Source: Caldilineaceae bacterium
GTDB taxonomy: Bacteria > Chloroflexota > Anaerolineae > Caldilineales > Caldilineaceae
DNA: 64,000 nucleotides
Direction: 5' to 3'
Assembly: GCA_026989655.1 (NCBI GenBank)
Contig: JALSIX010000006.1
Location: 1-64,000, forward strand
Position numbers and translations under genes: made by a program. Positions 1 to 64,000 of the stretch are shown here, piece after piece. Below the pieces are notes generated by a model. That model was not told the DNA's origin, ran no database searches, and saw nothing but the letters and a program-made list of their open reading frames with translations. How positions within the stretch are numbered: the first letter of the stretch is position 1; every line of letters begins with the position of its first letter.

Positions 1-43
1 CGCGGTCGGGTGTGTGCTTGTTGGAGGCCGCCCCCCGTCAGGC

Positions 44-2269
44 TCAGCGATGGTCCAGGGTCAGGGGCAGGAAGACCTGGAAGGCCTGGACCGGAGAGGC
101 CGTGACGACCTGGGAGGTGGCGATCAGGTTGTCTGTCGCGTCGTATGCAGACACGGTGAGGGTGTACGGAGCGGCATTCGTCAGCTCGGAGAGAGTGAAC
201 ACCTGTTGCTCCCCAACGGGGAAGGGATCGCCACAGTCCCCTTCCAGGGGCGGGCTGGCGCCTTCCCTGCACTGGACGTGGATGCGGTAGTACGCCACAC
301 CGCCACCAAGCACCTGGGAGGTTGCACTCCAGTCCAGGAATAGGCGTCTGTCCCCAGCCCGGACAGCCAGAGGAAAAGGGTGAAATTCGTCGGCGCCGAG
401 ATCCCGAGCCAGGCCATGGGGACGCGATTGACCGTCGATGTCCTGGCTTTCCTCGCTGTCCTGAGCGCCATTTCGGGCCGGAGAATCCCAGCGCAGGCGG
501 TAGTTGTAGTGGGGGGGGCCTGGCGCGATGAATCCGATGGTGGGGAAGGTCTCCAGGGTCTCTGCTCCCTGGATGGTTCCTGGAGCCACCGGGAAGGCAT
601 TCTGGTTGGTATTCCGCACATTGCCGGCGAAGGCGCCCCGGTCGAATCTCAGGCTGCTCCCCTGTTGGACCACCACGGCCGCGGCGTTGGGATGCCCTTG
701 GGTGTGATCCGCGACAATGCTGTGGTTCAGTGTGACCTGGGCAGTGAAACGGGCGTTCAACGGGGAGGGCCACGGCTGGACCAGCAGACCCTGGCCCAGT
801 ACCAGGTCCGGGGCGATTCGGTTGGCAGCGATGGTGGCGTGGGAGATGTTCGCGGACATGCCGTGGATTACGATCCCGCCTCCCCCGCCGTTGCCCAGGG
901 AACGTTCTCCTGTTCCTTGGTCGGCGAAGTTGTCCGCTACAATGACGTTGCGGAGCTCCGCGTGCACGGGGATGTCCCGGTCCTTGAAGATATACATCCC
1001 CCCGCCTGCACCAGGACCGGCCGGGCCATCGTTGCTCGAATTGCCGCCACGCACCGTGTTGGCCAGGACCGCTGTGCGTTCGATCTGGATGTCCACGTTC
1101 GCGGCACCGATGCCGCCTCCGGCACCGTTGCCGCCCTTGGCTCCGGTGCCGGCGATCGCTCGGTTCTCCGCAATGTAGGAGTCCTGGATGGTGACCACGG
1201 TCGCGTTCTCCGCGAAGTCCTCGAAAAAGAGACCACCTCCGTACGCGCCGCCCCCGTATGCCACCCCATTCCCCCCTCGGATCTCGTTCCGGATCGCGGT
1301 GACCCGCCGCAAGGTGATGATCCCCTGTTCCACTGCAAGGCCCCCGCCCAGGGCATCTGCGTGCAGCCCTGCGGCGAACCCGGCTCCTTGGAAGGTGCTC
1401 CCGGCCTGAGCCAGATTTTCCACGAAGACCGTGTCCTCGATGGTGACGGTGGACTTATAGATGAACAGCGCGCCGAAGGCGATCCCCCCTCGTTCAGGGC
1501 TGTTCCCCCCGATGGAACGGTTGCCCTCAAAGACAACCCGTTGGAGCAGGGAGGTGGTCCCAGGAGGAGCCGCTTCGATACGCAGCCCCGCTCCATCGGC
1601 CTGGCCCCCTGGACCCTGGTCGGTGTCCGCTCCCAGGGCCTGGTTGTTCCGGAAGGTCATATCCCGAAGGATCACCGAGGCGTGTTGGACCAGCATGCCT
1701 GCGCCGACGCCGCTTGGATCGTAGGGAGACAGATATGTGGGGCCCTGGGCCAGTCCGTTCTGGATGGTGAAGCCCTCCATGCGCAGGTGGGCTGTGGTGG
1801 TGTTGTATCCGATCGCGGCCACCCCTCGATATCGGTTTTCCCCATCGATGACCGTGGGGTACAGGAGCGGGTCCCGCGTTGACCACCCTCCAGGAGGGTA
1901 TCCGCCCAGGATGGTGATCCGCTTGTCCACGAAGCACACCACGGCCGGTGTCAGCAGGAAGGGACATCGATCCACTTCCGGGTTGTAGGTATAGCGGCCC
2001 TGGGCCACGCGGAGGGTGTCGCCCGAGGTGGAGCGGTTGAGCGCATACTGGATGGTTCGGCACGGAGCCGTGTCGGACGTACAGTTCCCCACATCAATGC
2101 CGTTGGGGGAGACATACCGGACCATCGCGTTCTGGTTGCCTGCGTTCAAGGGCCGATCTGGCCGGGAGAGCGCCACGATGGAGAGCATGGCTATCAGCGT
2201 GGCAAACCCGAACAGGGAGCTCCGGATGAAGGTGTTCCAAGATCGGAGGGGCATATTGAAAGGGGGCAT
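44..2269 (-). CDS. Secreted right-handed beta-helix protein with C-terminal Fn3-like domain
   Basis: This is a probable surface or secreted protein of 741 aa. It opens with a hydrophobic signal segment (roughly residues 15-40). A long glycine/asparagine-rich stretch follows, with repeating short strands such as 'NNQALG' and 'GGGGGIVIHG', typical of right-handed parallel beta-helix (polymorphic outer membrane protein-like) folds. The last ~100 residues resemble a fibronectin type III domain, and the chain ends in 'QVFLPLTLDHR'. I chose the ATG at 2269 because an AGGT lies about 7 nt upstream; an ATG at 2254 is the alternative. The open frame extends to 2605, but that extension has no export signal and runs into the preceding gene. 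It sits downstream of the polysaccharide genes, so a cell-envelope role is likely. The molecular function is not known. Confidence 0.8.
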   Translation of the reverse strand: MPPFNMPLRSWNTFIRSSLFGFATLIAMLSIVALSRPDRPLNAGNQNAMVRYVSPNGIDVGNCTSDTAPCRTIQYALNRSTSGDTLRVAQGRYTYNPEVDRCPFLLTPAVVCFVDKRITILGGYPPGGWSTRDPLLYPTVIDGENRYRGVAAIGYNTTTAHLRMEGFTIQNGLAQGPTYLSPYDPSGVGAGMLVQHASVILRDMTFRNNQALGADTDQGPGGQADGAGLRIEAAPPGTTSLLQRVVFEGNRSIGGNSPERGGIAFGALFIYKSTVTIEDTVFVENLAQAGSTFQGAGFAAGLHADALGGGLAVEQGIITLRRVTAIRNEIRGGNGVAYGGGAYGGGLFFEDFAENATVVTIQDSYIAENRAIAGTGAKGGNGAGGGIGAANVDIQIERTAVLANTVRGGNSSNDGPAGPGAGGGMYIFKDRDIPVHAELRNVIVADNFADQGTGERSLGNGGGGGIVIHGMSANISHATIAANRIAPDLVLGQGLLVQPWPSPLNARFTAQVTLNHSIVADHTQGHPNAAAVVVQQGSSLRFDRGAFAGNVRNTNQNAFPVAPGTIQGAETLETFPTIGFIAPGPPHYNYRLRWDSPARNGAQDSEESQDIDGQSRPHGLARDLGADEFHPFPLAVRAGDRRLFLDWSATSQVLGGGVAYYRIHVQCREGASPPLEGDCGDPFPVGEQQVFTLSELTNAAPYTLTVSAYDATDNLIATSQVVTASPVQAFQVFLPLTLDHR

Positions 2270-2484
2270 CTCCGCTACCTGGTTGCCGAGAAGGCGAATT
2301 CCAACGGTGGCCCCTTCGCCGAGACCACCTGCAGTCACGTACCAATGATCTGAACAAGGGGCGAGTCGCCGTGTCTCCGTCGATTCAGCCTCACCTCGAT
2401 AGGCATCTCCCCTGGGGGATGGTGAGGCCACCCGTTGCCTGGCAATCTCCGCGACGACGGGCGACCATCCCGAGAGCATCTCGT

Positions 2485-5400
2485 TCACCCGACCAGTCCG
2501 CGCCCGCAATAATGGTCGTCCAGGACGATCTGGGCGAGGAATTCTTCCTCGGCCGGCGAACGCTGGTCCAGGAAGGTCTCGATCAGCAGTTGGGCCGTCC
2601 AACACGAGGGCTGGAAGTCAGGAAGCACTCTCTCCCGGATTCTGCGTGCGTCCTGGGCATAGGCCAGGGCACCCTTCCGGATCTCCTCTCGAAGCCTGGC
2701 AGGGGCCATTTCATCCTGGGTGAGAGGGCGATAGCGGGCCTGGACGTTGCCACCGGCGGGATCGACTTCGTACCATTCCACTTGGGGTTCTGTGCCGCTC
2801 AGAAGTTTCTCCACTTCGAAGCTCCACCGATAGATGGCCGGGGCGTTGGGGGTCCGCGTCACATTTTCGCAGTAGCAACCTCGCAGGATCACGCCGGGCA
2901 TCTGGCGGATCCAGCGGGTGTGTTCGTCCGTCATCAGGTAGTATCCATGGACCGGCTGGGACAGGAGCCGATTCAGGTATCTCTGGATCGAGCCGCCGTA
3001 GCCGATGTCCACCACGGCCTTCGAGCCCGGCCGGAAAAGCCCCTTTGCGTCCAGATACCTCAGCAACCCCTCGCGTTCCTTCTGGGCCCGCGCGAAGATC
3101 TCCCCCTGTAGGGCCTCCAGCAGCTCGATCAGGGATGGGTTCAACGCACGTTGGTGGACGGAGATCGGGTCTTTCCGGCTCCAGCCTGTGTGTGCTTCCA
3201 ACTCGGCCCAATGGCTGTCGTCCAGCTTCAGACCATACCGCGTGTGCAGGAAGTTTTCAATAGTGTTGGAGAAATAGGTGGTGCGGGCGATCTCCAGGAT
3301 ATCCTCGAACGAGTCGATGGCGGCTACGCCCGCCGCACGGCGGGAGAGCACCAGATATTCGGCGGCCGGTGCCTGGTCCAGTCCCAGGCTCCAGCACTCG
3401 TAGATGTCTTGGATCAGCCGCCCCTCTCGGGCAAGAAAGTACAGAGAGGCCATATTTTCCTGGTGTGCCTGATGTGCCAGCCAGGCTGCAAAGCCCACCA
3501 ACAGGGGACCCACCAGGCTGTATCCTATGTTGAAGGGGGTGGGTGTCACCAGGGAACTTGGGTCGAAAGACGGGTATTCGAGCGCTGCGAAGTTTCTACG
3601 GACCACCAGGCCCAGTGTGAGCTCTGCATCCAGGTCGCAACGTCGTTCGTGGGCCCGGATCAGCGGTCCGAACCGGGGCAATCCTCGGGCAAGCTCCACA
3701 GGCCGCAGGAGGTGGAGGGTGTGTGCCCCCATGTCTGTGGGGATCTGGATGTCGGAGCGCTCGTTGTCCCCTACCATCAGGAAACGCTCGGGCGGAACTC
3801 CGTAGTCCTCCAGCACTTTTCGATACAGGAGTTCCTGGTCCTTGCGGATGCCCTCTTGGTTGGAGACGTAGAGGCTGTTCCACCCCTGGATCCCGTGTTC
3901 CTGTAGACGTGCTGTTATCCAAGTATGTGGGAGGAACATATCGGTGATCAACACCACGGGCTTGCCCGTGTCCAGGGCGTCCCGGTACAGGGCGATGGCC
4001 TGCTTGCGGGGTTCCAGGAGTTCCCTCTCGACCGTCTCCTCCACACGCCGGATCTCGGCCAGCTTCTCCTCGTCCAGGTGGGTTTGCTGGCCCAGGAACT
4101 GGTAGATCTCGGCCATACCCACATCCCTTTGCCGGCTCTGGCGCGCGCGTTCCTCGGCAGAACCACGGTGGCGGCGGTACAGGGTGCCGAGGGGAGCCGG
4201 AAGACGGCGTGCGACAATATCCTTGACACGTTCGGGGTGCAACAGGGGACGACACAACAGGGTATCGAAGATGTCGAAACCGATCAGCTCGATCTGGGGG
4301 GAGCGCACCGTTGCCTGGAGCATGCGGTAGGGGCGGGCCACATATTGATCGAACCGCCAGGGAGACCAACTGGGATGCTGTTCGTCCTGGAGGATGCCAG
4401 GGGGCATACCCTGGCGCGAGGCAACGAGACCGAGCAGTCGCTCCAGGGTATGGGCCAGGGTTCCATCGGTCTGGCCGGTCTCTTCGGGGAAGTCGGTGAC
4501 CTGGAGTTCGGCCCTGAGCAAGGGGGCCAGTGCATCCCTGCGGGCCCAGAACATGGAGCCGGCTGGATAGTCGAAGTATCCCTGGGGTATGGGGGCGATC
4601 CCCAGGCGAGCGCACCAGAGGGCTCCCAGCCTCCGGTTGGCTAGCCAGGTGTTTGCCCAGGCAGGCAGACGGAAATAGTTCTGCGGGTAGACGATCCCAT
4701 ATGGACGGTCACCCTGCATGAGCGTGAAGATCCGACGGATGCGCTCGCTGTCTCCCAGCAGTGCCTGATACAGGTAGCTCCGCCAGCCCTGTGTTGCCCC
4801 TTGGTTGTAGAGGGATTTCTTGGTGTGGAGATGCGCGATATACTCGTAGTTGAGCAGCTCTTGTCCGAAGGCGTAGAACAGGGGACCCAGATCTCGGCCT
4901 CGGTTGGGCACCTGCCGGATCACCACCTTGGTGCACCCTGGCAGGGCTGTGAAGGTGTCTCGGCAGATCCGGACACCCTCCTCGTCGATCACCGAGAGGT
5001 AGAGATCGTATGGAAACGGCATATTCTGGAGATAGGAGGCCAGCTCTGGAACCAGGTCCAGGTAGAAGACGTGGATGTGGATCGCGATGCGTCCGCCCGG
5101 TTCATCGGTGGGCTGAACAGCGTTCAGAGGAATGAGTTGAGAGGAAAGGTCCACTGCAGGGAGATCCTGCAGGTGGCGCTGGCGAAGCAACCAGCCTTCG
5201 TAGTCGGGCAGTCCCTGGAAGAGGGGCCCGAAATGGGTGTAGACCCAGTCCAGTACCTGGGAGCGATGACGTGGGGGAATCCGCTGGTAGACCAGGTGGC
5301 CCAGCGACCAGGCCATGCGGTGGAGAGCCCCAGGTCGTGGGTTTGGGGCCGAGGGGCTTGCTCTCTCCGATGCCCGCATCTGGGGAGGGACAGGAAAGCG

Positions 5401-5658
5401 CCCCTCTCGAAGGCCGTGGCGGAGGTAGTGGGTCAACGGATTGAGCCCGGACTGGGCAACATCCGGGTTGGCATGCAGGTAGTACTGGGTGTGGAACCGT
5501 CGGGAGGGGTTTCGGCCTTCCCGCCACCCATGGGTCACGAAATGCCAGAGAGGGTCGACATCGGCCAGGCGACAGTCGGGATATTCGAGCAGATAGTAGG
5601 CTGCATCGAAGTAGCCGCTCCATCGGATCATCAGGTAGTCGAGCAGCTTCTCCATCAT
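2485..5658 (-). CDS. Glycosyltransferase-type RgpF-domain protein fused to a HAD-like domain
   Basis: This 1057-aa cytoplasmic protein belongs to the surface-polysaccharide cluster. Residues ~15-90 hold two copies of a short repeat ('YYLLEYPD...WREGRNP' and 'YYLHANPD...LREGRFP') that is common at the N-termini of bacterial glycosyltransferases. Residues ~190-430 match the rhamnan-synthesis F (RgpF) domain, with 'NRGRDLGPL' and 'HLHTKKS'. Residues ~458-650 are a HAD-like domain with motif I 'FDIFDTLL' (461-468), 'LITDMFLP' and 'MVGDNERSD'. The last ~400 residues are family-specific. The start ATG overlaps the stop of the upstream glycosyltransferase gene (ATGA), which implies translational coupling. 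The likely role is transfer or modification of a rhamnose-type sugar; the substrate is inferred. Confidence 0.82.
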   Translation of the reverse strand: MMEKLLDYLMIRWSGYFDAAYYLLEYPDCRLADVDPLWHFVTHGWREGRNPSRRFHTQYYLHANPDVAQSGLNPLTHYLRHGLREGRFPVPPQMRASERASPSAPNPRPGALHRMAWSLGHLVYQRIPPRHRSQVLDWVYTHFGPLFQGLPDYEGWLLRQRHLQDLPAVDLSSQLIPLNAVQPTDEPGGRIAIHIHVFYLDLVPELASYLQNMPFPYDLYLSVIDEEGVRICRDTFTALPGCTKVVIRQVPNRGRDLGPLFYAFGQELLNYEYIAHLHTKKSLYNQGATQGWRSYLYQALLGDSERIRRIFTLMQGDRPYGIVYPQNYFRLPAWANTWLANRRLGALWCARLGIAPIPQGYFDYPAGSMFWARRDALAPLLRAELQVTDFPEETGQTDGTLAHTLERLLGLVASRQGMPPGILQDEQHPSWSPWRFDQYVARPYRMLQATVRSPQIELIGFDIFDTLLCRPLLHPERVKDIVARRLPAPLGTLYRRHRGSAEERARQSRQRDVGMAEIYQFLGQQTHLDEEKLAEIRRVEETVERELLEPRKQAIALYRDALDTGKPVVLITDMFLPHTWITARLQEHGIQGWNSLYVSNQEGIRKDQELLYRKVLEDYGVPPERFLMVGDNERSDIQIPTDMGAHTLHLLRPVELARGLPRFGPLIRAHERRCDLDAELTLGLVVRRNFAALEYPSFDPSSLVTPTPFNIGYSLVGPLLVGFAAWLAHQAHQENMASLYFLAREGRLIQDIYECWSLGLDQAPAAEYLVLSRRAAGVAAIDSFEDILEIARTTYFSNTIENFLHTRYGLKLDDSHWAELEAHTGWSRKDPISVHQRALNPSLIELLEALQGEIFARAQKEREGLLRYLDAKGLFRPGSKAVVDIGYGGSIQRYLNRLLSQPVHGYYLMTDEHTRWIRQMPGVILRGCYCENVTRTPNAPAIYRWSFEVEKLLSGTEPQVEWYEVDPAGGNVQARYRPLTQDEMAPARLREEIRKGALAYAQDARRIRERVLPDFQPSCWTAQLLIETFLDQRSPAEEEFLAQIVLDDHYCGRGLVG

Positions 5659-7094
5659 ACGCGTTTCTTCGCCCTCGTCAGCACGCGGTGGATCCTCCGC
5701 AAAGGCCGGGTCAGGCGCCAACTGCGACTCAGCACATAGCCCAGGATCTCGGATTCCAGTTGCTCGACTTGCTGTCTGTGGGCCTCGAGCTCTCTGCGCA
5801 ACGAGGTCGCCTGTCGTTCGAGCTCCTCGACCTGTTCGGAGAGAGCTCGGTTTCTCCGGGCAGATTCGGCCAGTTGAATCTCCAGCGCCTGGATCTGTTC
5901 ATGGCTGTGTCTCCCCTGGGCGGTCAGATCGCGAATCCCCTGGATCAGTTGGACATTGATGGCATCCAGATAGCCGAGGAATGGTTCCAGTCCCTTTGGT
6001 CTTTCAAGGCCCTGGAGCCCTTGCCGGATCCGCTCCGCCCATTGGAGGGCGTTTCGAGAGAGACGCCAGTGTTGGGCCACTGTATTCTGGGCACGTTCGG
6101 CCATCGCGGCCCGCAAGGTGGGATCCTCGATGAGGCGGATGAGGCAGGCCTCCCACTCCTCCAGACTTGAGGCCAGAAGGCCGGTGTGCCCATGTTCCAC
6201 TACTTCGCCGTAGACGATGTGGCTGTAGACCCCGGGAATCCCCTGGGCGCTGTATTCCAGGAACTTGATGGGGCTTTTGCAGCGGTTGAACGGGTTATCC
6301 ACCAGGGGAGCGATGGCGATATCGGCCGATTGGGTCTGGAAATGCGACACGAACTCCCTGTAGGAGCGGAGATAGGGCTGTGCCCATTCCACGGCCGGGA
6401 GCCCTTGCAGGCTTGGAGGGGGCTCCATACCCCAGAAGCGGAATCGCAGCCGTCCGGGATAGCGTTCGGCCAGGCGGTGGAGGGCCGGAGCCAGAAATTC
6501 CAGATCGGGCGTGTGGGAGGCTGTGCCCATGTACCCAATGGTGACCGTGTCCTGGGAAGCCTCCGTCCGCGTGGGCGGTTTGAGCTCCCAGAGCTCGTCA
6601 TCCAGGTAGTTGGGGAAGACGAGGACATTGGGGTGGAGATCCCGGAGCGCGTTCTGCAGCGCGCGCGTCGGAACGAGCACCATATCGGCTTCCAACAACG
6701 CCTGGAGCATAGGGAGGAGAGCGGTGAAGAAACCGTGGTTTCTGCGGTCGGGGTGCGTTTCGGGAAGCCGATAGAGCAGGTCGTCCAGCTCAAAGACCAG
6801 GGGTTTGCCCGCACTCCTAGCCGTTTCCACCACGGTGCGATATGCCTCGTATTCCCGAGGAAAATCGCGTTGCACGACGACCAGATCGCTCTCCGCGATC
6901 CGGGTGGGTTCTACCCATCCCCCTTCCATGCCGTCCACCAGTTGAATGCCCGCGTGGCGAAGCGGTGCAGCCAACCGTACATGGCCTATGGCATCGCCGC
7001 CCTGGAGGGCAGATGAGAAACAGACCACCTGGGCAATGACGGCCTCGGAGGACCGAGCATCTGCGGGGATGTCATTGTGCACTCTTTCATCCAT
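5655..7094 (-). CDS. Glycosyltransferase (GT4-like) with C-terminal coiled coil
   Basis: This 479-aa protein carries the GT-B features of family-4-like transferases. These include 'VFELDDLLYRLP' in the N-terminal half, 'IGYMGTASHTPDLEFL' opening the second Rossmann domain, and 'KFLEYSAQGIPGVYS', where a donor-binding acidic residue is expected. From about residue 385 a heptad-rich coiled coil runs to about 460, followed by 'SRSWRLTRPLRR', a tail often seen in bacterial surface-glycan transferases. The ATG at 7094 is preceded by AAGG at a suitable distance; the longer open frame would overlap the upstream ABC gene. It is the third gene downstream of wzm/wzt-like genes and overlaps the next gene by 4 bp. 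Donor and acceptor are unknown. Confidence 0.82.
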   Translation of the reverse strand: MDERVHNDIPADARSSEAVIAQVVCFSSALQGGDAIGHVRLAAPLRHAGIQLVDGMEGGWVEPTRIAESDLVVVQRDFPREYEAYRTVVETARSAGKPLVFELDDLLYRLPETHPDRRNHGFFTALLPMLQALLEADMVLVPTRALQNALRDLHPNVLVFPNYLDDELWELKPPTRTEASQDTVTIGYMGTASHTPDLEFLAPALHRLAERYPGRLRFRFWGMEPPPSLQGLPAVEWAQPYLRSYREFVSHFQTQSADIAIAPLVDNPFNRCKSPIKFLEYSAQGIPGVYSHIVYGEVVEHGHTGLLASSLEEWEACLIRLIEDPTLRAAMAERAQNTVAQHWRLSRNALQWAERIRQGLQGLERPKGLEPFLGYLDAINVQLIQGIRDLTAQGRHSHEQIQALEIQLAESARRNRALSEQVEELERQATSLRRELEAHRQQVEQLESEILGYVLSRSWRLTRPLRRIHRVLTRAKKRV

Positions 7095-7137
7095 GGGAAG
7101 ACCTTGGGGATATTGGAGATGCTCATGGAGAGAGCCG

Positions 7138-8469
7138 TTAACCCACAAGCCTCTCCTTTGCGGCCAGTTCGGGAGTGCACGCATCGGCCGGTCCCGTGGG
7201 CACCTCCCACGACCCGCCCAGGGTGATCAGCCCATACCGCTCTCGGTTCTGGCCCGGCGCGATGCGGAAGGGGTAGGCTCGGTCGTGGTAGTCGTACATC
7301 TCGGTGTCGGCCCGGTTGTGCACCGCGACGCTGACCGTGTAGTCCCCGGCCAGGAGGGGCAGGGCCGGGATCCGGTAGACCACCTGGCCCTCTCCCTGGA
7401 GGGTGGGCAGGGTGAGGCCGGACAGATCTGTATTGGGTCCGGTCAGGTGGATGCCGTTCTGGTGATGGATGGCCACACCGAAGACCGGATCCTCGATGGG
7501 GTGGGGGGCTCTGTAGTGGACCCGGATCTGCATGGGCGCGCCGGTGACGAAGACCCGTCGCGGGGTGCCGGTGTCGTCGCACAGCTCCACCCGGGTGATC
7601 TGCACGCGCCGGGTCCCCCAACGGTGGTTCTCGGGCACCGGGCTCTCCGCCGGCACGGAGGATGCGGCCTCCTCTGGAGCTGGGTCCTCCTCCCGAAGGG
7701 CCACGTGGTTCAGGTACTCCATGACCACCTGGGTGGGCTCCCCCATGGCCTGGATGGCCCCCTCCTCGTACCAGATGACCCGATCGCACACGGCCTGGAT
7801 CGTCCCCAGATCATGGGAGACCAGGATCAGGGTGCCGCCTCGGCGTCGAAACTCGTAGATGGCCCGCATGCACTTGTTCTGGAACGCGGCATCTCCCACG
7901 GCCAACACCTCGTCCACCAGGAGCAGGTCCGGGTCCGTGTGGATGGCCACCGCGAACCCCAGGCGGACGTACATCCCGGAGGAGTAGTGCTTGATGGGCA
8001 TGTCGATGAATCGGCCCAGCTCGGAGAACTCGATGATGTCGTCCAGGCGGGCCCGGATCTCTCCTCGGCCCAGGCCATACATGGAGCCGTTGAGGAAGAT
8101 GTTCTCCCGGCCGGTGAGATCGGGGTGGAAGCCCGCGCCCAGCTCCAACAGGGCGGAGATCCGTCCGTTCACCAGGATGGTGCCCTCCGTGGGCTCCAGG
8201 ATGCCGGCCAGCATCTTCAGCAGGGTGCTCTTGCCCGAGCCATTGGGGCCGATGATGCCCAGGGCCTCGTTCGGGTACACCTGGAAGCTCACATCCCGCA
8301 GGGGCCAGAAGTGGCTCTCGCCCCGGGACCTGCGGCGGCGATGGAAGAGATTGATGAAGGCGTCCTGGAAGGAGCGGCCTTCGCCCCGGCGCAGACGAAA
8401 CCGCTTGGACACATGGCGGACGTCCACCACCGGGGCACCGGGGGCCGGTCGATCGTTGCGGATGTACAT
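7138..8469 (-). CDS. wzt: Polysaccharide ABC exporter ATP-binding protein (Wzt type)
   Basis: This is the ATPase of an ABC-2 polysaccharide exporter, 443 aa. The nucleotide-binding domain has Walker A 'GPNGSGKST' (74-82), the signature 'YSSGMYVRLGF' and Walker B 'LLLVDEVLAVGD'. The 'EVLAVGD' continuation is characteristic of the Wzt/TagH subgroup. Residues ~295-420 form an extra C-terminal beta-sandwich resembling the Wzt carbohydrate-binding domain ('VFGVAIHHQNG', 'AGDYTVSVAVHN'). In characterised O-antigen systems this domain recognises the capped chain end. The gene starts 4 bp after the permease gene, so the two should be co-translated. The gene name follows the family, not proven function in this organism. 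Confidence 0.9.
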   Translation of the reverse strand: MYIRNDRPAPGAPVVDVRHVSKRFRLRRGEGRSFQDAFINLFHRRRRSRGESHFWPLRDVSFQVYPNEALGIIGPNGSGKSTLLKMLAGILEPTEGTILVNGRISALLELGAGFHPDLTGRENIFLNGSMYGLGRGEIRARLDDIIEFSELGRFIDMPIKHYSSGMYVRLGFAVAIHTDPDLLLVDEVLAVGDAAFQNKCMRAIYEFRRRGGTLILVSHDLGTIQAVCDRVIWYEEGAIQAMGEPTQVVMEYLNHVALREEDPAPEEAASSVPAESPVPENHRWGTRRVQITRVELCDDTGTPRRVFVTGAPMQIRVHYRAPHPIEDPVFGVAIHHQNGIHLTGPNTDLSGLTLPTLQGEGQVVYRIPALPLLAGDYTVSVAVHNRADTEMYDYHDRAYPFRIAPGQNRERYGLITLGGSWEVPTGPADACTPELAAKERLVG

Positions 8470-8473
8470 GGGG

Positions 8474-9340
8474 CTACACTTCCTCCCCGAAGTTCGGGCT
8501 GAGCCGGACGAAGATCCAGTAGCCGAGGGCCAGAACCCCCAGGGACGTCACCGCGGTGCGCAGGAAGAAGTCCATCTCCGTGTAGGTGCCCAGGTAGAGG
8601 AGGTCCCGATAGGTGTTGATCAGGGAAGCCATGGGGTTCAGGATGTACATCAGCCGATGCACGTTGAGGCTGAAGCCCAGGACCTCGTAGCTCCGGGGCA
8701 GCACATCCAACGGGTAGAACACGGGGGTGAGGAAGAACCAGGCCATGATCACCACGTCCATGATCATCATGGTGTCGCGGTAGTAGACGTTCACCGCGGA
8801 CAGGATCAGGGCCAGGCCGATGGTGAAGCAGGTGTGGAGCAGGATCACCAGGGGGAGCATCCACCACCGGGGGCTCAGGGGCATGCGGAAGATCAGGAGC
8901 AGGGCGAAGAGCACCAGCAGGGCCAGGAGAAAGTTGATCAGCTGGGCCAACACCGTGGCGATGGGCAGGATCTCCCGGGGGAAGTAGACCTTCTTCACCA
9001 GGTTGGCGTTGCCCACCACGCTGTGGATGCTCCCGATGACGCTCGCGCTGAAGTAGTTCCAGGGCAGCAGGCCGCAGAGCAGGAAGATGGGATACTGGGG
9101 CACGGCGTAGTTGGGCAGGATCACCGTGAAGACCACGGTGAAGACGAGCATCATCAGCAGAGGGTTCAGGAGGGTCCAGAGGAACCCCAGCACGCTGCTC
9201 TTGTAGCGGCCCTTCAGCTCCCGCACCACCAGATAGTACAGGAGCACCCGAAAGCGGTAGAGCTCCATCAACCGGTGGACAGGGGCCCAGGGTCGGCGTG
9301 GTGGGGTCAGGATCGGTTCGGCATGGGCGGACGAGGTCAT
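8474..9340 (-). CDS. wzm: Polysaccharide ABC exporter permease (Wzm type)
   Basis: This is the 288-aa membrane subunit of an ABC-2 transporter. It has about six hydrophobic segments and the family-typical 'RELKGRYKSSVLGFLWTLLNP' region (about residues 42-62), followed later by 'FLTPVFYPLD' and 'NPMASLINTYRDLL'. It pairs with the ATPase encoded 4 bp downstream. The likely job is moving a lipid-linked glycan made by the neighbouring glycosyltransferases across the cytoplasmic membrane. A 60-bp gap separates it from the upstream glycosidase-like gene. No unusual residues were noticed. Confidence 0.9.
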   Translation of the reverse strand: MTSSAHAEPILTPPRRPWAPVHRLMELYRFRVLLYYLVVRELKGRYKSSVLGFLWTLLNPLLMMLVFTVVFTVILPNYAVPQYPIFLLCGLLPWNYFSASVIGSIHSVVGNANLVKKVYFPREILPIATVLAQLINFLLALLVLFALLLIFRMPLSPRWWMLPLVILLHTCFTIGLALILSAVNVYYRDTMMIMDVVIMAWFFLTPVFYPLDVLPRSYEVLGFSLNVHRLMYILNPMASLINTYRDLLYLGTYTEMDFFLRTAVTSLGVLALGYWIFVRLSPNFGEEV

Positions 9341-9400
9341 TGGATGTCTCGGCGACTCAACCGTGTGCAGATCTGTGGGCCACGGCCCCGGGGGCCGGGC

Positions 9401-10723
9401 TCATGGATACGGCCGACGGGTCAACGCGTCCAGGTTCCCCGCGACCCAATCCCGGAAGGCCATCCCTGCCGGGGACAGCTCCAGGCCGGCCGGCCCCAGC
9501 AGCCGGCCGTACTCGTTGAACGGGGAGGTGAAGTCCAGGCCGTACCAGGCCCAGCGCTGGACCAGACGGCAGTCGTCCCACGGATAGCCCAGGGAACAGT
9601 CCTGGGTGTTGAGAAAGTAGTCGAAGGTGGCCAGCATGAAGTCCAGCACCGGCTGGGGCTCGTCCTCGGGCAGGCCCATCATCCAGTTGAGGAGCAGGAC
9701 TCCGTACTCGGTGACCACCACCGGTTTCTCCTGCTCGCCCTTGGCCTTCAGCCACCAGCGGAACAGCCGGACCTGCTCGTCGATGTATCTCATCTCCATG
9801 TGCTCGGGCATGGGCACCGTGGGGTTTCCCTCTGCATCCGGCCGGAACAGGTATGCGCCCGTGTCCACGTCCTCGATGCCCACGGGGATGTCCGCACCCC
9901 AGCCATACCGCTTCTCCGGGAGGATGAAGATGTGCATGTTCCACACGTCCACCGGCATCCGTTCCCCGTACCGGGCCTGGTACGCGTCCCACACCCGGTC
10001 CAGGTAGCGGAGCCGCAGGGGGGTGATCTGGACCACGCCGCCGATGGCGACCCGGGCCGTGGGATCCGCCCCCTTGATCAGGGTGTAGAGCTCGTGGTAG
10101 GCCTCCGCGTACACCTCCGGCAGGATCTCGTCCTGGCGCCCCCCTGGCCAGTCCCGGCGGTCGATCTCGTTGCCCAGCAGCCACAGGGCCCCTGGGTTGG
10201 CCCGGGCGATGCGCTGCAGGGTGGCTGCGTCCGGCCAGTAGGTGTAGGAGTAGGGCTCTCGGTAAGGACACCGGGTCCGGTCGTATGCAAGGGGATCGTC
10301 CAGAGGGCAGGTGAGGTCCTGGTGGACACGTACCATCTGCACGAACTCCATGCCGTCCGGCCGGGGAGGGGCCTCCAGAGTCCTCCAGGCCAGATACCAC
10401 CCGGCCTTCATCGATGTTACCCCAAGGCCCTCCGGTTTTCCATCGGCATAGTGCCGCAAGGTGCTCAGGTCCTCCACCGCGTAGCCGATCCGGGTGCCCA
10501 GGGCCACACCTCGGCCCAGCAGGGGCAGGTAAAGGGTGTGGGGGATCTCCTCTCCCGGGGACCGTATCGGGAGATCCGGGAGGGGATCGACCCGGCCCGA
10601 CCGGCTTGGATCCAGCGCGTCCCCGAACGCGGGCAGAGGATGTGCCACGAAGATCAGCCCTCCGGCGAGGAGCAGGCCCACCATGAGCGGACGCCACACC
10701 TCCAGGGAGCAATGGGAAGCCAT
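9401..10723 (-). CDS. Exported TIM-barrel glycoside-hydrolase-like protein
   Basis: The 440-aa product has an N-terminal signal segment (residues ~10-32) and then a (beta/alpha)8-like domain. 'WLLGNEIDRRD' supplies a candidate acid/base Glu186 and 'PVVVTEYGVLL' a candidate nucleophile Glu339. This spacing fits clan GH-A glycosidases, although I cannot assign a numbered family. Residues 62-70 read 'HTLYLPLLG', close to the tail of the beta-helix protein at the end of this cluster. It lies 3 bp after a glycosyltransferase and upstream of the ABC exporter genes. It could trim or process the glycan outside the membrane. That role is inferred from position only. Confidence 0.72.
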   Translation of the reverse strand: MASHCSLEVWRPLMVGLLLAGGLIFVAHPLPAFGDALDPSRSGRVDPLPDLPIRSPGEEIPHTLYLPLLGRGVALGTRIGYAVEDLSTLRHYADGKPEGLGVTSMKAGWYLAWRTLEAPPRPDGMEFVQMVRVHQDLTCPLDDPLAYDRTRCPYREPYSYTYWPDAATLQRIARANPGALWLLGNEIDRRDWPGGRQDEILPEVYAEAYHELYTLIKGADPTARVAIGGVVQITPLRLRYLDRVWDAYQARYGERMPVDVWNMHIFILPEKRYGWGADIPVGIEDVDTGAYLFRPDAEGNPTVPMPEHMEMRYIDEQVRLFRWWLKAKGEQEKPVVVTEYGVLLLNWMMGLPEDEPQPVLDFMLATFDYFLNTQDCSLGYPWDDCRLVQRWAWYGLDFTSPFNEYGRLLGPAGLELSPAGMAFRDWVAGNLDALTRRPYP

Positions 10724-10726
10724 GGG

Positions 10727-11983
10727 TCATTTCTTCAGGATCGCCAGCCGGCGTCTTGGAAGGGCGGCCCGTTTTTCCCGCCCTGTCACCTGCCGGTACG
10801 TCTCAACGATCCGTTGGCCCGCGAGTTCCCACTGGAAGTGTTGGAGGGCCCGCTGCCGCAGCGCCCCTCCCAGGCGACGTCGGTAGCTGTCCGGGTCGGT
10901 CGCGGGGAAGAGCGCCTTCTCCAGGCAGTGGGCCAGGTGGGAGACATCGCCCCGCCGGGCGTAGATGCCGTCCAGTCCCAGGTATTCCCGGGCCACCGGG
11001 GTGTCGAAGGCCACGGTGGGCAGGCCCACCGCCATGTAGTTCAGGAGCTTGCCCGCCCCCTCGGTGGTGCTGAGCTTGGGGGCCACGGCCACCTGGCCCA
11101 GGGCCAGGTATCTCGGTGCCTCCCGGTAGGGGATCCGGCCTGTAAAGGTCACATGTTCCTGGATGCCCAGCTCCTGGGCCTGCTGGGCATAGACCGGGAT
11201 TCCGGGGAAACCCATCAGGAGGAGGTGGGCCTCTGGGCGCCGGGCCACCAGGAGCTGCATGGCCTGCAGCAGGTGGGGCGTGCCCTGGTGCTCTGCCAGA
11301 AGCCCCAGATAGACCACCAGCCGGCGGTGGGGAGGGATGCCCAACCGGGCCCGAAGGGCAGCCCGCTCCGCTGCCGGGTAGCTCTCCGGAGGGCGGAACA
11401 TCTCCCCGTTCACGCAGTCCGGGAGCGCGTGGATCCGCTCCGGCCGGCAGCCGAACTCCTCCACCAGGAGGCGGGCCGCATGGGTGGTGCTGGTCAACAC
11501 GGCCGGGACCCTGCGGTCGATCCAGGTCTCCAGTCGATACAGGAGAGGGTACAAGGGGCTGTCGGGCCGCAGAAAGCGGTGGTCCACCATCTCCCCGGTC
11601 AGGCTGCCCTGGAAGTCGAAGACCACCGGGAGGCCGAAGAGCCTTCCCAGCACCAGGCCGATGAGCGCGCCCTCATGGAGGTGGGCATGGATGACGTCGA
11701 AGCGCTCCCGGACCAGCAGGGTCAGGGTCCGAAGGCCCAGCAGGGCGTCGAAGGCCACCTTGTGTCGGCTGGAGCCCACCTCGTAGTGCTGTCGCCAGGG
11801 GATGGGCAGGGTCCGGCGGATGTCCAGGCCGGGGACATCGTTGCCATTGCGGTAGGTGACGATGGTGACCCGATGGCCCATCCGGCCCAGGACCCGGGCC
11901 TCCTCCAGGATCCGGACATGGCACCCATAGTCCGCGAAGAAGCTGGTGGGTGCGATCATCAACACGCGGTAACGGTGATCCAT
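10727..11983 (-). CDS. Glycosyltransferase family 4 protein
   Basis: This 418-aa GT-B transferase starts with 'YRVLMIAPTSFFADYGCHVRI', typical of the N-terminal Rossmann half of family 4. It continues with 'DVIHAHLHEGALIG' and the donor-domain segments 'LVVYLGLLAEHQGTPHLLQAM' and 'KLSTTEGAGKLLNYMAVGLP', where the E-x7-E-like donor site is expected. The ATG at 11983 was preferred over the upstream frame because homology starts right there. The upstream stretch is proline/arginine-rich and covers a promoter-like sequence (12093-12122). It lies in a polysaccharide cluster and its stop is 3 bp before the glycosidase-like gene. The sugar is unknown. Confidence 0.87.
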   Translation of the reverse strand: MDHRYRVLMIAPTSFFADYGCHVRILEEARVLGRMGHRVTIVTYRNGNDVPGLDIRRTLPIPWRQHYEVGSSRHKVAFDALLGLRTLTLLVRERFDVIHAHLHEGALIGLVLGRLFGLPVVFDFQGSLTGEMVDHRFLRPDSPLYPLLYRLETWIDRRVPAVLTSTTHAARLLVEEFGCRPERIHALPDCVNGEMFRPPESYPAAERAALRARLGIPPHRRLVVYLGLLAEHQGTPHLLQAMQLLVARRPEAHLLLMGFPGIPVYAQQAQELGIQEHVTFTGRIPYREAPRYLALGQVAVAPKLSTTEGAGKLLNYMAVGLPTVAFDTPVAREYLGLDGIYARRGDVSHLAHCLEKALFPATDPDSYRRRLGGALRQRALQHFQWELAGQRIVETYRQVTGREKRAALPRRRLAILKK

Positions 11984-12092
11984 GGACCATCCCCGTTCTC
12001 TGGATGGTGGGCCCGGTCCAGACGTTCGGCGAGCCGGTGTCTCCGGCCGTCCGGGCGGAAATGGGACGGCTCTGGACACACGTCAAATGACA

Positions 12093-12122
12093 ATTGTAGT
12101 CGCCCCGCTGTCGATCGGCCAA
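12093..12122 (-). promoter_or_regulatory. Sigma-70-like promoter for the family-4 glycosyltransferase gene
   Basis: Read on the minus strand, TTGGCC (12117-12122) and TACAAT (12093-12098) are separated by 18 bp. The site lies in the 147-bp gap between the flippase stop and the glycosyltransferase start, about 110 bp upstream of the ATG. It would allow the downstream part of the cluster to be expressed separately. Confidence 0.5.
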
Positions 12123-12130
12123 ATTGGTTG

Positions 12131-13639
12131 TCAGCCCTGCAAGGCCCTCCGGAACAGGGCCCAGTCGTCCACGGAGAGGAGGCCCGTGGACCAGAGGAAG
12201 GTCAGGTAGAGCAGGCCACCCCCCCCGGCCAGGGGGATCCAGAGGAGTGAGCCGGGATCCATCTGCTGGACCCCGAAGGCCACCAGGCCGCCTGTGGACA
12301 GGGCCGCGAAGAGCAGCCAGGGGAGCCGTTGCGGCCCCCTCACCGGTGCCTGGGCCTGGCGGAGCAGGTAGAGCCCCACCCCGGCACTGGCCCCGATGGC
12401 CGCCACCACCCCCACCGCGGCGCCCACGGGCCCGAAGACGGGGATGAGGGCCGGGAGGAGAAGCGCCATTCCCGCCAGGTGGACCAGGGCCACGGCCAGG
12501 CTGGCCCGAGCCCGGTGCTCCACCAGCAGGAGGGTGGTGGCGCCGCTGGCCAGGAAGAAGAGCGGCGCGGCCCAGGCCAATGTCCGCAGCACCGGGGCCC
12601 CTGCCGCGGGCGTCACCTGGGGGAAGAGCAGGGCCATCAGGGGCAGGGCCACGGCGGTCAACAGGGCTGCCCCGGGCAACAGGCCCATCACGCCGTAGCG
12701 CACGGCCAACCGGGCCAGGCGAATGTACTGCTCCGGCCGCTGGTGGCGGAGACGGCTCAGGGTGGGGTACAGGGCCTGCCAGAAGGTCTGGGTCAGGACC
12801 AGGAAGACCCGGACCACCAGATAGGCCGCGCTGTAGATCCCGGTGGTCCGATCGCCGGCCAACACGCTGAGCAGCAGGATATCCGTCCGATGGAGCAGCA
12901 CGTTGGCCAGGGTCAGGTAGTAGAAGGGTTGGGCCTCCCGAAGCAGCCGACGCCACCTCGGAGAGGTCGACGTCCTGGCCTCCGGCGTGTCGGCCGAGCC
13001 CAGCAGCCCGGTGTGGGCCAGGAGCACCAGGCACAGGAGCGCGGAGATCGCCTGGGTGCCCACCAGCACCCCGGCCAGGTGGACCACGGAGCCCCCCAGC
13101 ACCAGGACCCCCAGGCTGGCCCCCACGATGAGCGCGTTGGTGGTCATCTCCACCCCCATCACCAGCTCCATCCGCTCGGCGGCCTGGAAGACGGTCTCTG
13201 CGCTGGAGGTGATGGCGAAGAGGGGCAGGGAGGCCGCGGCCACCAGGAGGACCTGACGGGTCTCCGGGCTGTAGGGCAGCAGCCCGGTGAGCCCTGCCAG
13301 GCCAAGCCAGACCAGGACCCCGGCCAGGAGCTGCATGGCCAGGGCCTGGCGGAAGGCCCGGCCCCGGTGGTGGGGCGCCTGGGCCAGGTCCCGGACCAGG
13401 AGCCGGGGCAGCCCCAGCTCGCTGAGCACCTGGCTCACGTTCAGGTAGGCCAGGGCTGTGACGTACTGACCCAGGCCCTGGGGGCCCAGGCGGCTGGCGA
13501 TGACCACCTGGAGCACGAAGCTCAGGCCGATGCGCCACAGGCTGGAGCCGGCCAGGGCGCCCGTGTTCAGGAGCACCCGGCGGTCCGTCCGAGGCATGGG
13601 CGAGGGTGGGGCCGGCGGGAGGGAAGGGGTGGAGCTCAT
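12131..13639 (-). CDS. Oligosaccharide flippase family protein (Wzx/MATE-like)
   Basis: This 502-aa polytopic membrane protein has about twelve to fourteen hydrophobic helices. Its opening, 'NTGALAGSSLWRIGLSFVLQ' followed by 'ASRLGPQGLGQYVTALAYLN', is typical of polysaccharide-biosynthesis flippases of the MOP superfamily, which turn over undecaprenyl-linked repeat units. The start ATG overlaps the stop of the upstream gene (ATGA at 13636-13639). The open frame continues upstream to 13882, but that part reads antisense-like and proline-rich. A flippase beside a complete Wzm/Wzt exporter is unusual within one cluster, and no Wzy polymerase is evident here. Confidence 0.87.
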   Translation of the reverse strand: MSSTPSLPPAPPSPMPRTDRRVLLNTGALAGSSLWRIGLSFVLQVVIASRLGPQGLGQYVTALAYLNVSQVLSELGLPRLLVRDLAQAPHHRGRAFRQALAMQLLAGVLVWLGLAGLTGLLPYSPETRQVLLVAAASLPLFAITSSAETVFQAAERMELVMGVEMTTNALIVGASLGVLVLGGSVVHLAGVLVGTQAISALLCLVLLAHTGLLGSADTPEARTSTSPRWRRLLREAQPFYYLTLANVLLHRTDILLLSVLAGDRTTGIYSAAYLVVRVFLVLTQTFWQALYPTLSRLRHQRPEQYIRLARLAVRYGVMGLLPGAALLTAVALPLMALLFPQVTPAAGAPVLRTLAWAAPLFFLASGATTLLLVEHRARASLAVALVHLAGMALLLPALIPVFGPVGAAVGVVAAIGASAGVGLYLLRQAQAPVRGPQRLPWLLFAALSTGGLVAFGVQQMDPGSLLWIPLAGGGGLLYLTFLWSTGLLSVDDWALFRRALQG

Positions 13640-14172
13640 GTCGGCGGGATGCGACCGGTGCGCAGGAAACGCCACAGGCGACGCCACCGGTAGAGCCCAT
13701 GGCGTCGCACGAACCAGGCCAGGGCCAGGAATCCACCCAGCTCCCATCCCCACAGCTCGGGGCGGCGGGTGAAGGCGTACCAGTAGGCCAGGCCGATCCG
13801 TTCCTGTTCCGAGCCCCGTTTGCCCCAGCGGTGGAAGTGCCAGCCCCGGAAGGGCCACAGGAAGGTCTGGGGGAAGAACCACAGCCGATCCAGGAGGGCA
13901 TGCCCGAGCCAGGCCAGCCCGTAGACCCGGGACCTTCCCCGGGAGGTGGCCAGCCAGAACACGGCCAGGAAGGCGAGCAGGGTATGGGCGAAGAGGACCG
14001 CAGATCGGTATCGGCGGTAGAAGTAGATCCAGGCCAGGGGCTTGTCCACCAGGTCGGGGCCCATGGCGGCCAGGGCCACCAGCCGGTAGTCCGCGTCGGG
14101 GAACAGCCCCCGTCTCTCCTGGGCCAGGCTCAGGGCCAGCCAGGTATAGGCCACGTGGGCGGTGGGCAACAT
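13636..14172 (-). CDS. Small membrane protein resembling YdjM/DUF457 metal-dependent hydrolases
   Basis: This 178-aa protein begins 'MLPTAHVAYTWLAL' and contains 'AMGPDLVDKPLAW', 'LFAHTLLAFLAVF' and 'GLAWLGHALLDRLWF'. The pattern of His and Asp residues in membrane-proximal helices (H6, D-L-x-D, H-x5-A, G-H-x2-D) resembles the inner-membrane metal-dependent hydrolase family (YdjM, DUF457/DUF4184-like). Members are poorly characterised. It lies between an ABC ATPase stop (5 bp upstream) and the flippase gene, which it overlaps by 4 bp. The C-terminal tail is very arginine/tryptophan-rich and should be cytoplasmic. The function in this cluster is not known. Confidence 0.72.
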   Translation of the reverse strand: MLPTAHVAYTWLALSLAQERRGLFPDADYRLVALAAMGPDLVDKPLAWIYFYRRYRSAVLFAHTLLAFLAVFWLATSRGRSRVYGLAWLGHALLDRLWFFPQTFLWPFRGWHFHRWGKRGSEQERIGLAYWYAFTRRPELWGWELGGFLALAWFVRRHGLYRWRRLWRFLRTGRIPPT

Positions 14173-14177
14173 GGGGA

Positions 14178-15704
14178 CTACTCCGCGGGCGGGGCCACGT
14201 GCTTGCCGGTCATCATCAGCCCCACCTCCTCCCGGGTGGCCTCTCGGGGATCCACAATGCCCATGAGCCGGCCCTCGAAGATCACCCCCATCCGGTCCGA
14301 GAGGCTGAAGAGCTCGTCCAGGTCCTCGCTGATGAGGAGCACCGCCACCCCGGCCTGCTGCTGGTCCAACAGACGACGGCGGACCACCTCGGTGGCGCCC
14401 ACATCCAGCCCCTGGGTGGGGTAGGAGGCCACCAGGACCTTGGGGCGGGTGGTCAGCTCTCGGGCCAGGATGAGCTTCTGCAGATTGCCACCGGAGAGGG
14501 AGCCCGCAGAGGTCTGGATGTTGGGGGTGTCCACGTTGAACTCCTGGACGAGCTCCTCCGCCAGCCGCTGGAGCATGCCCCGGTCCAGAAAGGGGCCTGC
14601 AGGGGCCCGGTAGTGCTTCAGCGCGATGTTCTCCATCACCGACATGGAGCCCACCGAGCCCGTGAGGACCCGGCTTTCCGGGATGTAGGCCACGCCGGCC
14701 TCGATGATGCGCCGGGGATGGGCGTTGGTGATCTCCTGGCCCTCCAACAGGATCCGCCCGCCCGCGGCCTTGCGCAGCCCAGTGATGGCCTCGGCCAGCT
14801 CCTTCTGGCCGTTGCCGGCCACCCCGGCGATGCCGAAGATCTCCCCAGCCCGGACCTGGAAGGAGAGCCCCCGGAGGGCCAACTGCCCCTTGTCGTTGTA
14901 CGCCTCCAGCTCCTCCACCGCGAGGCGTACCCGGCCCGGCGATGCAGGTGCCTTCTGGATCCGGAAGACCACCTCGCGTCCCACCATGAGCTGGGCCAGG
15001 TGCTCCGGGCGGGTCTGGGGGGTCACCTTCTCGCTGGCCACCACCCGGCCCTTGCGCAACACCGTCACCCGGTCCGCGAAGCGGATGACCTCGTCCAGCT
15101 TGTGGCTGATGAAGACAATGGTCTTGCCCTCGTCCACCATCCGCTGCATGGTGCGGCCCAGGGCCTCGGCCTCCTGGGGGGTGAGGACCGCGGTGGGCTC
15201 GTCCAGGATCAGGAGCCGCGCGCCCCGGAAGAGGGCCTTCAGGATCTCCACCCGCTGCTGCTCCCCCATGCTGAGCTGCCAGATGTAGGCCTGGGGATCT
15301 ACGTGGAGGTCGTACTGGTCTCCCACCCGGCGGATCCGCTCGGCCACCTGCTCCATGTCCAGGTGGAAGCGGGGCTCCGGCATCCCCAGGATCACGTTCT
15401 CGGCCACGGTCAGGTTGGGCACCAGCTTGAAATGTTGGTGGACCATGGCGATGCCCAGGGCAAAGGCGTCTCGGGGCGAGTGGATGGCCACCGGCCGGCC
15501 GTCCATGCGGATCTCCCCTTCCTCCGGCAGGTACAGGCCGATGAGGACGTTCATCAGGGTGGACTTGCCCGCGCCGTTCTCGCCCAGGAGGGCGTGGACC
15601 TCCCCCCGGCAGACGGTCAGGTTCACCCGGTCGTTGGCCACCACACCGGGGAAGCGCTTGGTGATCTGGATCATCTCCACCGCGGGGGTGCAATCCTGGG
15701 CCAT
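14178..15704 (-). CDS. Nucleoside/simple-sugar ABC transporter ATP-binding protein (two-NBD)
   Basis: This 508-aa protein has two fused nucleotide-binding domains, the arrangement of RbsA/YufO-type importers. The first has Walker A 'GENGAGKST' (about 40-48), signature '[11 protein letters not shown]' and Walker B 'LLILDEPTA'. The second has a degenerate P-loop ('[10 protein letters not shown]'), signature '[11 protein letters not shown]' and '[12 protein letters not shown]' in place of a normal Walker B. Degeneracy of the second site and the '[16 protein letters not shown]' linker point to the nucleoside (Bmp/YufOPQ) branch. No permease or BmpA-type binding protein is encoded nearby, so its partners must be elsewhere. 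A strong promoter lies inside the preceding gene, and AGGAGAG precedes the ATG. Confidence 0.88.
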
Positions 15705-15772
15705 GGGCGCTCTCCTGCTCGGCTCCGAATCGACAGCGGGATGGGTACAGCCGCTCGGGATACCGGGTAAGG

Positions 15773-15802
15773 ATTATAGACGAAGATCCCGATCTCGGAC
15801 AA
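15773..15802 (-). promoter_or_regulatory. Promoter for the ABC ATP-binding gene
   Basis: On the minus strand TTGTCC (15797-15802) and a perfect TATAAT (15773-15778) are 18 bp apart. The -10 ends about 70 bp upstream of the ABC ATPase ATG, inside the last codons of the antiporter gene. The ABC gene can therefore be transcribed independently of the menaquinone operon upstream. Confidence 0.65.
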
Positions 15803-17582
15803 TCGTTTCCGGAAGCGTCTCGGCGGAAGGGGATGGCCGTGGGCCCGGGGAGAGCCGTGGCGGCCGGTCCGGCTCCGCGCTGCGGAAACGCTGGTAGTCT
15901 CGGCTGCGGAGCTCGTGGACCATCCGCTCCACCTCGGCCGGTTCGAAGCCGAAGCGGCGCAGCACCTGTTGGAAGATGGCCAGAGCCGTCTCGTACTCCT
16001 CGGGGATGACCTCGTCCGCGCCCAGTTCCTGCAGCGCGGGCACCTCGGCCACATGACGGGTGCGGACGAGGAGCAGCCCGGTGGGGTTCAGCTCCCGCAC
16101 CAGCCCGGTGACCCGGCGGGTGGCCACCGGGTCGTCGATGGCCACCACCACCATGTGCGCGTGGTCCACCCCCACGTGGAGCAGGGCCGACCGGCGGGTG
16201 GCATCGCCGTAGAAGATAGGCTCCCCTCGGGACTGCTCCCGCTGTACCGTGTCTGGGTTCAGCTCCAACACCGCATAGGGCACCTGGGCCAGCCGGGCGG
16301 CCAGGGCCACGTTGCGGCCCACCACGCCATAGCCCACCACCACCAGATGGTCCCGCAGCCGTACCTGGGGCTCCCGCACCCGGAGGGGACGGCGTCCCCG
16401 ACGCAGGCCCGAAGGCCAGGGCAGGCGGAGGAGACCCTGCACGAGCCCCGGGGCCGCGGCCATCAGCGAGGGCGTGGCCGCCATGGTGAGCACGGCAAAG
16501 GCCAGGAAGTACTGGTACAGGTCGCCGGGCAGAAGGCCGTGTTCCAGGCCGACACCGGCCAGCACGAAGGAGAACTCGCCCACCTGGGCCAGGGCCAGGC
16601 CGGCCCGGAAGGCCGTGCGCAGGGATGCACCCCAGATCACCGCGGCCACGCTGGCCAGCACCCCCTTGAGCAGGATGACCCCACCGGTGAGCAGGGCCAG
16701 GATCCCCAGGTGGTCCACCACAAAGCCGATGTCCAACAACATCCCCACCGAGACGAAGAAAAAGGTCATGAACATGTCTCGAAACGGGGTGATGTGGTCC
16801 AGGGTGTGGTGGCTGTAGGGCGATTCGGAGACGATGAGGCCGGCCAGGAAGGCCCCGAAGGCCAGGGAGAGCCCGGCCAGGGACGCGACCCAGGCAATGC
16901 CCAGGCACAGGCCCACCAGGGCCAGGAGGAAGAGCTCCGGCATCCGGGTCCGGGCCACCTGGTGCAGGAGCTCGGGAACGATCCACCGGGCCGCCAGGAA
17001 GACGATGCCCAGGGCCCCCGCACTGCGCAGGGCCAGCCCCACCATCTCCCCCAGCCCCATGGACGGCCCGTTGGCCAGCAGGGGCACGGCCAGCAGGAAG
17101 ATCACCGCCACCAGGTCCTGGAAGATGAGGATCCCAACGGCCATCTGCCCGTGGGCCGTGTCCAGCTCGGCCCGGCTCTGGAGCAGACGGGTGACGATGG
17201 CGGTGCTGCTCAGGGCCACCAGCCCACCGAAGAGGATGGCCTGGCCCGGTGGGAGGCCCAATGCCAGGCCCAGGGCCGCCACCGCGGCCCCGGTCAACCC
17301 CACCTGCAGGGGTCCCCCGACCAGCACCGCCCGACCCAGGGCGACCAGCCGTTCCAGGGAGAACTCGATGCCCAGGGTGAAGAGGAGCGCGATGACGCCC
17401 AGCTCGGCCAACACCTCCACCTCGTGGACGTTGCGGACCAAGGACAGCCCATAGGGCCCCACCACCGTCCCCGTGACGAGAAACCCCATGATGGGGGGCA
17501 ACCGGATCCGGTGGAAGAGGTAGGTGATGGCCATGGCCACCAGAAAGATGATCGCGGTGTCCTGGATCAGCGCGAACCCCAT
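15774..17582 (-). CDS. CPA2-family cation/proton antiporter with TrkA-N domain (KefB/YbaL-like)
   Basis: This 602-aa protein has a hydrophobic N-terminal domain of about twelve helices (residues ~1-385), with typical CPA2 segments 'LPPIMGFLVTGTVVGPYGL', 'LGVIALLFTLGIEFSL' and 'ILIFQDLVAVIFLL'. An NAD-binding RCK/TrkA-N domain follows from about residue 400 ('DHLVVVGYGVVGRNVA', then 'LELNPDTV' and 'IFYGDATRRSALL'). It probably exchanges K+ or Na+ for protons under nucleotide control. The ATG at 17582 follows an excellent ribosome-binding site (GGAGGAGAGG). It is the last gene of the menaquinone operon, 26 bp after menE, which links ion/proton exchange with quinone-based respiration. The C-terminus is arginine/proline-rich. 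The transported ion cannot be read from sequence. Confidence 0.88.
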   Translation of the reverse strand: MGFALIQDTAIIFLVAMAITYLFHRIRLPPIMGFLVTGTVVGPYGLSLVRNVHEVEVLAELGVIALLFTLGIEFSLERLVALGRAVLVGGPLQVGLTGAAVAALGLALGLPPGQAILFGGLVALSSTAIVTRLLQSRAELDTAHGQMAVGILIFQDLVAVIFLLAVPLLANGPSMGLGEMVGLALRSAGALGIVFLAARWIVPELLHQVARTRMPELFLLALVGLCLGIAWVASLAGLSLAFGAFLAGLIVSESPYSHHTLDHITPFRDMFMTFFFVSVGMLLDIGFVVDHLGILALLTGGVILLKGVLASVAAVIWGASLRTAFRAGLALAQVGEFSFVLAGVGLEHGLLPGDLYQYFLAFAVLTMAATPSLMAAAPGLVQGLLRLPWPSGLRRGRRPLRVREPQVRLRDHLVVVGYGVVGRNVALAARLAQVPYAVLELNPDTVQREQSRGEPIFYGDATRRSALLHVGVDHAHMVVVAIDDPVATRRVTGLVRELNPTGLLLVRTRHVAEVPALQELGADEVIPEEYETALAIFQQVLRRFGFEPAEVERMVHELRSRDYQRFRSAEPDRPPRLSPGPRPSPSAETLPETIVRDRDLRL

Positions 17583-17608
17583 CCTCTCCTCCCTCCCCAC
17601 CGGCCGGT

Positions 17609-19153
17609 CTAATCGGTCTCCTCCTCCAGGAGCGCGGCCACCCGCCGGCGATCGATCTTGCCCGAGGCCGTCTGGGGAAGCCGCGCCACCGCCCGCACAT
17701 GGCGAGGGACCTTGTACCCCGCCAACCGACGTCGACAGAGACGGATCAGCTCCGCCTCGTCCACCCGGAGCTGGGGCCTCACCTGGACCATGGCCACCAC
17801 CCGCTGGCCCCATTCCGGATCGGCCAGGCCCACCACACAGGCCTCCTCCACGGCCGGATGTTGTCGGAGCACCGCCTCCACCTCGCTGGGATCCACGTTC
17901 TCGCCGCCGGTGACGATCCGGTCGCTTCGCCGCTGGACCACCCAGAGGTCTCCCTCCAGGTCCAGGTAGCCCAGATCCCCGGTGTGCAGCCATCCGCCGG
18001 CCAGGGTCTGGGCCGTGGCCGGCGGATCGTCGAAGTACCCGGCCATCACCTGGGGGCCGCGAACCCAGATCTCGCCCACCTGGCCCCGCGGCACCTCCTG
18101 GCCCTGGGGGTCCACCACCCGTACCTGGGTGAAGAGCAAGGGGCGGCCCACCGTGCCGGGCTTGGCCCGGACCTGCTCGGGGAGGGCCGTGGCCACCTGC
18201 GAGGCCGCCTCGGTCAACCCATAGGTGGCGGCCACCGGCACCCGAGCCGCCAGGGCCGCTGCCAACAGCTCGGGGGGAGCGGCCGCGCCGCCCAACAACA
18301 CCCGTCGCAGACGGGAGGGCCAAGGTCCGGGGTCCGCCTGCAGCAGTCGGTAGAGCATGGTGGGCACCAGGGAGGTCAGGGTCACCCCATCCGCTTCCAG
18401 GCTGGCCCGGAACGCGGCCACGTCGAATCCCTCCTGCAACACCAGGGCCGTGCCGTACAGACACGACCGGAACACCAGCGCGAGCCCCCCCACATGGTAG
18501 AGGGGCAGGCAGCTCAGCCACCGGTCCTCCGGATCCACCCCCAGGCGAAAGGCCGAGGCCACCGCGCTCCACAGGTGGTTGGCGAAGGTGAGCATCGCGG
18601 CCTTGGGCTCCCCGGTGGTCCCCGAGGTGAAGACCAGGGCCTGGACCCGATCTCCGGGCGGGTCGGGCTCCTGGGTGGGAGCCGGGGGGCGGGAGAACGA
18701 GGGCCACCGCTCCCCGGCCCGGACGTCCTCCTCCCCGGGCAGCCGGCTGGGGGAGCGCCACCGTTCTGGGGCCAGGGCCGCGGCCTCCTCCCGCGTCGGC
18801 CCCTGGAGCGCGATGGCCAGTGAAGGGCCGATCCGGGCCAGCTGCTTCGCCCGTTCCGGCGCGGTCCACCGGGTGTTCAGGGGCACCAACACCCCTCCGA
18901 GCCGGGCCACCCCGTGGACCAGGGCCACGTACAGGGGGGAGTTGGGCAGCAGCACGGCCACCCGGTGGCCGGGCCCCACCCCGTCTGCGGCCAGGGCATG
19001 GGCCACGCCGTCTGCCCAACGGTCCAGCTCCCCGTAGGTCAGTGCCCGGCCCTGGAAGAGCAGGGCCAGGCGTGTGGGTGTCGCCGCAGCCCGGGCCCGC
19101 AGCCAGTCCGGGGCTTCCCACGGGCTCGCTTGGGAGAGCGGCAGGGCAGCCAT
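17609..19153 (-). CDS. menE: 2-succinylbenzoate-CoA ligase
   Basis: This 514-aa acyl-adenylate-forming enzyme activates o-succinylbenzoate to its CoA thioester in menaquinone synthesis. Visible ANL-superfamily motifs are the P-loop 'LVFTSGTTGEPKAAM' (about 195-209), 'YGLTEAASQ', 'GWLHTGDLGYLD', 'RSDRIVTGGENVDPSEVE' and the C-terminal catalytic lysine in 'LPQTASGKIDRR'. The specificity call rests on its position 3 bp after menB and downstream of menF and menD; by sequence alone it could be another aryl- or acyl-CoA ligase. Residues ~145-180 form a low-complexity Pro/Arg-rich insertion before the P-loop. Confidence 0.9.
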   Translation of the reverse strand: MAALPLSQASPWEAPDWLRARAAATPTRLALLFQGRALTYGELDRWADGVAHALAADGVGPGHRVAVLLPNSPLYVALVHGVARLGGVLVPLNTRWTAPERAKQLARIGPSLAIALQGPTREEAAALAPERWRSPSRLPGEEDVRAGERWPSFSRPPAPTQEPDPPGDRVQALVFTSGTTGEPKAAMLTFANHLWSAVASAFRLGVDPEDRWLSCLPLYHVGGLALVFRSCLYGTALVLQEGFDVAAFRASLEADGVTLTSLVPTMLYRLLQADPGPWPSRLRRVLLGGAAAPPELLAAALAARVPVAATYGLTEAASQVATALPEQVRAKPGTVGRPLLFTQVRVVDPQGQEVPRGQVGEIWVRGPQVMAGYFDDPPATAQTLAGGWLHTGDLGYLDLEGDLWVVQRRSDRIVTGGENVDPSEVEAVLRQHPAVEEACVVGLADPEWGQRVVAMVQVRPQLRVDEAELIRLCRRRLAGYKVPRHVRAVARLPQTASGKIDRRRVAALLEEETD

Positions 19154-19156
19154 GGG

Positions 19157-20047
<891 letters not shown>

Positions 20048-20097
20048 GGCCGAATCCTTTTCCCTCCTGATGTGGGTGTGGCGGGAGATGGCGTGTC

Positions 20098-21837
20098 CTA
20101 CAGGGAGCCCGCGGCCCGGTGGAGAGATGCCACCAGGCGCCGTCGTCGCTCCTCGTCCTGGGCCCCATCGGTGACCACCTGGAGCACCGCGGCCGGCCCC
20201 TCCAGGGCCTGGCCCAGGGCCCGGTCCAGCGAGGGGCCGTCGTGGACCCGCGCGAACGCCAGGCCGTACATCCGGGCCGCGGGCTCGAAGTCCAGGCCGT
20301 GGGGCGTCAGGAACAGCTCCTGGAAGGGAGGTTCGTGGGCGGCAATGGGCAGGCGGCGGAAGATCCCGCCGCCGTTGTTGTGGAGCACCACGATGGTGGC
20401 GTTGTCCAGGCCATGGTGGCGCACGGCCAGGAGGCCGTTCAGGTCGTGGTAGAAGGAGATGTCGCCGACGAGGAGCACCGTGGGGCGGCCCGGATCCGCC
20501 GCGGCCACTCCCAGGGCCGTGGAGACCATCCCGTCGATGCCGCTGGCCCCTCGGTTGCCGAAGACCCGGATCTCCCGGGACGAGGCCGGCACGAACTGGT
20601 CCACGTGGCGGATGGGAAGGCTGTTGCCCAGGACCAGGTTCGCGCCTGGGGGGAGCGCATCCACCACCCGGCGCACAGCCTGGGCATCCCACCAGCCCTC
20701 CCCCAGCCCGGTGTGGTGGAGGGCCTGGGTCCGCTCCTCCAGGGCCTGCCAGATCTGGGCCCAGGTGCCGGGCCCTCGCCGGGGCAGGGCGGCCATCAGG
20801 GCCCGACAGGTGGCCTCCTCGTCCGCCTGGAGGAAATGGGTGACCCGGTGGGTGTCGTCGGCCCACACGCCGCTGGCCCGTACATGGACCTGCACCGGAG
20901 GGCGGGTCCGTTCCAGGTAGCTGTGGAGCCCCTTGGCGGTGGGGATCCCGCCGAAGCGGAGCACCGCCTGGGGAGGCTCTCCGGCCGGAGGATGCTGCAG
21001 GAAGGTCTCGTACCCGGCCAGGATGGGCGTATCCACTCCATGGGGGCCAAAGCGGACCCCGGAGAGCGGGTCGGCCAGGATGGGGTAGCCCAGGTGGCGG
21101 GCCAGCTCCGCCACCGCGGCGGGGAACCCCCCACCCGGACAGCCTGGGCCACAGAGGATCCACCCTCGCTCTACCGGGGCCAGCAGGGCTGCCAGGGCCT
21201 GGATGGCCGCCTCGGTAGGCCGGAGTTCCCCCCGTAGGATCTGGGGCGGCGGGGGCTGGCAGGGTTCCGGTTGGAAGCGGGTGGAGGGTTCCAGGGGCTT
21301 GCGGAAGGGCAGGTTGATGTGGACCGGGCCCCGACGCAGGCCGTTCGCGATGGCCACGGCCCGGGCGGCCAAGGTGCGCAGATGGCGGCGCAGCACCGGG
21401 GGCGGATCCGCCTCGGGTACCGGCACGTCCACGGCCCACAGCACGTGGTCGCCGTAGAGCTTCACCTGGTCGATGGTCTGGTTGGCCCCGCTGTCCCGCA
21501 GCTCCGGGGGACGGTCCGCGGTGAGGAGGAGCAGGGGAACCTGGCTCTGGTAGGCCTCCACCACGCCGGGGTGGAACTCCACCGCTGCGGTGCCGGAGGT
21601 GCAGACCAAGGCCACCGGCCGCCCCTTGGCCAGGGCCAGCCCCAGGGCGAAGAAGGCCGCGCTGCGTTCGTCCAGGTGGCGATACACCCGGAGGGCCGGA
21701 TGGGCGTGGCAGGCCAGGACCAGGGGCGTGGAACGGGATCCCGGGGCCAGGCAGACGTCCTGGACGCCGGAGCGGGCCAGGGCGTCCACCAGGATCTCAG
21801 CGTAGGACAGGTTGGGATTGGGGGTCGTCCGGGTCAT
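20098..21837 (-). CDS. menD: SEPHCHC synthase (2-succinyl-5-enolpyruvyl-6-hydroxy-3-cyclohexene-1-carboxylate synthase)
   Basis: This 579-aa thiamine-diphosphate enzyme condenses isochorismate with 2-oxoglutarate. Motifs include 'CLAPGSRSTPLVLA' near the N-terminus, 'DERSAAFFALGLALAKGRP', 'CTSGTAAVEFHPGVVEA' and 'LTADRPPELRDSGANQTIDQ'. The ThDP/Mg motif is 'GDISFYHDLNGLL...NNGGGIF'. All are characteristic of MenD. The start overlaps the 3' end of menF by 41 bp, an arrangement that favours coupled translation. No defects were seen. Confidence 0.96.
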   Translation of the reverse strand: MTRTTPNPNLSYAEILVDALARSGVQDVCLAPGSRSTPLVLACHAHPALRVYRHLDERSAAFFALGLALAKGRPVALVCTSGTAAVEFHPGVVEAYQSQVPLLLLTADRPPELRDSGANQTIDQVKLYGDHVLWAVDVPVPEADPPPVLRRHLRTLAARAVAIANGLRRGPVHINLPFRKPLEPSTRFQPEPCQPPPPQILRGELRPTEAAIQALAALLAPVERGWILCGPGCPGGGFPAAVAELARHLGYPILADPLSGVRFGPHGVDTPILAGYETFLQHPPAGEPPQAVLRFGGIPTAKGLHSYLERTRPPVQVHVRASGVWADDTHRVTHFLQADEEATCRALMAALPRRGPGTWAQIWQALEERTQALHHTGLGEGWWDAQAVRRVVDALPPGANLVLGNSLPIRHVDQFVPASSREIRVFGNRGASGIDGMVSTALGVAAADPGRPTVLLVGDISFYHDLNGLLAVRHHGLDNATIVVLHNNGGGIFRRLPIAAHEPPFQELFLTPHGLDFEPAARMYGLAFARVHDGPSLDRALGQALEGPAAVLQVVTDGAQDEERRRRLVASLHRAAGSL

Positions 21838-23275
21838 GGTCTTGGCAGGGGACGGGGTCTCGGTCTGGGGTCAGGGAGCCAGGGGCCAGGGCCTCCAACA
21901 TGGGCCGAAACTTCCACTCGGTCTCCTCCCACTCCCGTTCGGCCACCGAGTCGGCCACGATGCCCGAGCCCGCGTAGAGCCACGCCCGCTTTTCCTGGAC
22001 CACCGCGGAGCGGATGGCCACGGCAAAGGTGCCGTCCAGATCGGGGTCGATCCAGCCCACCGGGCCCGCGTACCAGCCCCGCAGGGTGGGCTCGTGTTCC
22101 TGGATGAAGGCCAGGGCGAGTTCCCGGGGAGTGCCGCCCATCGCCGGGGTCGGGTGGAGCTCCTGAACCAGGGGAAGGACCCCGGGCGCTTCCTTCAAGG
22201 TACCCTGGATGGGTGTGTGCAGATGGTGGATGTTCCGCAGGGCAAGCACCTGGGGCATGCTGGGCACGGTCAACGTCCGGGCGAAGGGCTCCAGCCGCCG
22301 GCGGATGGAGGCCACCACCAGCGCGTGTTCGTGACGGTCCTTCACCGAGGCCAACAGGGCTCGGGCCAGGGCCCCATCCGCCTCTGGGGTGGTGCCGCGA
22401 GGGCTGGAGCCGGCCAGGGCCATGGTGCTCACCTGCTCTCCCTGGACCTGGACCAGGAGCTCTGGGGTAGCGCCCAGGAAGGCGTGGCCAGGCCGAGGTT
22501 CGAACAGGAAGAGGAAGCAGTCGGGGTATCGGCCTTCCAGCCGTTCCAGAGCCTCGACGATGGGGAGAGGGGCCTCTCCATGGAGCTGGCAGACACGGGA
22601 GAGGACCACCTTCTGGAGAGGGGTGGACCGAAAGCGGGCCTGGGCCAGGTGGATGAGCCGGGCCCAGGTTGGGAAGGACAAGGGATAGTCCACCTGGACT
22701 CTGACGGTCCTGTCTGAAGGCGGTGTCTGCGGGCCGGCGGCTCTCTCCTGGAGCCGGGCATAGCGCTCGTCCAGGGCCTCTCGGAGGAGGGGCAGGTTGG
22801 CCATGGGCCGTTCCTCCGCGGGCAGGAGGACGTTCACCGTGAGCCAGGCCTGGCGGCCCCGGCAGGCAAGCTGGAAGTGGGGCAGGATGAAGTGGGCCGG
22901 ATGGAAAGCGGTCCAGGTGATGTCGGGGATGAAGTCCTCTCGGAAGGAGAAGCCCCCGAAGAGACGGGGCCGGGCCAGGGGATCCTCGCCGGCCAGGATC
23001 ACCCCCTGGCTGAACAGCGCTCGGGCCTGCCGTTGGATGGCGGCGAAGCGGGCTTCTCCGTAGCCCATCAGGTGGGCGGCCACCCCGACCCCTGCCCACA
23101 CGGTGCCGGTCCGGCCGTCTCGCCAGAGGAAGCGCTCCTGGCCCTGGACCGCCCGCAGAAAGGCCATGGGGCGCAGCCCCGGGGCCGGCCGGGCCAGGCT
23201 GAGCAGGCGTCCATGGAGGGCCACCTGGTATTCGTCCGAGGAGCTCAGGCCCGCGACCGGGGAAACGGCGGCCAT
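21797..23275 (-). CDS. menF: Isochorismate synthase
   Basis: This 492-aa chorismate-utilising enzyme makes isochorismate, the first committed step to menaquinone. The N-terminal half is variable. The catalytic half (from ~residue 215) has 'KVVLSRVCQLHG', 'LFLFEPRPGHAFLGATPELL', 'ALAGSSPRGTTPEAD', 'DRHEHALVVASIRRRLEP', 'HPTPAMGGTPRELAL' and 'FAVAIRSAVVQ', matching the isochorismate synthase/anthranilate synthase I family. The MenF assignment follows from adjacency to menD. The ATG at 23275 lies 4 bp after the stop of the TetR gene, so regulator and first biosynthetic gene are likely co-transcribed. Confidence 0.94.
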   Translation of the reverse strand: MAAVSPVAGLSSSDEYQVALHGRLLSLARPAPGLRPMAFLRAVQGQERFLWRDGRTGTVWAGVGVAAHLMGYGEARFAAIQRQARALFSQGVILAGEDPLARPRLFGGFSFREDFIPDITWTAFHPAHFILPHFQLACRGRQAWLTVNVLLPAEERPMANLPLLREALDERYARLQERAAGPQTPPSDRTVRVQVDYPLSFPTWARLIHLAQARFRSTPLQKVVLSRVCQLHGEAPLPIVEALERLEGRYPDCFLFLFEPRPGHAFLGATPELLVQVQGEQVSTMALAGSSPRGTTPEADGALARALLASVKDRHEHALVVASIRRRLEPFARTLTVPSMPQVLALRNIHHLHTPIQGTLKEAPGVLPLVQELHPTPAMGGTPRELALAFIQEHEPTLRGWYAGPVGWIDPDLDGTFAVAIRSAVVQEKRAWLYAGSGIVADSVAEREWEETEWKFRPMLEALAPGSLTPDRDPVPCQDHDPDDPQSQPVLR

Positions 23276-23279
23276 GGCA

Positions 23280-23897
23280 TCACCTCGTCTCTTCCAGGGT
23301 CTCGGCTGCGGCCACACTGCGCAGGAGCATGGGGACCAGGGTCTCCACGATGCGATCTGGGGTGGGCTCCCCGGTGTAGACCCAGCGGATGGTCACATGG
23401 TAGATGCTGCCCATCCAGGCGTGGGCCACCACCCCGGTGTCCACCGGCGGGATCTCCCCCGCGGCCACGGCCTGGTCCAGGTGGAGCTGGATCAGGCCGG
23501 CAAAGCGATCGTGGATCTCCATCCGCTTCTGCTCGAAGACGCTGCCCAGCCCGGCCGCCTGGACCAGGAGGATCTTGGCCGGACGGCGGTACTTGCCGAA
23601 GGTCTCCAGACAGGCGTGGAGGGCGGCCGCCACCTTGGCCATGGGGCTCTCGTGCGCCTGGATGGCCTCGGTGATCCGGCGTTCCAGGAGATCCGCGAAC
23701 TTCTCCAGCAGGGCCAGGAAGAGGCGCTCCTTGTTGGGGAAGTGGAAGTAGATGGCTCCCTTGGAGGTGCCCGACTCGGCCACGATCTCGTCCAGGCGGG
23801 TGTCGTGATAGCCCTTGCGGCTGAAGAGGTTCAGGGCCGCGTCCAGAATGCGCTCTCGGGTTCCCATGGGATCTCGCGAGGATGTGTGCTCGGCCAC
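23280..23897 (-). CDS. TetR-family transcriptional regulator, first gene of the menaquinone operon
   Basis: The protein (205 aa from the chosen start) has an N-terminal TetR helix-turn-helix, 'TRERILDAALNLFSRKGYHDT' then 'IVAESGTSKGAIYFHFPNKE', followed by an all-helical ligand domain. Three starts are possible. ATG 23918 has no properly spaced ribosome-binding site. GTG 23897 is preceded by AGGAGG and is my choice. ATG 23867 sits right at the conserved domain. It is encoded directly ahead of menF, and an 18-bp palindrome of TetR-operator type lies 79-96 bp upstream. That suggests autoregulation and control of menaquinone genes, possibly also of the divergent gene. The ligand is unknown. Confidence 0.87.
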   Translation of the reverse strand: MAEHTSSRDPMGTRERILDAALNLFSRKGYHDTRLDEIVAESGTSKGAIYFHFPNKERLFLALLEKFADLLERRITEAIQAHESPMAKVAAALHACLETFGKYRRPAKILLVQAAGLGSVFEQKRMEIHDRFAGLIQLHLDQAVAAGEIPPVDTGVVAHAWMGSIYHVTIRWVYTGEPTPDRIVETLVPMLLRSVAAAETLEETR

Positions 23898-23975
23898 GCG
23901 TCCTCCTGTCTGGACCATCTCCTGGTTGGAGCGCAGGGAGCGGCCTGGCCGGGGCGCTCCCTGGCTGCGCTGTAA

Positions 23976-23993
23976 ACCGACCGGTCAGTCGGT
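23976..23993. promoter_or_regulatory. Candidate TetR operator between the menaquinone operon and the cPGS-like gene
   Basis: The sequence ACCGACCGGTCAGTCGGT has perfect 6-bp arms (ACCGAC and GTCGGT) around a 6-bp centre. The size and ACCGAC...GTCGGT style are common for TetR-family operators of the AcrR/FadR type. It lies in the 270-bp divergent region between the tetR start and the + strand gene at 24168, where it could serve both directions. Confidence 0.6.
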
Positions 23994-24167
23994 CCAGTGT
24001 ACCATGGAATGGTCCCAGCCTCCAAGCCGGATGGACCGCCACACCCCGGGTAGGGTGACGAGACCCCTGGTTTCTCCGGCGTGGTATCATGGAGGCGATG
24101 ACCGGGGAGCCACCCGGTGGGACCGGCTGTCCGGATCGGCCATTGCGGAACGCCGAGGAGGGATCTC

Positions 24168-25496
24168 ATGGTGCAACGAGCGGTGATCTTGGGGGCTGCG
24201 GGCCGGGACTTCCACAACTTCAACGTACATTTCCGGGATAACCCGGGCTATCGGGTGGTGGCCTTCACCGCCGCCCAGATCCCCAACATCGAGGGGCGGC
24301 GCTACCCGCCGGAGCTGGCCGGCGAGGGCTATCCCCAGGGCATCCCCATCGAGCCGGAGGCGGAGCTGGAGCGGATCATCCGCGAAGGCCAGGTGGACGT
24401 GGTCGTCTTCAGCTACTCGGACGTGAGCCACCAACACGTGATGGCCCTGGCCGGTCGGGCCATGGCCGCGGGCGCGGACTTTCTCCTGCTGGGGCCTCGG
24501 CACACCATGCTCCAGGCCCGAGTGCCGGTGGTGGCGGTCTGCGCCATGCGCACCGGCGCGGGGAAGAGCCAGACCAGCCGGCGGGTGGTCCAGATCCTGG
24601 GGGAGCGAGGCCAGCGGGTGGTGGCCGTGCGCCATCCCATGCCCTACGGGGATCTGCGGGCCCAGGCGGTGCAGCGCTTCGCCTCCTGGCAGGACCTGGA
24701 CCGTTACCGGGTCACCATCGAGGAGCGGGAGGAGTACGAGCCCTACATCCGCCAGGGCCACGTGATCTACGCCGGAGTGGACTACCAGGCCATCCTGCGC
24801 CAGGCCGAGCAGGAGGCGGACATCCTGGTCTGGGATGGGGGCAACAACGACCTGCCCTTCTACCGCCCGGACCTCCACATCACCGTGGTGGATCCCCTGC
24901 GGGCGGAGCATGGCGCCACCTACTTCCCCAGCCCGGCCAACATGCGCCTGGCGGACGTCTTCGTGGTCAACAAGGTGGACACGGCCAGCTTCCAGGAAGT
25001 GGAGCAGGCCCGGGCCCTCTGCCGGGAGATGAATCCCCGGGCCCGGGTGGTGGAGGCAGCCAGCCCCCTCTTCATAGAGGATGGCCAGAGCATCCTGGGC
25101 AAGCGGGTGCTGGTGGTGGAGGACGGGCCCACCCTGACCCACGGGGAGATGGCCTTCGGCGCAGGGTGGCTGGCGGCCCGTCGCTACGGCGCAGGGGAGA
25201 TCGTGGATCCTCGACCCTACGCGGTGGGCTCCATCCAGGAGACCTATGCCCGGTGGCCTCAGATCGGAGCCGTTCTGCCGGCCATGGGCTACGGCCCGGA
25301 GCAGATGGCCGAGCTGGCCAAGACCATCCGGCGAGCTCCGGTGGATCTGGTGATCGTGGCCACGCCCATCGACCTGCGTCGCCTCATCCAGTTGGACAAG
25401 CCGGCCCTGCGGGTCCGCTATGAGCTCCAGGAGATCGGCGAGCCCACCCTGGCAGCGATCCTGGACGAGTGGCTGGAAGGGTGGGCCGGCGAGTAG
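24168..25496 (+). CDS. Cyclic 2,3-diphosphoglycerate synthetase-like P-loop protein
   Basis: This 442-aa protein begins 'MVQRAVILGAAGRDFHNFN' and has a P-loop 'AMRTGAGKSQTS' (about 127-138), 'RHPMPYGDL', 'VWDGGNNDLPFYRPDLHI' and 'VFVVNKVDTAS'. These features match cyclic 2,3-diphosphoglycerate synthetase (cPGS) of methanogens and its bacterial homologues, often annotated as GTPases. In archaea the enzyme uses ATP to cyclise 2,3-diphosphoglycerate into a thermoprotectant and phosphate store. Whether this bacterial copy makes cDPG is not established. The ATG is preceded by AGGAGG. It is transcribed away from the TetR/menaquinone operon, sharing a palindromic site. An archaeal-type phosphoglycerate mutase gene lies at the end of the window. 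Confidence 0.82.
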   Translation: MVQRAVILGAAGRDFHNFNVHFRDNPGYRVVAFTAAQIPNIEGRRYPPELAGEGYPQGIPIEPEAELERIIREGQVDVVVFSYSDVSHQHVMALAGRAMAAGADFLLLGPRHTMLQARVPVVAVCAMRTGAGKSQTSRRVVQILGERGQRVVAVRHPMPYGDLRAQAVQRFASWQDLDRYRVTIEEREEYEPYIRQGHVIYAGVDYQAILRQAEQEADILVWDGGNNDLPFYRPDLHITVVDPLRAEHGATYFPSPANMRLADVFVVNKVDTASFQEVEQARALCREMNPRARVVEAASPLFIEDGQSILGKRVLVVEDGPTLTHGEMAFGAGWLAARRYGAGEIVDPRPYAVGSIQETYARWPQIGAVLPAMGYGPEQMAELAKTIRRAPVDLVIVATPIDLRRLIQLDKPALRVRYELQEIGEPTLAAILDEWLEGWAGE

Positions 25497-25515
25497 ATGG
25501 GGTTCGGGCCTGGAG

Positions 25516-25582
25516 GGGTCGGGGTTGTCCCAATGGTCGGTGGGGTGGGGGGTCTGCGCATGGGAGCATGCGCACTCCTCAG
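25516..25582 (+). repeat. 67-bp direct repeat flanking the RAYT gene, left copy
   Basis: This segment recurs at 26380-26446 in the same orientation with a single visible difference (T versus C inside the G-rich run). It begins GGGTCGGGGTTG and ends with the REP hairpin and CTCCTCAG. The copies bracket the transposase gene, so the whole 25516-26446 unit has long direct ends. Confidence 0.85.
25555..25580 (-). repeat. REP hairpin, copy 1
   Basis: The + strand shows TGCGCAT, a GGGAGC loop, ATGCGCA and then CTCCTC. Read on the minus strand this is a GAGGAG head, a 7-bp stem (TGCGCAT/ATGCGCA) and loop GCTCCC. The head can base-pair with the loop (GGAG with CTCC), a feature reminiscent of REP and IS200/IS605 single-strand recognition sites. 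Confidence 0.8.
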
Positions 25583-25692
25583 ATGGTGAGTCGGGATGGA
25601 AGCACATGTACCGAGGTATGCATTCCTCGAGATGGGTGTTTTTGTGTAGTAGGGGCGCGGATTTAGCTTCTATGTGCCTGCCTTTCGAAAAT

Positions 25693-25718
25693 GAGGAGTG
25701 CGCATTCTCAAATGCGCA
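25693..25718 (+). repeat. REP hairpin, copy 2 (inverted relative to the others)
   Basis: A GAGGAG head is followed by stem TGCGCATT/AATGCGCA (8 bp) with loop CTCA. Orientation is opposite to copies 1, 3 and 4. It is the only copy directly upstream of the transposase start, about 50 bp away. Confidence 0.75.
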
Positions 25719-25767
25719 CGGATTTCCAGAATTGCTGACTCCTCGCGCGGAGAAGGGGGCCCCCACT

Positions 25768-26307
25768 ATGCCAATACCTCGCTTCCACATTCAGGGACAC
25801 GTCTACTACGTCACGACCAATGTCTACCGGCGCCTTCGGCTGTTCACTCGTCCATCCCTCGTGTTGCCTCTTCTGGACAGCCTGAATTTCTATCGTCACA
25901 GATACACCTTCAAATTGCTCGGCTACGTCATCATGCCGGATCATCTGCATCTGCTGGTCTGGCCTCAAGACCCCGAGCAAATGGGAGCGTTTATGCGGGA
26001 TTTCAAGAAGTTCACCGCGGTCCGGCTGATCCGCCAGGCGGAAGTTGAAAAGGACCACAAATTGTTGACTGCTTTCGAGGCAGCGGGCTCTGAAACGGGA
26101 CGGAGTGAGCGCAAGGTCTGGCAGGACAGCTATTGGGATCTGAATATCTACACTGAGCGCTTCCTACGGCAGAAACTCAACTACATGCATCGCAATCCCG
26201 TTCGCGGCAGGATTGTGGAACATCCGGAGGCGTACCCGTATTCGAGCTATCGCAACTATGTGTTGGGGGACGAGGCTTTGATCGAAATCGATCGGGGTTG
26301 GCTCTGA
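25768..26307 (+). CDS. REP-associated tyrosine transposase (RAYT, Y1_Tnp/HUH family)
   Basis: This 179-aa single-strand DNA transposase-like protein has the HUH motif at 'MPDHLHLLVWP' (His59, His61) and a candidate catalytic Tyr139 in 'LNYMHRNPVRGRIV', the TnpA_REP signature. Family members bind and cleave REP hairpins. This gene is surrounded by four hairpins of one sequence type, which supports RAYT rather than a classical IS200. The ATG at 25768 fits the conserved 'MPIPRFHIQGHVYYVTTNVY' beginning; there is no strong ribosome-binding site. Its GC content is clearly lower than that of its neighbours, suggesting acquisition. Length and both motifs are intact, so it may be active. Confidence 0.92.
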   Translation: MPIPRFHIQGHVYYVTTNVYRRLRLFTRPSLVLPLLDSLNFYRHRYTFKLLGYVIMPDHLHLLVWPQDPEQMGAFMRDFKKFTAVRLIRQAEVEKDHKLLTAFEAAGSETGRSERKVWQDSYWDLNIYTERFLRQKLNYMHRNPVRGRIVEHPEAYPYSSYRNYVLGDEALIEIDRGWL

Positions 26308-26311
26308 AACA

Positions 26312-26337
26312 TGCGCATGGGAGCATGCGCACTCCTC
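26312..26337 (-). repeat. REP hairpin, copy 3
   Basis: Identical to copy 1: TGCGCAT, GGGAGC loop, ATGCGCA, CTCCTC. It starts 5 bp after the transposase stop codon. Confidence 0.8.
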
Positions 26338-26379
26338 AGGTGGGGGTGGGGACATGTGTCTTGGGGTTCAAGGTCGGAA

Positions 26380-26446
26380 GGGTCGGGGTTGTCCCAATGG
26401 TCGGTGGGGCGGGGGGTCTGCGCATGGGAGCATGCGCACTCCTCAG
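26380..26446 (+). repeat. 67-bp direct repeat flanking the RAYT gene, right copy
   Basis: Matches 25516-25582 with one visible substitution and the same internal offset (39 bp) to the REP hairpin. Its presence on both sides suggests duplication by recombination or transposition of a REP-containing unit. Confidence 0.85.
26419..26444 (-). repeat. REP hairpin, copy 4
   Basis: Identical to copies 1 and 3 in stem, loop and CTCCTC flank. It is embedded in the right copy of the 67-bp repeat. Confidence 0.8.
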
Positions 26447-26496
26447 GTGGGGGTTGGATTGGTGGTATGCGTATGAGGGGCTGAGGCGATGTTGTC

Positions 26497-26536
26497 GAGG
26501 TCAAGGGGGGTGTTTTTCTGTGCCCCTCTTGACCTC
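26497..26536. terminator. Strong hairpin, possible bidirectional terminator
   Basis: GAGGTCAAG (26497-26505) pairs with CTTGACCTC (26528-26536). The pairing continues through a G-T wobble and four G-C pairs, giving about 14 bp around a loop that contains TTTTT. It lies between the + strand transposase and the convergent DUF1028 gene. There is no T-run after the stem, so termination is only one possible role; it may belong to the mobile unit. Confidence 0.45.
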
Positions 26537-26717
26537 CAGGGTGCATCTCGGTCCAGGTGGATCCGAGGGGTTTGTCATGGCAGCCCGGCGACTTTTCAGG
26601 CGGCTTTCTACTGATAGAGGAGTCCGATGCGGGCGGGGAAAATACAGGTCCGCGGGAGGGATGGGATCGAGCGCGGACAGGGGCGGTGGAGTGCCGGGGA
26701 GCCCGTCCGTCCGGGTA

Positions 26718-27401
26718 TCACCATTTCACCCGGCTGAACAGGCGGAGCCCCTCCTCGCCGTACTCCTCCTGGATGCGGCGTGCATGGTCCAGCACCAGGT
26801 CGTAGATACGCCGTAGCTCGGCCACGGGGTGGGGGTGGTCGTCCACCCGAAGGTTGTGGACCATTCGGGGGATGGGGCTGGCCACCAGGAGTGCAGCAGA
26901 CTGTTTGCCGCGCTTGTCGCCACCTGCCGCCTGACCTGCCTCCAGGGCCCGGAGCAGGCGGAGGCTCAGCTCCTCACCCGCCTGCCAGGCCTGTTCGTAG
27001 GCCTTGGCCATGGCCTGGATCACCTCGGGGCCGGTGAGCATGTTCCCCGCGACGGTGTAGCCATCGCCCTGGAGGTGGCCGGCCCAGGGCACGCACAGTT
27101 CCCCGGTGAAGGCGAAGGTCCCGTCTGGGCCGACCCCGTGGAGCTGACGCCGCTCCCGGTCCGCGTCGGCCTCCAACAGGGCCTTCAGGCCGATCTCCAG
27201 GGGGACGCCGGCCTGGAGCAGTGCGATGCCGTGCCTGCCCAGGTCTGTGTTCACCCGGGCCTGGGTCGCGATGGCCCCCTGGAGGGAGACAAAGGGCACC
27301 AGAGAGCCCACGTGGGGCCGAGCCGTGCTCACGGCCACGCCAAAGCTGCCTTCCTCGGGGTCGTGGGCCACGATGGAGAAGGTGTTCAAGGCAAGTTCCA
27401 T
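26718..27401 (-). CDS. DUF1028 family protein
   Basis: This 227-aa protein starts 'MELALNTFSIVAHDPEEGSFGVAVSTARPHVG' and has 'AIATQARVNTDLG', 'TGELCVPWAGHLQGDGYTVAGNML' and 'AALLVAS'. These match the DUF1028 family, predicted to adopt an Ntn-hydrolase-like fold; activity is not well established. It is the last gene of a peptide-transporter operon, 10 bp after the permease stop, so a role in processing an imported peptide or amino-acid derivative is plausible. ATG 27401 was preferred because the conserved region starts there. Confidence 0.85.
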   Translation of the reverse strand: MELALNTFSIVAHDPEEGSFGVAVSTARPHVGSLVPFVSLQGAIATQARVNTDLGRHGIALLQAGVPLEIGLKALLEADADRERRQLHGVGPDGTFAFTGELCVPWAGHLQGDGYTVAGNMLTGPEVIQAMAKAYEQAWQAGEELSLRLLRALEAGQAAGGDKRGKQSAALLVASPIPRMVHNLRVDDHPHPVAELRRIYDLVLDHARRIQEEYGEEGLRLFSRVKW

Positions 27402-27411
27402 GTTAGGATCT

Positions 27412-28320
27412 CTAATGGCGCTCCTCGGTGTGTTCACGCACGTCCAGCATGTCCCGCAGCGCGTCGCCCAGGAAGTTGATGCTGAGCACCGTCAGGGTGA
27501 TGGCCAGGCCCGGGAAGACGGCCAGCCACCATCCTCGGGAGAAGAAGCTGCGGGCATCGCTGAGGATCAGCCCCCAGGTGGGGGTGGTGGGCTTGACGCC
27601 CAGCCCCAGGAAGGAGAGTCCGGCCTCGGCCAGGATGGCGTAGGAGACGCTCACCGTAGCCTGGACGATCACCGGGGCCAGGGTGTTGGGCAGGATATGA
27701 CGGAAGAGGATCCGGATGTCCGATGCGCCCATGGCGCGGGCGGCCAGCACGAACTCCTGTTCGCGGAGGGAGAGGACCATACCCCGCACGATGCGGGCGA
27801 AGTCGTCCAGGAAGGCCAGGGTCACCGCGATGATGACGTTGGAGAGGCCGGTGCCGAAGACGGCCACCAGGTAGACCGCGATGATGAAGTTGGGAAAGGC
27901 CCACTGGAGGTCGATGTAGCGCATGATGAGGTTGTCGATCCACCCCCCGTAGTAGCCGGCCACCAGGCCCAGCACCACCCCGACCACCATGGAGATGAGG
28001 ACGGTGGTGATGCCCACGAAGAGGGAGATCCGGGACCCATAGACGATGCGGCTGAAGAGATCTCGGGAGAGGTCGTCCGTGCCCAGGGGGTGGGCCCAGG
28101 AGGGAGGGGCCAGGAACGCATATTCCTGGGCGTTGGGATCGTAGGGGGCGATCTGCGGGGCCCACAGGGCACTGCCTATCAACACCAGGAGGAAGACCAG
28201 GGCCAGGGCTGCAGGGCGGTTGCGGCGCAGGATCTTCCACCAACGCCAACGGCCACGGCGTGGAGGAACCCGCTCCCAGCCCGGGGACTGGATGGATGTG
28301 GCAGTGGTTGTCTCGGTCAC
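27412..28320 (-). CDS. Peptide/nickel-type ABC transporter permease (DppC family)
   Basis: This 302-aa inner-membrane permease has six predicted helices. The DppC N-terminal pattern is a first helix followed by 'APYDPNAQEYAFLAPPSWAHPLGTD'. The EAA loop lies in 'LAARAMGASDIRILFRHILPN', and the segment 'LAEAGLSFLGLGVKPTTPTWG' is highly typical of the family. A GTG start at 28320 is used. It pairs with the DppB-type permease 29 bp upstream and the solute-binding protein. No ATPase genes (DppD/DppF) are present in this operon. Confidence 0.92.
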   Translation of the reverse strand: MTETTTATSIQSPGWERVPPRRGRWRWWKILRRNRPAALALVFLLVLIGSALWAPQIAPYDPNAQEYAFLAPPSWAHPLGTDDLSRDLFSRIVYGSRISLFVGITTVLISMVVGVVLGLVAGYYGGWIDNLIMRYIDLQWAFPNFIIAVYLVAVFGTGLSNVIIAVTLAFLDDFARIVRGMVLSLREQEFVLAARAMGASDIRILFRHILPNTLAPVIVQATVSVSYAILAEAGLSFLGLGVKPTTPTWGLILSDARSFFSRGWWLAVFPGLAITLTVLSINFLGDALRDMLDVREHTEERH

Positions 28321-28349
28321 GGTGGTTCACGCCTCACGTGTCGTCGCGT

Positions 28350-29297
28350 TCAGGTCTCGTACCGGATACGGGGATCGATCACGGTGTACAGGATGTCCAC
28401 CAGGAGGTTGGAGAAGACGAAGACCATGGAGACCACCAGGATGGCCCCCTGGACCACCGGGTAGTCCCGGTTCAGGATGCCCTGGATCAGCACCCGGCCC
28501 AGGCCTTTGATGGCGAAGACGTTCTCCACGATGACCGTGCCGGACATGAGGAGGGCGAAGGCGATGCCCATGACGGTGACCACGGGGATCAGCGCGTTCT
28601 TCAGCCCGTGGACCAGGATGACCGTTCGCTCGTGGAGCCCCTTGGCCCGGGCCACCTTGATGTACTCCGAGTTCAGCACCTCCAGCATGGCGGAACGGGT
28701 CATGCGGGCGATGATGGCCGAAAAGGGCGTTCCCGCGGCCACGGCCGGCAGGATCAGGTGGGAGAACCAGGGCCAGAGGCCGTCGGAGAGGGGCTTGTAC
28801 CCGATGGCCGGCAGCCACCCGAGCTTCACTGCGAAGACGATGATCAGCAGGATGCCCAGCCAGAAGTCGGGCATGCTGAGGCCCAGAAAGGCCAGAAAGG
28901 TCATGGAGTGGTCCAGCAGGGAGTTGCGGCGGATGGCGGAGACGATGCCGGCCACCAGGGCGATGCTCAGGGAGATGACCAGGGAGAGGGCAGCCAGAGA
29001 GAGGGTCCGGGGCAGGGCCTCGGCGATGATGCGGCTCACGGCCACGTTGCTGCCGTAGATGGAGTTGCCCAGATCCCCCTGGAGGGTTCGCAGCATCCAC
29101 AGGCCATATTGGACGTAGACGGGCTTGTCCAGGCCGAACTTCTGGCGGAGCTGCTCGGCCATGGAGGGATCCACATCCGCGAGCATGGCCGAGATGGGAT
29201 CGCCGGGCACTGCGCGCAGGGCGAAGAAGACCAGGGTGCCCACCGCCCACACCACCACCAGGGCGGCCAGTGTGCGTCGAATGATGTAGCGGGTCAT
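28350..29297 (-). CDS. Peptide/nickel-type ABC transporter permease (DppB family)
   Basis: This 315-aa permease begins 'MTRYIIRRTLAALVVVWAVGTLVFFAL', followed by the periplasmic 'PGDP' region, 'FGLDKPVYVQYGLWM', and the EAA-type 'EYIKVARAKGLHERTVILVHG'. It ends 'ILYTVIDPRIRYET', standard for DppB/OppB. It forms the transmembrane heterodimer with the downstream DppC-type protein. The 117-bp gap from the solute-binding protein gene may allow differential expression. Confidence 0.92.
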   Translation of the reverse strand: MTRYIIRRTLAALVVVWAVGTLVFFALRAVPGDPISAMLADVDPSMAEQLRQKFGLDKPVYVQYGLWMLRTLQGDLGNSIYGSNVAVSRIIAEALPRTLSLAALSLVISLSIALVAGIVSAIRRNSLLDHSMTFLAFLGLSMPDFWLGILLIIVFAVKLGWLPAIGYKPLSDGLWPWFSHLILPAVAAGTPFSAIIARMTRSAMLEVLNSEYIKVARAKGLHERTVILVHGLKNALIPVVTVMGIAFALLMSGTVIVENVFAIKGLGRVLIQGILNRDYPVVQGAILVVSMVFVFSNLLVDILYTVIDPRIRYET

Positions 29298-29414
29298 GGT
29301 TCGGAGGCAAGTCCTCGGGCAAGGGCGGCGGAACGTGCCGCTCGGTTTCAGGGCTCCGGCGCCCGGCCATCCCTGGAGGCGGCCGGGCGCCGACGTGCCG
29401 CAGAGCGTCCCAGG

Positions 29415-31253
29415 CTAGCTCTCCAGGGTGGTCCGGTCCAGGTCCACCAGGCCGGGGATCCGGCTCTCCGCGGGGAAGTTGACCTCCTTCCGGTAGACCA
29501 GGATGTCCAAGGGGTGGTACAGGAACGCGGCCGCCACCTTGTCCGAGGTGATCTGGTTGGCCTTCTGGACCAACTCCTTGCGCCGGTCCAGGTCGGTCTC
29601 GGCCCGCTCCTCCTCCACCAGCGCGTCCACCTCGGCATCGGAGAAGTAGCCAAAGGGCAGGTCCTCCGGACGATTGGGGCCGTTGAACTTGGCCGTGGTG
29701 ATCATCCAGTCCACCAGGGCATCGTCCGGGTCGTAGTCGCCCCCACTGCCGATGCGCAGGGTGTCGAAGTCCATGGAGTTGAAGAAGTCGATGAGCACCG
29801 GGAAGTCCTTGATGTCCAGCTCCAGGGTGATGCCCAGGTTCTTCTGGAGCATGTCCACCAGGATCTCGCCCTCCCGTTTGCCTGCAGGGGTCACCATGAG
29901 CTTCAGCGTGGGGAAGCCCTGGCCGTCGGGATAGCCGGCCTCGGCCAACAGCCGTTGGGCCTCGGCCAGATCAAAGCGCTGCAGGCTGCTCTGGTTGATG
30001 GCCGTGTCGAAGAAGAAGCGCATGGCCGGGTTGACGGAGCCGTAGGCCGGCTCGCCTCGGCCGAAGAGGGCCCGCTGGATCAGGGCCTCCCGGTCGATGG
30101 CCTTGGCGATGGCCAGACGGACCTTGAAGCCCGGCTCCTGGAGCAGCTCCTCCACGGACTTGTTGAAGTCCGGCACTCGGAAGGGATCCCGGTGGGGGTT
30201 CATCCACAGGGCCTGGAAGCCGGGGCCGGTGATCTCGGAGACCACCAGATCCGGGTTGGCCACGAAGCGGTCGATGAGCTCGGCTGCCGGGGCGTTGCCG
30301 CCGATGAGGTGGATGTCCCCGGCCTCGATGGCTGCGGCCAGGGGCTCGGGCTCGGGGATGGGGATGAAGGTGATCTTGTCCAGCTTGGGCCGCTGGGGGT
30401 CGTAGTAGTCGTCGAAGGCCTCCACCACCACTCCCTGGCCGAGCTGGTGCTCCACCACCCGGAAGGGGCCGGTGCCCACGGGGGTGAGGCCGTACTGTTC
30501 GGGGCCCATCTCCTCCAGGGCCCGTCGGTTGACGATGGTCATGGCCCGGCCGCTGGACCGCTCCAAGGTCTTCACCAGGAGGGAGGCCTGGGGCTTCTCC
30601 AGCAGGATCTGGACGGTGTAGTCGTCCACCTTCACCACGTCCTGGATGTTGGCCAACACGCCGGAGTGGATGGACTGTTCAGGGTCCTTGGAGCGGTTGT
30701 AGGTGAAGAGGACGTCGTCGGCGGTGAAGGGGTCGCCGTTGTGGAAGGTGACGCCCTCCCGGAGGTAGAAGGTCCAGGAGAGGCCGTCGTCGGAGGGTTC
30801 CCAGTCCACGGCGAGGTCGCCTTCGGCGACCAGGTCGGGGTTGATGTGTGTGAGTCCACTGAGGACGTTGGAGGCGATCTGGAACTGGAGGACCTGGTTG
30901 ATCTGTGCGGGGTCAAGGGTTCGGATCTCGTTGGTGCCTGCCCAGCCGCAGATGAGGTGTCCTCCGGGTCGGGTTTGGGGTGCGGGCTGTTGGGCGGGTG
31001 CGGCCTGCTGGGGGGAGGTGGTCTGGGCCGGGGTTTGGGTTGGGGCGCAGGCGGCCAGGACGTCGGCCACGGAGAGGATGCCGGCGGCGGCCATGAGTCG
31101 GAGGACGGTTCGGCGGGAGAGTGTGGGGCCGCTGAGCTGTTGTTTGGTGAGGCCGAAGAGGGGGTCTTTGGGGTCGAAGTCGTGGGCCCAGCGCCACAGC
31201 TCCCGGAAGCGGCGTCGGGTCTCGTTGGAGAGCGGGTCCAACATCCGTCGCAT
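29415..31253 (-). CDS. Tat-exported solute-binding lipoprotein of a peptide ABC transporter (SBP family 5)
   Basis: This 612-aa extracytoplasmic binding protein has a twin-arginine signal ('SRRTVLRLMAAAG', about residues 46-58) leading into the lipobox 'VLAAC'. It should be exported folded and lipid-anchored. A Pro/Gln/Thr-rich linker follows. The mature part has 'WEPSDDGLSWTFYLREGVTFHNGDPFTADDV', split across the family-5 signature, plus 'PVGTGPFRV' and 'NPHRDPF'. The ATG at 31253 follows a perfect AAAGGAGGT. It is first in its operon, with a good promoter 100-130 bp upstream. The ligand may be a peptide or another small molecule. Confidence 0.92.
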   Translation of the reverse strand: MRRMLDPLSNETRRRFRELWRWAHDFDPKDPLFGLTKQQLSGPTLSRRTVLRLMAAAGILSVADVLAACAPTQTPAQTTSPQQAAPAQQPAPQTRPGGHLICGWAGTNEIRTLDPAQINQVLQFQIASNVLSGLTHINPDLVAEGDLAVDWEPSDDGLSWTFYLREGVTFHNGDPFTADDVLFTYNRSKDPEQSIHSGVLANIQDVVKVDDYTVQILLEKPQASLLVKTLERSSGRAMTIVNRRALEEMGPEQYGLTPVGTGPFRVVEHQLGQGVVVEAFDDYYDPQRPKLDKITFIPIPEPEPLAAAIEAGDIHLIGGNAPAAELIDRFVANPDLVVSEITGPGFQALWMNPHRDPFRVPDFNKSVEELLQEPGFKVRLAIAKAIDREALIQRALFGRGEPAYGSVNPAMRFFFDTAINQSSLQRFDLAEAQRLLAEAGYPDGQGFPTLKLMVTPAGKREGEILVDMLQKNLGITLELDIKDFPVLIDFFNSMDFDTLRIGSGGDYDPDDALVDWMITTAKFNGPNRPEDLPFGYFSDAEVDALVEEERAETDLDRRKELVQKANQITSDKVAAAFLYHPLDILVYRKEVNFPAESRIPGLVDLDRTTLES

Positions 31254-31354
31254 GGGTCGACCTCCTTTGTGGAATGGGGTGCACGGCGAGCAAAACCGGT
31301 GTAGAAGGCCGGGCTGCAGCCACCCAGCGCATACACTTTCTCGGGGGCCTCTCA

Positions 31355-31383
31355 CTTTTACCAGAGTTCGCTGAGAAAGTCAA
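31355..31383 (-). promoter_or_regulatory. Promoter of the peptide-transporter operon
   Basis: On the minus strand TTGACT (31378-31383), a 17-bp spacer and TAAAAG (31355-31360) precede the solute-binding protein start by about 100 bp. It lies immediately after the terminator of the upstream membrane-protein gene. Confidence 0.55.
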
Positions 31384-31389
31384 CCGGTG

Positions 31390-31436
31390 AAAAAACGTCC
31401 CGGGCACCCGAGCCGGCTGCGCCCGGCAGGCTGTGC
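31390..31436 (-). terminator. Intrinsic terminator after the small membrane-protein gene
   Basis: Read on the minus strand, CCGGGC (31431-31436) pairs with GCCCGG (31400-31405) across a GC-rich loop and is followed by GACG and six T residues. It is the clearest hairpin plus T-run in the window, and it insulates the peptide-transporter promoter. Confidence 0.6.
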
Positions 31437-31462
31437 CGTCGGGGACGTGGGCAGAGCAGGGG

Positions 31463-31894
31463 TCAGACCTCTTTCCGGCGGGAGCGAGGTCGGTCGATCA
31501 GCCAGTACCCCAGGACGCCGTACACAGGGGCCCAGACCAGCCCGTTCAGGATCTCCAGGGCCCAGTACTGAGGAGAGGCGATGGAGAGGGGTGTGGCAGG
31601 CACCAGGAGCGAGCTGGCCCACTGGCTGGGCCAGGCGTGGATCTGGCGCAGGAAGAAGGCCGGCATGCCCACCAGGGGGGCCAGGGCGGGCGCCACGGTA
31701 CCCAACATCCAACTGGCCAGGTAGAAGCCCAGGGCCACCGTCGCCAGGACCAGGCCCAGGGCCGCGCCGGTCAGGGTGCCTGTCCACCGGGATGCTCGAC
31801 GGCGGGCCCACCAGTAGGCCACCAGAGGGATATCGATCCAGGCCAGGTGGACCAGAACCGCCACCAGCCCTTCTGTCAGTTCAGCCACGTCCAT
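31463..31894 (-). CDS. Small integral membrane protein of unknown function
   Basis: This 143-aa product starts at ATG 31894 ('MDVAELTEGLVAVLVHLAWIDIPLVAYW'). It has about four hydrophobic helices and a short basic C-terminus ('DRPRSRRKEV'). I do not recognise the family. The longer open frame up to 32005 would run into a structured, repeat-like region and adds no hydrophobic start. It is followed by a strong terminator, and no close partner is evident. Confidence 0.6.
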   Translation of the reverse strand: MDVAELTEGLVAVLVHLAWIDIPLVAYWWARRRASRWTGTLTGAALGLVLATVALGFYLASWMLGTVAPALAPLVGMPAFFLRQIHAWPSQWASSLLVPATPLSIASPQYWALEILNGLVWAPVYGVLGYWLIDRPRSRRKEV

Positions 31895-31977
31895 GGGTGT
31901 TCGGGTCGCGGATCTCTGAGATGGTTGTTCGGAATCGGATCGATCGAGATGCGGTAATTCACGATTTGAGCCAAACG

Positions 31978-32112
31978 GAGGAGTGAGCATCCTCCGATGC
32001 GGCATCGTCCCTCTGGGATCGGCATCTGAGGATGCCGATCCCGCTACGAATTCGTGAACTGCTGAGATTGGCTTCGCTCGACAAGGGAAGACGGTCCGGG
32101 AAGGACGTCTTC
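31978..32112. repeat. Cluster of three hairpins, the first REP-like
   Basis: Three inverted repeats lie within 135 bp. At 31978-32000 a GAGGAG head is followed by GCATC-CTCC-GATGC, the same head and loop logic as the REP copies near 25.6-26.4 kb. At 32015-32042 a perfect 12-bp stem (GGGATCGGCATC) surrounds a TGAG loop. At 32087-32112 GAAGAC/GTCTTC and GTCC/GGAC pair with one bulge. The last could act as a terminator for the PHP gene; the others look like a decayed mobile repeat. Confidence 0.6.
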
Positions 32113-32149
32113 TTGGCCCATCTGCTGGCCGCTTCCTTCACCCTACCTG

Positions 32150-33244
32150 TCACCGTACGTAGATGGGGTTGCTGAAGATCCATCCCCGAGGCGCGCCCCA
32201 CCGTTTCTTCCACACCTCCACCCGGTAGACACCGGGCTCCAGCTCCAGCCGGTGGAGCTCGCGTCCCCGGGCCAGGGAGACCACCCGGCCGTTGCGGAGC
32301 AGGCGGATCTCCCCGGTGTCGGGCACGGTCACGTGGAAGGTCACGGCACCCTCTGCGGCCTGGAGCGTGTCCCCCATGAGGGCCTGTCTCCCGCCCTCCT
32401 GTTCGGCCCAGAAGCGAAATCCCCGGGTAGGGGCCACCAGGTCGTAGCCGATCCAACAGTGTCCCGCGGCCAAGGCCTCCAACACCAGGGCCCGGTCGTG
32501 GGCCACCCGGGGATCCGACCAGGGCAGCCGTGGGGCTCCTCCGGGCCCCTGGAAGGGCTCTCGGGTGAGGATGTGGGTGTTCAGGGCCCGGGCACAGTGG
32601 TCGTAGGGGAGGAAGCGACGTCGGATGATCCCCAGCCGGTAGACCTTGCCGTGGACATCCGTGCCTCCCAGGGCGACCACCGGGCGTTCCTGCGTGAGGG
32701 CGTCCCACTTGGCCAGCATCGCGGCCAGGGGGCCTGTGGTGAAATAGTGGGGGAAGAAGCCCAGGACCAGCGCTCGCCATTTGCTGGTGGCGTAGCCTCG
32801 GAAACGGGACATGTAGTTCCAGAGCTCCACCCCGACATAGCCTGTCACATCCCAGTCGAGCCAGTCGTAGTGGTCCGGGATCAGGTCGGTGTACTCCTCG
32901 ATGGGGTGGGCCAGGAAGGGCAGGCCTCCCTGGGCCCTCACCCCGTCGATCAGGGCCTGGGGATCCTTGGCCAGAGGGGTCAGATCCTCCTGGACCCCCA
33001 GACAGAGCAGGTGGCTGCCCGGCGGCTCTCGGTCCTCGTCGTGGACTTCCTGGCCCACCAGGGTGAGCACGCCGTTGCGATAGCCCTCCTCCTTATCTCG
33101 CACCAGGACGTTGTGGTCCGTGACGTAGACGTAGTCCAGCCCCACCCCGGCCGCGGCCTCCACCAGCTCGTGGAAGGTGGCCGTGCCGTCGCTGTGGGTG
33201 GTGTGCATGTGGATGTTGCCGTAGTACTCGTAGATGGGGTCCAT
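32150..33244 (-). CDS. PHP-domain metal-dependent phosphoesterase-like protein
   Basis: This 364-aa protein begins with the PHP signature 'YGNIHMHTTHSDGT', then 'GLDYVYVTDHN'. Further metal-ligand candidates are 'GQEVHDED', 'LPFLAHPIEEY' and 'ALGGTDVHGK'. The C-terminal ~100 residues form a beta-rich domain ('GAVTFHVTVPDTGEIRLLRNG'), seen in secreted or membrane-associated PHP proteins, although no signal peptide is present here. It starts 4 bp after the tRNA methyltransferase stop, so they share a transcript. The substrate is unknown; family members hydrolyse phosphate esters. Confidence 0.85.
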   Translation of the reverse strand: MDPIYEYYGNIHMHTTHSDGTATFHELVEAAAGVGLDYVYVTDHNVLVRDKEEGYRNGVLTLVGQEVHDEDREPPGSHLLCLGVQEDLTPLAKDPQALIDGVRAQGGLPFLAHPIEEYTDLIPDHYDWLDWDVTGYVGVELWNYMSRFRGYATSKWRALVLGFFPHYFTTGPLAAMLAKWDALTQERPVVALGGTDVHGKVYRLGIIRRRFLPYDHCARALNTHILTREPFQGPGGAPRLPWSDPRVAHDRALVLEALAAGHCWIGYDLVAPTRGFRFWAEQEGGRQALMGDTLQAAEGAVTFHVTVPDTGEIRLLRNGRVVSLARGRELHRLELEPGVYRVEVWKKRWGAPRGWIFSNPIYVR

Positions 33245-33248
33245 AGGT

Positions 33249-34241
33249 CTAGGTGTCCACGGTCGTATCGGGGCTGTGGAGGTCCTGGGTCTCGGTCGCG
33301 GTGTCGGGAGCGTCCACCCGGGAGGTCTGCTCCTGTCGGGCCAGGAACCGTTTCCGCTCCTCGGCGAGCCAACGGGTGGTCTCCTCGGGGTCCACCACGG
33401 GGCGAGCTGCGATGATGAAGCCGGTGTGGCCGATCATGGTGTCCTCGGGCCGGAGCCGGTCGGGCACGGGCTTGTAGCGGCGCAGCAGGATCTCCTCCAC
33501 CCGGATGTCCGCGAAGCCGTGCTGTTCCAGGCTGGCCAACAGTTGGCTGACCTGGTTGGTGGTGGGGACCAGGCTGGCGAAGAAGCCGCCGGGTCGGAGG
33601 GCCTGGCGGACCTGCTCCAGGTATTGCCAGGGGGTTCGGACGTCCAGGACCAGGGCATCCACTCCCGTCTGGAGGAATCCCTCCTGGATGGCCCGCTCCA
33701 CCAGCTCCACATGGTCCAGGAGGCCGGCTCGTTCCAGGTTGGCCCGGGCCACTCGTTGGTGTTCGGGCCGGGCCTCGTAGCTGTACACCCGCCCCTGGGG
33801 GGCCACAGCCCAGGCCAGGGCGATGGTGAGTCCCCCGCTCCCGGTCCCCGCCTCGATGACCCGGCGTCCGGCCCGCAGGTTCAGGAGCTGGACGATCCGG
33901 GCCGCGTCCTTGGGGTAGATGATCTGGGTGGTGCGCTTGATGCGCTTCATCAGATCCGGCAGGGAGGGCTCCAACAGCAACAGGGGGTGGCCCTTGGCGC
34001 TGAAGACCGTGGTGCCCAGGGGCTGTCCGATGAGGTCGTCGTGGGCGATGACGCCCAGGTGGGTGTGGAAACGGGTGCCAGGCTGGAGTCGGAGCAGGTA
34101 GCGCTTGCCCTTCTCGGTCAGCAACAGGACCAGTTGCCCGGCCTGCGCGGTGAGAGGCCCTCGGGCCGCACCTGCGCCGGAGGCCAGGGGAGGCTCCAGG
34201 GCCCTGACAGCGGGGGCCCGGTTCTGGGGATCGGAGGCCAT
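33249..34241 (-). CDS. trmI: tRNA (adenine-N1)-methyltransferase (m1A58)
   Basis: This 330-aa enzyme probably methylates A58 in the T-loop of tRNA. An N-terminal beta domain ('LVLLLTEKGKRYLLRLQPG') is followed by 'IKRTTQIIYPKDAARIV', the SAM motif 'VIEAGTGSGGLTIALA', 'VYSYEARPEHQRVARANL' and the catalytic-domain segment 'DALVLDVRTPWQYL'. All are typical of TrmI. ATG 34241 follows AAGGAAG. The C-terminal ~25 residues are an acidic/threonine-rich extension. A TATAAT at 34309-34314 supplies a likely promoter about 65 bp upstream. Confidence 0.92.
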   Translation of the reverse strand: MASDPQNRAPAVRALEPPLASGAGAARGPLTAQAGQLVLLLTEKGKRYLLRLQPGTRFHTHLGVIAHDDLIGQPLGTTVFSAKGHPLLLLEPSLPDLMKRIKRTTQIIYPKDAARIVQLLNLRAGRRVIEAGTGSGGLTIALAWAVAPQGRVYSYEARPEHQRVARANLERAGLLDHVELVERAIQEGFLQTGVDALVLDVRTPWQYLEQVRQALRPGGFFASLVPTTNQVSQLLASLEQHGFADIRVEEILLRRYKPVPDRLRPEDTMIGHTGFIIAARPVVDPEETTRWLAEERKRFLARQEQTSRVDAPDTATETQDLHSPDTTVDT

Positions 34242-34308
34242 GGCTTCCTTTCTCTGGGTTTCGGCTGGGTTGGAGGTGCCCCTGTGGCCAGCGGCACCTG
34301 TGCACGCC

Positions 34309-34314
34309 ATTATA
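34309..34314 (-). promoter_or_regulatory. -10 element of the trmI promoter
   Basis: A perfect TATAAT on the minus strand lies about 68 bp upstream of the trmI ATG. The -35 (TTCTCC at 18 bp) is weak, so this assignment rests mainly on the -10 and its position. Confidence 0.45.
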
Positions 34315-34449
34315 CTACGATCCGGTCCGCCGGGAGAACCGGTGGAAACGGCCGGGTCGCGCGGGGATCTTTTGTTTTTGTAGCCTGAGCGTATGGAAGA
34401 CGTGGGATTTCCACCTTTTGGACCGGGGCTCTGGCCCCTTTTCTGCCGG

Positions 34450-34478
34450 TTGACACCTGGAAAGAGGATGTGTACAAT
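34450..34478 (+). promoter_or_regulatory. Consensus sigma-70 promoter of the duplicated-domain lipoprotein gene
   Basis: A perfect TTGACA (34450-34455) and TACAAT (34473-34478) are exactly 17 bp apart. It points to the lipoprotein gene at 34681 with a roughly 195-nt untranslated leader. Confidence 0.75.
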
Positions 34479-34680
34479 AAGGACGGTTGCACGTCCATTG
34501 GACAGGGAAGGTTGCCACTTCTCCGCCACTCCCCCGGCGAGCGCTCTTCTTGGGCAACCTGTGGAGGCCGACAGTTTGGATGTGCCCACCCATCCCCTAG
34601 CGCTGTCCCGCAGTATCCTGTTAGCGGCCGGTTTCGTCCAAACTCATCCGTCCACTTCCATCAATCTAGGAGGTTCCCGC

Positions 34681-35670
34681 ATGCGCGACCGACTCGTCAT
34701 CCTCGTAGGCTTGTTGCTGATCGCTGGGCTGGTCCTTGCTGGCTGCGCAACCCGGGCTGGAGTCGGTGAAGCAGCCGCGATGGCCGAACCCGACGAGATG
34801 GTGATCGACCTGCCGGCCATTGTCGTCGACTTTGACAGCGAGGGCAACGCATCCATCGGGGGCGTGCCGGTGGCGGAGCTCGGCCAGACCATGGGGGCCG
34901 ACCTGTCCACCCTCCGCATGGATCCCGGCTGGGTCCGTTACTTCACCGAGACCAACATCCAGCATATCCAGATCAACAACACCCCGAACGGTCTCCAGCT
35001 TCTGGTCAACGGCCAGCCCATCCCCTCCTTGAAGTGGGATGAGAACCGGCTGGTGGCCACCGCGGACATCATGAGCCGCCTGGGGGTGGTGCAGCCGGTG
35101 GTCAACAAGGTCATGCCCCTGGTGGACAACCTGGGCGTGGGCGTGATCCTGCGCTTCCCCGTGAAGGCCGGCATGGAGGTCATCCCCTTCGTGGTGGAGG
35201 GCGACGAGACTGCGGCCGCGGAGGCTGCCCGGATGCGGGAGGAGTTCCTGGCGGCCGTGGGGGCCCCGCCCACCATCCAGCTTCCCATCTTCTACAACGA
35301 GGACGGCTCCTTCAGCGTGGGTGATCTGACCGACGTGGAGTGGCAGGCCGTCACCGGCACCCCGTTGACCGCGCTGCGGCTGCAGCCCCAGGCCATCCAG
35401 GCCATGTCCCAGCTGGGCATCCAGAGCCTGGGCTTCCGCACCGACGAGAACGGCGTCCACATCTCCATCAACGGCCAGGCTCTGCCCTACGTCTCCTGGG
35501 CCCAGGGCGAGGCCCTCTACCTGGTGGATCTGATCCAGCAGACCGGTCTCCTGGATGCCTACCTGGGCGGTGCCCTGCCCGTGGCCACGGACATGTTGGT
35601 CACAACCCTGGAGCAGCTCCTCCCGGTGGTCCAGGCCTCCAAGGCCAACCTGATCGTGTACTTTCCCTGA
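34681..35670 (+). CDS. Lipoprotein of unknown function with a tandemly duplicated domain
   Basis: This 329-aa protein has a short signal and lipobox 'LVLAGC' (Cys22). The mature part is two related halves. Residues ~45-160 contain 'VVDFDSEGNASIGGVPVAELG' and 'GLQLLVNGQPIPSLKWDENRL'. Residues ~200-329 contain 'IFYNEDGSFSVGDLTDVEW' and 'GVHISINGQALPYVSWAQGEAL'. Each half ends in a helix-rich segment ('IMSRLGVVQPVVNKVMPLV' and 'LIQQTGLLDAYLGGALPVA'). I do not recognise a named family. AGGAGG precedes the ATG and a consensus promoter drives it, so it is probably well expressed on the cell surface. No partner gene is evident. Confidence 0.8.
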   Translation: MRDRLVILVGLLLIAGLVLAGCATRAGVGEAAAMAEPDEMVIDLPAIVVDFDSEGNASIGGVPVAELGQTMGADLSTLRMDPGWVRYFTETNIQHIQINNTPNGLQLLVNGQPIPSLKWDENRLVATADIMSRLGVVQPVVNKVMPLVDNLGVGVILRFPVKAGMEVIPFVVEGDETAAAEAARMREEFLAAVGAPPTIQLPIFYNEDGSFSVGDLTDVEWQAVTGTPLTALRLQPQAIQAMSQLGIQSLGFRTDENGVHISINGQALPYVSWAQGEALYLVDLIQQTGLLDAYLGGALPVATDMLVTTLEQLLPVVQASKANLIVYFP

Positions 35671-35695
35671 GCCTTCCTGAGGTGCGTGGGCGACA

Positions 35696-35759
35696 CCACA
35701 GGTCTCTACCTGTGGGCGGTGGCGTGTTGCCAGAGGGGTGGGTGGATGCCCACCCCTCT
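35696..35759. terminator. Tandem hairpins after the lipoprotein gene
   Basis: CCACAGGT (35696-35703) and ACCTGTGG (35708-35715) form an 8-bp stem with loop CTCT. AGAGGGGTGGG (35732-35742) and CCCACCCCTCT (35749-35759) form an 11-bp stem with loop TGGATG. Neither has a T-run, but two strong stems directly after a stop codon are consistent with termination or 3'-end protection. Confidence 0.5.
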
Positions 35760-35856
35760 CTCGTGTCCGTCTTCGGTGGTTCGGGATGGCTGGAATGCTC
35801 CCACCCCCACTCCACTTCACCCGATGGCTTCCCACCTCTCCCCCGAGCCCAGCGCC

Positions 35857-36351
35857 ATGGCCTTCACCAACAACGTCACCCGCCTGCTCCACCAACGCCG
35901 GATCCCCCATACTGTCCACACCTATCCCTACGGCCCCCGGGCCCACAGCGCCGTCCAGGTAGCCCAGATCCTGGGGCTGCCTGCCCCGCAGGTGTTCAAG
36001 ACCCTGGTGGTGGAGGGAGCCCAGCCGGGTACCCGCCCCATCCTGGCCCTGATCCCGGGACCGGCCACCCTGGATACCCGAAAGCTGGCCCGGGCGGCCG
36101 GGGAGAAGAAGGTCCGCATGGCCACCCGAGACCGGGCAGAGCGTCTCACCGGTCTCCAGGCTGGGGGCATCAGCCCTCTGGCCCTGCTGTCGCGGCGATT
36201 TCGGGTCTTCCTGGATCGTCGGGCCATGGAACATCCCCGGATCTACGTCAGTGCAGGGCAGCGCGGTGCCCAGGTGGGGCTCGCTCCCGAGGACCTGGTT
36301 CGCCTGGTCCAGGCCCGGCTCGCGGACCTGTGTGCGCTCCAGGGGGAATAG
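35857..36351 (+). CDS. ybaK: YbaK/EbsC-family aminoacyl-tRNA deacylase
   Basis: This 164-aa protein probably hydrolyses mischarged tRNA, Cys-tRNA(Pro) in the characterised members. It has 'LGLPAPQVFKTLVV' with the catalytic-type lysine, 'LIPGPATLDTRKLARAAGEKKVRMA' and 'GGISPLALLSRRFRVFLD', all typical of the YbaK subgroup. Two in-frame ATGs exist: 35857, where family homology starts (my choice), and 35824, which would add 11 residues. Neither has a clear ribosome-binding site. It stands alone between the tandem hairpins and a convergent gene. Confidence 0.88.
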   Translation: MAFTNNVTRLLHQRRIPHTVHTYPYGPRAHSAVQVAQILGLPAPQVFKTLVVEGAQPGTRPILALIPGPATLDTRKLARAAGEKKVRMATRDRAERLTGLQAGGISPLALLSRRFRVFLDRRAMEHPRIYVSAGQRGAQVGLAPEDLVRLVQARLADLCALQGE

Positions 36352-36370
36352 GGACGGATGGAGGTGGGCC

Positions 36371-37309
36371 TCATTCGGACCAGTCGGTCCGATCCAGGAG
36401 GGTAAGCCGGTAGCGGTGGCGTCCTGGGGCGATGGCCTCGGAGAAGTGATGGGTCGCGGTCACCATCTCCAGGTAGAGGGGGGTCTCCGCAACCACCTGG
36501 ATCTGGAGACCCGCGTCGGTCTCCGCGAGGGCCTGCAGGTGGACCCGAGCCGGGCCCACGGCCAGGCCCTCTACGGCCAGAGGCGGAGGTTCCCACAGGT
36601 GCCAGGCCAACGCTCCCTCACACCCATCGGGCTCCAGACCCAGCAGGCCTCGCAGGACCAGGGGGACCGTTGCCATGGGCGCGGCTGGGCCCCCAGCCGC
36701 CAGGCCGTGGGCCCAGTCCCAGGCCCGGTGGTGGGCAGCCAGTTCCACCAGGAGGGGCCGGGGATCGGGCTTCCCGTCCTCCTCGGGCTCTGGGAGAGGC
36801 TTCTCCGTGTGGGAAGGGGCCTCCATGGGGGGACCTTCCCAGGCCCACCGTACCAGCTCGGCCCAGGGGGATGAGGGAGGATGGATGGGGGGCGGCGTCG
36901 GCGGCGCAGGGGCCTTGTCCAGCAGCGTCTCCATCTGGGCCAGGGCCCATCGGTCCAGATAGGCCAGGGCCCGGTCCCGAGGGCTCTCGGGTGGGGGCCT
37001 TCGCCCCAGGAGGGTTCGCCAACGGGACAGGCGGGCCTGGGTGTGGCGGCGGGCGCCGCTCCAGCGCAGCACGTGCCAGTCGGCCCAGACGGCCAGGGGG
37101 ATGGCGCTGTTGGCCTGGGCCAGCCTGTGGAGATGCGCCTGAAGGGGCAGATGGGCCCATCCTGGGGCGGCCAGGTAGAGGAGCCAGCCTCCCTCGGGGC
37201 CGGTGCAGGCCTCGGGGGCCTGGAGCCGTTCCGCCAGGAGGGCAGCCCCCTTCGCATAGCTGCGCGATGTCCGGGGGTGGCGGGGGAGCCAGACCTGGGG
37301 GAATGCCAT
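36371..37309 (-). CDS. Hypothetical protein resembling the C-terminal part of an (alpha/alpha)6 glycosidase
   Basis: This 312-aa product has no recognisable catalytic motif. Its last ~120 residues ('LVELAAHHRAWDWAHGL', 'LRGLLGLEPDGCEGALAWHLW', 'VEGLAVGPARVHLQAL') look like the C-terminal region of amylo-alpha-1,6-glucosidase or glycogen-debranching-type proteins, where a helical barrel end is followed by a beta domain. The N-terminal half is Trp/Pro/Arg-rich. It starts 8 bp after the SIS-protein stop, with GAGG upstream of the ATG, so the two are co-transcribed. It could be a truncated derivative or a divergent stand-alone family. I am unsure of the function. Confidence 0.5.
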   Translation of the reverse strand: MAFPQVWLPRHPRTSRSYAKGAALLAERLQAPEACTGPEGGWLLYLAAPGWAHLPLQAHLHRLAQANSAIPLAVWADWHVLRWSGARRHTQARLSRWRTLLGRRPPPESPRDRALAYLDRWALAQMETLLDKAPAPPTPPPIHPPSSPWAELVRWAWEGPPMEAPSHTEKPLPEPEEDGKPDPRPLLVELAAHHRAWDWAHGLAAGGPAAPMATVPLVLRGLLGLEPDGCEGALAWHLWEPPPLAVEGLAVGPARVHLQALAETDAGLQIQVVAETPLYLEMVTATHHFSEAIAPGRHRYRLTLLDRTDWSE

Positions 37310-37317
37310 CCTGTGCC

Positions 37318-38367
37318 TCAGCGGGTCTCGGTCACCTTGCGCAGGCCTCGGGGATGGTCCGGGTCGTAGTCCCGGGCGTGGGCCAGGTGCATGGCCAAGA
37401 GTTGACCCGGAACGATCGCGGTCAGGGGGGAGAGCCATTCGGGCACCTGGGGGGGCAGGGGAAGCTGTTTCCTTCCTTGGGCCAGGAGCTCGGGCAGGTC
37501 GCTGATCACGATCACCTCGGCCTCCCGCTCGCGGAGCCGTTGGATGAAGCGGCCCATCTCCTCCTGGAGCGCGCCGGCCGGGGCCACCACGAATGCGGGA
37601 AACCCGTGTTGGATCAGGGCCAGGGGGCCGTGGAGGAAGTCTGCGCTGCTGTAGGGTTCGGCCACCGAGTAGGTCAGCTCCTTGAGCTTCAGGGCCATCT
37701 CGAAGGCGGTGGCATAGTTGTAGCCCCGGCCGATGACCACGCAGTTCACCATGTACCGATACCGTTCCGCGGTGGGGGCCACGTCCGCGTTGCGTTCCAG
37801 GGTGTCGGCCACCCAGGCGGGCACCTGTCGAAGCGCCGTCCAGCTCTCCGGCTCCTGGGTGAGCGCGGCCACCAACATCGCGACCACCAGGAGCTGGCCG
37901 GTATAGGTCTTGGTCGCGGCCACGGCCCGTTCTGGGCCGGTGTGGAGCTGGAGGACGTGGTCGGCCTGTTGGGCCAGGGCGGAGGCCGGGTCGTTGGTGA
38001 TGGCCGCGGTGGGGCGTCCCTGCTGTCGGGCCTCGGCCAGGACACTGACGATATCGGGGCTGCGTCCGCTCTGGCTGATCCCGAGCACCGCGGTGTGGGG
38101 GCCGAAACGGGGAGGGGTGCCGTAGACGGTGAAGAGGCTGGGCGTGGTCAGGGTCACCGGAAGGCGGGCCCGGGCCCCCAGGAGATACTGGGCGTATCGG
38201 CCTGCGTTGTCGCTGCTGCCCCGCGCGGCGATCACCACATGGTCGACCCCCTGGGCCCGCCACTTCCTGGCCACCCGCTCCACAGCCGGCGTCTCCTGTT
38301 CCAGGAGGCGGGCCAGCACCTGGGGCTGTTCGTGGATCTCTCGGTAGAGATGCGTGGATTCGAGCAT
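37318..38367 (-). CDS. SIS-domain sugar isomerase/aminotransferase-like protein (GlmS C-half/AgaS type)
   Basis: This 349-aa protein has two SIS domains: the first around residues 35-170 ('[20 protein letters not shown]', '[12 protein letters not shown]', '[12 protein letters not shown]'), the second around 195-330 ('[21 protein letters not shown]', '[15 protein letters not shown]'). It lacks the glutaminase domain of GlmS, so it resembles stand-alone glucosamine-6-phosphate deaminases or fructoselysine/AgaS-type isomerases. The ATG at 38367 has AAAGGA upstream. It is divergent from the acyl-CoA dehydrogenase gene, with an 18-bp palindrome between them. The substrate is a phosphosugar of unknown identity. 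Confidence 0.87.
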
Positions 38368-38414
38368 GGTGTGGTATCCTTTCCCCTCCACGGTGCACGG
38401 ATCGGGCTCCTGGG

Positions 38415-38432
38415 CTCCATGGTAACATGGAG
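38415..38432. promoter_or_regulatory. 18-bp palindrome in the SIS/acyl-CoA dehydrogenase divergent region
   Basis: CTCCATG and CATGGAG flank GTAA with no mismatch. It is 48 bp upstream of the SIS gene start and 132 bp from the acyl-CoA dehydrogenase start, a position suited to an operator. No regulator gene is adjacent. Confidence 0.4.
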
Positions 38433-38563
38433 GCAACCGGGCGGCAATCCTGCCCCGGTAGACTGGCCTCTGGAGGCCGGGGAAGATTGGCCGCCACCAT
38501 CCACGAGACCGGACAGGGAACGAACCCCGCCGAGGCAAGGACTTCAGACTGAAGGAGAGGACG

Positions 38564-39697
38564 ATGTACGAGCTTTCTGACGACCTGAGGATGCTGAGGG
38601 ATCTGGCCCGGGAGTTCACGGCCAAGGAGATCACGCCCCGGGCGGCCGAGTACGATGAGAGCGGCGAGTGGCCCTGGGAGATCTTCCACAAGGCCCGGGA
38701 GGTGGGCCTGGTGAACCTGAACATTCCCGAGGAATACGGCGGCCTGGGCGCCACCGTGTTGGAGGAGTCCATCGTGGCCGAGGAGATGGCCTACGGCTGC
38801 TCGGGCATCCAGACCGCGCTCATGCTCAACCAGTTGGCCGTCCTGCCCATCCTTCTGGCCGGCACGCCGGAGCAGAAGGCCCGCTACCTTTCGCGGCTGA
38901 CCGAGGAGGGCCTGGTGGCGGCCTACTGCATGACCGAGCCGGATGCCGGCTCGGATGTGGCCGGGATCAAGGCCACGGCCACCCGCCGGGGAGATCGGTA
39001 TCTCCTCAACGGGACCAAGACCTGGATCACCGATGGGCCGGTGGCCAGCCTCTTCACCGTGTTCGCCAAGACGGACCCGGAGGCCGGGCGGCGGGGCATG
39101 AGCTGCTTCATCGTGGAGCGGGACTGGCCCGGGGTCAGCACCAGCAAGCCCCTGGAGAAGATGGGACAGCATGCGGCCCAGGCCTGCCAGGTCTTCTTCG
39201 AGGAGGTGGAGGTGCCGGTGGAGAACCGCCTGGGCAAGGAGGGCGATGGCTTCCTGATCGCCATGAAGGTGTTCGACCGCAGCCGTCCTCCGGTGGCCGC
39301 GGCGGCCATTGGGGTTGCCCGCCGGGCCCTGGACGAGGCCGTCCGCTACGCCGGCGAGCGGCACGCCTTCGGCCAGCCCATTGCCCACTTTCAGGGGGTG
39401 GGCTTCATGCTGGCGGACATGGCCATCCGGGTGGAGGCCGGCCGCCATCTGGCCTACAAGTCCGCCTGGTTGGTGGACAACGGCCAGCGGAACACCATGG
39501 TCGCGGCCATGGCCAAGGCCTTCTGCGCGGACGCAGCCATGCAGAACGCCACCGACGCGGTCCAGATCTTCGGCGGCAACGGCTACAGCCGGGAGTATCC
39601 GGTGGAGAAGCTGATGCGGGACGCGAAGATCTACCAGATCTACGAGGGCACCACCCAGATCCAGAAGCGGATCATCCAGCGGGAGCTGTACCGCTGA
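38564..39697 (+). CDS. Acyl-CoA dehydrogenase
   Basis: This 377-aa FAD flavoenzyme catalyses alpha,beta-dehydrogenation of an acyl-CoA. It has the FAD/substrate segment '[19 protein letters not shown]', 'GTKTWITDG', '[22 protein letters not shown]' and '[23 protein letters not shown]'. The 'IYEGTTQIQ' segment supplies the usual catalytic base Glu. Length is normal for the short/medium-chain group. The ATG follows GAAGGAGAGG. It is a single-gene unit here; an ETF partner is not in the window. Chain-length specificity cannot be read. Confidence 0.94.
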
Positions 39698-39737
39698 ACT
39701 GCCGGGCCCGGGGCCACCAGCTCCCGGGCCCTCGGCC

Positions 39738-41213
39738 CTAACGGACGGCCCGGAGGAAGACCAGCTGTTTCTCGAAGACCAGCTCGCCGTTGCGCAGGCG
39801 GACGTGGAGGCCCGCGGCGTCTGTCTCCATGCTGGCCTCCAACATGGTGCAGACCGCGTCTCGGGTCTCCTCGTCCACGGCCAGCTCATCCAGCCAGCGG
39901 TCCACCCGGTACTCCACCGACACCATCCGCTCCCGTTCCACCAGGAAGCCCAGCGCGCCGAGCCGGCTGTGCCACTCCTCGGCGCTCCGGATGGCCACGT
40001 GGGTGGGGTTTCGGCGGCCCTCGATGGCGTTGTGGGTGGCCCGATGCACCGGGTCCTCCGGCGCGGCGATCTCGATCAGGAGGAGTTTGCCGCCGGGCCG
40101 CAGCACCCGGCGGGCCTCGGCCAGGATCCGCTCTGCGCCCCGGGTATGGTGGAGCAACAGGGGCAGCACCGCCCAGTCGAAGGTCTGCTCCGCGAAGGGG
40201 AGGTCCTGGGCCGCGGCCAGGCGGAAGCCCATCCGTGCGGCCCGCTCTGCGTCCTGGAGGCGGAGCCGGTCCAGCTCGGCCCGTTCCAGCATCATGGGGC
40301 TCACGTCCACCCCCAACACCTCCCGGAACGGTCGTCCGGCCAGATGCTGGACCAGCCAGCCCAGCCCGCTGCCCACCACCAACACGCGTCCCCTCTCCTG
40401 GCCCTCCAGCATGTGGAGGGCGATCTCTCCGATGACCTTTTCGTGTTCGGGCTCGGGCAGCGGGGGATGGATCTGGGCCACCCGGTTGTAGAGCCGTCGA
40501 ATGGCCTGGAGCTCCTCCACCTCTTCCTGGGAGGTGCGGTCCGAGAGCATCTCGGGGAGAGGGGCCCGGGGGACGTGGGGGAGGTGTTCCCGTCGGTTCA
40601 GGCCTCGCAGGTACCAGGCCCCGTGGCAGAGGCAGAGCTCGCTGATGGTGGCATGTTCGATCCAGAAGCGGGTCCGGGGGCTCTCGGCCAGCAGGCGCAG
40701 GATCCCGGCCACGGTCACCGGGCTGGTGACCAGGGCCACGGTCTGGCCGCCATGGCCCCGGAGGATGGAGGACAGGGCCTGGTGCAGCGCCTCCAGGTCC
40801 ATCTGGCCCAGCAGGGCGTCCAAGGTCTCCGCGGTGGGTTCGTGGGGGAAGGGGAGGTCGGCCGAGGGGAGATGGGGGGCCTCCACAACGGGGAGGCCTA
40901 GGGCCTGGCCGATGGACTGGGCGGTGAGGCGGCTGCGCAGCTGAGGGCCGCTCACCAGGTGGTGGACGGTCTCGTACTGGGCCAGCCATCGGGCCAGCGC
41001 GCTGGCCTGCTCCCATCCTCGGGCGCTGAGGCCGCTGTCCACCGCCACGTCGGGCCCATAGCGGCGATAGATGCTCTCCGCGTGGACCACGAGGAGCAAC
41101 CGGGTGTTCTCCTCGCCTACAGGGCCTTTCCACGGGAGGGGTTCTGCCGAAGGCCGGGACACTTGGGCAGTTGCCGGGTCCGCGAACGCGGGCTCGGTGG
41201 TGCGATCGGACAT
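39738..41213 (-). CDS. Fusion of a degenerate histidine-phosphatase domain and a SAM methyltransferase
   Basis: This 491-aa protein joins two domains. Residues ~37-210 have the order and spacing of a phosphoglycerate-mutase-like histidine phosphatase ('LLLVVHAES', 'LSARGWEQASALARWL', 'VSGPQLRSRLTAQSIGQALG'). However, the catalytic RHG is V43-H44-A45, and the second catalytic His position ('ALVTSPVTVAGIL') is Ser164. Residues ~240-460 are a class I methyltransferase ('VLVVGSGLGWLVQHLA', 'VLGVDVSPMMLERA', 'WAVLPLLLHH', 'RRVLRPGGKLLLIEI'). The first domain is probably non-catalytic. It is convergent with the acyl-CoA dehydrogenase gene and divergent from EF-G2. Substrates are unknown. Confidence 0.82.
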   Translation of the reverse strand: MSDRTTEPAFADPATAQVSRPSAEPLPWKGPVGEENTRLLLVVHAESIYRRYGPDVAVDSGLSARGWEQASALARWLAQYETVHHLVSGPQLRSRLTAQSIGQALGLPVVEAPHLPSADLPFPHEPTAETLDALLGQMDLEALHQALSSILRGHGGQTVALVTSPVTVAGILRLLAESPRTRFWIEHATISELCLCHGAWYLRGLNRREHLPHVPRAPLPEMLSDRTSQEEVEELQAIRRLYNRVAQIHPPLPEPEHEKVIGEIALHMLEGQERGRVLVVGSGLGWLVQHLAGRPFREVLGVDVSPMMLERAELDRLRLQDAERAARMGFRLAAAQDLPFAEQTFDWAVLPLLLHHTRGAERILAEARRVLRPGGKLLLIEIAAPEDPVHRATHNAIEGRRNPTHVAIRSAEEWHSRLGALGFLVERERMVSVEYRVDRWLDELAVDEETRDAVCTMLEASMETDAAGLHVRLRNGELVFEKQLVFLRAVR

Positions 41214-41262
41214 GGGCGGATCATAGCAGAGGGCTCCACGCCGTGCAAACTTTCCCATTTCG

Positions 41263-41291
41263 TTGACATTCCCCTGGATTTCCAGTACAAT
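41263..41291 (+). promoter_or_regulatory. Consensus sigma-70 promoter of the EF-G2 gene
   Basis: A perfect TTGACA (41263-41268) and TACAAT (41286-41291) are 17 bp apart, about 155 bp upstream of the EF-G2 ATG. It is the same configuration as the promoter at 34450. Confidence 0.75.
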
Positions 41292-41445
41292 CCTCGGGGT
41301 TCGGCAGGCAGGACCTGGCTTCTCTGCCACAGGGCGTGCCCCGCGCAGCGCAGGAGCGACCGTTGGTGGGGATGGGTGCTCCTCCATGCTGCCCCGCAAC
41401 GGAGTTCGCTCGCCATCACCACCACGTGCGACTTAGGGAGGGCTC

Positions 41446-43521
<2,076 letters not shown>

Positions 43522-43606
43522 CCCCTTGGGAACCCGGTGTGGCGGTCCTCCCGTACGGCCGAAACGGGGCGGGGTGGTCCTGCAGGTTCTTGGGATCGCC
43601 CCGCCT

Positions 43607-43649
43607 CATCGTTTTCCCAGGCCGGGAAAGAGGGCCTGGGAAAACGATG
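43607..43649. terminator. 17-bp perfect inverted repeat between convergent EF-G2 and Hpt genes
   Basis: 43607-43623 (CATCGTTTTCCCAGGCC) is fully complementary to 43633-43649 with a 9-nt loop. The stem contains A4/T4 on its outer half, so in both directions transcription would meet a GC stem followed by a U-run. This suits a bidirectional terminator between the convergent genes. Confidence 0.6.
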
Positions 43650-43704
43650 TCCCTGTCGTGGAGCCCTCGTCGCTCCCGGTCGGCCTTGGGCCTGGGGCCC
43701 CGGG

Positions 43705-44094
43705 TCACCGGGGCCGTCGTTCCCACAGGAGGGTCACCGTCCGCTCGAAGAGCTGGCGAAACGCGTCGAGCTCGCCATGGATCTGGGCCAGATCGCCCTG
43801 GCGGGCCCGGCTTTCCAGGACGGCCGCCCACCTGGAGAGCCGATGCGCGCCGAAGGTGGCTCCGCTGGACTTGAGGGAGTGGACGCTCAGGGTGGCCTGG
43901 TGGGTGTCTCCTTCCTCCAGGGCCCTTTCGAGCTTCTCCAGGTGGGCTCTTCCATCCTCCACAAAGGTGGCGATGAGATCCTCCAACACCTCGGGGATCC
44001 CGTCGGCCACCTCCTCGAAGAGCTCCTTCAACACCGCTTCATCCAGCATCGGAACGGATTCGAGAGGCGCCTCGGTGGCGTTGTCGAGATGCAT
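43705..44094 (-). CDS. Hpt (histidine phosphotransfer) domain protein
   Basis: This 129-aa all-helical protein carries one Hpt domain with the phospho-acceptor motif 'LSVHSLKSSGATFGA' (His72). It is expected to relay phosphate between a hybrid histidine kinase and a response regulator. No kinase or receiver gene is nearby, so it is an orphan. ATG 44094 is chosen because a TTGTCC-17-TATGGT promoter precedes it; ATG 44049 is an alternative that still keeps the whole domain. Confidence 0.85.
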   Translation of the reverse strand: MHLDNATEAPLESVPMLDEAVLKELFEEVADGIPEVLEDLIATFVEDGRAHLEKLERALEEGDTHQATLSVHSLKSSGATFGAHRLSRWAAVLESRARQGDLAQIHGELDAFRQLFERTVTLLWERRPR

Positions 44095-44425
44095 GGTCGG
44101 TCCTGTCCTGATCGCGTCTCTGCTCGCGCCGTGGGAGGGTCCCTTCGTAAGCCCAGGACAATGAGCCCGCGCGGTTCCACCATAGCGCATTTCCCCGAAA
44201 AGGACAACCATCCATCCCGCTTAAAACCGCTTCGCGCGGACGGGCTCCCGCCCTGGTCTCGGCTTCGCCTATCGAGGCCCTCTGGGCTATACTGGGCAGA
44301 CGTGTGGAGACCGGCCCCTGGCTCCGACGGTGTGGGTGGGGGGCCGGCTCGTCGGCCGGGCCCTGTCCAGCCCCCGGCCTGCCGTGGAATCCAGGCTGGA
44401 TCTCCCCTGTGGAGGAGGCCTTCCC
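44095..44425. other. Divergent promoter region between the Hpt and GT2 genes
   Basis: This 331-bp stretch has no supported gene. It holds the minus-strand promoter for the Hpt gene (44179-44207) and a plus-strand TATACT at 44288-44293 that could serve the glycosyltransferase gene, though its -35 is poor. No other structure was recognised. Confidence 0.55.
44179..44207 (-). promoter_or_regulatory. Promoter of the Hpt gene
   Basis: On the minus strand TTGTCC (44202-44207) and TATGGT (44179-44184) are separated by 17 bp and lie about 85 bp upstream of the Hpt ATG. Confidence 0.5.
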
Positions 44426-45955
44426 GTGACCGGTCTCTGGTGGATCTCTGTCCTCCGTTGGCTCTATGCCCTGGCTGCCTGTGGGCTGGCCCTGTACGGG
44501 GTGCATACCCTCTGGATGACCTGGAACCTGAGGCGAGGCAGAGGGCGCCATCGTCCGGGCCCGGTGACCGAATGGCCGATGGTCACGGTCCAGATCCCCC
44601 TCTACAACGAGCGCCACGTGGCCCAGCGGATCATCGACGCCTGTGCCCGGCTGGACTATCCCCGAGACCGGCTGGAGATCCAGGTGTTGGACGATTCCAC
44701 CGACGTGACCCGCCGAGTGGTGGCCCGGCGGGTGGCCCATTGGCAGCGGCAGGGGGTGGCCATCCACCACCTGCACCGCCCCCAGCGGACCGGCTACAAG
44801 GCCGGGGCCTTGGCCGCGGGCCTGGCCCAGGCCCGGGGAGAGCTCCTGGCCATCTTCGACGCGGACTTCCTCCCCCCGCGGAGCTTCCTGCGCCGAGTGG
44901 TGCCCCACTTCCTGGGGAGCCACAACCGGGATGTGGGCTTTGTCCAGGCTCGCTGGGGCCACCTGAACGCGACCTACTCCCTCCTCACCCGGAGCCAGGC
45001 CCTGGCCCTGGACGGTCACTTCGTGGTGGAGCAGGCCGGGCGCCAGGCCGCGGGCTACCCCTTCGGCTTCAACGGCTCTGCCGGGGTCTGGCGGCGGGCC
45101 TGCATCGAGGACCCTCGGGTGGGCGGCTGGCACCCGGATACCCTCTGTGAGGACCTGGACCTGAGCTACCGGGCCCAGCTCGCCGGTTGGCGTCCCTGCT
45201 ACCTGGACCACGTGGAAGCCCCTGCCGAGATCCCGCCCCAGCTCCTGGCCTTCAAACGCCAGCAGTTCCGCTGGGCCAAGGGCAGCATCCAGACCCTCCG
45301 CAAGCTGGCCCCTCGGGTATGGCGGGCCCCCTGGCCGCTGACGGCCCGCCTCGCGGGCCTGTTCCACCTGGGCAACTATCTGGTCCATCCCCTGTTGTTG
45401 CTCATGCTCGGGATCAGCCTGCCCCTCCTGTGGTGGGACGTGCATCCCTTCTGGCCCCTCACCTACCTGAGCCTGGTCTCCATCGGCCCCCCCCTGCTCT
45501 ACGCAGTGGCCCAGCGACGTCTGCACCCCCGAGGATGGCTGCGACGTTGGGCCTATCTGCCGATCCTCACCCTGTTGGGCACAGGGCTCTGTCTGAGCAA
45601 CAGCCTGGCCGTGTTCCAGGCCCTCCTGGGGCAGGAGGGCCCTTTCCAGCGCACCCCCAAGTTCCGGGTCGAATCCCCCGAAGATGCCTGGCAGGGCAGC
45701 GCCTACGCCCTCTCCGCGGGGCCGCTCTGGTTCGGCGAGGGCGCGCTCCTGGCCTATGCGCTCCTGGCGGCCTGGGTCGCGTGGCAGCAGGGCAACCTCT
45801 GGGCCATCCCCTTCCTGCTCCTGTACGCGGGAGGATTCGCCCTGGTGGCCGGCCTGGGGCTCTGGGAGGGGCTCCAGGCCCGAGGACTTCGCCCACGGCG
45901 GGCACCCGCTCGGCCCGGCCCCTCCAGCGAGGCCGTTGCCCGTCACCGGCCGTGA
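44426..45955 (+). CDS. Membrane glycosyltransferase family 2 (cellulose-synthase-like)
   Basis: This 509-aa processive-type GT2 has one N-terminal helix, a cytoplasmic GT-A domain and about five C-terminal helices. Catalytic motifs are 'VQIPLYNERHV', 'VLDDSTD', 'AIFDADFLPP', 'EDLDLSYRAQLAGW' and the acceptor motif 'QQFRWAKGS' (QxxRW). These match the cellulose synthase/glucomannan synthase superfamily. I chose GTG 44426 because GGAGGAGG lies 8 nt upstream and the transmembrane helix begins right after; the open frame extends to 44330. No PilZ or BcsB partner is adjacent. It may make a beta-linked glucan, mannan or glycolipid. Confidence 0.88.
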   Translation: MTGLWWISVLRWLYALAACGLALYGVHTLWMTWNLRRGRGRHRPGPVTEWPMVTVQIPLYNERHVAQRIIDACARLDYPRDRLEIQVLDDSTDVTRRVVARRVAHWQRQGVAIHHLHRPQRTGYKAGALAAGLAQARGELLAIFDADFLPPRSFLRRVVPHFLGSHNRDVGFVQARWGHLNATYSLLTRSQALALDGHFVVEQAGRQAAGYPFGFNGSAGVWRRACIEDPRVGGWHPDTLCEDLDLSYRAQLAGWRPCYLDHVEAPAEIPPQLLAFKRQQFRWAKGSIQTLRKLAPRVWRAPWPLTARLAGLFHLGNYLVHPLLLLMLGISLPLLWWDVHPFWPLTYLSLVSIGPPLLYAVAQRRLHPRGWLRRWAYLPILTLLGTGLCLSNSLAVFQALLGQEGPFQRTPKFRVESPEDAWQGSAYALSAGPLWFGEGALLAYALLAAWVAWQQGNLWAIPFLLLYAGGFALVAGLGLWEGLQARGLRPRRAPARPGPSSEAVARHRP

Positions 45956-45980
45956 AGGGCCTGGCCCGGGAATGCCCCGT

Positions 45981-46004
45981 GTTTTCTTGTCAGTTTTCTT
46001 GTCA
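45981..46004 (+). repeat. Perfect 12-bp tandem repeat carrying two -35-like TTGTCA boxes
   Basis: GTTTTCTTGTCA occurs twice head-to-tail (45981-45992 and 45993-46004). The second copy ends in the TTGTCA that forms the -35 of the next promoter, and the first supplies an identical hexamer 12 bp further upstream. Confidence 0.85.
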
Positions 46005-46027
46005 AATGCCAGAGGGGCAAGTACAAT
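45999..46027 (+). promoter_or_regulatory. Promoter of the small protein-polA operon
   Basis: TTGTCA (45999-46004), a 17-bp spacer and TACAAT (46022-46027) lie 50 bp upstream of the 76-aa gene ATG. It probably drives the following seven genes, although internal promoters cannot be excluded. Confidence 0.7.
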
Positions 46028-46076
46028 GCTTTTGATGTTCGCGCCCGTCCTCTCCCGGTTTTCAAGAGGGACAGCC

Positions 46077-46307
46077 ATGGCACGCATCCAGCCGGCCCAT
46101 CCCGACCAGGTCACCTGGAAGGAGCCCAAGGACCAGGTCATCTGCCTGGTCAACCGCTCCCGCCGGAACTTCATCCTGAACCTGCCCACAGGCCAGTATC
46201 GCCTGGACGCGGGGCGCCGCATGCGCACCCTGCGCACCATCCTGGACTACCCTTCCATCCGCAGGCTGGTGGACGCCGGGGAGCTGGCCGTGGAAGAGCC
46301 CGACTGA
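46077..46307 (+). CDS. Conserved-looking 76-aa protein of unknown function upstream of polA
   Basis: The protein contains 'VICLVNRSRRNFILNLPTG', 'YRLDAGRRMRTLRTILDYP' and 'IRRLVDAGELAVEEPD'. It is basic at the start and acidic at the end, with no membrane segment. The layout (short beta strands, 'NLPTGQYRL', a terminal 'LVDAGELAVE') resembles small beta-barrel-like accessory proteins with 'lnlpsG...L.pG' patterns, including some phage-derived ones; this is an impression, not a family match. AAGAGGG precedes the ATG. It is the first gene after a strong promoter and ends 3 bp before polA, so it is surely translated with it. Confidence 0.72.
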   Translation: MARIQPAHPDQVTWKEPKDQVICLVNRSRRNFILNLPTGQYRLDAGRRMRTLRTILDYPSIRRLVDAGELAVEEPD

Positions 46308-46310
46308 ACC

Positions 46311-49130
<2,820 letters not shown>

Positions 49131-49225
49131 GCGCGGTTCGGCGAACCCCGGTCGCCCGGGTTCCCAGATATCTGCATTCCGGTCGGCGTTCGCATCGACA
49201 TTCCAGAACCACTGGGTGTTCTTCC

Positions 49226-50929
49226 ATGCTCCGTGACACATTGCAACAGGTCCTGATCCAGGCCGTGGAGGCCGCCCAGGCAGACGGGAGCCTGCCGCGG
49301 GTCTCCATCCGCGCACCGGAGGTCCAGCGCCCTCGCCAGCCGGACCACGGCGACTACGCCACCAACGTGGCCATGGTCCTGGCCTCCGCGGTGAAGCGGG
49401 AGACCGGCCAGCGGGCCAATCCCCGGCAGATCGCCCAGGCCATCGTGTCCCACATCCCCCCAAACGGCCTCATCGGCCAGGTGGAGGTCGCGGGGCCCGG
49501 CTTCATCAACCTGCGCCTGGCCCCGGAGTGGCTCCAACGCCAGGTGTTGGCCATTGTCCAGGCGGGGGACCGCTTCGGGAACATCGATCGGGGGCAGGGC
49601 CAGCGCTGGCAGGTGGAGTTCGTCAGCGCGAACCCCACCGGCCCCCTCCACTTCGGCGGCGCCCGGAACGCGGTCCTGGGCGACTCCTTGAGCAACGTCC
49701 TGGAGGCCGCGGGCTACCAGGTCCAGCGAGAGTTCTACGTCAACGACGCGGGCACCCAGTTCCAGCTCTTCGTGGAGACCCTCTACGCCCGGTATCTCCA
49801 GCTCCTGGGGCAAGAGGCCCCCCTGCCGGAGGAGGGATACCAGGGCCAGTACATGGTGGAGTACGCCCGCCGGGTCCGGGAGCAGGAAGGGGATCGGCTG
49901 GCCCAACTTCCCCGGGAGGAGGCCCTCCGGGCCCTGTGGCCCCTGGCCCGGGCCATCGTGCTCCAGGATCTGGAGGAGGAGCTGGCCCTCATCCAGGTCC
50001 ACTTCGACAACTGGTTCAGCGAGCAGAGCCTGTACGACGAAGGGCTGGTGGACCAGGTGCTGGAGATCCTCCGCCAGCGGGGGGACATCGTGGAGCGGGA
50101 CGGGGCCCTCTGGTTTCGGGCCAGCAAATACCCCGGCAACGAGAAGGACGAGGTGGTGGTCCGCTCCAACGGCATGCCCACCTACTTCGCCAGCGACATC
50201 GCCTACCACTACGACAAGTTCTGTCGACGCCGGTTCGACGTGGTGGTGGACGTCTGGTCCGTGGACCACCAGGGGCACGTGCCCCGGATGCACGCGGTCA
50301 TGCGGGCCCTGGGCCTGGAGCCCGATCGCCTGATCATCCTCCTCTACAACCTGGTGAAACTGGTCCGGGGGGGGCAGGAGGTGAAGATGAGCAAACGGGC
50401 CGGGGAGTTCGTCACCCTTCGGGAGGTGGTGGCCGAGGTCGGGCCCGACGCGGTGCGCTTCATGCTCCTCACCCGCAGCCCAGAGGCCGGCATCGAGTTC
50501 GACCTGGCCCTGGCCGTGGCCCAGAGCAACGAGAACCCGGTCTTCTACGTCCAGTACAGCCACGCCCGGATCTGCTCCATCCTGGCCAAGGCCCGGGCGG
50601 CCGGCTTTGCCGTGGACGAGGAGCCCGGGCCAGAGGTCCAGGCGGACCTCCAACGGCTCACCCACCCCGCGGAGCTGGACCTGATCCGCAAGATGTTGGA
50701 GCTGGAAGAGCAGATCGACCTGGCAGTGGAGAAGCGGTCTCCCCATAACCTGCCCCACTATGCCATGGAGCTGGCCCGGGTCTTCAACCTCTTCTACCGA
50801 GACTGCCGGGTGGTGGACCCCGCGGAACCGGAGCGGTCCCGGGCCCGTCTGCTCCTGTGCCGGGCCGCCCAGGTGGCCCTTTCCCGGGTGTTGGGGCTGA
50901 TGGGCATGAGTGCCCCGGAGAGCATGTGA
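49226..50929 (+). CDS. argS: Arginyl-tRNA synthetase
   Basis: This 567-aa class I synthetase has an N-terminal Add-1 domain. The HIGH-type motif lies within 'SANPTGPLHFGGARNA', with 'HFGG' replacing the common HVGH. Further features are 'VDHQGHVPRMHAVM', the KMSK loop 'KMSKRAGEFVTLREVV' and the C-terminal helical DALR anticodon domain ('HARICSILAKA', 'LPHYAMELARVFNLFY'). The ATG at 49226 lies 95 bp after polA; a weak GAACCC/GGGTTC hairpin lies in the gap. It belongs to the polA operon by orientation and spacing. Confidence 0.96.
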   Translation: MLRDTLQQVLIQAVEAAQADGSLPRVSIRAPEVQRPRQPDHGDYATNVAMVLASAVKRETGQRANPRQIAQAIVSHIPPNGLIGQVEVAGPGFINLRLAPEWLQRQVLAIVQAGDRFGNIDRGQGQRWQVEFVSANPTGPLHFGGARNAVLGDSLSNVLEAAGYQVQREFYVNDAGTQFQLFVETLYARYLQLLGQEAPLPEEGYQGQYMVEYARRVREQEGDRLAQLPREEALRALWPLARAIVLQDLEEELALIQVHFDNWFSEQSLYDEGLVDQVLEILRQRGDIVERDGALWFRASKYPGNEKDEVVVRSNGMPTYFASDIAYHYDKFCRRRFDVVVDVWSVDHQGHVPRMHAVMRALGLEPDRLIILLYNLVKLVRGGQEVKMSKRAGEFVTLREVVAEVGPDAVRFMLLTRSPEAGIEFDLALAVAQSNENPVFYVQYSHARICSILAKARAAGFAVDEEPGPEVQADLQRLTHPAELDLIRKMLELEEQIDLAVEKRSPHNLPHYAMELARVFNLFYRDCRVVDPAEPERSRARLLLCRAAQVALSRVLGLMGMSAPESM

Positions 50930-50954
50930 GACCCAGCGCCGGATCGTCCACACC

Positions 50955-52616
50955 ATGGACCCTGCCATGAGCGAATCGGTTGCGGAACCCACGCTCCATC
51001 TGTTGGAGGCCCAGGACCCTCCCCTGGGCCCCTTCCGGATCCTGGTGGCCGATGCCCTGGCCCAGGGTGGCCTGCGGCCTCTCCTGGAGGCCCCGGACGT
51101 GGTGGTGGATCTCCGGCCGGAGATCGGCACGGAGGAGCTGGTCCAGGCCATTCCTCGGTACCATGCCCTGCTGGTGCGGAGCCGGGTCCAGGTCACCGCG
51201 GAGGTCATCCAGGCCGGACGGCAGCTCCAGGTCATCGGCCGGGCCGGCGTGGGCGTGGACAACATCGACGTGGACGCGGCCACCCAGGCCGGCATCATCG
51301 TGGTCAACGCGCCCACGGCCAACGTGGTGGCCGCCGCGGAGCACACCATCGCCCTGCTCCTGGCCCTGGCCCGGAACATCCCCCAGGCGGATCGCCATGT
51401 CCGTGGGGGGCAGTGGCAGCGCAGCCGCTTCGTGGGCACCGAGGTCCGGGACAAGACCCTGGGCCTGGTGGGGCTGGGGCGTATTGCCCAGTTGGTCGCG
51501 GAGCGGGCCCAATGTCTGGGCATGCGGGTCCTCGCCCACGATCCCTACGTGCGCCGGGAGCTCGCGGCCCAACGGGGCGTGGAGCTGTTGCCCCTGGAGC
51601 GGCTGTTGCCCCAGACGGACTTCCTCTCCGTCCATGTGCCCCTCAACGAGAGCACCCGGGGGCTCATCGGCCGAGACGAACTGGCCCGGTTGAAGCCCGG
51701 TGCCCGGGTGCTGAACGTGGCCCGGGGCGGTGTGGTGGACGAGGAGGCCCTGGTGGAGGCCCTGGCCAGCGGCCATGTGGCCGGCGCGGCCCTGGACGTC
51801 TTCCAGCAGGAACCCCTGCCCGCGGACCATCCCCTCCTGGCCTTTCCCCAGGTCATCGTCACGCCCCACCTGGGAGGGAGCACGGTAGAGGCCCAGGAGA
51901 AGGTGGCCGAGGACGTGGCGCTCCAGGTATTGGACGTGCTCCACGGCCGCCCAGCCCGCTACGCGGTGAACGCGCCGATCCTGCCGCCCAAGAGCCTGGA
52001 GGCCCTGGTCCCCTTCATCGACCTGGCCGAGCGGATGGGGCGCTTTCTGCACCAACTGGATGGCCAGAGCATCGAGCGGCTGGAGATCACTGTGCACGGC
52101 CCCATCGCGGTGCACGAGCTGGACTACATCAAGGCCGCGGCCATCAAGGGGCTCCTGGCCGACGTGGTGGATGTGCGGGTCAACCTGGTGAACGCGGTGC
52201 TGTTGGCCCATCAGCGGGACATCCACATCATGGAACGCCGCCAGCGCCATCACCACGAGCGCTACGAGAACATGCTCACCCTGCGCATCTACGGCCGCGA
52301 GCGGGTGCGGACGGTCCGGGGCTCCATCCTCCGGGGGGTGCCCTCTATCGTGGCCATCGACGATCTCTGGGTGGATTTCCCCGCGGAGGGCCACCTTCTG
52401 CTCACCTCTCACCAGGATCGTCCCGGCATCATCGGTCGGGTGGGCACCATCCTGGGCGAGAACGACATCAACATCAGCTTCATGCACGTGGGGCGCCAGG
52501 CGCCCCGCGGCGAGGCCATCATGGTTCTGGGCACGGACGAGCCCGTGCCCGAGCCCGTGCAGCAGCGGTTGCGGGAACATGCGGACATCCACTGGCTCAA
52601 GACGGCGACGCTCTGA
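50955..52616 (+). CDS. serA: D-3-phosphoglycerate dehydrogenase
   Basis: This 553-aa enzyme carries out the first step of serine synthesis from 3-phosphoglycerate. It is the long (type I) form. The substrate/NAD domains have 'VIGRAGVGVDNIDVDAATQ', the NAD fold 'LGLVGLGRIAQLVAERA', and catalytic Arg, Glu and His in 'LNVARGGVVDE', 'DVFQQEPLP' and 'TPHLGGSTVEAQ'. An allosteric substrate-binding domain follows, with a C-terminal ACT domain ('HQDRPGIIGRVGTILGENDI'). ATG 50955 and 50967 are both possible. It starts 25 bp after argS. Confidence 0.95.
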   Translation: MDPAMSESVAEPTLHLLEAQDPPLGPFRILVADALAQGGLRPLLEAPDVVVDLRPEIGTEELVQAIPRYHALLVRSRVQVTAEVIQAGRQLQVIGRAGVGVDNIDVDAATQAGIIVVNAPTANVVAAAEHTIALLLALARNIPQADRHVRGGQWQRSRFVGTEVRDKTLGLVGLGRIAQLVAERAQCLGMRVLAHDPYVRRELAAQRGVELLPLERLLPQTDFLSVHVPLNESTRGLIGRDELARLKPGARVLNVARGGVVDEEALVEALASGHVAGAALDVFQQEPLPADHPLLAFPQVIVTPHLGGSTVEAQEKVAEDVALQVLDVLHGRPARYAVNAPILPPKSLEALVPFIDLAERMGRFLHQLDGQSIERLEITVHGPIAVHELDYIKAAAIKGLLADVVDVRVNLVNAVLLAHQRDIHIMERRQRHHHERYENMLTLRIYGRERVRTVRGSILRGVPSIVAIDDLWVDFPAEGHLLLTSHQDRPGIIGRVGTILGENDINISFMHVGRQAPRGEAIMVLGTDEPVPEPVQQRLREHADIHWLKTATL

Positions 52617-52632
52617 TCCTCCGGGGGAAACC

Positions 52633-53415
52633 ATGCACCGATCTGAGTCGACCCGGCCCACCCCATGGGATCCGGCCACCGGATCCGCCCGGCGGCTGCT
52701 CTACGCGCTGCTGGGCGCGCTGTTGGTCCTGGCCGGCCCGGCCCTGGCCTGCGGCAGCTTCCAGCCCCGGCCGACACCCACGCCCACCTTCCCGGCCCCG
52801 GCCTCGGTCCCGGAGCAGCCCCAGGCTCCGGCGGTAGCGGTGGATTTCCCCACCCCCACACCGGAGCCCACGCCCACCTTCACCCCCACCCCCCTCCCGG
52901 GCACTGCGCTGGTCATCGGGCAACCGGCCCGAGTGGTCGCGCCGGGGGGGCTGAACATCCGAGAGACCCCCGGCACCGGCGGGCCCATCGTCACGCGCCT
53001 GGGCTTCGGTCAACGGGTCACCGTGTTGGATGGACCGGTCTCCGCGGACGGCTTCGTGTGGTGGAAGGTGGACGACGGGGTGGGGAACGTGGGCTGGGTG
53101 GCCCAAGGCGACGGTGTGGACGAGTGGCTCACCCCGAAGGTGGGCGAACCCCAGCCGGCGAGCCGGGCTCCCCGGATCGGGGATCGGGTCCGGGTCACCA
53201 TGGACCCAGGCGCGCAGCTCACGGTCCGGGCCCTGCCGGGCCTGGGCTCCCCGGTGGTCACCCGGGTGGATCCGGGCACCGAGTTCACGGTGATCGGGGG
53301 GCCCCAGGCCGCGGACGGGTACATGTGGTACCAGATCCGTTCGGACGATGGCCAGATCGAGGGCTGGGCCGCGGACGGCACCGAGGACGCCCGCTGGCTG
53401 AGCCCCCTGGAATGA
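52633..53415 (+). CDS. Lipoprotein with two SH3b-like domains
   Basis: This 260-aa product has a signal segment and lipobox-like 'GPALAC' (Cys40), then a Pro/Thr-rich spacer with repeated 'PTPT' (residues ~46-87). Two bacterial SH3 domains follow: ~97-167 ('GGLNIRETPGTGGPIVTRLGFG') and ~180-258 ('LTVRALPGLGSPVVTRVDPG'). Each ends with a 'GWVAQG'/'GWAADG' type strand. SH3b domains often bind cell-wall components. It starts 16 bp after serA and precedes a nucleotidyltransferase, so it is carried in the polA-serA operon without a clear functional link. Confidence 0.85.
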   Translation: MHRSESTRPTPWDPATGSARRLLYALLGALLVLAGPALACGSFQPRPTPTPTFPAPASVPEQPQAPAVAVDFPTPTPEPTPTFTPTPLPGTALVIGQPARVVAPGGLNIRETPGTGGPIVTRLGFGQRVTVLDGPVSADGFVWWKVDDGVGNVGWVAQGDGVDEWLTPKVGEPQPASRAPRIGDRVRVTMDPGAQLTVRALPGLGSPVVTRVDPGTEFTVIGGPQAADGYMWYQIRSDDGQIEGWAADGTEDARWLSPLE

Positions 53416-53428
53416 GAGGGGGCTCCTG

Positions 53429-54259
53429 GTGGAGGAACGGTTCGACGCCTTCGTGGTGGCCGGCTACAATCCCGATAGCCCCGATCCCCTGGCCCAGGCC
53501 ACCGGCGTTTCCCACAAGGCCCTGTTGCCCATCGGGGGCGCGCCCATGATCTGGCATGTGGTCCGGGCCTTGGAGGAGAGCGGTCGGATCCGGGAGATCG
53601 TGGTGGTGGGGCTGGAGGATGCGGAGGCCGCGGCCATCGACTTCGGGCGCCCGGTCCATGTGGTTCCCAATCGCCGTTCGCTGATCGAGAACCAGTACGC
53701 AGGGCTGTGCCGGCTGCGGGAGCTGGATCCCGCGGACCGGGTGGTCCTGGCCCTCTCCGGCGACGTGCCCCTGCTCACCGGGGAGATCGTGGCCCACTTC
53801 CTCGACCGATGCCGTCCCTTCGACAAGGGGCTCTACTGGGGCATCGTGGAGCGGCGAACGGTGGAGGCGGTCTTCCCCCACAGCCAGCGCTCCTACATCA
53901 AGCTCCGGGACGGCCACTTCTGCAACGGGGACATCTACTGTGGATGGCTCTCCGTGGGCTTCCAGATCCAGGAGGCGGGCCGCTACATCCTGGCCCATCG
54001 GAAGAACCAGCTACGCCAGCTCTGGCTCCTGGGACCCTGGGTGCTCCTGCGCTATCTCTTCCGCCGCCTCTCCACCACCGATCTGATCGCCGTGGCCGAG
54101 CGGGTGTTGGGCGTCCAGGGCATGCCCATCATCCTTCCCTACGCGGAGGCTGCCATGGACGTGGACAGGCCCCGGCACCTGGAGCTGGTGCATCGGTACC
54201 TGGAGACCCATCCCGAGCATCCCATCCACCACCGCGCGCTCTCTCCCCAGCAGCCATGA
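53429..54259 (+). CDS. MobA-like nucleotidyltransferase family protein
   Basis: This 276-aa GT-A/NTP-transferase fold protein starts with GTG behind GAGAGGGGG. The N-terminal strand is 'FDAFVVAGY' followed by an unusual 10-residue loop, then 'HKALLPIGGAPMIWHVVRAL'. The metal-binding 'LALSGDVPLLTGEIV' and a product-side 'AMDVDRPRHLELV' are visible. These fit MobA/IspD-like enzymes that transfer CMP or GMP to a phosphorylated acceptor. The usual GGxSxRMG loop is not conserved, so the nucleotide is uncertain. Its stop overlaps the PAP2 gene start (ATGA), suggesting a lipid-head-group or polyprenyl-phosphate role. Confidence 0.82.
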   Translation: MEERFDAFVVAGYNPDSPDPLAQATGVSHKALLPIGGAPMIWHVVRALEESGRIREIVVVGLEDAEAAAIDFGRPVHVVPNRRSLIENQYAGLCRLRELDPADRVVLALSGDVPLLTGEIVAHFLDRCRPFDKGLYWGIVERRTVEAVFPHSQRSYIKLRDGHFCNGDIYCGWLSVGFQIQEAGRYILAHRKNQLRQLWLLGPWVLLRYLFRRLSTTDLIAVAERVLGVQGMPIILPYAEAAMDVDRPRHLELVHRYLETHPEHPIHHRALSPQQP

Positions 54260-54861
54260 TCTCCGGCCTCTGGGCCTGGCTGGACCGCTGGGACCATCGC
54301 CTTTCCCGGCGGATTGCCGAGGGCCTCTGTGCTTCCCAGGGCGGCCGTCGCTGGCCTCGGCTTCTGGCCCATGTGGGCGCACATCTGGGAGACAGCCTCC
54401 TGTGGTGGGCGCTCCTGGCCTGGCTGTGGCGGCGCTCCTCCACCTCCCACCAGCGTCGCCGGGTGATGGGCTGGGGGGTGGCCCTGGTGGGGGCTTGGGT
54501 GGGGGTCCTGGCCCTCAAACCCTGGATCCGACGCGCCCGGCCAGGACGGGCGCGCTTTCTCTACGGCCCGGGCGCGGACGTGTACAGCTTCCCCAGCGGC
54601 CATGGAGCTCGGGCCGGGGTGATCGGGGTCTGGCTGTCCCAGTTCCTGCCCGGGGGCCGGTGGTTCGGCCTGGGGTTGGCCCTGTGGATCGGGTGGAGCC
54701 GGGTGGCCCTGGGCATCCACTATCTGGGCGATGTGGTGGGGGGGCTGCTGTTGGGGGTGGTCATCGGTCGCTGGACTCGGAGACGTTGGGGGGGCTCTTC
54801 CGGGACCGAGACCGCCCCGAGCTCTCGGCCGAGCCCCGATCCAGCACCAGGCGATCCGTGA
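54256..54861 (+). CDS. PAP2-family membrane phosphatase
   Basis: This 201-aa integral membrane protein has the three acid-phosphatase motifs: 'KPWIRRARP' (KxxxxxxRP), 'YSFPSGHGA' (PSGH) and 'SRVALGIHYLGD' (SRxxxxxHxxxD). It likely dephosphorylates a lipid such as undecaprenyl pyrophosphate or phosphatidate. The start overlaps the upstream nucleotidyltransferase by 4 bp. Its last 101 bp overlap the convergent recombinase gene, so one of the two C-termini lies in a dual-coding segment; the Ser/Pro-rich tail here is probably dispensable. Confidence 0.9.
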   Translation: MISGLWAWLDRWDHRLSRRIAEGLCASQGGRRWPRLLAHVGAHLGDSLLWWALLAWLWRRSSTSHQRRRVMGWGVALVGAWVGVLALKPWIRRARPGRARFLYGPGADVYSFPSGHGARAGVIGVWLSQFLPGGRWFGLGLALWIGWSRVALGIHYLGDVVGGLLLGVVIGRWTRRRWGGSSGTETAPSSRPSPDPAPGDP

Positions 54862-55759
54862 GGACCTCCATGTAGAACCCGTCGGGGAGGTGCTCCAGGT
54901 TCCGATAGCCGGGCACACTGGTGGTGTTCGAGTTGCCCAGCCGTCTCTGGACCACCGCCAGGTCCACGCCGGCCTGGAGCATGTGCACCGCGAAGCTGTT
55001 GCGCAGGGTCTGGGGCCCCACGGCCTTTTCGATGCCTGCCTTCTGGACATGGTGGCGGATCCGGCTCCAGAGGCCCTGCCGGGTCATCCGCTGGCCTCGG
55101 CTGTTCAGGAAGAGGGCCTTCTGACAGGGCTCCCGGAGCAGGGCAGGCCGCCCCTGTTCCAGGTAGGCCCGGAGCGCGGCCACCGCGGCCGGCGACAGGG
55201 GCACCCGGCGCCGCCGCACCTCCTTGCCACAGGTCACCGTCCTCTTTTCCAGGTCCACGTCGTCCACGTTCAGCGCCAGGAGCTCGCTGGCCCGCATCCC
55301 GGTGGCGTAGAGGGTCTCCAGGATGGCCCGATCCCGGACGCCAATGGGGGACGAGCGGTCGGGGGCGGCCAGCAGTCGGTGGACCTCCTCCACGGTGAGC
55401 ACGGAGTGGGTCTCCCGGGCCGGGCTGGGAATGCGGACAGACTGGGTGGGATCTGTCTCCATCGCGCCCTGGGAGACCAGGTAGTCGAAGAAGCCCCGGA
55501 GGGTGGCCAGCTTGCGGTTCAGGGAGGCGGGGGACAGGCCGCCCCTCCGGAGGTGCTCCAGGTAGCTCCAGATGTGACGGGCTTCGATCTCGTCCCAGTG
55601 GGCGGGAAGGCGGAGCCTGCCCATGGCCTGGGGCAACAGCCGGAGGAACTGGTGCAGATCCGTCCGGTACGCGTCCACGGTGTTGGGGGAGCGGCCGCGA
55701 CGTTCGCTGAGCTCGGCCAGGAACTGCTCGATCCACTGCTGAAATGTCGCCCTTGACAT
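54761..55759 (-). CDS. Xer-like tyrosine recombinase with altered active-site residues
   Basis: The 332-aa protein has an N-terminal SAM-like core-binding domain (~5-95) and a C-terminal catalytic domain. Arg156 ('YATGMRASELLAL'), Lys179 (beta-hairpin), Arg253 and the nucleophile Tyr285 are present. The canonical HxxR histidine is Gln250 ('PQTLRNSFAVHML') and the second histidine of 'LGH' is Asn276 ('LGNSNTT'). A 30-40 residue Ser/Arg-rich extension follows. It is more divergent than housekeeping XerC/XerD and lies alone between PAP2 and a metallophosphoesterase. No att-like repeats were seen. It could still recombine, or act as a DNA-binding relative. Confidence 0.85.
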   Translation of the reverse strand: MSRATFQQWIEQFLAELSERRGRSPNTVDAYRTDLHQFLRLLPQAMGRLRLPAHWDEIEARHIWSYLEHLRRGGLSPASLNRKLATLRGFFDYLVSQGAMETDPTQSVRIPSPARETHSVLTVEEVHRLLAAPDRSSPIGVRDRAILETLYATGMRASELLALNVDDVDLEKRTVTCGKEVRRRRVPLSPAAVAALRAYLEQGRPALLREPCQKALFLNSRGQRMTRQGLWSRIRHHVQKAGIEKAVGPQTLRNSFAVHMLQAGVDLAVVQRRLGNSNTTSVPGYRNLEHLPDGFYMEVLTDRLVLDRGSAESSGRSRSRKSPPNVSESSDR

Positions 55760-55778
55760 GGTGTGATACCGGATCTCC

Positions 55779-56735
55779 TCATTGACGCGGCGACGGGGTG
55801 AGCTCCAGCGGAAACGTCAAGCGCTCCCAGGCTCGTTCACCTCCGCGCGCATCCCCGTAGGGGTCCCGTTGGCGGCTGCGTTCCTGGAGTTCCGCCAAGG
55901 ATGTCAGGCGTCGAAGCCGGATATCGAGCCGATGGGCTTCGACCCTCAGCAGAACCCATCCCAGAGGGTATTGGATACAGGAGGGGATGACCACGAACAG
56001 CCGCTCGTGGCCGCCCAGGGCCACACGTTGCACGTCGTACAGGTGGGCGTGGGCCTGGAAGACGGCCACCACCTGGGGATGGCGTTCCATCAGGCCCAAC
56101 AGGGTATCCGCGTTCTGGATCCGGTAGTATTCCCGCCAGGGCACGGCCACCGTCCAGGGCTGGAGAAGCTGATGGGTGAAGAGGATCGCGGGCTTCCCCG
56201 GGGCGGCCTCCAGCTCGGCCTCCACCCGAGCCAACTCCTCCGGGGCCACCCACCCGAACACCGGATCCCCGGGCAGGGCCTCTTGGATCTGGTCCGGCGA
56301 ATAGCCCTGGGTGTGGACCAGGATCAGCCGGGCCTGGGGGAGGTCCAGGGTGGTGCCTTGGCGGTGGTCCAGACCCAGCATCCGCTCGCAGGAGGTGTAG
56401 TCCCCGCTGCCGTAGGGGCAGTCGTGGTTGCCCGGAAGCCCCTGGTAGGCCATCCCAGCCCCCTGCAAGGTCTCGTGGACCCGTCTCAGGGACCCGTGGA
56501 AGTCTGGGTCCGGCATCTGGAACACTCCGCCGCCGCAGGTGTAGTCCCCCAGATGGAGCACCAGATCGGGCCTTTCCTCGCGCAGCTCCTGTTCCAGGGC
56601 ATCCAGGATCCGGTCGGACCAGGGTTGAAGCTGTTCGCCGAAGGGTCCAAAGGCCTGGGAGGCTCCGAACCAGGCATGGGTATCCCCGCACAGGGCGATG
56701 GATGTGGACGATACCGGGTGGTGGCGAGAGGCCAT
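55779..56735 (-). CDS. Metallophosphoesterase (calcineurin-like)
   Basis: This 318-aa protein holds the dinuclear metal site of the family: 'LCGDTHAWF', 'LVLHLGDYTCGG', 'GLPGNHDCPYG', 'ILFTHQLLQP' and 'VFQAHAHLYD'. No export signal or membrane helix is apparent, so it should act in the cytoplasm. It is transcribed in the same direction as the solute-binding protein gene (212-bp gap) and the recombinase gene (19-bp gap). The substrate may be a phosphodiester or phosphomonoester; the sequence does not tell. Confidence 0.88.
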   Translation of the reverse strand: MASRHHPVSSTSIALCGDTHAWFGASQAFGPFGEQLQPWSDRILDALEQELREERPDLVLHLGDYTCGGGVFQMPDPDFHGSLRRVHETLQGAGMAYQGLPGNHDCPYGSGDYTSCERMLGLDHRQGTTLDLPQARLILVHTQGYSPDQIQEALPGDPVFGWVAPEELARVEAELEAAPGKPAILFTHQLLQPWTVAVPWREYYRIQNADTLLGLMERHPQVVAVFQAHAHLYDVQRVALGGHERLFVVIPSCIQYPLGWVLLRVEAHRLDIRLRRLTSLAELQERSRQRDPYGDARGGERAWERLTFPLELTPSPRQ

Positions 56736-56947
56736 CTTCTGCCATCCTTTTTCCTGGGTTTTGGTTCGAGCAGACTCGGAGGACAGCCACGTAGGGAGGG
56801 GCTCCTTTCGGGGTGGGGGCCTCTCCTCCGCTTCCCGGGCACGTGGCGCCTGTCCAACGATGGGGGACCCTGGGCGTTCCGGGCGTTCCCGGGATCATGT
56901 CCTCGATTTGGTCTTCATTCTATGCGGATGTCCTGCCCCAAGGAGTT

Positions 56948-57775
56948 TCAATCCCCTGACAATCCGTCCACGAATGCACCGAACCAGCGGGCCTCCAGAC
57001 GTGCCAGGGTGCCGTCCTGGCCGAAACGTTCCAGGAGGCGGTCCACCTCTGCCTGGAGGGTGCGGGCTTCCAGGGGCAGGACCACCACGTACGGCTCGCT
57101 CTCCAGGGGTGGGTCCAGCAGGCGGATGGGGGCGCCCTCCGCCTGGGCCAGACGCAGGGACACCGTGTCCATGAGGACCCCTACGCAGACCCCGGTGGCC
57201 AGGGCTTCCAGGGCGGCCTCGGGGGATGGGAAGGCCTGGACCTGGAAAGGGGGCGTCTCGCTCTGGCGCAGGAGACGTCGGGCCACCGCGTCTCCGCCGC
57301 TCCCCCACTCCACGGCCACACAGCCGTCGGCGATCTCCGAGAGGGCCTGGATCGGGGAATCCGCGGCCACGGCCAGCCGGATTCCGGCGTCGAAGTAGGG
57401 AATGGAGTGCCGGACATCCCGGGTGCGCCGGGGGTCGAACGTCAGCCCGCTGAGGGCGGCATCCACCCGGTGGGCCTCCACCGCGTCCACCAGGCTATCG
57501 AAACCGATGGCCACCAGCTCCGTCTCCACTCCCCAGGCCTGGCCCAGGGCCTGGGCCAGATCCACGTCCAGGCCCACCATCTGGCCCGAGGCGTCCAGGA
57601 ACTCGAAGGGCGGGAAGCTGGGATCCATCCCCACCCGCCAACGGCCCCCGGCCTGGATCCGCCCCCATACCGGGTCCGACCCCAGGCGGAGCCAGGGCAG
57701 GGCCCCCAGGAGCCCCAGGGCCAGAGTCAGCCCGACCAGGAGAAGGACACCGGGCCTCAGGGCTGTTCTGGCCAT
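56948..57775 (-). CDS. Amino-acid-type solute-binding protein (SBP family 3)
   Basis: This 275-aa extracytoplasmic protein has an N-terminal hydrophobic anchor (residues ~8-30). It then has the family-3 pattern 'WRVGMDPSFPPFEFLDASGQMVGLDVDLAQALG', given here across its two halves, plus 'GFDSLVDAVEAHRVDAALSGL', 'HSIPYFDAG' and 'VAVEWGSGGDAVA'. Such proteins bind amino acids for ABC importers or serve as sensor modules. No permease or ATPase is adjacent. Its start overlaps the 3' end of the glycosidase gene by 19 bp. Confidence 0.87.
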   Translation of the reverse strand: MARTALRPGVLLLVGLTLALGLLGALPWLRLGSDPVWGRIQAGGRWRVGMDPSFPPFEFLDASGQMVGLDVDLAQALGQAWGVETELVAIGFDSLVDAVEAHRVDAALSGLTFDPRRTRDVRHSIPYFDAGIRLAVAADSPIQALSEIADGCVAVEWGSGGDAVARRLLRQSETPPFQVQAFPSPEAALEALATGVCVGVLMDTVSLRLAQAEGAPIRLLDPPLESEPYVVVLPLEARTLQAEVDRLLERFGQDGTLARLEARWFGAFVDGLSGD

Positions 57776-59043
57776 GCCCCGTCGATGTCCTCGCCCCGGG
57801 CGTACCGCTGCACTTCCAGGTAGATGGGCTTGGGCTCGAAATCTGTGTCCACGAAGGTGTAGAAATCCTGGTAGCTCTTCTGGTCCCAGGGAAAGCGAAA
57901 GACCCACATGCTCAGGCTGCGAACCCAGGGCCATTCGGTCCGGGCGATCTCGTAGGCCCGCAGGGTGTACCGGATTCGCTCTCCAGGACGCACGGCCCGG
58001 GTCCAGCGGGGGTGATCGTTCCATCCGGCCTCGGTGATGGCCACCTCCTTGTCGCGGTCGCCGTTGCGCTCCATCACCTCCCGCAGCAGCTCCACCCGCC
58101 GGAAGTTGACCACCTGGGGATCGGGAGGCTCGTCCGGGCCGAAGCGCCAGCCGTACACGTGGACGGCCAACAGGTCGAAGTAGGGGGCAGCGCCCGCATC
58201 GTACATCCCCTGTAGGTAGTCCAGATCGTTCATGCCCCATTCGCTGCCCGGCGGGGCCAGGGTGGGCGCCAGGGCTCCGGCCAGCACCTGCACCTCTGGG
58301 TTGGCCTCCTTGAGCATGGGATACACCACCCGCAACATGGCCGTGTACTCCCCGGGATCCACCGGCCGCCAGCCCCATTCCAGGCTCAGGTTGGGCTCGT
58401 TCCAGAGGATCACGTAGTTCACCTGGCCCCGATAGCGCCGGGCAAACGCGGCGGCAAAGCGGCCGAACTCCTCGTAGCGCTCCGGATCCAGGTAGAGCTC
58501 CGAGGTCCCCTGGGGGCGAGCCCATTCGGGCACCATGCCCAGCCGGGCGATGACCGTGAGCCCCTCGCGCACAGCTGCCTGGATGACCAGGTCCGGGTGG
58601 TCCCACAGATAGCGGCCCGGGCTGGGCTCGTAGTAGGCCCAGGGGAAGTACTCCACGATCCAGGGGGCTCCCATCTCCCGGACCATGGCCATGGTCCGGC
58701 GGATCTTCCAGGGTTCTACCTCGTCCGTGAGCCGGGTGTGGACCCCCATCTTGGGGTTCACCGTGCGCACGGTTCGACCCGGCCCGAGAGCGTCCTCTGG
58801 GCGGTACAGCCAGAGCAGGCCGGCGAGGAAGAGGCTGGCAAGGGCCAGGCCTCCGAGGGCCCGATACCGCCTGCTCCACTGGGGAGACCGCACCACGTCC
58901 ACACCCACGGGGTCAGGGCTCTCGTCCCGGGCCTTCTCCTCCACAGAGGGGCCACGCCTGAAGGGCCCCTTGCCCAGGGCCCGGTGCACGGCGGTGGGGG
59001 AAGGCCTTGGAGCCCTCCGGGACAGGAATGCCCAGCGGCTCAC
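57757..59043 (-). CDS. Membrane-anchored TIM-barrel glycosidase-like protein (clan GH-A)
   Basis: This 428-aa protein has a basic cytoplasmic N-terminus (~60 residues), one transmembrane helix (~64-80) and a (beta/alpha)8 domain outside. 'YVILWNEPNLSLEW' gives the acid/base Glu216 and 'EVAITEAGWND' the nucleophile Glu338, typical of GH39/GH5/GH10-like enzymes. 'AVHVYGWRFG' also fits. GTG 59043 overlaps the upstream DivIVA-like gene's stop (GTGA). The N-terminal cytoplasmic tail is unusual for a secreted glycosidase. Being in a unit with a DivIVA-like protein suggests cell-wall or surface-glycan work, which is an inference. Confidence 0.78.
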   Translation of the reverse strand: MSRWAFLSRRAPRPSPTAVHRALGKGPFRRGPSVEEKARDESPDPVGVDVVRSPQWSRRYRALGGLALASLFLAGLLWLYRPEDALGPGRTVRTVNPKMGVHTRLTDEVEPWKIRRTMAMVREMGAPWIVEYFPWAYYEPSPGRYLWDHPDLVIQAAVREGLTVIARLGMVPEWARPQGTSELYLDPERYEEFGRFAAAFARRYRGQVNYVILWNEPNLSLEWGWRPVDPGEYTAMLRVVYPMLKEANPEVQVLAGALAPTLAPPGSEWGMNDLDYLQGMYDAGAAPYFDLLAVHVYGWRFGPDEPPDPQVVNFRRVELLREVMERNGDRDKEVAITEAGWNDHPRWTRAVRPGERIRYTLRAYEIARTEWPWVRSLSMWVFRFPWDQKSYQDFYTFVDTDFEPKPIYLEVQRYARGEDIDGAWPEQP

Positions 59044-59573
59044 ATCTCGGTCCGGTCATCTTTCTCCACGGGGGCCGGTTGGTCGCCCCTGGGCTCGGGG
59101 ATCAGCGGAGGCGCGGGCTCTGTTTCCTGGCGGGCCTCCTCGATGGCCCGGATCCCGTTCTGGGCCTGTTGCAGGGCCTGGGTGAGCTGGGCACTCAGAT
59201 CCCGCAGCACCCGCAGGGCGTAGTCCTCCGCGTCCAGGATCAGCCGTTTCGCCTCGGCCTGGGCGGCCTGCCGGATCCGCTCGGCTTCCTCGTAGGCCAT
59301 CTGGGCGACCCGATCTCGTTGGACCATCTCCCGGGCCCGTTGTTCGGCCTCGGCCAGGATCGCGTGGGCTTCGGCCTCGGCCTCGGCCAGGATCCGATCC
59401 CGTTCGGCCAGCATGCGCTCGCTCTCCTTGATGGCGCTGGGGATGCTGATGCGCATCTGGTCGATGATGCGCAGGCATTCCTCGCCGCTCACCAGGATGG
59501 AATCGGTCAAGGGCACACGCCAGCCCCGATTGAGGGTCTCCTCCAGTTGGTCGATCAGCTGTAGAATCTCCAT
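59040..59573 (-). CDS. DivIVA/SepIVA-like coiled-coil protein
   Basis: This 177-aa protein begins 'MEILQLIDQLEETLNRGWRVPLT' and is then dominated by an alanine/glutamate-rich coiled coil (~45-150, with 'ILAEAEAEAHAILAEAEQRA'). A Pro/Glu-rich tail follows. This organisation is shared by DivIVA-related growth-zone proteins of Gram-positive-type bacteria; a subunit-b-like stalk protein is a weaker alternative. It is next to coaD and directly upstream of a membrane glycosidase gene, with which it overlaps by 4 bp. Confidence 0.72.
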   Translation of the reverse strand: MEILQLIDQLEETLNRGWRVPLTDSILVSGEECLRIIDQMRISIPSAIKESERMLAERDRILAEAEAEAHAILAEAEQRAREMVQRDRVAQMAYEEAERIRQAAQAEAKRLILDAEDYALRVLRDLSAQLTQALQQAQNGIRAIEEARQETEPAPPLIPEPRGDQPAPVEKDDRTEM

Positions 59574-59679
59574 ACCCCGTACCCGGTGCGGTGGTTGGCA
59601 TCTGTGGATGCGGTGGGCTCCACGTTCGCCGGAGGGAGCGACCGCGGGTGGTCGGTTCGCAGCGGCCAGAGGCCCGGGC

Positions 59680-60222
59680 TCACCCTCGATGGGAGAGCTT
59701 GCCGTGGACCTTGGTCACCTGGCTCACGGTCACGCCGCCCCGCTCGGCGAACCGGCGGGCCAGGGCCTGGATCACCGGCTCCGGCACCCACCCGGAGATG
59801 TCGCCGCCCAGGCTGGCCACCTCCTTGACGATGGTGGAGCTGAGATAGGTGTACGTGCTGTCGCAGATGAGGCAGCAGGTGTCGATGTCCGGGGCCAGAC
59901 CGCGGTTGGCCAGGCCCACCTGGTACTCGAACTCGAAGTCGGCCACGTTGCGCAGGCCCCGGACGATGACCTGGGCCCCCACGGTCCGGGCACACTCCAC
60001 GGTGAGCCCCTGGAAGGAGACCACCTCCACGTTGTCCAGGTGGGCCAGGACCTGTCGGGCCAGGGCCACCCGCTCCTCTGTGGTGAAGAGCAGGCGTTTG
60101 GGGGGGGCGTCGTAGACGGCCACCACCAGCTGATCGAAGATGGCCGCCGCCCGCTGGGCGACATCGATGTGCCCGTTGTGCATGGGGTCGAACGTCCCCG
60201 GATAGATCGCACGGCAGTTCAC
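59680..60222 (-). CDS. coaD: Phosphopantetheine adenylyltransferase
   Basis: This 180-aa nucleotidyltransferase catalyses the penultimate step of coenzyme A synthesis. It has the TxGH-type motif '[12 protein letters not shown]', '[16 protein letters not shown]' and the '[15 protein letters not shown]' loop (ISSTxxR-like). I prefer GTG 60222, because AAGGGG lies 8 nt upstream; the TTG at 60228 would be too close to it. It lies between hemW and the DivIVA-like gene. The expected length is about 160 aa, so the C-terminus is slightly extended. Confidence 0.95.
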
Positions 60223-60276
60223 GGACAAAGCCCCTTCGGTGGATGGCAGGGATGGAAAGGGAGCCCCCAGAAGGTG

Positions 60277-61593
60277 TCAGTCGGGCAGGAAGGCCATGGC
60301 CACCCGGTTGCCCAGCAACAGGCCGCGGCGTGTCAGGCGCAGGCAGTCGCCCACCCATTCCACCAGCCCCTCCTGCTCCAGCTCGGCGATGGGAGCCCCG
60401 TAGACCTGGTCCAGCCCCCGGCTGTGGCGGCGGGCAAAGCGTTCCCGCGACACCCCCTCCCGGACCAATCGGAGCCCCAGCATCATGCTCTCGGCCATGG
60501 CCATGGCCGGCGAGATGGGGTCCTGGGTGCGCACCGCGTGGCCTCGGTCCTGGATACGACGGATGTACCCGGCCACCGGCCGGTGGTTCTCCCAACGGAT
60601 GCCGTGGAGGGCTTCCGGCCTCCATGCCAGCGGTGGGGCGCCCCGGCAGAGATGGCCGCACGCGCCCGCGCCCACGCCCAGGTACTCCTCGTTCCGCCAG
60701 TAGTGCAGGTTGTGTCGGCAAGCATAGGTCGGCTGGGCGGCCGGGTCTCCCTGGGCCTGGTGGGTGCGGGCCCAGTTGGAGATCTCGTACTGGATGTACC
60801 CAGCCCCTTCCAGACGGTCCAGGGCCATCTCGTACAGCCACGCGGCCCGGTCGTCGTCGGGTGGGGAGACCCGGCCCCGCTGCACCCAGTGGAACAGAGG
60901 GGTGTGGGGTTCCACCATCAGGCTGTACAGGCTCAGATGCTCCGGAGCCAGGGCCAGGGCCTGGTCCAGGGTGTCGGCCCAGTCTTCCGGAGCCTGTTCC
61001 GGCAGGCCGAAGATGAAGTCCAGGTTGATGTTCTCGAAGCCCGCGGCGCGGGCTGCCCGGAAGGCCCGGACCACGTCCTCGGGGCCGTGGCCCCGGCCCA
61101 GGAACCGCAGCTCGTGGGCCTGAAAGCTCTGGGCCCCCATGCTGAGGCGGTTGATCCCCAGGGACCGCAGGGCCGCGAAGCGGGGGCGATCTCCCGTGCC
61201 CGGGTTGGCCTCGCTGGTGATCTCACACCCCGGCTCCAGCCGGTATGCCTGGGCCACGGACTCCAGGATCCGGGCCAGCAGCCGGCTCGGGAGCACGGTG
61301 GGGGTGCCGCCCCCCAGGAAGACCGTGTCCACCCGGGGGTGTCCCAGAGCCTGGGCCCAGCCCTGCAGCTCGGCCACCAGGGCATCCACGTAGGGCTCGA
61401 AGAGATGGTCCAGCCCCGCGTAGGTGTTGAAGTCGCAGTACGGGCACCGCTCCAGGCAGAAAGGGATGTGGATGTACAGTCCGAGAGGCTGCCCGGAGCA
61501 CCGAGCCCTCCCCGAGCGGTCCCTCCGGGGATCCTCTGGGGGCTCCAACGCCACCATGGGGGGCGGTTCCGGGAGCAGGGTGTGGGGGTTCAT
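60277..61593 (-). CDS. hemW: Radical SAM protein HemW (coproporphyrinogen III oxidase-like heme chaperone)
   Basis: This 438-aa radical SAM enzyme has the iron-sulfur motif '[10 protein letters not shown]' (Cys46, Cys50, Cys53), '[11 protein letters not shown]', '[11 protein letters not shown]' and '[21 protein letters not shown]'. '[14 protein letters not shown]', '[14 protein letters not shown]' and the C-terminal HemN_C region complete the HemW pattern. HemW binds heme and delivers it to respiratory proteins in characterised cases; it is often misnamed HemN. Its ATG overlaps the stop of the FHA regulator gene (ATGA). An N-terminal extension of about 35 residues precedes the core. Confidence 0.92.
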
Positions 61594-62303
61594 CGGTTCT
61601 CCAGCCGGAAGCCATGGCCCCGGACGGTGACGATGTAGCGGAACTCCTCGTCGTACTCGGCCAGGCGCTCCCGCAGACGGCGCACCAGGGCGTCGATGGC
61701 CTGTTCGGTGACCCCTTCTCCGCTGTCCTCGGGCCACACGGCCTGGACGATCTCGTCCCGGGTGACCACGCCGCCGCCCGCGTCCCACAGCACACACAGC
61801 AGCCGGTACTGGTGCAGGCTCAGGGGGGGGTCCACGAGCTGCCCGTTGACCCAGACCTGCCGGGTCTCCTTGTCCATCTGGAGGCCCAGGGGGGCCGCAT
61901 CCAGGGTCAGGGGGGCCGTGGCTCCCGCGTCCACGAAGGCCAGCTTGAAGCGCAGCGCGATCTGGATCTCGTCTCCGTCCTCCAGCCGGACCGCGCCGAA
62001 GACCGCCTGGCCGTTCACGTGGGTGCCGTTCTTGCTGCCCAGGTCCTCGATGTAGTAGCTTTCGCGGCGCCAGAAGACCCGGGCGTGGTGGCGGCTGACC
62101 TGTCGGTCCGCCAGGACGATGTCGCAGTCCTCCTGGCGCCCGATCACCACCGGCTGGTGGCGGTTCAGGGGCCAGCGGCGCCCCGCGCTGATGCCATGGC
62201 GGAGGATGAGCATCGCGCTCTCCCGGGTCCGGTGCTCATCGTTCGAGGCGATGGGAGGAGCCGAGGCCGATGTGTCGCTGGTGGATCGTGCGGATCGGGT
62301 CAT
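61590..62303 (-). CDS. FHA-domain winged-helix transcriptional regulator
   Basis: This 237-aa protein combines an N-terminal FHA phosphothreonine-recognition domain (~32-125: '[13 protein letters not shown]', 'VSRHHARV', '[11 protein letters not shown]') with a C-terminal OmpR-type winged helix (~140-237: '[17 protein letters not shown]', '[17 protein letters not shown]', 'VRGHGFRLE'). It lacks a receiver domain, so control by binding a phosphothreonine partner is likely. A Ser/Thr kinase gene is transcribed divergently right next to it. ATG 62303 gives a 30-residue disordered N-terminus that could hold phospho-sites; ATG 62213 is the alternative. It overlaps hemW by 4 bp. Confidence 0.9.
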
Positions 62304-62439
62304 GGTACGGATGCGTGGTCGGACTCGTGGTCTGCCTGGGATGTCGAGCCTGTGCCACCCAGGCGGGGGAAGGATCCGGCCCGCAGCTTTCGGGGCACCG
62401 GAGCAGGACAGCCAGTGGGTTCAAAGCCCTGAACGGTGC

Positions 62440-62445
62440 TATAAT
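62440..62445 (+). promoter_or_regulatory. Extended -10 promoter of the Ser/Thr kinase gene
   Basis: TGC-TATAAT (62437-62445) forms an extended -10 with a perfect hexamer, about 88 bp upstream of the kinase ATG. No good -35 is present, which is acceptable for extended -10 promoters. Confidence 0.5.
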
Positions 62446-62493
62446 GTCTCCCGGGCGGCCGCATCTTCTCCTGGATGGTCTTTGCCTGCCTGT

Positions 62494-62523
62494 ATTATAC
62501 GAGAAATCACAGATTATTACCAA
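62494..62523 (-). promoter_or_regulatory. Promoter of the FHA regulator-hemW unit
   Basis: On the minus strand TTGGTA (62518-62523), an 18-bp spacer and TATAAT (62494-62499) lie about 190 bp upstream of the FHA gene. It faces the kinase promoter at 62440, so the two leaders would overlap by a few tens of bases. Confidence 0.5.
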
Positions 62524-62533
62524 CGGAGCCCTG

Positions 62534-63538
62534 ATGGACCTTCTGGAACCTGGCACGGTCCTCCACGACCGGTACGTCATCGCGGAGCTGGTGGGCCAGG
62601 GCGGCATGGGCGCGGTGTACAGGGCCACGGATCAACACCTGCGCGGACGGGTCTGTGCCATCAAGGAGATCCGGCCGGATCTCCTGAGCGGTGGCCTTCT
62701 GCTCGACCAGATGGTGGAACAGTTCTACCAGGAGGCCAGCATCCTGGCCCAACTGGACCACCCCAACCTGCCCAAGGTCTTCGACTACTTCTCCGAGGGG
62801 GGGCGGGAGTACCTGGTCATGGACTACGTTCCCGGCCCCAACCTGCACGAGCTCCTGTTGGAGGCCAAGGCCGCAGGCCGCACCCTGGACGAGGTCCAGG
62901 TGCTCCGCTGGACGGCCCAGCTCCTGGACGCCCTGGAGTATCTCCACGGCCAGACGCCCCCGATCCTCCATCGGGACATCAAGCCCGGCAACATCAAGCT
63001 GGCCCCCAACGGGCGCATCAAGCTGGTGGACTTTGGCCTGGTGAAGGTGCTCCAGCCCGACGACAGCCGGACGGTCACCGTGGTCCAGGGGCGGGGCACG
63101 GTGGCCTACACCCCGTTGGAACAGTACGGCGGCGACAGCGGACACACGGACGTGCGCTCGGACATCTACAGCCTGGGCGCCACCCTGTACCACCTGCTGG
63201 CCGGGGAGCCCCCTACCGACGCGAAGGAGCGCTTCCTGAGGCCCGGCAGCCTGGTTCCCCTGCGACAGCTCAACCCCAAGGTCTCCGAACGGACCGAACG
63301 GGCTGTGTTCCAGGCCCTGGCCATGCACCCGGACGAGCGGCCGGCCACCGTCGCGGAGCTGCGTCGCCTGCTCTTCGACACCGAGCGCTTCGAGTCCATG
63401 GACCCGGTGCCCCTGTTGTCCTGGCGAGAGGTCTTCTGGCAGCACCGGCACCTGGCCGTGGCCGTGGCCGTGGCCGCTCTGCTCGCGGCGGTGCTGAGCC
63501 TGGCCGCGCCGTCCACCACCTTCGGCCTGGGGTTCTGA
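62534..63538 (+). CDS. Eukaryotic-like Ser/Thr protein kinase with C-terminal membrane helix
   Basis: This 334-aa kinase is complete: glycine loop '[11 protein letters not shown]' (21-31), Lys44 in 'CAIKEI', Glu67, '[21 protein letters not shown]' with catalytic Asp148, 'LVDFGLVK' with Asp166, and an activation-loop/APE-like '[13 protein letters not shown]'. The 'YTPLEQYGG' form is common in bacterial PASTA-less kinases. One helix (~311-327) sits near the C-terminus with almost nothing beyond it, so there is no extracellular sensor domain. GGAG lies 6 nt upstream of the ATG. It is next to the divergent FHA regulator, a plausible substrate. Confidence 0.93.
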
Positions 63539-63589
63539 TGGGCCCCATCCCCCTATCCGTTCACCACATACCCGGTCGAGGAGTGTTCC

Positions 63590-64000
63590 ATGTTCGTCTT
63601 CACCGAGTTCCACGTGATGCAGGAGCTGCACCGGCCCGGCGACAAGATCGTCCTCCTGGTCCTGGACGGATTGGGGGGGCTGCCCCTTGAGCCCGGAGGC
63701 CCCACCGAGCTGGAGGCGGCCCGAACGCCCCACCTGGACCGGCTGGCCGCGGAGGGCATGACCGGCCTGAACGTGCTGGTGCGACCTGGCCTGGAGCCGG
63801 GGAGCGGCCCTGGCCACCTGAGCCTCTTCGGGTACGACCCGCTCCGCTACCCGGTGGGGCGGGGCGTGCTGGAGGCCCTGGGCATCGGCTTCCCCTTGCA
63901 GCCCCAGGACCTGGCCGCCCGGGGCAACTTCGCCACCGTGGACCCCCAGGGGCGGATCCGGGATCGACGGGCCGGCCGCATCGCCACGGAGGAGTGCAAG
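63590..64000 (+). CDS. apgM: 2,3-bisphosphoglycerate-independent phosphoglycerate mutase, archaeal type (5' part)
   Basis: Only the first 137 codons are in the window; the gene runs off the end. It has '[15 protein letters not shown]' with metal-binding Asp, '[20 protein letters not shown]', '[16 protein letters not shown]', '[12 protein letters not shown]' and '[12 protein letters not shown]'. This is the ApgM subgroup of the alkaline-phosphatase superfamily, which interconverts 3- and 2-phosphoglycerate. AGGAG precedes the ATG. It follows the kinase gene by 51 bp. It may be relevant that a cyclic-2,3-DPG synthetase homologue is also encoded in this window. Confidence 0.92.

Follow-up and report, generated by a model that had tools for sequence, protein, structure and literature searches.

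Does the hairpin-flanked transposase gene in a 64,000-nucleotide stretch of Caldilineaceae DNA (hereafter the window, from contig C6 of a 4.09-Mb draft genome in 150 contigs) constitute a self-contained REP-producing unit, as a first-pass annotation had proposed, and do its hairpins represent a REP class of their own? The 179-amino-acid ORF at the center of the locus is uninterrupted and matched the NCBIfam RAYT model NF047646 with 115.4 bits (cut-off, 80; E = 1.9e-33) and the Pfam family Y1_Tnp with E = 1.1e-6; the IS200/IS605 model NF033573 reached 23 bits, below its cut-off of 55. The only sequence match in the PDB was the E. coli RAYT bound to REP (4er8), which was also the top Foldseek match in the PDB of the AlphaFold2 model (E = 2.2e-7), a model with a mean pLDDT of 68 that is confident only at approximately residues 8–126 and low beyond 126. 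The residues His59, His61, and Tyr139, on which the annotation had based its description of an intact HUH/Y1 transposase, are identical throughout the clade of related RAYTs described below, and with the above-cut-off match to NF047646 this description holds. The protein combines a single HUH motif and a catalytic Tyr with the RAYT fold; it is a RAYT, and like the others of its clade it is present in one copy per genome.

Table 1. Features of the RAYT locus and of the MITE in the window, and inverted-repeat shells enclosing REPIN cores
Feature	Position	Strand	Description
RAYT (TnpAREP) gene	25768..26307	+	179 aa, Y1-HUH nuclease (H59, H61, Y139); family models, clade alignment, fold match
Direct repeat copy 1	25498..25586	+	89 bp, REP plus flank
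GGAG REP hairpin	25555..25580	-	GAGGAG TGCGCAT GCTCCC ATGCGCA, within direct repeat copy 1
GGAG REP hairpin	25693..25718	+	upstream of RAYT gene, loop TCTCAA
GGAG REP hairpin	26312..26337	-	right after RAYT stop codon
Direct repeat copy 2	26362..26450	+	89 bp, 91% identical to copy 1
GGAG REP hairpin	26419..26444	-	within direct repeat copy 2
113-bp MITE	31952..32064	+	inverted ends CGGTAATTCACGA/TCGTGAACTGCTG, GGAG REPIN core
Left MITE flank	31947-31951		AGATG, 5-bp target duplication, one mismatch to right flank
Right MITE flank	32065-32069		AGATT, 5-bp target duplication, one mismatch to left flank
Shell CAGTAATTCACGA			5-bp duplication
Shell GGCGTGGTTCATTT			8-bp duplication
Shell GGGTGTGTTCA			9-bp duplication
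Shell CAATGTCATTAAGTTAAG			10-bp duplication
Shell CAATACCATTCAAATAAG			10-bp duplication

All four hairpins at the locus have the head GAGGAG and a perfect 7-bp stem of one type (TGCGCAT/ATGCGCA), three in one orientation and one inverted, just as had been annotated. With up to three mismatches allowed, the hairpin pattern matched seven times in the window versus 0.01 times expected from shuffles, although three of the seven are not additional RAYT hairpins, two being overlapping opposite-strand matches and one a separate element at 31978. Folding as single-stranded DNA gave z values of about -4.5 for both hairpin types, and no Rfam RNA family was found at the RAYT locus. The nearest upstream hairpin reads on the plus strand and the downstream ones on the minus strand, and their heads point outward, so that the locus is laid out like a REPIN that encloses the RAYT gene. 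The direct repeat that brackets the gene does exist, but it is 89 bp long with 91% identity rather than 67 bp and nearly identical, as first described. There is one hairpin per copy, and 39 nt of the repeat recur at 26312 as a third, incomplete copy. Because similar tandem arrays of REP plus flank adjoin homologous RAYTs (51 bp × 5 beside L062; 80 bp × 4 and 47 bp × 2.6 beside L066), the repeat is best read as a probable local duplication of the REP cluster, comprising REP and flanking DNA. A target duplication or a composite-transposon end is a less fitting reading of this repeat.

Five homologues, 63–74% identical to the window RAYT, were found in other Chloroflexota, and all of them adjoin GGAG-headed hairpins, the stems, loops, and neighboring genes of which differ. 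When the 900-nt flanks on both sides of 80 RAYT-like ORFs were scanned with the pattern GGAGNNNGCAYNCYCNNRTGC (up to one mismatch), a GGAG REP was detected within about 330 nt of six of the six intact RAYTs of this clade and beside none of the approximately 74 other RAYT hits in Chloroflexota, where the 80 ORFs include one fragment beside another RAYT and some loci counted twice. The six clade members come from different Chloroflexota families, and many of the approximately 74 hits without GGAG reside in the same genomes as clade members; the REPs and RAYTs compared are related by descent, so the association represents few independent events. A seventh, decayed clade RAYT (L129, on contig C127 of G014), with an internal deletion between its HUH and Tyr parts, has degenerate GGAG REPs on its flanks; its genome contains 44 GGAG REPs. 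In the phylogenetic tree, the six GGAG RAYTs were monophyletic (support 100/98) within a larger clade that contains RAYTs with GTTC-headed hairpins and RAYTs from Bacteroidota, and the RAYTs with GTAG hairpins and the E. coli RAYT fell outside this larger clade. A GTAG foot is not present at the four window hairpins or beside the five other intact clade RAYTs, where the head is GGAG, with one variant, TGAG, in L065. This conservation of the head beside the clade RAYTs indicates that the window locus is a RAYT with a REP class of its own, conserved across the clade and distinct from the enterobacterial GTAG type, as the annotation had supposed.

Other RAYTs were also observed in these genomes. 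The window genome has a second, distant RAYT (contig C94, locus L007, 1501-1902; 34% identity) with the GTAG-headed hairpins GTAG-TGCGCACT-TC-AGTGCGCA, and two RAYT classes therefore coexist in one genome. Five Chloroflexota RAYTs that are 34–41% identical to that of the window (L036, L097, L098, L099, and L100; one clade, 99/94) have GTTC-headed hairpins with TGT/TGC-like loops and seem to represent another head class. A third RAYT group (L037, L039, and L040, in G030, G005, and G011, respectively) is characterized by the motif WQEGSHP and the hairpins GTTCCCACGC-tccc-GCGTGGGAAC and GGACGC-GCGTCC.

In the E. coli RAYT, residues W94, Q95, E100, H101, and R104 contact GTAG (PMC6006769, PMC8266576). 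In the alignment, the GGAG clade has W, Q, D, a variable residue, and Y at these positions, Arg104 having been replaced by Tyr in all six intact clade RAYTs. The main-group Chloroflexota RAYTs with GTAG hairpins read WQKGFWDHxIR, and nearly all keep D, H, and R. Judging from these alignments, Tyr at the Arg104 position appears to go with the GGAG head, as a correlation. Because only position 2 separates the two heads and the change in the protein falls on a head-contacting position, head recognition and the choice of cleavage site are open to direct testing. Under the guide model of PMC8266576, a GGAG head should leave CT cutting (A3-G4) unchanged and shift CA cutting (T2-G4) to CC.

The consensus of the clade REPs is G[AC]GGAG-NNN-GCAYn-CYCn-nRTGC. 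Over 18 distinct REPs, 96.7% of the cells of the stem GCAYn/nRTGC are paired and 16 stem cells have changed on both sides (C-G to T-A, C-G to G-C), whereas slid controls gave far lower pairing; the stem thus covaries. The last three head bases, G, A, and G, are invariant in this set, which was hand-picked from RAYT flanks and MITEs, partly via a pattern that fixes GGAG, and head conservation is therefore best judged from the RAYT flanks. The 3-nt spacer forms additional pairs in some REPs only. It had also been suggested that the loop GCTCCC pairs with the GGAG head as a guide. Such GGAG/CTCC complementarity is present in the three identical locus hairpins and incomplete in the fourth (loop CTCA), but it is not conserved in the clade: of the 18 REPs, 12 have lost pair A5-col16 and 9 have lost pair G3-col18 while the head stays GGAG, and head–loop pairing was rejected as a conserved guide. 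In a MITE REP with the loop CTCC (window 31976-32000), the head can pair with the stem–loop (CGGAGGA...TCCTCCG), a pairing that can compete with the REP hairpin during folding and was seen in this lineage only.

Genome-wide, the exact locus hairpin occurs five times, four times at the RAYT locus and once elsewhere. The GGAG pattern matched 52 times, against 0 matches for the reversed control, so that further GGAG copies, on the existence of which the first-pass annotation had made its reading depend, are present. Most of these matches are head-out pairs (REPINs) inside a 113-bp element with the ends CAGYMATTCACGA...TCGTGAACTGCTG, tallied at about 45 copies, one of which lies in the window (Table 1). 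Among the 34 element copies read with their flanks, the 5-bp duplication was exact in 16 and had at most one mismatch in 26, versus 2.6% and 10% of random pairs, respectively. With terminal inverted repeats and target-site duplications, the 113-bp elements are MITEs; the reading of the dispersed copies as plain REPINs was rejected because target duplications are present. Y1 transposases are not known to make target duplications of this kind. The inverted repeats and 5-bp duplications therefore mean that a DDE-type transposase, and not the RAYT, spread the 113-bp element. Many of its copies have drifted heads (GGAA, GGCG, and GGGG), as is expected of passengers. For an autonomous partner with CAG...CTG ends, no inverted pair 1–3 kb apart was found in the 150-contig draft genome, which may lack it. 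Naked REPs without a MITE shell number about four near the RAYT gene and few elsewhere in the genome, and there are only faint signs of an RAYT-driven spread of REPs in this genome. Of the proposed self-contained unit, the RAYT with its own REP class stands; the dispersal attributed to it does not, since only one additional copy of the exact hairpin exists and the dispersed GGAG copies are DDE-spread MITEs. REP copy number cannot be read as RAYT activity.

At least 15 GGAG REPs were found in 10 of 61 genomes (G000, G005, G011, G013, G014, G020, G030, G032, G038, and G056), and most of the other relatives had zero; the reversed-pattern control gave a single match across the 61 genomes together. 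A clade RAYT is present in five of these 10 genomes (one decayed) and in none of the other 51, and the remaining five are rich in GGAG REPs without a RAYT of this clade. REPIN cores of 62–65 or 52–53 bp lie inside differing inverted-repeat shells in G005, G011, G013, G020, G030, and G032, and G056 contains naked, partly tandem GGAG REPs and no shells. The duplications in the relatives were exact in 13 of 22 cases (8 bp), 5 of 6 (9 bp), and 6 of 12 and 2 of 3 (10 bp), and the 5-bp duplications outside the window genome in 6 of 9. No fewer than five unrelated inverted-repeat shells enclose the same REPIN core, a concrete case in which to ask how MITEs originate and whether RAYTs and DDE transposases act on shared substrates. 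Conversely, a single shell can enclose different cores within one genome (in G020, the GCATC and GCACG types), and cores lacking REPs also occur in the same shell; cores and shells are therefore separable. Among the shells with other cores, there was no precise empty/filled MITE pair giving the REPIN insertion point. In G020, five MITEs with CAATGTCATTAAGTTAAG ends (L326, L327, L328, L330, and L341) have cores of short repeats (GCAGGTT..., GTCGTCC...) around AAGTCACTTC and no REPs.

Several other explanations of the locus were weighed. The RAYT could be an ordinary GTAG-type protein or a nonfunctional relic, beside which parts of decayed MITEs, carrying GGAG hairpins, lie by chance. GGAG hairpins are indeed common as MITE cores in these genomes, and five genomes have them without a clade RAYT; yet chance proximity sits poorly with the six-of-six association at intact clade RAYTs and its absence from the approximately 74 others, the window-locus hairpins have no MITE inverted repeats, and the frame and active site of the RAYT are intact, which leaves this explanation very unlikely. 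We regard as highly improbable that the whole unit is a mobile IS200-like element whose ends are marked by the 89-bp repeat. In its favor, hairpins flank the gene, and 18 relatives lack the segment next to the same upstream gene; presence of the segment in all relatives had been named beforehand as evidence against an insertion. However, the unit is present as a single copy per genome, and the repeat holds a REP and resembles the REP-plus-flank duplications beside homologues. Y1 elements are also not known to make long target duplications. The comparison for empty sites, which the annotation had recommended, gave the absence of the segment but no clean empty site in the 18 relatives, because the downstream gene differs in all of them.

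The 113-bp elements could also be REPINs spread by the RAYT itself, with outer inverted repeats that are extended REPIN arms, given that each element has two head-out GGAG hairpins at a REPIN-like spacing. This is the least credible of the explanations and is largely refuted by the exact 5-bp duplications in the sampled copies; it is also contradicted by the presence of the same core in shells of very different sequence and duplication length, and of the same shell around non-REP cores.

The locus is therefore probably a REPtron, a RAYT with its cognate REP hairpins, in which the clade head is GGAG instead of GTAG. In such a REPtron, the RAYT would bind the GGAG hairpin in single-stranded DNA, cut near it via Tyr139, and then rejoin the ends, and the cut sites would be chosen through the head, as in the guide model (CT kept, CA to CC; PMC8266576). 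Cutting and rejoining would duplicate REPs beside the gene and yield the head-out pairs. The REPINs would then have ended up as cores inside inverted-repeat MITEs. Most of the present-day dispersed copies were probably made by DDE transposases that acted in trans on the inverted repeats, rather than by the RAYT, a second spreading step shown by the target duplications. For the entry of REPINs into MITE families, two routes would fit, namely random insertion followed by amplification and deletions made by the RAYT within insertion sequences. A more far-reaching version, in which RAYTs help to make MITEs, is possible but unlikely: REPs inserted close to the two ends of a full insertion sequence would be recombined by the RAYT, the transposase gene would be lost, and an inverted repeat–REPIN–inverted repeat structure would remain for amplification by DDE transposases. 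If this were true, RAYT and DDE systems would be working together, and REPINs would serve numerous MITE families as exchangeable cores.

Most known REPs have been sorted into GTAG and CGTC types, the latter without a transposase (PMC3733652). There was no GGAG head in the text of PMC3733652, PMC6006769, PMC2817692, or PMC8266576, and this head is likely to be new; this is not certain because the supplementary REP table of PMC6006769 may list one. With GGAG, a system that had been described almost exclusively for GTAG gains a further head class, one that comes with a conserved partner protein. The GTAG REPtrons of E. coli, Stenotrophomonas, and Marinomonas (PMC2817692, PMC3733652, PMC8266576) are similar in their Y1-HUH protein, single gene copy per genome, short tagged hairpins flanking the gene, head-out pairs, and local clusters, and the Marinomonas REPMb resembles the window REPs in its short stem, which a spacer separates from the head. 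In contrast, the GGAG clade has the head GGAG, Tyr in place of R104, a variable residue at H101, and the loop CYCN. The IS200/IS605 transposases (IS608, ISDra2) share the fold and the HUH–Tyr chemistry, whereas the window unit falls below the cut-off of NF033573, is single copy with many dispersed hairpins, and has flanking hairpins in inverted orientation.

Atypical structures are known for subclass 2.6 and class 3 RAYTs, the latter with CnGA (PMC6006769). TnpAREP subclass 2.6 (Bertels group 5), which is found mostly in Bacteroidetes and has 'atypical secondary structures' (PMC6006769), is by its published description similar to the window RAYT in its 179 amino acids, approximately 80 residues from HUH to Tyr, WQ, and Y-x-H-x-NP, but has NH[LIV]H and YIH[QN]NP where the window clade has DHLH and Y[IMV]H[RH]NP. 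RAYTs of Bernardetia (Bacteroidota) belong to the same larger clade in the tree as the GGAG RAYTs, and the hairpin of a Bernardetia plasmid RAYT (L343) has the loop CTCA/TGAG, the commonest loop of the GGAG class, without a GGAG head. For a REP within a MITE, one single-case precedent was found, QMITE2 of Coxiella burnetii, which has inverted ends and 7–11 bp direct repeats and contains a REP (PMC5896051). The link between the GGAG RAYT/REP system and DDE MITEs was unexpected and is more general than this precedent: QMITE2 is one family with a GTAG REP, whereas the GGAG REPIN pairs described here occupy the core of five or more unrelated shells, across several genera.
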